DNA from: Campylobacterota bacterium
GTDB lineage: Bacteria > Campylobacterota > Campylobacteria > Campylobacterales > Sulfurovaceae
DNA length: 36,929 nt
Assembly (NCBI GenBank): GCA_011048515.1
Contig: DSDW01000114.1
Coordinates: 1-36,929 of the forward strand
Reading direction: 5' to 3'
The notes below the pieces were generated by a model. That model was not told the DNA's origin. It made no database searches and saw nothing but the letters and a program-made list of their open reading frames with translations. Of this stretch, positions 1 to 36,929 are shown one piece after another. The translations under genes and the position numbers were made by a program. Every line of letters begins with the position of its first letter. The stretch's first letter is position 1.

Positions 1-1805
1 ACGGTTTTGGAAACGGAGAGGTCAGCTGATTTTTGGTACCCATCACTCCCTACATTATTTTCCTGACCGGCAATCAACGCTACAGTCTCAGGATCCGTAC
101 CTGCTGTCTGAGCATAGCCTGATGGCAGCATAGATTCATCCACATCCACGATGATACTTGTTTCACTGGTATAAGCCGTATAGTATCCGTCACTATCTGT
201 GGATACATAAAAGACATCTCCGCTGACAGGTTCTGTCAGCTGAACCGTAATGTTACTGAAACCTACCTCCCCGGCATCACGAATACCGTTACCATTGCTG
301 TCTTCATAAATATCTCCTTTAATCTTTGTACGAGATGCATCACCCGGTTCTATAGCCAGACGTACGTATACCGGCAGCGAGCTATTGCCTATGGTATAGG
401 TATCCAGATATGCCTTGTCTCCATCTCCACCGGAAGAAAAGTCACCCCAATTATGGTATTTATGGGCTCCTTCCCCGTTATATGAGTCCGCATGGGATAA
501 GCCAAGATACGTACTGTCATCCCAGTAGACCTTGTTTGAGGCATCAATGGTTCCATGATCCAAAACAGCATTGATCGTCAAACCGTTATTGCCAGGTCCA
601 CCACTGGTTTCTGCGTCGGCTGCTGTGAAGTGGAACTCTCCGGTTTTAAGGACAATTTGTGCTTTATAGGCTCCATTGGGAACTGTGTTTCCGCTGTTGT
701 CTTTTCCGTTCCATGTAACATTCTGTTCTCCCGGGACTGCCGGACCATTTAAAAATACATCCCCCAGACCAAAGTTGCCATCGTTATTTGTATCGATAAT
801 AATTGTATAGGTACCGGTGGTTGCCAGGTTTGTTGTAAAGTAAAAGTTTCCTGTATCCTGGATTGTAATGGTCTCAGAAGGAGAGATAGAATCATCCACC
901 CCCGCATCATCAATAAATCCAAAATTGGTGATCTCCGGAAGTGTTGTCGGACGCGGATAAGAAGCTGCCGGTTTGGAGAGATAGAGTTTGTATAGAGCCT
1001 GTACATAATTTCGGTTTCCGCTGACACTAGGACATGGTGCTGCACTATTAGAATCAATACAACCACTCAGTCCGGCCACTACTGTACCATCAGCGTTGGG
1101 ACTTTCCAGCCCAAGATCATTCGCTGTCAATTCATAGATATAACCCGCAAAACGGTCAAGGTTCAGTTCCCATACATAATAACTGGAAGCAAATCCCCCG
1201 TCTACCACGGCATAGAGGTTTGCACTGGTTGACGCACTTTCACTAAATGAACCTGCATCAAAAGCCCACCTATAGGCCCATACACGTCCCTGATCGATAC
1301 GTGGATCCACTTCATCCGATGCATCCTGTTTGACAAAGATATCAAAACGATAAAGCGTTCTTGAACTGCCGCTTCTGTTATCAAGACGAACCTGATAGGT
1401 GCCGGAAACACCGGGTGAAAACTCATACCCGCCGGTCAGGATACCATCAAAATCATCGGAACAATCCACATTGGAGCTGCTTAATGTCGTAGAATTCAGA
1501 AGCGTTGTGCCATCTACATCATAGATTTCAATAGAGACATCATCACTGTTACTTTGACCGCACAGGTGGATATTGATAATCTCATTTTCACTTTCAATAT
1601 CCACATAAATAGGCCTTTCTTTCTGCTCCAAACCTACATCAGAACTATTATAGGTACTATCCCATTGGAATAGACGCTGATTGTGGCCAACTCCTTCATT
1701 CAGTCCCATCTGCCAGGAACCTTCTGCAAAAAGAGATGTCCCAAAACTGAAAAACACAAAGCTTAGAATAGCCATAAATTTTACATACATACGGACAAGT
1801 TGCAT
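1..1805 (-). CDS. Large secreted surface/adhesin-like protein (C-terminus beyond window)
   Basis: The frame is open from an ATG at 1805 to the left edge: 601 codons with no stop, so only the N-terminal part is seen. The first 30 or so residues are a signal peptide (hydrophobic core ending SLFA, then EGS). Residues 45-150 form a beta-rich region resembling bacterial pre-peptidase C-terminal/Ig-like folds. Near residues 337-345 there is an Asp/Asn/Gly-rich segment (DTNNDGNFG) like a calcium-binding loop. Residues 493-590 read as an SdrD B-type (Cna-B-like) repeat, with IKGDIYEDSNGNG at its start. The fragment ends in DLSVSKTV, typical of the start of a DUF11 repeat, so more repeats probably follow. 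Ribosome site GAGGGAG lies 7 nt before the ATG. The leader carries a c-di-GMP-I riboswitch. I infer an exported or cell-surface adhesion or biofilm protein; the exact function is unknown. Confidence 0.82.
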   Translation of the reverse strand, partial: MQLVRMYVKFMAILSFVFFSFGTSLFAEGSWQMGLNEGVGHNQRLFQWDSTYNSSDVGLEQKERPIYVDIESENEIINIHLCGQSNSDDVSIEIYDVDGTTLLNSTTLSSSNVDCSDDFDGILTGGYEFSPGVSGTYQVRLDNRSGSSRTLYRFDIFVKQDASDEVDPRIDQGRVWAYRWAFDAGSFSESASTSANLYAVVDGGFASSYYVWELNLDRFAGYIYELTANDLGLESPNADGTVVAGLSGCIDSNSAAPCPSVSGNRNYVQALYKLYLSKPAASYPRPTTLPEITNFGFIDDAGVDDSISPSETITIQDTGNFYFTTNLATTGTYTIIIDTNNDGNFGLGDVFLNGPAVPGEQNVTWNGKDNSGNTVPNGAYKAQIVLKTGEFHFTAADAETSGGPGNNGLTINAVLDHGTIDASNKVYWDDSTYLGLSHADSYNGEGAHKYHNWGDFSSGGDGDKAYLDTYTIGNSSLPVYVRLAIEPGDASRTKIKGDIYEDSNGNGIRDAGEVGFSNITVQLTEPVSGDVFYVSTDSDGYYTAYTSETSIIVDVDESMLPSGYAQTAGTDPETVALIAGQENNVGSDGYQKSADLSVSKT

Positions 1806-1826
1806 AAATATTCTCCCTCAATATTT
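1806..1826 (-). promoter_or_regulatory. Ribosome binding site in a hairpin loop, downstream of the riboswitch
   Basis: AAATATT and AATATTT (7 bp) flank the loop GAGGGAG, which is the ribosome binding site of the surface-protein gene. It lies between the aptamer and the ATG and may be part of the expression platform. The stem is A/T-only and weak. Confidence 0.5.
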
Positions 1827-1828
1827 TT

Positions 1829-1908
1829 TGTGATGCAACCCGGCTGTCTGACATGAGACCCGTGGCTTTCCGTCCCATTCTCACAAATGGTTTGGCCTTT
1901 CTGATATT
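1829..1908 (-). promoter_or_regulatory. c-di-GMP-I (GEMM-I) riboswitch
   Basis: Read on the minus strand, the leader matches the GEMM-I aptamer in order: GGCCAAACC (canonical GGGCAAACC), then P2 CCATTT/GAATGG closed by a GTGA tetraloop of the GNRA class, then GGGACGGAAAGCC (canonical GGGACGCAAAGCC), then a P3 hairpin (GTCT/AGAC), then GCCGGGTTGC (canonical GCGGGGTTACC). GEMM-I RNAs bind cyclic di-GMP and often control surface, motility and matrix genes. The element ends about 25 nt before the ATG of the surface protein at 1805. No intrinsic terminator is visible between it and the gene, so control of translation is more likely than attenuation. The direction of the switch cannot be told from sequence. 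Confidence 0.88.
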
Positions 1909-2066
1909 CTCTATTCAATTTCATCAAAATAGCTGAATTTAAGAATTACGGTGCAATTCTATCACTAGAGTGTCACTGAAATGTCACACTTCTATCGTCA
2001 TAAATAAAAAGAGATAATCGTTGCGAATAAAACCTGGGTTTGACGAAAAAATTTACATATTTTTGC

Positions 2067-2072
2067 TATGAT
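2067..2072 (+). promoter_or_regulatory. Putative -10 box of the histidine kinase gene
   Basis: TATGAT preceded by TTTTTGC fits the style of Campylobacterota sigma-70 promoters, where a T-rich stretch and TGN precede the -10 and a clear -35 is often missing. TTGACG lies 21 bp upstream, too far for a standard -35. The start codon is 24 bp downstream. Confidence 0.45.
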
Positions 2073-2095
2073 TTTCTAAAACAAAGTGAGATTTT

Positions 2096-5000
2096 GTGTA
2101 TTTTTCCCGATTACTCTTATTGGTCCTATTTGCTATATCTACTCTCCTCAATGCACAGACGCAAACACTTGAACATGTTACAGTAAGGCTTGCGTGGAAA
2201 CATCAATTCGAATTTGCAGGTTTTTATGCAGCCAAAGAAAAAGGATTTTATAAAGAAGCCGGCCTGGATGTAGAGATCAAAGAGTATAATCCAGAAATAG
2301 ATACTGTAGAGGAAGTCCTGAATGGAACCTCTACTTATGGACTTTTCTCTTCACAACTTATCCTCAAAAGGCTATCTGGCAAGAAGGTAGTCAATCTTGC
2401 ATCCTACTTCAAACAAAATGCGCTCATACTTATTACAAAACCAGAAATTAAAAGTGTAGACGATTTAAAAGGTAAAAAGGTGATGGCAACTAAAAGTGAA
2501 CTTTCTAACACTAGCCTTGCCACTTTACTTCAAAATCATAATCTAAACCTAAATGATATCCATGTTGTTTCATCTACTTTTGATACAAGTGCTTTTGAAA
2601 AAGGTAAGGTTGATGCAATATCTGCATTTATTTCCAATGAGCCTTTTATACTCGATCAAAAAAATATACCTTACACTATTTTGAACCCTTCGGATGAAGG
2701 TATCTACTCGTACGATCTCGAGCTTTTTACTAGTGAGCATGAAGCTTTTACATATCCATTAAAAACAAAAAAGTTTATTGAAGCTACAAGAAAAGGATGG
2801 GAATATGCACTCTCTCATAAAAAAGAAATTGTTGATCTGATCTATGAAAAATACTCTCAAAAAAAATCCAAAGAAGCACTCCTGTATGAAGCCAAAATAA
2901 CAGAAAAACTCATCAAACCATATCTTTACCACATAGGTGCTGTTGTACCTGAATTGGTACAGTTGAATACCAATATGTATGTTCAGCTCGGTATGGTCAA
3001 TCCCAGCTGGAACCTTGAGGGTTTCATTTTTAATCAAAACTCCCAAAAGATCAACCTGACACCAGAAGAAGTAGCCTTTCTACAAAAACATCCCAAGATC
3101 GTTTTAGGTACAGAAAAAGAGTGGAAACCTTCTGTCATCGTCAATAATGATGGAACAATAAGCGGCTTTGATGCTGATGTACTTAAACTGATCAATAAAG
3201 TAAGTGGTGCAAACTTTACGTTGAAAGCAGGAAAATGGCAAGAGATGGTAGAGCAAGCCAAACAAAAAAAGATCGATGGACTGAGTACCAGTGCTATCCA
3301 CGATGAGAGAAAAGCATACCTGAACTTTTCAGACGTATACACCAGTATGCCAAAAATGCTATTTGTATCAAAAGAAAATCCTAAAAAAATTCATTCGCTT
3401 CATGATCTAAAAGGAAAAACTATTGCCATTCATCAAGGTAACCTATTTGATGAAAAATATGCACGCCAATTTAAATCATCCAAAATTATCAAGTTTGACA
3501 AGCTCAAAGATGTCATAAAAGCGCTTATTACAGGTAAGGCCGATGTAATGATTGGTGATGGCACTACCTTTTACCTGGCAAATGAAATGGGATTACCGTA
3601 CTTAAAACGTATTCACATACTCGACAAAAAACTTGATCTTGTATTTAGTGTCAGGAATGATTGGCCTGAGGCGATCAGTATTATAAATAAATCTTTAGCC
3701 TACATAGACAAAGGTCAATTTATACAATTACAATACAAGTGGTTTGGACAAGACCAAGCAACTGCACTAGATAAAAAATATCAAAAAATTTCACTCACTT
3801 CAGAAGAAAGAGCATACTTAAATGAGAAAAAAAACATCACTATCTGTGTCGATCCGGACTGGTTGCCATTTGAAAAAATCGACAAAGGCAGACATATAGG
3901 CATGAGCGCAGACTATTTCAGGTTGATCTCTTCGAGTATTGGCATGCCGATCACTTTAGTGCCTACAAAAACCTGGAGGGAGTCTCTTGATTACGCGAAA
4001 ACAAGAAAGTGCGATATCCTCTCATTCTCCATGACAAGCCCTTCACGCAAAGCGTATCTCAATTTCACCGATCCCTTCCTGGATATTCCTCTGGTGATCG
4101 CGACAACCTATGATCAGTTTTTTGTTAACGATATCGAAGAGATCAAAGGAAAGAAGATCAGTATCGTAAAAGGATATGCCCTCAAAGAACGACTTCAATC
4201 CAAATACCCCGGGATACACTTCATTGAAGTAGCATCGGTTGAAGAAGGACTTACAAGCGTCATCCGCGGAGAGACTTTCGGATTTCTGGATAATCTCATA
4301 GCAATAGGATACCAGATACAAAAAAACTTTCCAGGCTCTCTGAAGATCTCCGGCAAGTTCGATGAGAAGTGGGAGCTCGGCCTCGGCGTACGCAATGATG
4401 ATCCGACACTGCTTGCTATTATGAACAAAGCTATTGCCTCAATCGATGAAAAAACAAAACAGGAGATTAACAACAGTTGGTTCTCGATCAAATATGAAAA
4501 TGGATTTGACTATATCCTTTTTTGGAAAATACTCACACCCCTCATTCTCATCGCACTCTTTTTGCTGGTGAGACATAGACTATTGCACAGGCATAATACT
4601 CAGCTTAAAAAAGAGGTAGATCAAAAGATAGCAGAGCTTAGACAAAAAGATAAAATACTGCTCCAAAAGCACAGGATGGCTGCCATGGGAGAGGTGCTGA
4701 GTCTTATCGCACACCAATGGAAACAGCCTTTATCAGCGATCAGCAGTACGCTTATGGGGATAAAAATAAAACTGGCAAACGGCAAGTTTAACCTTGAAGA
4801 TCAAGCAGATAGAGAAAAATTTTTATCCTATCTTGAGAAGAAACATGACCGTATCAACCACTATGTAGAATTTCTCTCCGACACAACAGATGAATTTCGA
4901 AACTTTTTCAACCCCAATAAGCATAAAGAGCCGGTTTCCCTGCATGAACCTATCATTAATGCACTACAGATAATGGAGGATTCCATGAAAAACCATGGTA

Positions 5001-5392
5001 TCAAGATTATCAAAGAGCTTCAGGTTGATACAGAGCTTATGCTCTACAAGAATGAGATCATGCAGGTAGTGTTAAACCTTCTTAAAAACAGTGAAGATCA
5101 TTTTCTGGAAAATGCTGTACCTCATCCGGAAATCATCATTACAACATACAGTGACCCGGATCACTATATCCTCTGTATCTGCGATAATGGAGGAGGCATA
5201 CCCCAAACGTATATCAAGCATATTTTCGATCCCTACTTCAGCACCAAACATGAAGATATCGGAACAGGGCTGGGACTTTACATGTCCAAAATGATCATTG
5301 AAGAGCACCATGGCGGCCTGCTCAAAATGTACAACACTGAAGAGGGGGCCTGTTTTGAGATCCTCTTTCCAAAGGAGATATCCCGGGGATAA
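2096..5392 (+). CDS. Sensor histidine kinase with three periplasmic binding-protein-like domains
   Basis: A 1,098-residue membrane sensor kinase. A signal peptide or N-terminal anchor (1-20) is followed by an NMT1/SsuA-like binding domain (about 25-315), then two SBP_bac_3-like domains (about 320-560 and 565-800). These two align with each other: each starts with LT.EE.A.L and carries a R.AYLNF motif, so they are a tandem duplication. One transmembrane helix lies near 806-830, then a short coiled coil. The dimerisation/phosphoacceptor segment is IAHQWKQPL (His about 873). The ATPase domain has an N box (NLLKNSEDH, about 993), DNGGGIP, and GTGLGL (about 1056). There is no receiver, PAS or HAMP domain. 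It starts at GTG, with AGTGAG upstream. The ligands are unknown; amino acids or other small organic solutes are plausible from the domain families. Its probable partner is the response regulator converging on it. Confidence 0.9.
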   Translation: MYFSRLLLLVLFAISTLLNAQTQTLEHVTVRLAWKHQFEFAGFYAAKEKGFYKEAGLDVEIKEYNPEIDTVEEVLNGTSTYGLFSSQLILKRLSGKKVVNLASYFKQNALILITKPEIKSVDDLKGKKVMATKSELSNTSLATLLQNHNLNLNDIHVVSSTFDTSAFEKGKVDAISAFISNEPFILDQKNIPYTILNPSDEGIYSYDLELFTSEHEAFTYPLKTKKFIEATRKGWEYALSHKKEIVDLIYEKYSQKKSKEALLYEAKITEKLIKPYLYHIGAVVPELVQLNTNMYVQLGMVNPSWNLEGFIFNQNSQKINLTPEEVAFLQKHPKIVLGTEKEWKPSVIVNNDGTISGFDADVLKLINKVSGANFTLKAGKWQEMVEQAKQKKIDGLSTSAIHDERKAYLNFSDVYTSMPKMLFVSKENPKKIHSLHDLKGKTIAIHQGNLFDEKYARQFKSSKIIKFDKLKDVIKALITGKADVMIGDGTTFYLANEMGLPYLKRIHILDKKLDLVFSVRNDWPEAISIINKSLAYIDKGQFIQLQYKWFGQDQATALDKKYQKISLTSEERAYLNEKKNITICVDPDWLPFEKIDKGRHIGMSADYFRLISSSIGMPITLVPTKTWRESLDYAKTRKCDILSFSMTSPSRKAYLNFTDPFLDIPLVIATTYDQFFVNDIEEIKGKKISIVKGYALKERLQSKYPGIHFIEVASVEEGLTSVIRGETFGFLDNLIAIGYQIQKNFPGSLKISGKFDEKWELGLGVRNDDPTLLAIMNKAIASIDEKTKQEINNSWFSIKYENGFDYILFWKILTPLILIALFLLVRHRLLHRHNTQLKKEVDQKIAELRQKDKILLQKHRMAAMGEVLSLIAHQWKQPLSAISSTLMGIKIKLANGKFNLEDQADREKFLSYLEKKHDRINHYVEFLSDTTDEFRNFFNPNKHKEPVSLHEPIINALQIMEDSMKNHGIKIIKELQVDTELMLYKNEIMQVVLNLLKNSEDHFLENAVPHPEIIITTYSDPDHYILCICDNGGGIPQTYIKHIFDPYFSTKHEDIGTGLGLYMSKMIIEEHHGGLLKMYNTEEGACFEILFPKEISRG

Positions 5393-5398
5393 CTGCAC

Positions 5399-6145
5399 TT
5401 ATGTTTTAAACGTGAGTTTGTATCCCATTCCGTAGAGGTTGGAGATAAGGTTCTCGGGAAGTTTTTTTCTTAGTTTCGAGACAAGGTTCCGGATATTTTT
5501 TTCACTCATTTCAATCTGGTGCGCATCAAAACAGTAGAGGATATCTTCAGCTATGCAGATAAGCTCTGCCTTCTCCATAAAAAGTTTCAGCAAGATCAAT
5601 TCATACTTTGTAAGTTCAACTGCGAGATCATCTTTGAACAGCATATTCTTCTCACTGTCCCAGACGAATCCTTCTCCCAGTTGCAACATTGTTACATCAG
5701 AAACCTGATGCCCTTCTTCAATGATATTTTTACTCACATCGTCCAGTATATCTATCAACTCATCGGATTTGATCGGTTTGGTTAAAAACTGAGAAATTCC
5801 AAGGTTTATCAGAGGCACAAGAAAGTCAGCATCAGTATGTGCAGAAAGTACAATGATCTTCTGAGCACGATTGATCTCCCGTACAGATTTGCTCAGTTCT
5901 ACCCCATTCATAAATGGCATCTGAATATCAGTGATCAGCAGATCATAACTTTTCTTATATTGAGCCAGATATGACTGGTAGAGCTTCAGGGCCTCTGCTC
6001 CGTCCGATGCAACTGTGACACTTTTAAAAAGGTCCTCAAAGAGTTCAGCCATATCATTACGCAGCGGTTCATAATCTTCCACCAGTAGTACAGCGAGATC
6101 TTTTGTACGGGGGAAAATCGTACAATACCTACCATAGTCAACCAT
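5399..6145 (-). CDS. OmpR/PhoB-type response regulator
   Basis: A 248-residue two-component regulator. The receiver domain (about 16-130) has the acidic pocket at VED, phosphoacceptor Asp73 in LLITDIQMP, and Lys123 in FLTKPI. The C-terminal part (about 150-247) is a winged-helix DNA-binding domain ending ISNLYGMGYKL, typical of Trans_reg_C. The start ATG is preceded by GGGAGGG at good spacing. It converges on the histidine kinase with 6 bp between stops, which suggests a cognate pair although they cannot share a transcript. It lies 92 bp downstream of mfd in the same direction and appears to have its own promoter. Targets are unknown; the surface protein beyond the kinase is a natural candidate. 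Confidence 0.9.
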   Translation of the reverse strand: MVDYGRYCTIFPRTKDLAVLLVEDYEPLRNDMAELFEDLFKSVTVASDGAEALKLYQSYLAQYKKSYDLLITDIQMPFMNGVELSKSVREINRAQKIIVLSAHTDADFLVPLINLGISQFLTKPIKSDELIDILDDVSKNIIEEGHQVSDVTMLQLGEGFVWDSEKNMLFKDDLAVELTKYELILLKLFMEKAELICIAEDILYCFDAHQIEMSEKNIRNLVSKLRKKLPENLISNLYGMGYKLTFKT

Positions 6146-6181
6146 TCTCTTTCCCTCCCTCGTTGGGTTATTCCTCTAAAA

Positions 6182-6187
6182 ATCTTA
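6182..6187 (-). promoter_or_regulatory. Putative -10 box of the response regulator gene
   Basis: On the minus strand TAAGAT follows TTTTTATGT, with the start codon about 36 nt downstream. The T-rich lead-in fits local promoter style, but the match is imperfect. Confidence 0.3.
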
Positions 6188-6237
6188 ACATAAAAACAAA
6201 TTTGATACTCTTAATGATCTGCCTGAAGCAGTCTATA

Positions 6238-9225
6238 TCATCCCTTCAAATATCCCATTGCCGTAGCGATGATATCATCATCGTCTTTACTCGGAGATTT
6301 CAGTACAACCCGCTCTTTGCTTTCCTCAATGAACTCGATAAAGACATTTTCCCCGTAGGATGATACTTTTGAGATACCCTTCTGGCGTGCAAGTACCTTC
6401 ATCACGATCACATCGATGAACTGCTTGGTGAGCGTATCAAGCTTGCCGAACCGGTCTTCGATCTCGGCGCTGATCTCGTAGACCTCTCCGGTGCTCTCAC
6501 ATAAGGAGAGACGACGGTAGAGTTCAAGCCGGAGCCTGTCCTCTTCGATCAGCTCTTCATTGAGATAGGCATCGACATTGAGCTTCATATCCACATGCTG
6601 GCTGACTTCCTTGTCCTGCCCGCTCAGCTCTTTGATCGCATCTTCGAGCATACGCAGGTAGAGTGAATAGCCGATCTGTTTGATATGCCCCGACTGCGCC
6701 TCCCCTATGATGTTCCCTCCACCCCTGATCTCAAGGTCATGGAAAGCCAGTACCGCACCGCTACCCAGATCTGAGTGCGACTCCAGTGCAAGCAGCCTGC
6801 GTTTTGCCTGTTCGGTCAAATGCTCTTTGTCTGCCACGATAAAGTAGGCATACCCCTCTCTGGATCCTCGTCCTACACGCCCGCGCAGCTGGTGCAGGTC
6901 TGCGATACCGAAGTTGTCCGCACCGTCCACGATCATCGTGTTGGCATGGGGCATATGGATCCCCGACTCGACGATCGAGGTCGAAAGCAGGAGATCATAC
7001 TCCCCCTCCTCAAACTTCATCATCTCCTCTTCGGTATCTTTGGCTGAAACCTTGGAGTGCAGCACCGCAATACGCAGGTTGGGAAGGATATCCAGAAGCT
7101 CTTTTTTCTTATCCTCAATCGCCGCGATCGAGTTGAAGACATAAAAGATCTGGCCGCCTCGGCGAAGCTCGCGCAGGATCGCCTCTTTGACCACCTTTTC
7201 ATCATGACTCTTCACAAAAGTACGCACCCCCTGGCGCTCGACCGGCGGGGTAAGTATCTCCGAGAAGCTCTTCACCTGGGACATTGCCATATTGAGGCTT
7301 CGCGGGATGGGGGTAGCTGACATCGAAAGCAGATGCACATCGATACTGATCTCTTTAAGCGCCTCTTTCTGTTTCACCCCGAACTTGTGCTCCTCATCGA
7401 TGACCACCAGTGCCAGATTCCTGAACTTCGCCTGGAGCAGGGCATGGGTTCCCACGACAATATCGATCGACCCTTCTTCAAGTCCTGCCAATACTTCGCG
7501 TTTCTGTTTGGCACTGGAAAAACGGTCCAGCTTCGCTACGGTGATCCCCTCATCCCTGAAACGCTCTTTGAGCGATTTGTAGTGCTGTGCGCTGAGCAGC
7601 GTGGTCGGTGCGATCATCATCGACTGGTAACCGTTTTTTGCCGCGACATACATCCCGTTCATCGCCACTTCGGTCTTGCCAAACCCCACATCAGCACTCA
7701 GGAGCCTGTCCATCATGCGCCCGCTTCCAAGATCTTCCAGCATCTCATGGATCGCACGTTCCTGGTCTTCTGTATGCATAAACCCCGCTTTGGACATAAA
7801 GACCGCATGCTCCTCAAGATTTGTTTTGAGCACGATCCCCTTTTTGAGATGGCGCTGTGCGGAGAGATTGATGATCTGTGAAGCGATGGCAAAGAGTTTT
7901 TCCTTGACCTTGCCTTTGAGCTTTTTGAAGCTGGTTTTACCCAGCCTGTCAAGCACAGGCAGTGTACCACTGTCGGCTACAAAACGGTCGATCACTTCCA
8001 GGGAGCTCACGGGGATCAGAAGCGAATCCTCGTTCTGATAGTACATCACGACAAACTCGCTTACCGCCCCGAGCACGTCACGCTTCTCTATCCCTTTGAA
8101 GATACCGATCCCGTGGTTCTCATGCACCACGTAGTCACCCGGTTTGAGTTCATCCAGGACCAGGCTTGCCTTTTTGACCTTTTTGCGTTTGACCGGTTTG
8201 TTCAAAGAAAGGATCAACCTGTCCGGCCCTATCAGGTTGACGATACCCTCCTGATAGACAAACGCTATCCCTTCAAAGCTGGCGAGGTCGCTCCCCCTGA
8301 CGATCGATTCGTTTTTGGCAAGGATCGTGATCTTTTTATCCCGGTGGGATTCCAGGAGTTTATTGGGGTCAGCCACCTCAAGATCGCGGTACTTTTTGCT
8401 CTCCGGAATCACCGGCAATGCAAAAGAATCTCGAAGGATCAGTGGTTGCCCAAGGGCATAGATCTCATCGAGTTCTTCATCCAGCTTCGATGCCATCACA
8501 GCGCTGAACTGCTCCAGTGCACTCTCTCCCAGCTCCTCGAGGTGCCACAGCCCCAGTGAGTCGACATCCTTGACAAAAGTATCGTAGCTGCTCTGCTCCA
8601 CCCTGGTTTTGAGCGCCTCGTACGCTTCCTGATCGAGTGCCAGAAAAGCGGCGGGGAAAGTGACATGGTCAAGCTCATCCTCCCCCTCTTTGGGAAGGAT
8701 GCGTTTCTGTGTCGCCTCGTCGTAGTGCTGTATCGTCTCCACTTCCTCGTCAAAAAGCCCGATACGGTAGGGCTGCTTGGCATCGATCGGGAAGATATCG
8801 ATGATATCCCCGCGGAAAGAGACCTCTCCTGCGCTCGCAGCGATATCGGTGAAGTGGTATCCCCAGTGATAAAGTTTCTCTTTTAGTGCGGCAAGGTCAA
8901 GTGTATCGCCAAACTCTATCGTATGCATTGCAAAATTCTCCGGCTTCGGAAAGGGGATCAAAAGTGTGCGAAGCGGGGAGATCAGCACCTTTTTCTTGCG
9001 ACTTTGATGGTATGCCGCCAGGGTAGTCAAAAACCTCTGTATCTCCTCATCATAGGTGCGCAGGTCCTCCCCCGCACTGACCCGGATATCCGGAAGGACA
9101 AAACTCTCAAACCCCAGCAGGTTTGCCACATCCCGTATCCCGATCGCCTCTTTGTCATCCTTGCAGACAAGGAGTTTCTCTTCGCCAAGGTTTTCCAAAT
9201 ATTCGTAGATATTACTCTGATACAT
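6238..9225 (-). CDS. mfd: Transcription-repair coupling factor Mfd
   Basis: A 995-residue DNA translocase that removes RNA polymerase stalled at lesions and recruits UvrA. The N-terminal UvrB-homology region holds GDIIDIFP. The RNA-polymerase interaction (CarD-like) domain begins near residue 358 at LKPGDYVVHENHG. The RecG-like motor carries Walker A VGFGKTE (about 515), DEEHKFG (about 608), SATPIPR, and the arginine-finger motif LRGRVGRG (about 780). A C-terminal TRCF domain follows. It is shorter than the E. coli protein (about 1,150), as is usual in Campylobacterota. Its ATG overlaps the end of folC by 14 bp, so the two are probably cotranscribed and translationally coupled. Confidence 0.97.
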   Translation of the reverse strand: MYQSNIYEYLENLGEEKLLVCKDDKEAIGIRDVANLLGFESFVLPDIRVSAGEDLRTYDEEIQRFLTTLAAYHQSRKKKVLISPLRTLLIPFPKPENFAMHTIEFGDTLDLAALKEKLYHWGYHFTDIAASAGEVSFRGDIIDIFPIDAKQPYRIGLFDEEVETIQHYDEATQKRILPKEGEDELDHVTFPAAFLALDQEAYEALKTRVEQSSYDTFVKDVDSLGLWHLEELGESALEQFSAVMASKLDEELDEIYALGQPLILRDSFALPVIPESKKYRDLEVADPNKLLESHRDKKITILAKNESIVRGSDLASFEGIAFVYQEGIVNLIGPDRLILSLNKPVKRKKVKKASLVLDELKPGDYVVHENHGIGIFKGIEKRDVLGAVSEFVVMYYQNEDSLLIPVSSLEVIDRFVADSGTLPVLDRLGKTSFKKLKGKVKEKLFAIASQIINLSAQRHLKKGIVLKTNLEEHAVFMSKAGFMHTEDQERAIHEMLEDLGSGRMMDRLLSADVGFGKTEVAMNGMYVAAKNGYQSMMIAPTTLLSAQHYKSLKERFRDEGITVAKLDRFSSAKQKREVLAGLEEGSIDIVVGTHALLQAKFRNLALVVIDEEHKFGVKQKEALKEISIDVHLLSMSATPIPRSLNMAMSQVKSFSEILTPPVERQGVRTFVKSHDEKVVKEAILRELRRGGQIFYVFNSIAAIEDKKKELLDILPNLRIAVLHSKVSAKDTEEEMMKFEEGEYDLLLSTSIVESGIHMPHANTMIVDGADNFGIADLHQLRGRVGRGSREGYAYFIVADKEHLTEQAKRRLLALESHSDLGSGAVLAFHDLEIRGGGNIIGEAQSGHIKQIGYSLYLRMLEDAIKELSGQDKEVSQHVDMKLNVDAYLNEELIEEDRLRLELYRRLSLCESTGEVYEISAEIEDRFGKLDTLTKQFIDVIVMKVLARQKGISKVSSYGENVFIEFIEESKERVVLKSPSKDDDDIIATAMGYLKG

Positions 9226-10378
9226 GACTTTCCATACTTTTTAAAAATTCTTCCACCACATAGAACGAGCCAAAGACTAAATAGTGTTCATCACTGTGAA
9301 TCGTACCTTCATAATAACGATACGCCAATCCCACATTGTCCAGCGCTTTTTCGATCTCATCCAGCGTTGTTGCACGCTGAGAGTTGATCTTGATGATCTC
9401 CACACGTTTGACCTTTGGCTTGAGCGTACGCAAAACAGCCTCATAGTCTTTGTCATCCAGAGAGTTATAGATCAGCACCGTCTCCGGCTCCATCGCTTTA
9501 ACGATCGCCTGCGCCGCCAAAGGGTTGTGTCCCACATCGATGCGGACATTCTCTTTGAAAGGGTAAAAACGTCCGAAAAGCTTCACACTTTTCAGATCAT
9601 CGATATCATAATCAACCCCCAATCTATCCAAAGCCTCCAAAGCCACCATCGCATTTTCGATCAGGTAGGCACCCCATGACTGCTCTGCTGCAGTCTTTTC
9701 CACTTTTTCCATCAACGCTTTATGTCCGGCCCTGAACAGCGTATTTAAAAAGAGCGCTGCACCTTTTTCTTCGGTGATCTTTTTTGCCACATCCGCAACT
9801 GCTTCAAATGGCTGCGGTGCCAGCACAACCTGTGTTTGTATGCTGTTGATCTTGGTGGTAGCGATCGCTTCGATACTCTCACCTAAAAAAGCCTGATGAT
9901 CGATCCCTATCGGGGTAATAATGCTAAGTTCCTTGTCACAGACATTGGTCGCGTCAAACTCCCCGCCGAGCCCCGCTTCCAGTACCATAAGATCGCATCT
10001 CTCAAAGACGACAAAAGCCAGGAGTGTGGTATACTCGAAATAGCTGAGCGCCTCGCTCATCTCCCGGCCCAGAATAGCATAGAGCTTCTGATGCGCCTGT
10101 TCCAATACCTCATCAGAGACATCTTCTCCATCAACCCAGATGCGTTCATTGAACCTGATGATGTGCGGCGAACTGTAGTGCCCCACCTTCAGCCCGCTTT
10201 TATAGGCAAGGTGCGCAAGGATACGGCCCGTTGAGCCCTTTCCATTCGTACCTACAATATGTACGGTTCTGGGCCTGGAGATATGAGGCTTGAGCAGACC
10301 ATAGGCGATGTGTACCCGCTGATGGTCTATCTCTTTGTAGTAAAGCGGTTTGGCATCTAAGAAATCTTGCAAGGACAC
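9212..10378 (-). CDS. folC: Bifunctional folylpolyglutamate synthase / dihydrofolate synthase FolC
   Basis: A 388-residue Mur-ligase-family enzyme that adds glutamate to dihydropteroate and to folates in the cytoplasm. The ATP-binding loop is GTNGKGST near residues 43-50, followed by YSSPHIIRFNERI, the family signature that positions the folate substrate. EAGLGGEFDATN is the second conserved stretch. The start is GTG, 5 bp after the lptE stop, with GGGGAT upstream. The end overlaps mfd. The order lptE-folC-mfd is tight and same-strand, indicating one operon. Length is slightly below the E. coli enzyme (about 420). Confidence 0.95.
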   Translation of the reverse strand: MSLQDFLDAKPLYYKEIDHQRVHIAYGLLKPHISRPRTVHIVGTNGKGSTGRILAHLAYKSGLKVGHYSSPHIIRFNERIWVDGEDVSDEVLEQAHQKLYAILGREMSEALSYFEYTTLLAFVVFERCDLMVLEAGLGGEFDATNVCDKELSIITPIGIDHQAFLGESIEAIATTKINSIQTQVVLAPQPFEAVADVAKKITEEKGAALFLNTLFRAGHKALMEKVEKTAAEQSWGAYLIENAMVALEALDRLGVDYDIDDLKSVKLFGRFYPFKENVRIDVGHNPLAAQAIVKAMEPETVLIYNSLDDKDYEAVLRTLKPKVKRVEIIKINSQRATTLDEIEKALDNVGLAYRYYEGTIHSDEHYLVFGSFYVVEEFLKSMESHVSE

Positions 10379-10383
10379 GGCGG

Positions 10384-10953
10384 CTAATCCCCGGATGCTT
10401 TGGCATTCAATGTACCCTTGGCGCTTACATAGGCAAGGAACTCATCCATTGCTTTTGCCAGCCCCCTTCGGATCGCTTCTATCCGTAGTGTCGATGCATC
10501 CAGTGAACTGGCATGGAAATCCGCCTCATCGATCGTGTGGATCGTCTTGCTCTCTTTGCCCTGCTTGGTTTCCATCTCGAACTTCACAGAGAGATTGACC
10601 TGGTAGCGTGTCACATATCCATCTTCATAAGAAAGTGGTGTCAAAGTACTTCCGTCATATGCAATGCGAATATGGTTCTCCGCCATCCCTTTGGGCACGA
10701 CACGCCCCTTGAACCGTGTATAGACCATACGGTTCATCTCATCTTTGATGAAAGGGGCATTCTCAGGTTCCACCCTGTCTACAACGACTTCCACAGAGAC
10801 ATTCTCCGAAAAAGTGTTTTTGATGGTATGGGAAGAGGGTTTGTAGCCGCAGGCTGTTACTGCAAAAAGCAGTAACAGAGTGAAGAGTGAAGAGTGAAGA
10901 GTGAAGAATTTTGGTTTGTTTTTCTTTGAAAAACTTCTATTTTTCTCAATCAT
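10384..10953 (-). CDS. lptE: LPS-assembly lipoprotein LptE
   Basis: A 189-residue outer-membrane lipoprotein that would plug and assemble the LptD translocon delivering lipopolysaccharide to the cell surface. A lipoprotein signal peptide ends in a lipobox (FAVTAC-GYKP, Cys about residue 35). The rest is the short alpha/beta LptE fold, poorly conserved, with Y..R..V and a basic C-terminal helix (RIEAIRRGLAKAMDEF). Assignment rests on the lipobox plus GYKP start, size, and position between leuS and folC. The ribosome site GAAGGA precedes the ATG. Oddly, the signal-peptide coding segment contains a perfect 7-bp tandem repeat (10877-10907), whose expansion or loss would shift the reading frame. 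A terminator-like hairpin lies just upstream. Confidence 0.75.
   Translation of the reverse strand: MIEKNRSFSKKNKPKFFTLHSSLFTLLLLFAVTACGYKPSSHTIKNTFSENVSVEVVVDRVEPENAPFIKDEMNRMVYTRFKGRVVPKGMAENHIRIAYDGSTLTPLSYEDGYVTRYQVNLSVKFEMETKQGKESKTIHTIDEADFHASSLDASTLRIEAIRRGLAKAMDEFLAYVSAKGTLNAKASGD
10877..10907. repeat. Heptamer tandem repeat in the lptE signal-peptide coding region
   Basis: Four perfect copies of AGAGTGA (plus-strand reading) plus a partial fifth. On the coding strand this gives the repetitive hydrophobic stretch FFTLHSSLFTLLL. Seven is not a multiple of three, so each unit gained or lost shifts the frame. Confidence 0.93.
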
Positions 10954-10970
10954 ATAGTTCCTTCATTCTC

Positions 10971-11000
10971 TTAAAAATAAAAGCATTGCAACTGCAATGC
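10971..11000 (-). terminator. Intrinsic terminator or attenuator between leuS and lptE
   Basis: On the minus strand GCATTGC and GCAATGC pair around a 4-nt loop (10983-11000), followed at once by TTTTATTTTT. It lies 37 bp after the leuS stop and about 18 nt before the lptE start codon. It would end most leuS transcripts, so the operon downstream may depend on read-through. Confidence 0.6.
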
Positions 11001-11037
11001 AAACCTGCTACCTACTATTTACTACTTACTATCTAAA

Positions 11038-13479
11038 CTATGCCGGTTTCACCGCAAGGTTGACCAGTTTGCCCGGTACGACGATCTCTTTGACGATCTG
11101 CATCCCCTCAAGCCACTTGGCACCTTCTTCTTTGGCTTTTGCGAGGATCTCCTCCTGGCTGGCACCGGGGTCGATCTCAAACTCTGCACGTTTCTTTCCG
11201 CCGATCATCACGACATAAAGAACACTCTCCTGCACGAAGACCTCTTCTTTGACTTCCAGTACCGCTTTGAGGTTCTCTCTTTCAAAGAGGACTTCGCTCA
11301 GTTCACTTGCCGCATGAGGGATGATCGGTTCAAGAAGGTTCAGCATCACATACATCCCTTCGCTCCATACCTCGCCGCTCTCCTGCTTGTCAAGCGCGTT
11401 CATCGCCTCCATACATGCCGCGATCAGCGTGTTGAAGGCAAAGGTCTTCTCGTAGACATCGGCCGACTTCTGCAGCGCTTCATAGACCTTTTGACGTGCC
11501 AGTTTAGCCTCTTTGGAGAGTGTACCGTGATCGATCACAGGCAGTGTTTTGCCTCTCACCTTATCTGCTCTGTCATAAAGCTTTTTGATAAACCTGAAGG
11601 CACCCTCCACGGCATTGTCATTCCACTCAAGCTCTTTCTGCGGCGGCGCGGCAAAAAGGATAAAGAGCCTTGCCGTATCTGCACCGTACTCTTCGATCAG
11701 CTTGTCAGGGTCTACGGTATTTCCCTTGGACTTACTCATCTTCGCACCGTCCATGGTGACCATTCCCTGTGTCAGCAGTCTCTCAAACGGCTCATCGATA
11801 TCTACATACCCGAGGTCACGGAGCACTTTTGTAAAGAACCTTGCGTACAGGAGGTGCAGGATCGCATGTTCGATCCCTCCGATATACTGGTCCACGCCCA
11901 GCCAGTAGTTCGCATCAGCCTTGTCGATACCGGTTTCGTTCCATTTTTTAGGGTTGGTCGCATAGCGGAACTGGTACCAGCTTGACTGCACAAAGGTATC
12001 GAGCGTATCAGTCTCACGCACTGCATCCTCTCCACATTTCGGACACTTGCAGTGCTTCCATGTCGGATGGTTGTCCAGCGGGTTCCCTTCACCGGTGATC
12101 TCCACATCATCAGGGAGTGCGATCGGAAGGTTCTCTATCTTTTCAGGGACAAGACCACACGATTTACAGTGGACGAACGGGATCGGTGCACCCCAATAAC
12201 GCTGGCGGCTTACTCCCCAGTTACGCAATTTATAATTCGTCGTACCCTTTCCAAAGCCTGCCTCTTCAAACGTTGCGATGACCTTTGCCTTCGCCTCATA
12301 GTTTTCCAGCCCTGTAAATGCCGCTGAATCCACCAGTTTGCCCTCACCCGTATACGGCAGCGCTTCACCGCCGCTGATCACTCTTTTGACCGGAAGGCCA
12401 TACTTGCTTGCAAACTCATAATCCCTCTCGTCATGTGCAGGCACCGCCATTACGGCACCGCCGCCGTACCCCGCAAGTACGAAGTTCGCTGTCCAGACCG
12501 GTATCTCCTCGCCGGTAAGCGGGTGGATTACGGTGATACCGAGCGGATATCCTTCTTTGTCTGCCTGTGCTCTCTCACGCTCACCCATATTGGCAATCGC
12601 CGTGATCTTTGCAGCTGTCTTTTGATCCAGAAGATCATGCTCTACCATATACTTCGTGATAGGATGCTCTGCCGCAAGCGCGGAGTAGCTGACCCCGTAG
12701 ATCGTGTCAGGGCGTGTGGTAAAGACAGAATATTTCTCGAACTTGCCCTCAAGCTTTGCCTTGCTCTCTTCGCTCAGTTCGAAACTGAACTCCAGGCCCT
12801 GGGACTTGCCGATCCAGTTGCTCTGCATCGTGAGTACCTGGTTGGGCCATTTACCTTCAAGTGTTTTCAGATCTTCAAGCAATTCATCGGCATACTTGAT
12901 GATATCGAGGTAGTACCCCGGCATCTCTTTGAGCTCTACCGGGTTGTCGCATCGCCAGCAGCACCCCTCTTCCACCTGCTCGTTCGCCAGAACGGTATGA
13001 CAATCCTCGCACCAGTTGACCGTCGTTGATTCACGGAAGAGCAATCCCTCTTCAAACATTTTGATGATGAACTCCTGCTCCCACTTGGTATAGAGCGGAT
13101 CACAGGTCGCAAACTCGCGTGTCTTGGAAAAAGAAAGGCCCAGGGAATTAAGCTCTTTTCTCATATAGTCGATGTTGGAATAGGTCCACTCTTTGGGGTG
13201 GCGGCCGTGCTTGATCGCAGCGTTTTCCGCGGGCATACCGAAGGCATCCCATCCGATCGGATGGAGTACATTGTACTCCTGCTTTCTGTAGTATCGTGCG
13301 ATCGCATCACCTATCGCATAGTTACGCACGTGCCCCATATGCAGTCTTCCGCTGGGGAAAGGGAACATACTCAGGATATATTTTTTCTTCTGTTCCAAAG
13401 AATCGGAAGGCTCGAAGGCCTGCTCATCATCCCACTGTTTCTGCCACTTGGCTTCGATCTCGCTTGGAGTATAACGCAT
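11038..13479 (-). CDS. leuS: Leucyl-tRNA synthetase
   Basis: An 813-residue class Ia aminoacyl-tRNA synthetase charging tRNA-Leu. It carries the HIGH-type motif [12 protein letters not shown] (about residue 46), the zinc-type cysteine pairs (CEDC, CWRC), a CP1 editing domain around residues 225-420, the KMSKSKGN loop (about 580), and the anticodon-binding and C-terminal domains. The ATG at 13479 ([12 protein letters not shown]) is chosen over an upstream TTG because GCGAGAG sits just before it and the family normally begins here. A TATAAT box lies 32 bp upstream of the predicted transcript start region. Confidence 0.97.
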
Positions 13480-13517
13480 CAATCTCTCGCTTATCAATGA
13501 TTTATAAAATTAGGGGG

Positions 13518-13523
13518 ATTATA
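13518..13523 (-). promoter_or_regulatory. -10 box of leuS
   Basis: Perfect TATAAT on the minus strand inside GGATATAATCC, about 39 nt before the leuS ATG. The same 11-mer precedes rplY. Confidence 0.6.
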
Positions 13524-13537
13524 TCCAATGTGTGGTT

Positions 13538-13570
13538 AGGAGGAGTTTGCAGCAGAGATAAACTCCTCCT
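13538..13570. repeat. Inverted repeat between ypfJ and leuS
   Basis: AGGAGGAGTTT and AAACTCCTCCT form an 11-bp perfect stem with an 11-nt loop. It lies 20 bp past the ypfJ stop and just upstream of the leuS promoter. There is no U-tract, so it could be a transcript-end hairpin for ypfJ or an operator for leuS. Confidence 0.55.
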
Positions 13571-13590
13571 GTGATGATAGATCGCTAGAC

Positions 13591-14457
13591 TCAGCGGAAG
13601 GTATCGCATGCATTGATGTCACCGGTATGAAATCCTCTTCTGAACCATTCCACACGTTGTGCTGAGCTCCCGTGTGTAAAGGCATCAGGCCTGACGGTCC
13701 TACCGGCTTTTTTCTGCAGCGTATCATCGCCTATAGCGCTTGCAGCATTCAATGCCTCTTCCACATCCCCCTCTTCGATCATACCGAAATCCTTGTGTGC
13801 ATGATATGCCCATACCCCGGCATAACAGTCTGCCTGAAGTTCCACTTTTACCTGCAGGGCATTGGCCTCCCTGCTCTCTCCGCCCCACTGCTGTTTGGCT
13901 TTTTGTACTTTTGCCAGGATACCCTGCAGGTTTTGGATATGGTGTCCTACCTCATGGGCCAGTACATATGCCTGGGCAAAATCCCCCGGCGCATTATGCG
14001 TGTTGGCAAGCTCCTCAAAAAACCCCAGGTCCAGATAGACTTTCTGGTCAGCGGGACAGTAGAACGGACCTACCTGTGCCGAAGCAAAGCCGCACCCGCT
14101 TTGTGTGGCACCCCGGTAAAGCACCACCGTCGGTTCTCTGTATCCCCTCAGCTGCCTCTTCCATACATCTTCTGTGCTTGCCAGTACCGTTGAGATAAAC
14201 GCAGCATTCTCGTCATCCTTTTTCTGATCAACCGGCCTGGAGGCTGTCTCACCCACCCCCAGCAGGGAAAGCGGATTAAATCCGCTGAGATAGGCCACTA
14301 CTCCCAGCGCGATGATCGCCCAACCGAACTTTGTCCGAAGCAAGGGTCCCAAAAGTCTGAACAGAAACAGTATTGTCCCCGCCGACATGCCTCCTCTCCC
14401 TGTACTCGCACGCCTGTCATCAACATTGGAGCTGCGTCTTTTGTCTTGCCATTTCAT
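13591..14457 (-). CDS. ypfJ: YpfJ-family neutral zinc metallopeptidase
   Basis: A 288-residue protein of the putative neutral zinc metallopeptidase family (PF04228). The short N-terminus is charged (KWQDKRRSSNVDDRR, the family signature), followed by one transmembrane helix (about 40-62). The rest lies outside the cytoplasm. The zinc site is HEVGHH near residues 168-173. Further conserved segments are GCGFASAQVGPFYCPAD, the family CG...G.FYCP stretch, and the C-terminal HGSSAQRVEWFRRGF. The substrate is unknown for the family. It is divergent from dnaX and has its own TATAAT-type promoter. The ATG has AAAGGG upstream. Confidence 0.9.
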   Translation of the reverse strand: MKWQDKRRSSNVDDRRASTGRGGMSAGTILFLFRLLGPLLRTKFGWAIIALGVVAYLSGFNPLSLLGVGETASRPVDQKKDDENAAFISTVLASTEDVWKRQLRGYREPTVVLYRGATQSGCGFASAQVGPFYCPADQKVYLDLGFFEELANTHNAPGDFAQAYVLAHEVGHHIQNLQGILAKVQKAKQQWGGESREANALQVKVELQADCYAGVWAYHAHKDFGMIEEGDVEEALNAASAIGDDTLQKKAGRTVRPDAFTHGSSAQRVEWFRRGFHTGDINACDTFR

Positions 14458-14484
14458 GATAGTGCCCTTTCAATTTCCCTCCAA

Positions 14485-14490
14485 ATTATA
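14485..14490 (-). promoter_or_regulatory. -10 box of ypfJ
   Basis: Perfect TATAAT on the minus strand (GGTATAATTT), 27 nt before the ypfJ ATG, in the divergent intergenic region with dnaX. Confidence 0.5.
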
Positions 14491-14512
14491 CCAATCAAAA
14501 GAAAATTTCCAC

Positions 14513-14518
14513 TACAAT
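14513..14518 (+). promoter_or_regulatory. Putative -10 box of dnaX
   Basis: TACAAT on the plus strand, 30 nt before the dnaX GTG and back to back with the ypfJ promoter. No convincing -35 was seen. Confidence 0.35.
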
Positions 14519-14548
14519 AATAACCATAAAAACTATTGGAGTCAAATT

Positions 14549-16405
14549 GTGTCTTTAGCCCTTGCAAGAAAATACCGGCCTGCTACTTTCAGTGATCTTA
14601 TCGGTCAGGAAGCAGTTTCTCAGACCCTCTCTCTTGCACTTGAAGGCAACAGACTCTCCCACGCCTATCTCTTCTCGGGACTCCGCGGAAGCGGGAAGAC
14701 CTCCACCGCACGTATCTTCGCAAAAGCGTTGCTCTGCGAAAAAGGTGCCTCCGCGCATCCGTGCGGGGTCTGCACCCACTGTGTGATGGCCAGTGAGAAC
14801 CGCCATATGGACATCATCGAGATGGATGCTGCAAGCAACCGTGGTATCGATGATATCAAAGATCTCATAGAGCACACCAAGTACAAGCCGAGCTCTGCAC
14901 GTTTCAAGATCTTCATCATCGATGAAGTGCATATGCTGACCAACCAGGCGTTCAATGCCCTGCTTAAAACGCTCGAAGAGCCTCCGGCTTTTGTCAAGTT
15001 CATCCTCGCTACCACAGACCCGTTGAAACTGCCGGCTACGATACTCTCCAGAACCCAGCACTTCAGGTTCAAAAAGATCCCGCAGAACCTTGTCCAGGGG
15101 CATCTTGAGCATATCCTGAACCTTGAGCAGATCGGATTTGAAAAAGAGGCGCTGGATATCATCGCCCGTACGGGGGCGGGAAGCCTGCGAGATTCCCTGA
15201 CACTGCTCGATCAGGCGATCGTTTACTCAAAAAACTATGTGGATGTTCCTACCGTGACCAATATGCTCGGTATTATCGAACCGGGCCTGCTTGAACAACT
15301 GACCCAGGATATCCTCCGTAAAGATGAGAAGAGGGTGTTGGAATTTCTCAAGATCGCATCCGACTATGAAGCGGAAATGATCCTGGATGAGCTGACCCTC
15401 TACCTGAAAGCGCAGCTCCTCTCCAAAAGTACGCTCCTGACTCCGATGATCATCGAACGCTTCTTCAGGATCATAGCCGAATCCAAAGGACTGCTTGCGC
15501 TTGGGAGTGACGGTGAGTTCATCCTGACACTCTCTCTTTTCAAAATGATGGAAGCCCTGCAGATCAAAGAGATCGATACAATGATCCAGGCACTCGAAAA
15601 AGAGATGCAGGGAGTGCAGATCACCATGCCCGCTGCACCTTCAGAAGTATCCGAGGTCGTCACGATCACGGAAGCCGACCTCGCGCCATCAAGCTATAAC
15701 GGGACAGTGGAGACACCTGCAGCATCCATGGTGACTGAGGAGGCAAAGGAAGCGGTAGCGGAAATCAAAGAAAAGATCCCCGAACAGCAGCCAGAAGAAG
15801 CAACGACAGCAGAAGAAACCGGTGACAATCTAGAGGCACAAATCTATACACCTGTCCAGGAAAAGGCCGCGGTATCTGCACCTGATCCTGACCAAAAACG
15901 TTTTGATATCCTGGTCCAGAAGATCTTTGACAGGGATTTTGAACTGGGAATGTGCTTTGAGACCAATATCGAGTTTGAAAGTTTTAAAGAGGGTACGCTT
16001 ACCTGGAGCTCCACAGCCCAGGGTGAAGAGAAAAAACAGCTGATCACCCACTGGGGAGTGATCAACATGTTCGTCAAAGAGCTCTTCGGGTTTGACACGA
16101 AGATTCTCAATATTGCAAAAGAACAGACCCAAAATCCGGAAGAAGAGACAAAAAAAAAATCTAATGAAACAATAGCTTTTTCGCCAGAGGAGAGCATTCA
16201 TCTCTCACCGGAAGAGGAAGAGTGCAACGCCTCAGCATCGATGATTGAAGATATCGAGATGAAAAGCTCATGTATCGCTCCTGAAGCAGGCGATACCGAG
16301 GCGGCAAAAGAGAAAGATCCTTCTTCGCTACTGGAAGAACCGATGATCAAAGCCGCGATTGAATTGTTTAATCCTAAAAAAGTAAGAATTAAACGAAAAT
16401 CATAA
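14549..16405 (+). CDS. dnaX: DNA polymerase III subunit tau/gamma
   Basis: A 618-residue clamp-loader ATPase. The start is the GTG at 14549 (V-SLALARKYRP, the family N-terminus), with GGAG 7 nt upstream; earlier in-frame ATGs lie inside ypfJ on the other strand and lack homology. Walker A is GLRGSGKTS (about residue 44). The zinc-binding cysteines are C..C-type in PCGVCTHC. Walker B/DExx is IIDEVHMLT, and sensor 1 is ATTDPLKLPATILSR. The AAA+ part covers about 1-370, followed by an acidic, Glu-rich linker and a C-terminal region that would be tau-specific. A run of ten A residues at 16150-16159 sits in the linker, with a stop directly behind it in the -1 frame, so a shorter gamma product (about 538 residues) could also be made. 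Confidence 0.95.
   Translation: MSLALARKYRPATFSDLIGQEAVSQTLSLALEGNRLSHAYLFSGLRGSGKTSTARIFAKALLCEKGASAHPCGVCTHCVMASENRHMDIIEMDAASNRGIDDIKDLIEHTKYKPSSARFKIFIIDEVHMLTNQAFNALLKTLEEPPAFVKFILATTDPLKLPATILSRTQHFRFKKIPQNLVQGHLEHILNLEQIGFEKEALDIIARTGAGSLRDSLTLLDQAIVYSKNYVDVPTVTNMLGIIEPGLLEQLTQDILRKDEKRVLEFLKIASDYEAEMILDELTLYLKAQLLSKSTLLTPMIIERFFRIIAESKGLLALGSDGEFILTLSLFKMMEALQIKEIDTMIQALEKEMQGVQITMPAAPSEVSEVVTITEADLAPSSYNGTVETPAASMVTEEAKEAVAEIKEKIPEQQPEEATTAEETGDNLEAQIYTPVQEKAAVSAPDPDQKRFDILVQKIFDRDFELGMCFETNIEFESFKEGTLTWSSTAQGEEKKQLITHWGVINMFVKELFGFDTKILNIAKEQTQNPEEETKKKSNETIAFSPEESIHLSPEEEECNASASMIEDIEMKSSCIAPEAGDTEAAKEKDPSSLLEEPMIKAAIELFNPKKVRIKRKS
16150..16164 (+). promoter_or_regulatory. Candidate slippery A10 tract with -1 frame stop in dnaX
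   Basis: Ten consecutive A residues encode KKK after a Thr codon. A -1 shift (or one extra A in the transcript) reads ATC then TAA at 16162-16164. A +1 shift reads four codons and then TAG. This matches the layout known from Thermus thermophilus dnaX, where slippage on an A-run makes the gamma subunit. A GAGAG/CTCTC hairpin about 30 nt further on might stimulate a ribosomal shift. Confidence 0.55.
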
Positions 16406-16428
16406 AATCATACCAATATATGATTTTT
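16404..16428 (+). terminator. Weak terminator after dnaX
   Basis: AAAATCAT and ATGATTTT (8 bp, mostly A/T) close an 8-nt loop and end in a T run, directly after the dnaX stop. dnaX and ymdB converge here. The stem is weak, so confidence is limited. Confidence 0.4.
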
Positions 16429-16479
16429 AAATGCTAACGTATACTTTCACTTTTATTGTTGCTATACAGTCCCGCTGGG

Positions 16480-17292
16480 TTATTGTTCGATCCAAGCTTT
16501 TGTGACAATCTTAGGATTGTCATCATGGATCTTGATCTTCTCTGCGCTGATACAAGCACCTTCTTCATCCAGCTCAAAAACAACCATCTGCAATACTCTC
16601 TTGCACTCATCGGGTACATCAAAATGGCCGCCAAGCCCTGTAAGAAAACGTCTCAAGGGTACATCTTCCCTCATTCCTATCACACCATCCCTGCATCCGG
16701 TCAGCCCTACATCTGTGATATAGCAGCACCCGTTTACTACCTGAAGGTCATCGGTCCCTACATGGGTATGGGTTCCAAGGATAGCTGAGACATCCTCACG
16801 AAGCATGTGCAGAAGTGCCTGCTTCTCACTGCTTGCCTCTGCATGCATATCGATAATGATATGTTTAAAACCTCTGGAGCGCAGCAGCGACACCTGTTCT
16901 ACGATCATCGTAAAAGGGTTGTCCACCATAGGCATCGTGTAGTGCCCCATAAGGTTGAGTATCGCTACCTTTTTTCCCAGAACTATTGCCTCCAATATCC
17001 CTCTACCAGGCGCACTCTGAGGATAGTTCATCGGGCGGATAAGCGGATAGGTATCAAAAAGCTCGAAGATCTCTTTTTTATCAAAACTGTGATTTCCCCC
17101 GGTCATCATGTCGATACCGTACCCAAGAAGCTCTTTACAGTTTTTTTCAGTGAGGCCAAATCCATGAGAAACATTTTCATAATTGGCAATCGTATAATCG
17201 ATACGATGTTCTTCCTGAAGTCTTTTTAGATGGCGCTTAAGCATAAGACGTCCGGGTTTACCGACGATATCACCGATAAAGCCAATACGCAT
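16480..17292 (-). CDS. ymdB: YmdB-type metallophosphoesterase (TIGR00282 family)
   Basis: A 270-residue calcineurin-like phosphodiesterase. Metal-binding motifs are FIGDIVGKPG at the N-terminus, NYENVSHG, GGNHSFDK, DMHAEASSEK and GTHTHVGTDD, all of the Bacillus YmdB family (unrelated to the E. coli macrodomain protein also called YmdB). Family members hydrolyse phosphodiesters, and 2',3'-cyclic nucleotides have been reported as substrates; the physiological substrate here is unknown. It starts 4 bp after the fabH stop and is the last gene of the ndk-to-fabH run, so it is probably cotranscribed with the phospholipid genes. Confidence 0.9.
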   Translation of the reverse strand: MRIGFIGDIVGKPGRLMLKRHLKRLQEEHRIDYTIANYENVSHGFGLTEKNCKELLGYGIDMMTGGNHSFDKKEIFELFDTYPLIRPMNYPQSAPGRGILEAIVLGKKVAILNLMGHYTMPMVDNPFTMIVEQVSLLRSRGFKHIIIDMHAEASSEKQALLHMLREDVSAILGTHTHVGTDDLQVVNGCCYITDVGLTGCRDGVIGMREDVPLRRFLTGLGGHFDVPDECKRVLQMVVFELDEEGACISAEKIKIHDDNPKIVTKAWIEQ

Positions 17293-17296
17293 ATGC

Positions 17297-18307
17297 CTAT
17301 TTACCCATGAAAGGAAGGAGTGCTGAAGCCCAGGTCAAACCGCCGCCAAATGTGTCAAGAAGCATCAGCTCACCGGTTTTAAGCCTGCCTGACTCATAGA
17401 GATCATTGATCGCCATAGGGATAGAAGCGGCAGAAGTATTCCCGTATTTATGTACGGTAACTACCACTTGGTCCTCTCTCATATTCAGTGCATCACCAAC
17501 TGCTTTGATGATGCGGTAGTTTGCCTGATGCGGGATAAAGTGCGGGATGTCTTCTGCATTGATCTGGTTATATTCAAGGATATCCTTTACATCTTTGGTC
17601 AAGGTCTTGACAGCCAATTTAAAGGTCTCATTTCCCTTCATCTGTACAAAATGGAGTTTTTCATCGATCATCGCAACACTGGCAGGATGCACAGCTCCCG
17701 GAGCAGGTGTCATCAAAAAGTCTGAGTAGGAACCGTCTGCACTTGCATGCACATCAATAAACCCCTCCTCTTTTTTCTCTGTTGCAGAGATCACTGCTGC
17801 ACCTGCACCGTCACCGAACAATATGCAGGTCGTTCTATCCGTATAGTCAACGATAGAGGAGAACTTTTCAGCTCCAATGACCAGAACATTTTTCTTCATG
17901 CCCGATTCAATAAATGCTTTTGCGATCGAAAGGATATAGACAAATCCGCTGCATGCAGCAGAGATATCAAATGCCTGTACATTATGTATACCGAGTTTAT
18001 CGGATATGATACAGGCAGTTGAAGGCATATTGAAATGGTCCGGAGTCACTGTAGCACAGATCACAAGGTCTATCTCCTCTTTGGCTATGCCTGCACGCTC
18101 TATCGCTATTTCAGCTGCTTTTGCCCCCATATCACTTGTATATTCATCTTCTGCGGCAATATGACGTTCTTTGATCCCTGTACGCTTCACAATCCATTCA
18201 TCTGTCGTATCGACCATTGTTTCAAGATCAGCATTGGAGAGGATCTTTTCGGGGACATAGGCACCGATAGATCTGAACGAAGCATATACTGGCTTAGTTG
18301 GAGACAT
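17297..18307 (-). CDS. fabH: 3-oxoacyl-[acyl-carrier-protein] synthase III (FabH)
   Basis: A 336-residue condensing enzyme that starts fatty-acid chains from acetyl-CoA and malonyl-ACP. The catalytic triad is visible: Cys119 in DISAACSGF, His in IPHQAN, and Asn in YGNTSAAS. The ATG at 18307 is chosen because TAAGGA lies 7 nt upstream; an in-frame TTG 15 bp earlier overlaps that site and is less likely. It follows plsX after a 116-bp gap that contains a perfect palindrome, so it might have some separate control despite the shared direction. Confidence 0.96.
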
Positions 18308-18384
18308 AATTTTCCTTAACAAAATAGTGGAGAATATTCTACCATACTTTTTGGCGATAATTTCTAAAAAGGGGGGAGAAAGAG

Positions 18385-18408
18385 GGAAACAAGCCTAGGC
18401 TTGTTTCC
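18385..18408. repeat. 24-bp perfect palindrome between plsX and fabH
   Basis: GGAAACAAGCCT followed by its exact reverse complement, centred on CCTAGG. It lies 16 bp past the plsX stop. As RNA it would fold to about 10 bp with a 4-nt loop. Downstream on the minus strand is a pyrimidine-rich stretch (CTCTTTCTCCCCCC, then TTTTT), not a tidy U-tract, so it is a possible attenuator, processing site or operator. Confidence 0.7.
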
Positions 18409-18423
18409 GAAGGTGATAGGTTT

Positions 18424-19413
18424 TTAATTACTTTCGGAGAGACGTTTTTCTATCGTAGTGTTCACATCCGATTCCACATAACGTATTGCCTGGAAGATGG
18501 CATTTTTGATCGCCTTCGGGCTGGAAGCACCGTGAGAGACGATCGCACATCCTTTTAGACCCAATAGCGGCGCCCCACCGTATTCATCTTTGTCGATCTG
18601 CTTTTTCATATTGACAAATACTTTTTTCTTCATCATGAATGCACCGATCTTTGCAGGGAGCGACTTTCTGATATACTGTTTCATCAGATCGAAAACCGTT
18701 GAAACCACACCCTCGCTTGTCTTGAGCAGGATATTTCCCGTAAATCCGTCACAGACGACAACATTCACTTTCCCGTTGAAGATATCTTTTCCTTCCACAT
18801 TTCCTATGAAACCTTTCAGATTCTTCAAAAGAGGAAAAGTCGCTTTTGTAAGCTCATTCCCTTTACTGTCCTCAGAACCGTTTGAAAGGAGTCCTACCGT
18901 AGGCGACTCTATCCCAAGAATCTTCTCAGCATAGGCCTCACCCATCGCACCGAACTCATAAAGGTTTTGCGGTTTACAATCCGTTACAGAACCGACATCA
19001 AGTACCAGTGTCTTGTATCTGCCCGTACTGGGCATCTGTGTAGCAAGGCCGGGTTTTGAGATCCCAGGCAAACGACCGATTCTCAGAGTAGCGGTAGTCA
19101 TAGTAGCCCCGCTATGTCCAGCTGATACTACTGCATCTGCTTCCTTTTCGCGTACAAGTTCAACCGCTTTATAGATAGAAGAGTCTTTTCGTTTGAGTGC
19201 ATCAGTTGCAGCATCGGACATGTCGATCACATCGCCGGCCTCAACAATTTCAATTTTATCTACATAATAGGGAGGAAGGAATGAGAGAATCTCTTCTTTA
19301 TCGCCTACGAGTATAGGGACGAATTTTCTTTCTTCAAGTGCTTGAACCACACCTTCTATAATAGGCTCAGGACCGAAGTCCCCACCCATTGCATCAATTG
19401 CAATTCTGATCAT
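18424..19413 (-). CDS. plsX: Phosphate acyltransferase PlsX
   Basis: A 329-residue cytoplasmic enzyme that converts acyl-ACP to acyl-phosphate for phospholipid synthesis (used by PlsY). Family hallmarks are the N-terminus IAIDAMGGDFGPEPII, SAGHSGA, the GRLPGI.RP-like GRLPGISKPGLA, and VVCDGFTGNILLK. The length is normal for the family. The ATG lies 5 bp after the rpmF stop with no clear Shine-Dalgarno, so translation is probably coupled to rpmF. The rpmF-plsX-fabH order is widespread in bacteria. Confidence 0.97.
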   Translation of the reverse strand: MIRIAIDAMGGDFGPEPIIEGVVQALEERKFVPILVGDKEEILSFLPPYYVDKIEIVEAGDVIDMSDAATDALKRKDSSIYKAVELVREKEADAVVSAGHSGATMTTATLRIGRLPGISKPGLATQMPSTGRYKTLVLDVGSVTDCKPQNLYEFGAMGEAYAEKILGIESPTVGLLSNGSEDSKGNELTKATFPLLKNLKGFIGNVEGKDIFNGKVNVVVCDGFTGNILLKTSEGVVSTVFDLMKQYIRKSLPAKIGAFMMKKKVFVNMKKQIDKDEYGGAPLLGLKGCAIVSHGASSPKAIKNAIFQAIRYVESDVNTTIEKRLSESN

Positions 19414-19418
19414 TGCGA

Positions 19419-19580
19419 TTAAGCTTTAGTTACTTTGTACTCACCTGTTGTCATGTTCATGTGGTGAGGCATTCTCCAAGTTCCATCTGCATCTTTTACA
19501 GGCATTGGAAGTGTCAATTTGTAGTGTGTTCTTCTTTTTGCTGATCTGGTTTTACTTACTCTTCTCTTAGGTACTGCCAT
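19419..19580 (-). CDS. rpmF: 50S ribosomal protein L32
   Basis: A 53-residue basic ribosomal protein starting [17 protein letters not shown], the L32 N-terminal signature, and ending GEYKVTKA. It lacks the zinc-ribbon CxxC pairs found in some L32 proteins, so it is the zinc-free form. AAAGGAT lies upstream of the ATG. It sits between yceD and plsX, the classical arrangement coupling ribosome production with membrane lipid synthesis. Confidence 0.96.
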
Positions 19581-19661
19581 TTTTTATCCTTTTCTATGCT
19601 AATTTAACAACGCTGGCGTTGCCTTGGAGGATCTCTATTGAAATCCTCAACTCCGTCACTT

Positions 19662-20036
19662 TCAAAACTCTATTTCGAAATCCTCATCACTGCTGCCACA
19701 CTTTTGACAATAGTGGTAAGCACCTTTGAGTGCATTGATCTCACTCTCCAGGATATAGGTCAAATCGATGTCTCCATCTAAAAACTCAATTATATCCAAA
19801 TCATCTTTATCTTCAATCATCATATCGCTGAGAGTAAGTTTCAACTCACCTTCCAGTGGATAGTCATAGCTTTGCCCGCATCTATCGCAGTCCAGCTCTG
19901 CTTTTCCACCCAAGACAGCATTCAATGTCACACGATGATATCCGCTCTTTTGAAGTGTACCACTGAGTGTGGCATCTTTCAGACTTACTTCAAAATTATT
20001 TGGCGTAGTGCCTATTTTATCAAATCGAATCTTCAT
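19662..20036 (-). CDS. yceD: YceD/DUF177 family protein (large-subunit rRNA accumulation)
   Basis: A 124-residue member of the DUF177/YceD family. Members lie next to rpmF in most bacteria and are linked to 23S rRNA accumulation. Two Cys pairs are visible: C50-x2-C53 in CDRCGQSYDYP, and CQKC near the C-terminus, which suggests metal binding. The middle is acidic (DKDDLDIIEF). AGGAG lies 6 nt before the ATG. It follows ndk by 39 bp and precedes rpmF by 81 bp. Confidence 0.88.
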   Translation of the reverse strand: MKIRFDKIGTTPNNFEVSLKDATLSGTLQKSGYHRVTLNAVLGGKAELDCDRCGQSYDYPLEGELKLTLSDMMIEDKDDLDIIEFLDGDIDLTYILESEINALKGAYHYCQKCGSSDEDFEIEF

Positions 20037-20075
20037 GCAAACTCCTGAAAAGCTTAGCTTTTGGGAATTTAGCTT

Positions 20076-20489
20076 TTAGTGAATCTCTCTTTGTGCAAAG
20101 AAGAAATTGATCTCGATCTCCGCATTTTCCAATGAGTCACTTCCGTGTACTGCGTTTGCATCGATACTGTCAGCAAAATCAGCTCTGATCGTTCCAGGTG
20201 CTGCTTCTTTCGGGTTTGTTGCTCCCATAAGCTCTCTGTTTTTTGCCATTGCATCTTCACCTTCCAGTACAGATACTACAACCGGACCAGAGATCATAAA
20301 CTCAACAAGCTCACCAAAGAATGGTCTCTCTCTGTGTACTGCGTAAAATGCTTCAGCATCCACACGTGAAAGTCTTGTTTTCTTTGTTGCTGCGATTCTA
20401 AGACCCGCTTCTTCAAATCTGCTGAGGATTTGACCTACAACATTTTTTGCTACTGCATCTGGTTTGATAATTGATAGTGTTCTTTCCAT
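20076..20489 (-). CDS. ndk: Nucleoside diphosphate kinase
   Basis: A 137-residue enzyme that transfers the terminal phosphate from NTPs to NDPs through a phosphohistidine. The N-terminus is [12 protein letters not shown]. The active-site His115 is in NAVHGSDS. The length is normal. AGGA lies 8 nt before the ATG. It heads the run ndk-yceD-rpmF-plsX-fabH-ymdB and has a candidate promoter just upstream. I recall the same neighbourhood (fdxA, ndk, a DUF177 protein, rpmF, plsX, fabH) in Campylobacter jejuni. Confidence 0.97.
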
Positions 20490-20553
20490 CCGGATATTCC
20501 TGCTTCATAAATTTTACTTCAAATCTAAAAATGAGTTGAAAGTATCGGGCGGG

Positions 20554-20559
20554 ATTTTA
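20554..20559 (-). promoter_or_regulatory. Putative -10 box of ndk
   Basis: TAAAAT on the minus strand within TTCGGTAAAATCCC, about 65 nt before the ATG. A second TAAAAT lies nearer the gene, so the true start is uncertain. Confidence 0.3.
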
Positions 20560-20598
20560 CCGAATTTTTTGTTAAATATAGATTAATAGGTAGTATTG

Positions 20599-20634
20599 AG
20601 AAAAGATCTGCATAGGAGGTTTCCCCCTATGCAG
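20599..20634 (-). terminator. Terminator after fdxA
   Basis: CTGCATAGG and CCTATGCAG (9 bp, extended by GG/CC after one mismatch) form a strong stem at 20608-20634, followed on the minus strand by ATCTTTTCTC. It lies 14 bp past the fdxA stop. Confidence 0.65.
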
Positions 20635-20647
20635 AGAGAAGATGGTC

Positions 20648-21010
20648 TTAGTCTTCGATTACAGGCTTTCTTGCCGCTCTGTCATCCATAGAAACAGAAT
20701 CTTTAAATGGCATTTCTGCATCAGCATCGTCCATTACATAGTTGTTGCCATCAATGTAGTTACCGCCTGCAAAGTGCTCTTTATTGTCAGCTGTGAATGG
20801 CATATCCCAAGTGATACAACCCTCTGTCGGACATGCTTCAGCACATGCCGGAGTATCATGATAGCCTACACACTCAACACATTTGTCAGGATATACATAG
20901 TAGCACTCCTCACCAGTTGGGTTATCATCCTCGTCTACGATAGCTTCTACCGGACACTCATCAATACATGCCGCACAGTTGATACATAAATCATTAATCA
21001 TTACTGCCAT
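20648..21010 (-). CDS. fdxA: 4Fe-4S ferredoxin FdxA
   Basis: A 120-residue electron carrier with two iron-sulfur motifs. Cluster I is C9-x2-C12-x2-C15-x3-C19P. Cluster II is C44-x2-C47-x8-C56-x3-C60P, the spacing of the Alvin/YfhL-like ferredoxins. A long acidic C-terminal tail (from about residue 68) follows. AGGAG lies upstream of the ATG, and a TATAGT -10 box precedes it. A strong hairpin follows the stop, so it is probably monocistronic. In related Campylobacterota an fdxA is iron-regulated; no Fur box was identified here. Confidence 0.9.
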   Translation of the reverse strand: MAVMINDLCINCAACIDECPVEAIVDEDDNPTGEECYYVYPDKCVECVGYHDTPACAEACPTEGCITWDMPFTADNKEHFAGGNYIDGNNYVMDDADAEMPFKDSVSMDDRAARKPVIED

Positions 21011-21039
21011 AGTTTTCTCCTAATAGTTGTTGTGAGTTA

Positions 21040-21045
21040 ACTATA
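21040..21045 (-). promoter_or_regulatory. -10 box of fdxA
   Basis: TATAGT preceded by TTTGTGC on the minus strand (extended -10 with a T-rich lead-in, the local style), 29 nt before the ATG. Confidence 0.5.
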
Positions 21046-21166
21046 GCACAAATTTTTAAATAAATCTTTAATCTTATACTGATTTTCGAGGATTTTTTTA
21101 AATACGTACCTTAACTGAACAAATTTTTATTATAAGTGTTATTGATGATTTAAGAAGATAAATCCA

Positions 21167-21191
21167 GCCAGTACCCCAGAGAGGGACTGGC
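21167..21191 (-). terminator. Probable terminator hairpin after metK
   Basis: GCCAGT and ACTGGC enclose CCC/GGG, giving about 9 bp with an internal irregularity, 26 bp past the metK stop. The following minus-strand sequence (GGATTTATCTTC) is only moderately T-rich. Confidence 0.45.
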
Positions 21192-21217
21192 ATTAAAAGT
21201 CATAAAAAAGTCTCTGC

Positions 21218-22375
21218 CTAAAGCCCCAGATAGCTTTTTATCTCTTCTACTTTGGGAGTCTGCTCCCAGGTAAAGTCACTGTCCTCTCTGCCGAAATGGC
21301 CGTAAGCAGCCGTCTTTTTGTAGATCGGTCTCAAGAGGTCAAGCTCCTCAATGATCCCTTTTGGCGTCAGGTCAAAAACTTCTTTTACACATGCGGTGAT
21401 TTTTGTTTCCTCTACAACACTTGTGCCGTGGGTATTGATATAGATCGATACAGGCGCTGCGACACCGATCGCATAGGCGATCTGGATCGTTACTTTTTCA
21501 CATGCACCGGCAGCCACAAGGTGTTTAGCCACATATCTTGCGGCATATGCTGCAGATCGGTCAACCTTCGTCGGATCTTTACCCGAAAATGCTCCCCCGC
21601 CGTGCGGGCATGAACCACCGTAAGTATCCACAATGATCTTGCGTCCTGTCAGCCCCGCATCACCCTGAGGACCGCCGATGACAAATCGTCCTGTTGGATT
21701 GATATGGTAAGTGATATCATCATGCATCATCTCAGCCGGTATTACCGGCTTGATCACCTCTTCGAGTACTGCTTTTTGTACCTGTTCGAGTGAAACATTG
21801 TCATGGTGCTGCGTAGAGATGACGATCGTATCGATTGCCACCGGTTTCTCATCCACATATTTGACGGAAACCTGCGCTTTCCCATCCGGGCGCAAGAATG
21901 GTACCGTACCGTTCTTTCGTACCTCTGCCAGTTTTGCAGTCAACTTGTGTGCCAGTGAGATAGGCAGCGGCATCAGCTCCGGAGTCTCTTTGCACGCATA
22001 GCCAAACATCAGTCCCTGATCGCCTGCACCGATCTCGCCGCAGGATTTATCGACTCCCTGGTTGATATCCGGACTCTGCTCACCGATCCCGTTGAGCACA
22101 CCCGCGCTTCTGTAATCAAAGCCGTAACTTGCATCGGTATAGCCGATCTCTCTAACCACTTCTCTTGCGATCTCCTGCATCGGAGCATACGCCGTAGTCT
22201 TCAGTTCACCTGCAATAACACAAAAACCATTGCTCAGTAAAGTCTCACATGCAACCCTTGCATTTTTATCATGTTCAATGATATAGTCAAGTATCGCATC
22301 GGAGATCTGGTCAGCCATTTTATCGGGGTGACCTTCAGTTACTGATTCACTTGTAAAAATGTATTCGTTAGCCAT
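21218..22375 (-). CDS. metK: S-adenosylmethionine synthetase
   Basis: A 385-residue enzyme making S-adenosylmethionine from methionine and ATP. Signatures are [16 protein letters not shown] near the N-terminus, [12 protein letters not shown] (ATP/methionine loop) and the phosphate loop [19 protein letters not shown]. The length is normal. AAGGAAT precedes the ATG. It follows dxs on the same strand after 104 bp with two hairpins, so its link to the dxs transcript is unclear. Confidence 0.98.
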
Positions 22376-22407
22376 TTTTCATTCCTTAACTTTTTTGTCC
22401 ACTGTCA

Positions 22408-22450
22408 CTGAACTTAAAAAAAAACTTTCCGAGTACTTTTTTAAGTTCAG
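22408..22450. repeat. 14-bp inverted repeat between dxs and metK
   Basis: CTGAACTTAAAAAA and TTTTTTAAGTTCAG are perfect complements separated by 15 nt. On the minus strand it follows dxs and precedes the metK ribosome site by about 20 nt. A second hairpin (ACACTCC/GGAGTGT, 22456-22472) lies directly after the dxs stop. They may form a tandem terminator or a metK leader structure; no SAM riboswitch signature was recognised. Confidence 0.6.
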
Positions 22451-22479
22451 CGCTTACACTCCGATGGAGTGTTCTGCTG

Positions 22480-24300
22480 CTACCTATCTGTATTTAAATC
22501 TCTATTCACTCTCTGGGCCAATTGCTCAGGCAAAAGTCCAAGACTCTCTTCCACCAGCTTAGTACTGCCATGCGTAATGAAAGCATCATCATACTCAAAA
22601 GTGGTTAACGAAACATCCCTGATACTCTCCTGGCTTAAAAATTCCAGCAACGCAGACCCTACTCCCCCTTTGGCTGCGGAATCGGAGAATACATACCATT
22701 TCTTATAATCAGCGCTGAGTTTTAAAAGCATCTTCTCATCGAGCGGTTTGACAAAACGCAGATCAAGGATACCGATCTTTTGCTCCATCTTCTCGGCAGT
22801 CAGCATTGCTCGCCCCACTCCGTTGCCATACCCGATAAAGAGTATATCTTCACCCTCCTGCAGCATGACAGACTTTCCAAGTTCATACAATTCACAGCTG
22901 CTGTCCGGAGCGAGAAATGCTCCTCTTGGATACCTGAAAGCACAGGGCCGGTGATACGCTTTGGCAAAGGCCATGGCTGCTTTCATACTGCTCTCGTTGT
23001 AAGGCGCAAGCAGGGTCATGTTGGGGATTGCCCTGAGATAACTTACATCAAATGCCCCCTGATGTGTTTCGCCGTCCTCTCCCACGATCCCTGCCCGGTC
23101 AATAGCGAATGCTACGCCAAGATCCATCAGACAGATATCGTGGATGACCTGATCATACCCCCTCTGCAGGAATGTAGAGTAGAGCGTACAGAAAGGCTTG
23201 AATCCCTCTTTCGCCAAAGGCCCCATCGAAGTGACCGCATGCTGCTCTGCGATCGCTACATCCCAAAAACGCTCAGGATACTTTTCCATCGCTGCACTGA
23301 GACCTGTACCGCTCGGCATCGCTGCGGTGACCCCCACGATCTTCTCATCCTCATCAGCCATCTCGAGAAGTGTTTCGCTGTAGATCTGAGTGGCAGATTT
23401 CGCACTGCTCTTCTTGTAGGCTTTCCCTGTCTCAAGATCAAAAGCTCCTACACCGTGCCAGTGCTCTTTGGTCCCCTCAGCGATCTCATACCCTTTTCCC
23501 TTGGTTGTCTGGGCATGAACGATCACCGGTTTTTTCAGTTTTTTGGCTACTTCAAGGGTCTCGATGAGTGTTTCGATATCATGCCCGTCGACAGGCCCGA
23601 TATACTCGATCCCCATCTCTTCAAACATAATTCCCGGAGTGATCAGCTTGAAGGACTCTTCAAAACGCTTCGCCATGTAGGTCGCACCCTCGGGAAGATG
23701 TTCAAGGGCTTTTTCAACCCTCTGTTTGAACTTCTGATAGAAGGACCCTGCCATCGTCTGCGAAAGCAGTTTGCTGATCGCGCCGATCGGTTTGGCGATA
23801 CTCATCTCGTTGTCATTGAGAATGATCACCACAGGGTACTTTCTGTCACCCAATTCATTGAGCGCTTCATAGACCATCCCCGCGCTCATACTTCCGTCAC
23901 CGATAAATGCAACGGGAATACGCTCTTCACCTTTGAGTGCGATCGCTTTTGCCGCACCGACAGCCAGGGAGATGGAAGTAGAACTGTGCCCTGCCACATA
24001 GTAGTCATACGGAGACTCCTTTGGCTTGGTATAGCCGCTGATGCCGCCAAATGTACGCAGTGTATCGAAGCTCTCCCATCGGTCGGTCAGGAGTTTGTGT
24101 GCATAGGCCTGGTGGCTCACATCAAAAATGAAGGGGTCTTTGGTCACATCAAAAACCCTGTGCATTGCGACGATCAGATCTGCCGCACCCATGGTTGAAC
24201 TTAAATGTCCACCGTTACGGCTTACAGTCTGCAGTATCTTCTCTCTGATCTCTTCGGCAAGTGCCTCAAGTTCTTCAATCGAATGCTCTTTGATATTCAT
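22480..24300 (-). CDS. dxs: 1-deoxy-D-xylulose-5-phosphate synthase
   Basis: A 606-residue thiamine-diphosphate enzyme condensing pyruvate with glyceraldehyde 3-phosphate, the first step of the MEP isoprenoid pathway. Seen are VSHQAYAHKLLTDR, the ThDP motif GDGSMSAGMVYEALNE, and the transketolase-like DRAGIVGEDGETHQG. The length is slightly under the E. coli enzyme (620). The ATG is 1 bp after the stop of the small upstream gene, indicating coupling. A 472-codon open frame on the opposite strand is a shadow. Confidence 0.97.
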   Translation of the reverse strand: MNIKEHSIEELEALAEEIREKILQTVSRNGGHLSSTMGAADLIVAMHRVFDVTKDPFIFDVSHQAYAHKLLTDRWESFDTLRTFGGISGYTKPKESPYDYYVAGHSSTSISLAVGAAKAIALKGEERIPVAFIGDGSMSAGMVYEALNELGDRKYPVVIILNDNEMSIAKPIGAISKLLSQTMAGSFYQKFKQRVEKALEHLPEGATYMAKRFEESFKLITPGIMFEEMGIEYIGPVDGHDIETLIETLEVAKKLKKPVIVHAQTTKGKGYEIAEGTKEHWHGVGAFDLETGKAYKKSSAKSATQIYSETLLEMADEDEKIVGVTAAMPSGTGLSAAMEKYPERFWDVAIAEQHAVTSMGPLAKEGFKPFCTLYSTFLQRGYDQVIHDICLMDLGVAFAIDRAGIVGEDGETHQGAFDVSYLRAIPNMTLLAPYNESSMKAAMAFAKAYHRPCAFRYPRGAFLAPDSSCELYELGKSVMLQEGEDILFIGYGNGVGRAMLTAEKMEQKIGILDLRFVKPLDEKMLLKLSADYKKWYVFSDSAAKGGVGSALLEFLSQESIRDVSLTTFEYDDAFITHGSTKLVEESLGLLPEQLAQRVNRDLNTDR

Positions 24301-24301
24301 T

Positions 24302-24511
24302 TCAACTCTTTATATACGCATTGATTATTTTTTTGGCAAATTCGATTTGACTCTCATCAAACGAGACTCCCAGCTCCTTTGCCATTGCTCTCAATGCTTT
24401 TTTTGTCACTTTTTCTGGTTTGGCAGAAGCGTCCCTGGGTGCTATAAACTCATGCAGTATAAAGGGAGAAACCTTTACACTTGCTGGGCTGACGACTTCT
24501 ACTCTCTTCAT
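24302..24511 (-). CDS. Small conserved-type protein of unknown function (69 aa)
   Basis: I do not recognise this protein. It has 69 residues, an N-terminal beta-like stretch (MKRVEVVSPASVKV), a middle with FILHEFIAPRDA, and a basic, helical C-terminus (KKALRAMAKELGVSFDESQIEFAKKIINAY). It has no signal peptide, membrane segment or Cys motif. The ATG at 24511 lies 1 bp after the hisC stop, and its own stop is 1 bp before the dxs ATG, so it is read as part of one coupled hisC-orf-dxs unit; an upstream TTG start is possible but would overlap hisC. In Campylobacter jejuni, as I recall, fliF-fliG-fliH fill the hisC-dxs gap. Coding is supported by the tight packing rather than by homology. Confidence 0.75.
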   Translation of the reverse strand: MKRVEVVSPASVKVSPFILHEFIAPRDASAKPEKVTKKALRAMAKELGVSFDESQIEFAKKIINAYIKS

Positions 24512-24512
24512 A

Positions 24513-25613
24513 CTAGGCAATGATCTCTGAAAAATGCCTGAAGAATGTACTGTTCTGCGCTTCTGTTCCGACCGTAATGCGCACTGCGTTCATCCCGTAG
24601 GAGGCTAGATCACGGATGATCACGCCTCTTTTGAGCAGTTCTTCTGAGATATAACTCGAATTGAGTGGATCATCAAACAGGTAGGTGATAAAATTCGTAT
24701 AACTGTCAATATATCTGATGCCGTTTTCCTCTGCGAAGGCTTCGTATCTCTTGATCTGTTCCTGATGCAATGCAACACTCTCCTGAACAAACGTTTCATC
24801 TTTGGTCGCCTCTATCGCCACACGCAGAGAGAGCGTCGTGATATTGAACGGTGGCCTCATCTTGTAGAGCTCTTTGATCAGCGGTGCCTGTGCGATACCA
24901 TACCCGACCCGCATACCGCCCAAACCGTGTGCCTTGGAAAAGGTGCCCAGATAGATCACATTGTCATACCCCAGAAGATCATTCGGTGCGATACGGTACT
25001 TCTCATCTTTGGCAGCCGCGTATTCCATATAGGCACCGTCCACTACGATCAGCGTATCATCTCCCATCGCCTCGATCAATCTGATCACATCTGCTTTGCT
25101 TGTCGCATCCCCGGTGGGATTGTTCGGGGTACAGATATAAACGACCTTCGGCCTGTACATGTTGTATGCTTCCATGAACTCTTCAAACTTGTGCTCATGG
25201 CTCATCGTCTTATAGACCTTTGCGCCCATCTGTTTTGCGTAGATCTCATACATAGCGAAGGTTACTCCGCTCATCAGCACCGAAGCGTTTTCATCAAGCA
25301 CTGCACGCGAGATGAACTCCAGCACCTGGTCACTTCCTGCACCGATAATGATATTGGTATCCTCTACCTGATACTTCTTCGCAAGCGCTGCCTTAAGCTC
25401 GAACATGCTGTCATCGGGATAGAGGTGCGCGATATCGGCATGGGATCTGATCACTTTTGAGATCGCCGGGTTTGTACCGATCGGATTTTCATTGGAAGCA
25501 AGCTTCACCACATCTTTGGGTGCAATGCCGTATTCTCGCACAACCAACTCGATAGGCTTGCCCGCTTCATAGATTTTTATTCCCTTCAGTGCTTTGTTAA
25601 ACTCTATATTCAT
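24513..25613 (-). CDS. hisC: Histidinol-phosphate aminotransferase
   Basis: A 366-residue PLP-dependent class I/II aminotransferase of histidine synthesis; it may also act on aromatic amino acids, which would fit its position after pheA. Seen are LASNENPIG at the N-terminus, CTPNNPTGDA, the cofactor-binding VVDGAYMEYA, and the PLP lysine K227 in GTFSKAHGLGGMRVGYG. It starts 23 bp after the pheA stop and ends 1 bp before the next start codon. The ribosome site is weak (purine-rich AAAGAAG). Confidence 0.94.
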   Translation of the reverse strand: MNIEFNKALKGIKIYEAGKPIELVVREYGIAPKDVVKLASNENPIGTNPAISKVIRSHADIAHLYPDDSMFELKAALAKKYQVEDTNIIIGAGSDQVLEFISRAVLDENASVLMSGVTFAMYEIYAKQMGAKVYKTMSHEHKFEEFMEAYNMYRPKVVYICTPNNPTGDATSKADVIRLIEAMGDDTLIVVDGAYMEYAAAKDEKYRIAPNDLLGYDNVIYLGTFSKAHGLGGMRVGYGIAQAPLIKELYKMRPPFNITTLSLRVAIEATKDETFVQESVALHQEQIKRYEAFAEENGIRYIDSYTNFITYLFDDPLNSSYISEELLKRGVIIRDLASYGMNAVRITVGTEAQNSTFFRHFSEIIA

Positions 25614-25636
25614 CTTTTACTTCTTTTTTTGAAATT

Positions 25637-26695
25637 TTATACGTCATCCGCTTCATAGACATAGGAGCCTAGCACCTTGATCTTATCAGCATGTTTATCC
25701 AGGATCGGTTTGATATCTTCATCATCTTTGTGCCCAAGGAACTCGATAAAGAAGATCGATTTTCCCTCAACGATATGCGACTTGATCTTCGTAAGGTTGA
25801 TCTTTGACCTCTCAAAATCATTGAGGAAGTTCACCAAAGAACCCGGTGTGTTGTCAAGCTTGACCAGGAGCGAAGTCTTGTCATGCCCTGATGGCAGGTT
25901 ATCAAAATTTGAGATCACAAAAAAACGCGTACGGTTGTTCGTATCATCTTCGATATTGTCAAAACGGATCGGAAGGTTGTTGATCTTCGCTGCAACTGAC
26001 GGACAGATCGCAGCGGCATTCTCATCCTTCAGCGCCAGCTTTGCCGCTTTGGCTGTTGATTCTATAGGAATGTGCTCGATATCATTGAACCCCAGATCCT
26101 CCAAAAACACCCTGCACTGTCCAAATGCGATATCTTTTGAGTATATCTTATCGATCTTCTTGATATCTTCGGACAATGTGGCAAAAGAGAGATGCACGTC
26201 GATCACCACTTCAGCGATGATCTTGAGGTCATACTCATCGAAACTGCTGATCGTATCGCTCACGATCCCGCTGGAACTGTTCTCTATGGGTACCACACCA
26301 AATTTTGCCGTACCTCTTGAAACCTCACGGAACACTCCCTGGATCGAACTGATCGGAAGATAGACGCTCATCGCACCGAACTTGCTCTCTGCTGCCTGAT
26401 GCGTAAAGCTGGCTTCCGGCCCCAGGTAAGCCACTGCTTCCGGAAGTTCCAGGTTGCGTGAGACCGCGAACATCTCCAAAAAAAGCGCTTCGATCGCTGC
26501 ATCGGTCAACTTGCCCCTGTTTTTTGCTTTCAGACGGTTGAGGATCGCCTGCTCGCGTTCAGGACGGTAGATCGGGGCACCTGTCGTGTTTTTCAGTTGA
26601 CCGACCTCATGCACAAGATCCATACGCTGATTGTACAGTTCCAAGAGCATATCATCGATCTTGTCGATATTTTGACGAAGCTCATCCAAAGTCAT
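25637..26695 (-). CDS. pheA: Bifunctional chorismate mutase / prephenate dehydratase (P-protein)
   Basis: A 352-residue enzyme making phenylpyruvate from chorismate. An AroQ-type chorismate mutase covers about 1-85 (LDELRQNIDKIDDMLLEL; PIYRPEREQAIL). Prephenate dehydratase covers about 90-270, with GPEASFTHQAA and the VPIENSSSGIV motif. A C-terminal ACT domain for phenylalanine feedback follows (SLLVKLDNTPGSLVNFL; IEFLGH). The second ATG at 26695 is chosen: AAAGGAG sits 7 nt before it but only 1 nt before the ATG at 26701. A longer reading would overlap lysA. Confidence 0.96.
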   Translation of the reverse strand: MTLDELRQNIDKIDDMLLELYNQRMDLVHEVGQLKNTTGAPIYRPEREQAILNRLKAKNRGKLTDAAIEALFLEMFAVSRNLELPEAVAYLGPEASFTHQAAESKFGAMSVYLPISSIQGVFREVSRGTAKFGVVPIENSSSGIVSDTISSFDEYDLKIIAEVVIDVHLSFATLSEDIKKIDKIYSKDIAFGQCRVFLEDLGFNDIEHIPIESTAKAAKLALKDENAAAICPSVAAKINNLPIRFDNIEDDTNNRTRFFVISNFDNLPSGHDKTSLLVKLDNTPGSLVNFLNDFERSKINLTKIKSHIVEGKSIFFIEFLGHKDDEDIKPILDKHADKIKVLGSYVYEADDV

Positions 26696-26721
26696 ACTCA
26701 TACTCCTTTTCAAAGCGCCTG

Positions 26722-27957
26722 CTACTCGGCGCTCTCCTCCATGCACTCAAGCTCTAAACGCACCTGGTCTTCATACGTTTCGCGCTTACGGATAAGTTTT
26801 ACCTTATCACCTTGTATCGCAACCTCTGCCGGTTTCGGACGTGTGTTGTAGTTGCTCGCCATCGTAAAGCCGTAAGCACCGGCAGAATGGACAGCGAGCA
26901 GGTCATTATGCTCCAAAGGCGGAAGCGGCACGTTCTTCCCAAGAAAGTCCCCGCTTTCACAGACCGGTCCTACGACATCTGCCGGTGTTTTTTTATTCTC
27001 AGGTGTATCTGCCTCTTTTGCCACCGCTTCGATCCTGTGATACGCGTTATAAAGGCTTGGACGGATCAGGTCATTCATCGCGCCGTCTACGATGACGAAA
27101 CGTTTCTCTTCATTGACTTTTTCGTAGAGGACCTTGGTGAGGAACACACCCGCATTGGCCACCATATAGCGTCCCGGTTCACACAAGATCGTCACATCCA
27201 GCCCTTTTGTCGCCTGGAATATCGCATCGGTATAGGCCTGCGGTGCAATCGTCTGCTCATCATCATAGACTACTCCGATACCACCGCCCACATCAAAGAA
27301 CTTGATATCGATATCGATGGCCTTCAGAGAACGCACCAGATCAGCCACGATACCGCATGCCTCTGCGATAGGCTCCAATTTGGTCAGCTGCGAACCGATA
27401 TGGAAGTGGATCCCTACCGGGTTGAGAAACTCCGACTTTTTCGCGTAGATATACATCCGTTTTGCCATCTCGATCTCGACACCGAACTTGTTCTCATGCA
27501 GTCCCGTCGAAATATAGGGATGGGTCTGAGGATCGATATTAGGATTGACGCGGATCGAGATACGCGCCTCTTTACCCAGTGCTTTTGCCACCATCTCCAC
27601 GCGTTTCATCTCAGCTTCACTCTCAAGGTTGATCAAAAGGATATCATACTCAAGTGCCGCCCGGATCTCCTCGTCACGTTTCCCTACACCCGAAAAGATG
27701 ATCTTGTATTTGCTCACCCCTGCACTGAGCGCTCTTTTTACTTCTCCGATACTGACACAGTCTGCTCCGGCACCCAGTTTTGCAAGATGCGCGATCACTG
27801 AAAGATTCGAGTTCGCCTTGACCGCATAGTTGATCAATGATTTTTTCCCTGCAAAGGCATCTTTGAGGCTGCTATACCGCTCTTCGATATAGTCAAAATC
27901 ATACACGTAAAGCGGTGTGCCGTACTGCTCAGCTATCTCTTTTATATCCATGCTCAT
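26722..27957 (-). CDS. lysA: Diaminopimelate decarboxylase
   Basis: A 411-residue PLP-dependent fold III decarboxylase, the last step of lysine synthesis. The PLP lysine is K47 in YAVKANSN. HFHIGSQL and GGGIGVVYDDE are the conserved barrel motifs, ILCEPGRYMVANAG binds the PLP phosphate, and CESGDFLG contributes the active-site Cys from the partner subunit. Two ATGs are possible: 27957 (TAGGA 8 nt upstream, chosen) and 27951 (GGGA upstream). The gene precedes pheA by 26 bp and probably leads the lysA-pheA-hisC-orf-dxs transcript. Confidence 0.97.
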   Translation of the reverse strand: MSMDIKEIAEQYGTPLYVYDFDYIEERYSSLKDAFAGKKSLINYAVKANSNLSVIAHLAKLGAGADCVSIGEVKRALSAGVSKYKIIFSGVGKRDEEIRAALEYDILLINLESEAEMKRVEMVAKALGKEARISIRVNPNIDPQTHPYISTGLHENKFGVEIEMAKRMYIYAKKSEFLNPVGIHFHIGSQLTKLEPIAEACGIVADLVRSLKAIDIDIKFFDVGGGIGVVYDDEQTIAPQAYTDAIFQATKGLDVTILCEPGRYMVANAGVFLTKVLYEKVNEEKRFVIVDGAMNDLIRPSLYNAYHRIEAVAKEADTPENKKTPADVVGPVCESGDFLGKNVPLPPLEHNDLLAVHSAGAYGFTMASNYNTRPKPAEVAIQGDKVKLIRKRETYEDQVRLELECMEESAE

Positions 27958-28006
27958 TCCCGTTTTCCTAACAATTGCCGCTTGCCTGCGACACTATTTT
28001 GCGGTG

Positions 28007-28012
28007 ATTTTA
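28007..28012 (-). promoter_or_regulatory. Putative -10 box of the lysA-to-dxs run
   Basis: TAAAAT preceded by a T-rich stretch (CAATTTTTAGA) on the minus strand, about 50 nt before the lysA ATG, in the 99-bp gap after lptG. Confidence 0.4.
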
Positions 28013-28056
28013 TCTAAAAATTGATTAGAAGCAAGCTTATGCTGTCCAGGCACCGT

Positions 28057-29142
28057 TTATGCGAAGCTCTTTGCCTCTTGACAGACATAGATATATAGCG
28101 CATAGGCAACCAGCAGTATGATCGGCAATACGGAAGCAAGCTCGGGAAGGATCGCTCCGTTATACCCCATCTTTCCCAGACCGAACAGTACCCCCCATAC
28201 AATGATCGTAGCCCCCAGAGAGAGTGCAAGTGTGGTTGAAAGATTCACCATTCTTGCATGGAAAGGCAACTTGAAAAAGAGGATCAGCAGCATCGCGATC
28301 GCAAAAAGTGGCGTCACCACTTTATCATACAATGTTGCGCGAATTTTGCCTGAGTCAAGCTTCTGAGCAGAAAAAAGTCTCCAGGTATGATACGTATCGA
28401 TCACGCTCAATGCCTTGCCTTCATAGAGCGACTCCATAATCTTCGGTTTGTACCCCTCCAGAGTTTCAATACTCTCTTTATATTCCAGACGGTAGCTCTG
28501 TAAAATATCATTCTCATAAAGATGCGTTTTAAGTCTTGCATCTTTTGCATCCCATCCAGTGCCGTTATAAAGCGCATACGGGGCCCTGATCGTATAACGT
28601 ACCTGGTTGCCTTCAACTTTAAAGAGGGTGATATCCTCTATCCTTTTCTTTAACGGATCAAGTTTTTTTACATAGACAAATGCATCATTGTATTTAAAGA
28701 ACAGATCCTTCACCTGATAGTCATTGTATTCGTTTTTAAGCAAGTGGGAGGCTTTGTCCTTGGCATAGGAGAACTCCGTCGTATGAAGCACCATAAAGAT
28801 CATATAGACGATAAGGGAGACTGCAAGAATAGGCGTAAAAAGTTTTTTATTGCTGAAGCCAAACGCATGCAGCGCCACCATATTGCTGTTTTTTACCATC
28901 ATGACCTTTGTAATGATCACTGCAAACACCATAGCCAGAGGGTAAAGCAGCGTGATCGCCTCTTCCCATTTATAAAATATATAGTGCAACTGGTAGGTAC
29001 CGAGTTTTTCAAGCTTTGAAAACTGCTGAAAATAATCTATCACCAAAAAGACCAGGGAGAGGCCCAAAAGTATCACCAGAAGGTTTTTGAGGTAGTGTTT
29101 TCCCAGATAGGTAACGTAGAGGGGAGGAGAGAGGAGATTCAT
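28057..29142 (-). CDS. lptG: LptF/LptG family LPS export permease (probably LptG)
   Basis: A 361-residue inner-membrane permease of the LptB2FG transporter that extracts lipopolysaccharide. Three transmembrane helices lie near 20-40, 60-82 and 98-120, then a periplasmic beta-jellyroll (about 125-265), then three more helices (about 270-290, 298-320, 332-352). This is the YjgP/YjgQ layout. The ATG overlaps the pth stop in the form ATGA, so translation is coupled. The choice of LptG rather than LptF rests on the pth neighbourhood in Campylobacterota, and is not certain. Together with lptE elsewhere in the window it indicates a full Lpt system. Confidence 0.88.
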   Translation of the reverse strand: MNLLSPPLYVTYLGKHYLKNLLVILLGLSLVFLVIDYFQQFSKLEKLGTYQLHYIFYKWEEAITLLYPLAMVFAVIITKVMMVKNSNMVALHAFGFSNKKLFTPILAVSLIVYMIFMVLHTTEFSYAKDKASHLLKNEYNDYQVKDLFFKYNDAFVYVKKLDPLKKRIEDITLFKVEGNQVRYTIRAPYALYNGTGWDAKDARLKTHLYENDILQSYRLEYKESIETLEGYKPKIMESLYEGKALSVIDTYHTWRLFSAQKLDSGKIRATLYDKVVTPLFAIAMLLILFFKLPFHARMVNLSTTLALSLGATIIVWGVLFGLGKMGYNGAILPELASVLPIILLVAYALYIYVCQEAKSFA

Positions 29143-29711
29143 CCCAGAAGCCCTTCTATGGACTTCAGGCTGTATCTCGACTTTACCTCTGTCAATGTCT
29201 CTGTCGTCAGTTTCATACAGGCTTCAGCCGTATGGGAGATCAACCGATCGAGATGCTCCTCTTCCTCTTTGCTAAAATCATGCAGCACATAATCAGCCAC
29301 CTGGGACTTATGAGCAGGTTTATCCACCCCTACTCTGACACGCAGGTACTCTTTTCCGATCACTTCATCGATAGACTTGAGGCCGTTATGACCGCCATGA
29401 CCGCCGCCAAGCTTGAAACGCAAAGCGCCGAAAGGGAGGTCGATATCATCATGGATCACGATAATATCTTCAATCTCTATCTTGTAAAACTGCTTTACGG
29501 CTAAAACACTTTTACCCGATAGGTTCATAAAGGTCGTCGGCTTTAAAAAGTAGTGATGGGAATATTTGAAAAGTTCACCCTGGAATGAAGCTTTGGAGAG
29601 GTCTCTGGCACCAAGATCAGCGACAAGTTTGTCTATGATCCTGAAACCGATGTTATGCCGTGTGTTTTCGTATTTTGATCCCGGATTTCCCAGACCAACA
29701 AAAAGTGCCAC
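29139..29711 (-). CDS. pth: Peptidyl-tRNA hydrolase
   Basis: A 190-residue enzyme that frees tRNA from peptidyl-tRNA dropped by ribosomes. Seen are VGLGNPGSKYENTRHNIGF with catalytic His19, KPTTFMNLSG, and the IHDDIDLPFG segment with the catalytic Asp, then GGGHGGHNGLKSI. The start is a GTG with CAGGAG 6 nt upstream. It follows rplY after 81 bp with a 9-bp hairpin, and overlaps lptG by 4 bp. Confidence 0.97.
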   Translation of the reverse strand: MALFVGLGNPGSKYENTRHNIGFRIIDKLVADLGARDLSKASFQGELFKYSHHYFLKPTTFMNLSGKSVLAVKQFYKIEIEDIIVIHDDIDLPFGALRFKLGGGHGGHNGLKSIDEVIGKEYLRVRVGVDKPAHKSQVADYVLHDFSKEEEEHLDRLISHTAEACMKLTTETLTEVKSRYSLKSIEGLLG

Positions 29712-29737
29712 GACTTCTCCTGTTTTTTGTTCTTATA

Positions 29738-29760
29738 GAAGAGAAATAGAATTTCTCTTC
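29738..29760. repeat. 9-bp hairpin between rplY and pth
   Basis: GAAGAGAAA and TTTCTCTTC pair around a 5-nt loop. No U-tract follows on the minus strand, so termination is unlikely. It may be an mRNA processing or stability element. Confidence 0.45.
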
Positions 29761-29792
29761 GCTCACTTTAACTCTAAAGAGCTGAAGTTTGA

Positions 29793-30329
29793 TTATTTTG
29801 CTTTGATCACACCACAGATCGCAACATCTGGTCTTTCCATAATGCGGCAGTTTGCCGGAGCTTCGATATCTCTGATAAGAATAGAGTCATCTCTGTCAAG
29901 ATCAGTGACATCCAGGTCAAAGTTCTTAGGCATATTTTCGATTGCGCCTCTTACTCTGATTCTTCTTTTGGAGATGATAAGCACACCTTTGTTTTTAAGA
30001 CCTTTCGGTGTTCCGTGTGTTACAACAGGTACGAGGAAGTCAGTCACCTGGCCAGGCACACCTACTCTCAGGTCAACATGAACGATGTCTCCTGTTACCG
30101 GGTGTAGTTGATACTCATGGATCGCTACGTTCAGCTCTTTGTCGCCAACTTTTACAGGAAGTGTAAATCCCTCTTTTGCTCTTACAGCTTTGATGAAATC
30201 ACCTCTTTTAAATGCAGCATTGATGTTCTCTACACCATTTGCATAAATGTTAGCGATTAGATAACCATCTCTTTTAAGCTGTTTTGCGTTGCTTTTTCCG
30301 ATACTCTCTCTAATGATACCTTCTAACAT
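29793..30329 (-). CDS. rplY: 50S ribosomal protein L25/general stress protein Ctc
   Basis: A 178-residue 5S rRNA-binding ribosomal protein of the long (CTC) form: an N-terminal L25 domain (about 1-92, with GYLIANIYANG and HPVTGDIVHVDL) plus a C-terminal TL5/CTC beta domain (about 95-178). Start ATG with AAGGA 7 nt upstream. A TATAAT promoter lies about 60 bp before the gene. In the same direction come pth and lptG, so the three probably form an operon, as in Campylobacter. Confidence 0.95.
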   Translation of the reverse strand: MLEGIIRESIGKSNAKQLKRDGYLIANIYANGVENINAAFKRGDFIKAVRAKEGFTLPVKVGDKELNVAIHEYQLHPVTGDIVHVDLRVGVPGQVTDFLVPVVTHGTPKGLKNKGVLIISKRRIRVRGAIENMPKNFDLDVTDLDRDDSILIRDIEAPANCRIMERPDVAICGVIKAK

Positions 30330-30386
30330 AGTTAGTCCTTACTTAAATAAAAATATTATCTACACCGAAATGTAAAATAGAAGCGG

Positions 30387-30392
30387 ATTATA
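30387..30392 (-). promoter_or_regulatory. -10 box of rplY
   Basis: Perfect TATAAT on the minus strand within GGATATAATCC, the same 11-mer found before leuS, 58 nt before the ATG. Confidence 0.55.
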
Positions 30393-30446
30393 TCCAGTTT
30401 TTATTAAATTGTGGTAAAAGTAAATATAGATACGCAGGTATCGCTT

Positions 30447-30620
30447 GCTTAACGCTTTTGCCTCCATGGCTACGCTGCGCTACGACCATTCCGGTTTCGT
30501 AGCTACAAACGACAAACTATTGTCGTTTGCTTAACGCTTTTGCCTCCATGGCTACGCTGCGCTACGACCATTCCGGTTTCGTAGCTACAAACGACAAACT
30601 ATTGTCGTTTGCTTAACGCT
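30447..30620. repeat. 82-bp perfect tandem repeat (two copies plus a 10-bp third)
   Basis: Units start at 30447, 30529 and 30611 with GCTTAACGCT; the two full 82-bp copies look identical, and the third partial copy runs into the pilT stop codon. Each unit contains a hairpin AAACGACAA/TTGTCGTTT with a 4-nt ACTA loop (first copy 30507-30528), a second inverted repeat GCTACGA/TCGTAGC (30479-30503), and further CTACG-containing palindromic fragments. No coding is seen. It fills most of the 289-bp gap between pilT and rplY. It resembles REP/BIME-type or MITE-type repeats, but the family is not one I can name. Confidence 0.92.
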
Positions 30621-31752
30621 ACTCATCCTTGAAGCCGATAACGTCTTCTGGGGTGCTTTTGTTCTCTTCTCTCACGATCGAACCGCGCCCGACCCCTTGC
30701 ATCTTCAGTTTAAGGTCAGATGGATTGGAAGCATACTCCAGAGCTATTTCGTCGGTGATTTTATCTGCTTTGATCAGGTCAAGCAGGTGCTGGTCAAAGG
30801 TCTGGGTCCCGTAGATATCTTTCCCTTCAAAGAGTGCATCGGGGATCTCATAGTCACGGTTTTCCATGATCAACTGTTCGATTCTGGCAGTCTTTTTCAA
30901 TATTTCAATCCCTGCCATCCGGCCACCTTTTTTCGTCGGTACCAGCCTTTGGGAGATGATCCCTTCAAGTACAGAAGCAAGAGAGGCACGGATACGGTTC
31001 TGCTCCTCCTTGGCAAACATACCGACAATTCTGTCGATCGTCTCTTTGGCATCCAGAGTGTGAAGCGTAGAGAATACCAGGTGCCCCGTATTGGCCGCAT
31101 GCAGTGCAATGTCGATCGTCTCCAGGTCCCTCATCTCACCCACCAGAATAATATCGGGGTCCTCTCTCAGTGCTGCTCTCAGCGCATCGGAAAAAGAGTG
31201 GGTATCCTGGCCGATGGCACGCTGGTTGATCAGGCACCCTCTGTCCTTATGGATAAACTCGATCGGATCTTCGATGGTAATGATATGCTTATTGGTCTCA
31301 CGATTGATCTTATCGATCATCGCTGCCAATGTCGTTGATTTACCCGAACCCGTCACCCCTGTTACAAGGACCAGTCCGCGCTGTGCCTGGGTGAACGACT
31401 TGATCGCTTCAGGAAGCCCCAGTTCATCGATACTCAATATCTTCACCGGGATGATACGGAAAACGGCTGAAAGCCCGTCCATCTGATAGAAAAGATTCAC
31501 CCTGAAACGGTGATCTTCCCCCAGTATGTAGGTAAAGTCCAGGTTTTTATCGATCTTCAGCTTCTCATACTGTTCAGCGGTAGTGATCGCTCTAGCGATA
31601 CCATCAATATCCTCAGCACTCAGCTCATCTTTCCCCATCAGTTTCAGCTGACCGTTGATACGTACTCTTGTGATCGCACCTGATTTGAGGTGGAGGTCAG
31701 ATCCCCCGTTACTGATCATCGTTCTTAAAAAGAGTTTGAGTTTTTCTTCCAT
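30619..31752 (-). CDS. pilT: PilT-type retraction ATPase
   Basis: A 377-residue hexameric ATPase that powers type IV pilus retraction. An N-terminal PAS-like domain (about 1-100; GGSDLHLKSG) is followed by a RecA-like motor with Walker A GVTGSGKST (about 131-138), the Asp box TIEDPIEF, Walker B DIILVGEMRD, and the His box NTGHLVFSTLHT. The C-terminal ARIEQLIMEN replaces the classical AIRNLIRE motif. CAGGAG precedes the ATG. It lies 23 bp after tal, and no other pilus gene is in the window. The last codons meet the 82-bp tandem repeat. A PilU-like paralogue is possible, but the length fits PilT. Confidence 0.93.
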   Translation of the reverse strand: MEEKLKLFLRTMISNGGSDLHLKSGAITRVRINGQLKLMGKDELSAEDIDGIARAITTAEQYEKLKIDKNLDFTYILGEDHRFRVNLFYQMDGLSAVFRIIPVKILSIDELGLPEAIKSFTQAQRGLVLVTGVTGSGKSTTLAAMIDKINRETNKHIITIEDPIEFIHKDRGCLINQRAIGQDTHSFSDALRAALREDPDIILVGEMRDLETIDIALHAANTGHLVFSTLHTLDAKETIDRIVGMFAKEEQNRIRASLASVLEGIISQRLVPTKKGGRMAGIEILKKTARIEQLIMENRDYEIPDALFEGKDIYGTQTFDQHLLDLIKADKITDEIALEYASNPSDLKLKMQGVGRGSIVREENKSTPEDVIGFKDE

Positions 31753-31775
31753 CTAGACGCTCCTGTTTCCCGGAT

Positions 31776-32759
31776 TTATTTGATACTTTCCAGCATCTCT
31801 TCAAATGCCTTCTCAAATGCCACAAGTCCTTCTGAAAGCAATGTCTCATAGACCTCTTCCATGTTGACACCCGCTTTTTCGACCGCTTCAAAGTGTGCAT
31901 CGATGTGCGCCATATCCAAAGGCAGTTTTGCCGTAGTCTCTCGCTCTTTGATATAGTGTTCGATCGTACCGAGCGGTGCAGTATTGACCGATCTTGAAGC
32001 CAGGAGTTCTCTGATATAGTAGTCAGCGGGAAGGTCATCTCCCTTGACACCCGTACTTGCAAAAAGTGTTCTGATCTGGGGAACTTTATGTGATTCGATC
32101 AGCGTGTAGATCTTTGCAGCGTTGTAGTTCCCTACTTTGGCAGCCTCTACACCTGCTTCCTGGAGTGCGTTGTCAAGCATTCTGTCAAAACGGCTGACAA
32201 AGACAGAGACCACTGCATCGACTCTTCTGTTGCTTGCTTCGATCCCTTCTTTCATCGCCTCTACACATTTCAATGCCTGTTCAGGAGAGAAGATCAAAGT
32301 AGCATTGACGGAGATACCGTGACTCAGCAACTCCTTCATCGCTTCATATCCTGCCTCGGTAGCGGGTACTTTGACCATCACATTAGGCTCGCCGATCGCT
32401 TTAAAGAGTCTCTTGCCCTCTTCTACCGTTCCGGCAGTATCATTGGAGAGAAACGGATCCACTTCGATAGAGATATATCCATCATTCCCCTCCTCATAGT
32501 TTGCTCTCAATGCCTGTGCCGCAGTTTTGATATCATGGATCGCCAAGGCTTCGTACTTCTCCTTTGCACTCTTTCCTGCCAAAGATTCCAACTGTTCTTT
32601 ATATGCAGGCGAAGAGGTGATCGCTGAAGCAAAGATCGCGGGGTTGCTTGTTGCACCGTTGATAATCCCTTTTTCTATCAGGGATGCAAATTCATTTTGC
32701 AAAAAATCTCTCTCGATAAAATCCAGCCACAACGAAAACCCTAACTCTCTATCTACCAT
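31776..32759 (-). CDS. tal: Transaldolase
   Basis: A 327-residue Schiff-base aldolase of the non-oxidative pentose-phosphate pathway. The N-terminal FSLWLDFIERDFL, the signature GATSNPAIF, and the catalytic lysine K130 in VMVKVPATEAG identify it. ATLIFSPEQA and VSVFVSRFDRMLD follow. AAGGAT lies 8 nt before the ATG. It is read together with pilT (23-bp gap). Its 5' region is a structured segment containing a 53-codon open frame whose stop overlaps the start of tal. Confidence 0.96.
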   Translation of the reverse strand: MVDRELGFSLWLDFIERDFLQNEFASLIEKGIINGATSNPAIFASAITSSPAYKEQLESLAGKSAKEKYEALAIHDIKTAAQALRANYEEGNDGYISIEVDPFLSNDTAGTVEEGKRLFKAIGEPNVMVKVPATEAGYEAMKELLSHGISVNATLIFSPEQALKCVEAMKEGIEASNRRVDAVVSVFVSRFDRMLDNALQEAGVEAAKVGNYNAAKIYTLIESHKVPQIRTLFASTGVKGDDLPADYYIRELLASRSVNTAPLGTIEHYIKERETTAKLPLDMAHIDAHFEAVEKAGVNMEEVYETLLSEGLVAFEKAFEEMLESIK

Positions 32760-32914
32760 TTCACTCTATCCTTATTATTGATTGTATCTTTCATTTTAAA
32801 ATCTCCTTTTTGAACCAAGTCCAAAAAGGACTCTTCAGCAGAGGGCTCCCGCAACCTTGTTGCTCTCATGAAACCCTCATTTTCATACCTATTGTTCGTT
32901 TCGCTTGTATTCAC
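32753..32914 (-). CDS. Doubtful small ORF (53 codons) overlapping the tal start
   Basis: From GTG at 32914 a reading frame runs to TAG at 32753-32755, overlapping the tal ATG by 7 bp. The frame stays open upstream to a TAA next to the aat stop (about 61 codons), and an internal ATG at 32869 would give 38 residues beginning MRATRLREPS. The translation is charged and not low-complexity (EPSAEESFLDLVQKGDF), so it looks protein-like. However, no good ribosome site precedes the starts, and the DNA is full of hairpins, so it may equally be a structured leader or repeat with chance openness. Function unknown. Confidence 0.3.
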   Translation of the reverse strand: MNTSETNNRYENEGFMRATRLREPSAEESFLDLVQKGDFKMKDTINNKDRVKW

Positions 32915-32931
32915 ATCACCACGAACAGAAA
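32800..32931 (-). promoter_or_regulatory. Structured leader or repeat-like segment upstream of tal
   Basis: Minus-strand reading gives three hairpins in series: GTTCGT/ACGAAC with a wide loop, GAGGG/CCCTC enclosing GCAAC/GTTGC, and TCCTTTTTG/CAAAAAGGA with a 9-nt loop (32804-32830). No known riboswitch class was recognised. The aat gene ends just upstream, so parts may serve as its terminator or as a tal leader. Confidence 0.45.
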
Positions 32932-32933
32932 TG

Positions 32934-33671
32934 TCAACTTATTGGCATGAAGGTTTCATATGTCCATTCAAAGTCATGCCAACTCCCAAGATCACTGGGC
33001 TTCTGCAGAGTCTCTGCGAGAGCATTGAGGAATGTATCTCTCTCTACCGCTTCAGCACCCAGGCCTATCATATGGTCTGTCGGCATCTGACAGTCTATAA
33101 AATCATAGCCTTTTGCAGCTAAAACATCGCTAAGCGCCTTGAATGCCACTTTCGAGGCATCTTTGACCAAAGAGAACATCGACTCCCCGAAGAAGGCCTT
33201 GCCCATGGCAATACCGTAGAGGCCGCCGACCAGTTTCCCTTCCTGATAGACCTCTACGCTGTGCGCGAACCCCTCTTCATGCAGGCGTATAAATGCCTCT
33301 ATCAGTTCAGGTACAATCCATGATCCATGCTGCCCTTCCCTCGGTACCGTGGCACAGTGGCGTATCACCTTTTCAAAGTGATGGTCGAACGTCACTGTGA
33401 ACCTGCCCGATCGCAAGACCCGGCGGAAAGATTTTCTCACGTAAAATTTTTCAGGGTAAAGAAGCAGCCTGGGATTGGGCGACCACCAGAGGATCGGATC
33501 TCCGGGGCTATACCACGGGAAGATCCCTTTGCGGTAAGCTGTCAGAAGCGTATGGGAGGAGAGATCGCCGCCATAGGCCAGCAATCCCTCATCGGAGGCA
33601 AACCTGGGGTTTGGGAAGTGGGCCGCCCTCAGCGGCGGCACAAAGTAGTCTTCATCAAATATCGATGACAA
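32934..33671 (-). CDS. aat: Leucyl/phenylalanyl-tRNA--protein transferase
   Basis: A 245-residue aminoacyl-transferase that adds Leu or Phe to proteins with N-terminal Lys/Arg, making them ClpS-ClpA substrates. Family motifs are FP....A...GLLA.GGDLS, YRKGIFPWYSPGDPILWWSPNPR, HGSWIVPELIEAF, GGLYGIAMGKAFFGESMFS and FIDCQMPT.H. The start is a TTG directly after the clpA stop (TGATTG), supported by GAGGAG 6 nt upstream. The operon clpS-clpA-aat places the whole N-degron branch together. Confidence 0.95.
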   Translation of the reverse strand: MSSIFDEDYFVPPLRAAHFPNPRFASDEGLLAYGGDLSSHTLLTAYRKGIFPWYSPGDPILWWSPNPRLLLYPEKFYVRKSFRRVLRSGRFTVTFDHHFEKVIRHCATVPREGQHGSWIVPELIEAFIRLHEEGFAHSVEVYQEGKLVGGLYGIAMGKAFFGESMFSLVKDASKVAFKALSDVLAAKGYDFIDCQMPTDHMIGLGAEAVERDTFLNALAETLQKPSDLGSWHDFEWTYETFMPIS

Positions 33672-35861
33672 TCACCGCTCCTCATACTCAAACTGCAACT
33701 CACCCTCTTTGAAGTCGACTTTCACCTTACCGCCTTTTTTGAGCTTGCCGAAGAGTATCTCATCCGTGAGCGACTCTTTGACCTTCTCGTCGATCACGCG
33801 GGCGATATGCCTTGCACCGTACCGCTCATCATACCCTTCTTCTGCCAGGTACTCTTTCGCTTTTCCGGTGAGTTTGACTTTTACTTTTTTCGTTTTCAGC
33901 AGTTCATTGAGCTTATCCGCCTCGATATCTACGATCTGTACCAATGCATCCTTGTTCAGAGGCTTAAACTCGATCGTGCCGCTCAATCGGTTCCTGAACT
34001 CCGGGCTGAAGAATGCGGCCAGCGCCTTGTCGGTCTTCATCGTCGTATCTTTCGTGAAGCCCATCACATTGGGCTCTTTTGTACCGATGTTCGATGTCAT
34101 GATCAGGATCACGTTTTTAAAGTCACTGACCACGCCGTTGTTGTCCGTCAGTTTCGCTCCGTCCATCACCTGAAGGAGGATATTCATGATATCGGGGTGT
34201 GCTTTTTCGATCTCATCAAGCAGAAGCACCGTATGCGGGTGTTTCTTGATCATCTCGGTCAGCAGTCCCCCCTGCTCATACCCCACATATCCTGGAGGTG
34301 CACCGACCAGCCTGCTGATCGTGTGCGGCTCCATATACTCACTCATATCCAGACGCTCAAAGTGTACATGCATCGTCTCTGCAAGCTGCGTTGCCAGTGC
34401 TGTCTTACCGACACCCGTCGGACCCACAAAAAGAAACGACCCTATCGGCCTGTTGGGCGCATTGAGCCCTGCATAAGAGCGTTTGATCGCACGGCTGAGC
34501 GCTGTGACGGCCTCATCCTGCCCGATGATCTTCTCTTTGAGGTCAGACTCAAGCGTTTGAAGCTTTTGGGTATCGTCCGTACCGACCACTGTTGATGGAA
34601 GTTTCAGGCTTCTTGCCACGCTCTCTTCGATATCTCTAGGTTTGACTTTGACATTCTCACGCCCCTGCAGCATAAAGTGCGCTCCCACCTCATCAATGAT
34701 ATCCATTGCCTTGTCAGGGAGGAACCTGTCATGCAGATACTTCACCGAAAGATCGATCGCCGTACGCAGTGCCGCATCGGAGAAACTGATCTTGTGGTAG
34801 TCTTCGTACTTGTGCTGTACACCTTTCAGGATCGTGAAGGTATCCTCGATACTCGGCTCCTCTACATCGATCTTGGCAAACCTGCGACTGAGTGCTTTGT
34901 CTTTGTCAAAGAAGTTTCTGTACTCCGCATAGGTCGTTGCGCCGATACACTTCAGGTCGCCCCTGGCGAGGGCGGGTTTGAGCAGGTTGCTTGCATCCAT
35001 GCTCCCCCCGCTTGTTGCGCCCGCACCGACCATCGTATGGATCTCATCAACAAAGAGTATCGCATTCTTCTCTTCCGTTAGCTCGGAGATGATCCCCTTC
35101 AGACGCTTTTCAAAATCGCCTCTGTACTTCGTCCCCGAAACCAGTGCGCCCATATCCAGAGCATAGACCTTGGCATCTTTGATCACATCCGGCACTTCTC
35201 CCTCGCTGATCTTGAGCGCCAACCCTTCAGCGATCGCTGTCTTACCGACACCGGGTTCTCCTACGAGCAGCGGGTTGTTCTTCTTGCGGCGGCAGAGCGT
35301 CTGCATCACTCTGGCGATCTCATTCTCACGCCCGATCACCGGATCGATCTTGCCGCTCTTTGCAAACGCCACAAGCTCCGTTGTGAACTCACTGAGAAGA
35401 GAATCCTCCTCCTTCTCTTTGCCTTTTTTGGTTTGGTTTTCAGGCTCTCTGTGCGAGATCACCTCCAGCACATCTACCCGAGCAATGTTCTCTTTTTTCA
35501 TCAGGTAGACCGCATAGGAGTGCTCCTGAATAAAGATCGAGGCGATCATATCACCCACACTTGCTTCACTCCGGCCTGACGAGTGGATATGCGTCATCAT
35601 ATCGTTGATGGTCCTTGAAAGGGCTACCGTCTCAAAGGGTTCCACCTGATATTCAAGTTTGGGGATCGTTTTGTTGATATGCTCCAGTATCCCTTTTTCC
35701 AGTACCTCGGGGTTCGCCATAAGTGCAGAAAATATCTCTTTCCCCTCTTCGCTTCTCACGACCGCCAAAAAGACATGTTCTACAGTAAGGTACTCATGCC
35801 TGTTCTCTTTGGCATAGGCAACTGCATGCTTAAATACATCATTCAATGCCATACTTATCAT
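33672..35861 (-). CDS. clpA: ATP-dependent Clp protease ATP-binding subunit ClpA
   Basis: A 729-residue Hsp100 unfoldase that feeds ClpP. The N-domain (about 1-140) binds ClpS. The first AAA+ module has Walker A GEPGVGKT (about 200) and [12 protein letters not shown]. The second has GPTGVGKT (about 477) and [12 protein letters not shown]. The expected ClpP-docking loop position reads NVMGFTKD, with MGF where E. coli ClpA has IGL. A short D2-small domain follows ([14 protein letters not shown]). The first ATG at 35861 has GAGGA 9 nt upstream; an ATG at 35852 is also possible. It begins 2 bp after clpS. Confidence 0.96.
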
Positions 35862-35863
35862 AA

Positions 35864-36163
35864 TTAACTATCCTCTTCTATTGTGGCGAGCAGCGGAAAC
35901 TCATTCTGTTTCGCTTTCTGTTTGACCTGCTCGGCTTTAGTCTGCGCGATCTCAAAGCTATAGACACCACACACACCGATACCCTTTTCATGGATCTCGA
36001 TCATGATCTTCTCTGCCTCCATGGCATTTTTGTGAAAGATGCTCATCAGTACATCCACGACAAAGTCCATACTCGTATAGTCATCGTTGTGCAGCAGTAC
36101 TTTGAACATCCTGGGCTCTTCGAGCTCCAAACTGGTCTCTATCTCTTCTTCTATCTTTGGCAT
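35864..36163 (-). CDS. clpS: ATP-dependent Clp protease adaptor ClpS
   Basis: A 99-residue adaptor delivering N-degron substrates to ClpA. An acidic, disordered N-terminal tail (1-18) is followed by the folded core: KVLLHNDDYTSMDFVVDVL (residues 21-39) with the N-degron pocket residues N26, D27, D28 and M32, then the conserved EIHEKGIGVCGVYSFEIAQTKA. First gene of the clpS-clpA-aat operon. The ribosome site is not strong (AGGA 13 nt upstream). A TATAGA-like box lies about 30 nt before the ATG. Confidence 0.96.
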   Translation of the reverse strand: MPKIEEEIETSLELEEPRMFKVLLHNDDYTSMDFVVDVLMSIFHKNAMEAEKIMIEIHEKGIGVCGVYSFEIAQTKAEQVKQKAKQNEFPLLATIEEDS

Positions 36164-36200
36164 AGTATGTTAAAATTCCTGTAAGTTGATCTATAATTAC

Positions 36201-36273
36201 CGCCATCCCGGGTGCATCCTATGGGTTCGGATTTGTTCGAAAACAGAAGTTTTCGATGGGGTAGGGAATGACG
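36201..36273. repeat. 73-bp imperfect palindromic element between clpS and bioD
   Basis: The ends CGCCATCCC and GGGAATGACG pair with one mismatch and one bulge, and the middle contains a perfect 8-bp hairpin TCGAAAAC/GTTTTCGA with an AGAA loop (36237-36256). A smaller ATCC/GGAT pairing gives a possible three-way junction. The ...GGGAATGACG end recalls the dispersed palindromic repeats of many Proteobacteria. It lies exactly between the divergent clpS and bioD promoters. A structured RNA is the alternative. Confidence 0.6.
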
Positions 36274-36286
36274 TTTATAGCTTAAA

Positions 36287-36292
36287 TATTAT
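36287..36292 (+). promoter_or_regulatory. Putative -10 box of bioD
   Basis: TATTAT on the plus strand, 23 nt before the bioD ATG, 13 bp beyond the palindromic element. No BirA-type operator was recognised. Confidence 0.35.
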
Positions 36293-36315
36293 ACACAAAA
36301 ACTTAGGAAATGCAA

Positions 36316-36929
36316 ATGCCCTCACTCTTTATCACAGCAACAGGCACCCATGTAGGGAAAACGCACACGACACTCAAACTCATCGAAGCCTTTGCAAAAA
36401 AAGGGATCAGAGTGGGTGCATTCAAGCCAATAGAAACCGGGGTGGAAGATGAACCGCTCGATGCCAAAGCACTGCTTGAAGCCTGTCAGAGCGTCAATCC
36501 CGATTTTTCTGACCTTACCCCTGCAGATATCACCGCCTATACCTTCTCTCTGCCTGCCGCACCCTTCTGCGCGGATACCGGGCAGGAGATCAGACTGGAA
36601 AAGATCTTTGAAAAGTATCATGCACTCTCCAAGCGCTGTGATCTTTTACTGGTGGAAGGTGCGGGCGGGCTGATGGTACCTATCACTCAAACTTATAAGA
36701 TGATAGACCTTGCCAAAGAACTCGCTTGCCCTGTACTTCTCGTCACCCCCAGCCGCCTGGGGTGCATCAACGATACACTGCTCTCCATAGAGGCACTGAA
36801 GTCGAGAGATATCGACTTTGAGTGGTGCGTCAATCTCCACGAAGACAGAGAGAGTTTTGCCAAAGTGACACAGCCCTACTATGATGCAGTGTACCCTGAG
36901 TGGTGGAGTGTACAGGATCAACTGAAAAA
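36316..36929 (+). CDS. bioD: Dethiobiotin synthetase (C-terminus beyond window)
   Basis: The frame is open to the right edge: 204 codons, probably lacking only the last few residues of a usual 215-225. It carboxylates diaminopelargonic acid to dethiobiotin with ATP. The P-loop is ITATGTHVGKTHT (residues 6-18), then AFKPIETGV, and the switch-like VEGAGGLMVPI. TPSRLGCINDTLL matches the conserved nucleotide-specificity region. The ATG at 36316 is preferred over one 6 bp upstream because AGGA sits 7 nt before it. Confidence 0.92.
   Translation, partial: MPSLFITATGTHVGKTHTTLKLIEAFAKKGIRVGAFKPIETGVEDEPLDAKALLEACQSVNPDFSDLTPADITAYTFSLPAAPFCADTGQEIRLEKIFEKYHALSKRCDLLLVEGAGGLMVPITQTYKMIDLAKELACPVLLVTPSRLGCINDTLLSIEALKSRDIDFEWCVNLHEDRESFAKVTQPYYDAVYPEWWSVQDQLK

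Follow-up and report, generated by a model that had tools for sequence, protein, structure and literature searches.

How many bacteria need a short form of DnaX is an unsettled question: according to a 2012 review, the dnaX gene of most bacteria is without a frameshift signature, and these bacteria may produce no gamma (PMC3290774). A run of ten A residues within the dnaX gene of a Campylobacterota bacterium bears on this question and raises a narrower one, namely whether this gene specifies two proteins and, if so, by what means. The gene lies in a 36,929-nucleotide stretch of contig DSDW01000114.1, which we refer to as the window. Its relevant features are as follows.

14,549..16,405, plus strand: dnaX, DNA polymerase III gamma/tau, an ORF with a GTG start and a TAA stop that encodes the tau form of 618 aa
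14,603..15,232, plus strand: AAA+ ATPase and lid, residues 19-228 (Pfam)
15,887..16,117, plus strand: conserved C-terminal domain with a predicted KH-like fold, residues 447-523, retained in the predicted short product (AlphaFold)
16,150..16,159, plus strand: A10 slippery tract in the codons for residues 534-537 (sequence)
16,162..16,164, plus strand: TAA stop reached in the -1 frame after a gain of one A or a loss of two, predicted product 537-538 aa
16,173..16,175, plus strand: TAG stop reached in the +1 frame after a loss of one A or a gain of two, predicted product 541-542 aa
16,241..16,402, plus strand: C-terminal tail, residues 565-618, near-invariant in the genus and present in the full-length product only

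The ORF was identified as dnaX by Pfam matches at residues 19-177 and 182-228 (DNA_pol3_delta2 and DNAX_ATPase_lid) and by the NCBIfam model PRK08451.1 (E 1.7e-217). Its tract consists of exactly ten A residues and is read in frame (GAG ACA AAA AAA AAA TCT AAT GAA). Beyond the tract, the -1 frame reads ATC TAA and stops one codon on, while the +1 frame reads CTA ATG AAA CAA TAG and stops four codons on. The original prediction, that both other frames are closed at once behind an A10 in dnaX, was correct in its coordinates and in both codon counts. It had also placed the tract at the boundary between the AAA+ module and the tau-specific part; that placement does not hold, because the AAA+/lid region extends only to about residue 228 and the clamp-loader part is conserved only to about residue 360, whereas the tract encodes residues 534-537.

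The tract instead lies 86% of the way along the gene (relative position 0.864, with a range of 0.81-0.88 in the genus), in a variable linker that is preceded by the KH-like C-terminal domain and followed by a 54-residue tail. Identity across linker residues 531-560 is 0.2-0.4, between the conserved domain at 447-523 and the near-invariant tail at 565-618. The domain was modelled by AlphaFold with a pLDDT of ~95, and its closest structural match was domain I of DnaA (Z 9.4, rmsd 2.6 over 79 residues), with a Foldseek E-value of 0.013 that is weak. Domain V of E. coli tau was not among the structural matches listed, which says nothing either way. A Pfam search with the tail returned no family. 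Its sequence in the genus is SMIEDIEMKSSCIAPEAG-TEAAKEKDP--LLEEPMIK-AIELF-PKKVRIKR, and its final helix-strand motif was found again in other families across much of the order; the tail is probably a docking motif for some partner.

Genome-level rarity of such runs was assessed by whole-genome pattern counts, together with inspection of 20 sites in relatives. The A10 at 16,150-16,159 is the sole A10 or T10 in the 2,076,485-base genome. Relatives mostly contain just a few, and 11 of the 20 inspected sites, all of them A10 or T10 runs other than those in dnaX, lay outside any ORF of at least 60 codons. To place the dnaX tract in its genus we assembled 50 complete dnaX genes from 49 genomes (one assembly contributed two) and four fragments that cover the region. 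An in-frame A9 or A10 was present in the same linker in 46 of these 54 genes (42 complete genes and all four fragments), a count that, like the stop counts below, is taken over related and thus non-independent sequences. The run, whose conservation in close relatives the original prediction had proposed to examine, was therefore mostly conserved, yet not in every close relative, as 8 of the 54 genes of the genus have no tract of nine or more A. Outside the genus, in-frame A9 or A10 occurred in 4 of 7 dnaX genes of the family and, beyond the family, in 6 of 61 genes of the order, spread over five other families. All counted linker tracts were 9 or 10 A in length and never longer. Many of the genomes are fragmented assemblies, and the tract is present too in single-contig genomes (for example G015, G023 and G050). 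Since the A10 is unique in its genome, the gene has a G+C content of 49%, and the same linker carries A9 or A10 in 46 of 54 genes, the run exceeds what chance would place there.

The one assembly with two complete copies, G043, contains two different full dnaX genes (L013 and L034) with an A9 tract in each, for which a mixed bin is the simplest explanation. Two further observations concern other parts of the window. At 22,410-22,455, the minus-strand gene at 22,480-24,300 is followed by an inverted repeat (CTGAACTTAAAAAA...TTTTTTAAGTTCAG) that contains an intergenic A9 and looks like an ordinary terminator. At 2,096-5,392, an ORF of 1098 aa combines NMT1/THI5-like, SBP_bac_3 and histidine-kinase ATPase domains. 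G+C at positions 2,001-4,000 is 35.5%, versus 43-52% across most of the window, and this ORF in low-G+C DNA was possibly acquired from elsewhere.

The stops that flank the tract were compared with a null in which the downstream codons were redrawn synonymously in 1000 simulations. Both other frames stopped within eight codons in 38 of the 42 complete tract-bearing genes of the genus, compared to 24% of positions in the same genes. The synonymous null predicted 11.6 of 42, and a value of 38 was reached in none of the 1000 simulations. When the set was thinned to less than 75% identity, the excess persisted (9 of 12 versus 3.0 expected; 0 of 1000), and it was seen again in ten tract-bearing genes from outside the genus (7 versus 2.7 expected; reached in 2 of 1000). 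Close +1 stops considered alone were also in excess in the whole set of 42 (29 versus 17.2 expected), an excess that was gone under the hardest thinning (5 of 12 versus 4.05 expected). Slippage that both inserts and deletes A residues would require stops in both frames.

We consider it probable that the A10 in dnaX is a programmed slippage site of the Thermus type, at which transcriptional slippage would give rise to both tau and a tail-less form. RNA polymerase would slip on the A run and generate mRNAs with varying numbers of A. Transcripts with 10 plus or minus 3n A would encode tau (617-619 aa, ~69 kDa), and every other A count would lead to a stop within a few codons, yielding a tail-less DnaX of 537-542 aa (~60 kDa). 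This short form would retain the ATPase, the collar and the KH-like domain, and would lack the conserved tail; it should therefore still assemble into clamp loaders and load clamps, without the contact that the tail makes. The likeness to Thermus slippage that the original prediction had drawn is well supported by the conservation of the tract, the frequency of both-frame stops beyond the synonymous null, the relocation of the tract described below, the lack of detectable ribosomal-frameshift stimulators, and a relative position like that in Thermus. The accompanying claim that slippage yields gamma fared less well: the comparison supports a shorter DnaX, but because the KH-like domain is kept and only the last 81 encoded residues are lost, the product would be a tail-less tau and not an E. 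coli-style gamma.

The same short form could be made from a uniform mRNA if ribosomes slipped, either by a -1 shift on A_AAA_AAA or by sliding on the lysine codons. Every tract contains an in-frame A_AAA_AAA, the -1 stop lies no more than four codons away in 36 of 42 genes, ribosomes are known to slide on A runs (PMC4363877), and a mixed mechanism is possible. However, A_AAA_AAG, which is far more shift-prone in E. coli (PMC5009743), is one base change away and never used: the window reads ACA AAA AAA AAA TCT, and AAA codons likewise make up the tracts in the genus. Nor did we detect stimulators of ribosomal frameshifting in the 42 genes of the genus. An upstream Shine-Dalgarno-like motif occurred in 1 of the 42 versus 6.2 expected and is absent in the window; downstream RNA structure had a mean z of -0.19 across the 42 genes and -0.83 in the window; and an Rfam search of dnaX returned no frameshift element, the matches being sub-threshold and unrelated. 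In addition, -1 frameshifting does not depend on close +1 stops. In an E. coli cell-free system, sliding of ribosomes becomes robust at A11 and is slight on A9 or A10 (PMC4363877), and the linker tracts do not exceed ten A. Bacterial RNA polymerase does slip on A runs of such length (PMC1088944, PMC6260861). Because no E. coli-type signal was detected and the tracts have 9-10 A, a length at which bacterial RNA polymerase slips and E. coli ribosomes slide little, we regard ribosomal slippage as an unlikely source of the short form; together these points favour transcription, with a ribosomal share possible.

It is more doubtful still that the tract has no programmed use, in which case KKK would matter to the protein or persist as a neutral remnant, and the stops would only limit the damage from occasional slips. 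Several lineages have lost the tract, and any slippery site would benefit from off-frame stops close by. Yet a single AAG codon would cure harmful slips, and the lysines of the tract are always encoded by AAA, whereas AAA encodes 77% of the lysines in the rest of the gene; the surveyed dnaX genes have nine further KKK sites, and AAG is present in every one. The all-AAA run has moreover been re-created elsewhere. The usual site, NIAKKK, has given way to NIAKEQ and similar forms in the window and in the three relatives nearest to it, with a new A10 ~10 codons further downstream. A protein-level need for KKK is contradicted both by this codon choice and by the relocation of the tract. The A10, as noted, occurs nowhere else in the genome. 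Since the linker is otherwise poorly conserved, its tract lysines are all AAA, and the tract was relocated yet retained, selection appears to act on the nucleotide run itself. Finally, phase variation at the DNA level, in which slipped-strand mispairing at the A run would toggle the C-terminal tail between cells in the manner of the repeat-tract switching known in Campylobacter jejuni (cited in PMC1088944), is extremely improbable, as no out-of-frame allele occurs among the 42 complete genes of the genus that carry the tract, flanking codons compensate between A9 and A10 versions, and a core replication subunit such as the dnaX product is an unlikely target for such switching.

Transcriptional slippage at dnaX has precedents with which the present case can be compared. 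In Thermus thermophilus it occurs on an A9 (Larsen 2000, as reported in PMC1088944 and PMC4320859) that lies at seven-eighths of the gene (PMC1088944) and is followed by stops at 2 and 16 codons (PMC4320859). The two genes are alike in that tau is a single ORF with an in-frame A run about seven-eighths along, stops are nearby in both other frames, and the short product would be without its C-terminal end. They differ in tract length (A9 in Thermus versus A10 here and A9 or A10 in relatives) and in the distances to the stops, which are 1 and 4 codons here. The two tracts have no known common origin. In Thermus, heterogeneous mRNA and two proteins have been demonstrated, whereas here the two proteins, the slippage, its transcriptional level, the ratio of the forms and the role of the tail are inferred from the comparison of sequences.

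E. coli dnaX likewise specifies a long and a short DnaX from one gene, with a stop just behind the shift site. There, however, the short form results when ribosomes shift to the -1 frame at A_AAA_AAG, stimulated by a Shine-Dalgarno element and a stem-loop; that shift site is absent here, and we detected no such stimulators. The Campylobacterota site also lies far behind domain III, both other frames are stopped, and the short form would retain the KH-like domain. A third arrangement, a two-ORF dnaX with a poly-A tract, is described for 12 genera, including Chlorobium and Chloroherpeton, in Antonov 2013 (PMC3711429), which proposes transcriptional slippage there as well. In those genes slippage is needed for tau, whereas here tau is one open frame and slippage would produce the short form. 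We found no description of dnaX slippage in Campylobacterota among open-access papers, although the supplement of Antonov 2013 may include an entry from this phylum. The type of mechanism is already known from Thermus, and within the open-access literature the Campylobacterota case is apparently new.

On a tree of 118 dnaX genes, the tract required at least 12 gains or losses versus 38.5 in shuffles, and several of the losses fell within the genus. The six tract-bearing genes from five other families of the order (L064, L101, L106, L107, L116 and L118) have their A9 or A10 in the same dnaX linker, with stops soon after it in both frames in most cases; their nearest sampled relatives are without a tract, and these tracts apparently represent repeated gains. 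Because 8 of 54 genes of the genus have no tract, some species can do without the short form, which, if made, would be useful yet not indispensable. We tentatively suggest, at somewhat less than even confidence, that the Campylobacterota dnaX tract is an evolutionarily mobile switch, one that is kept, shifted within the linker, lost and regained as the surrounding protein changes, and that would make a tail-less tau, still with its KH-like domain and thus distinct from classical gamma.

We also surveyed 80 dnaX genes for comparison, the majority of them from other phyla. In dnaX of a deltaproteobacterium (L135), an alphaproteobacterium (L159), a proteobacterium (L163), a Fibrobacter (L173) and a Planctomycetaceae genome (L198), a run of 9-12 A is followed closely by stops in both frames. 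Judging from such genes, slippage in dnaX may occur far more widely than has been described.

Selection has maintained the tract across a large genus, while some of its species have lost it and other families have it again; this distribution provides natural test pairs. Such pairs could show the purpose of the short form, and they direct attention to the 54-residue tail, which is indicated as the regulated part.
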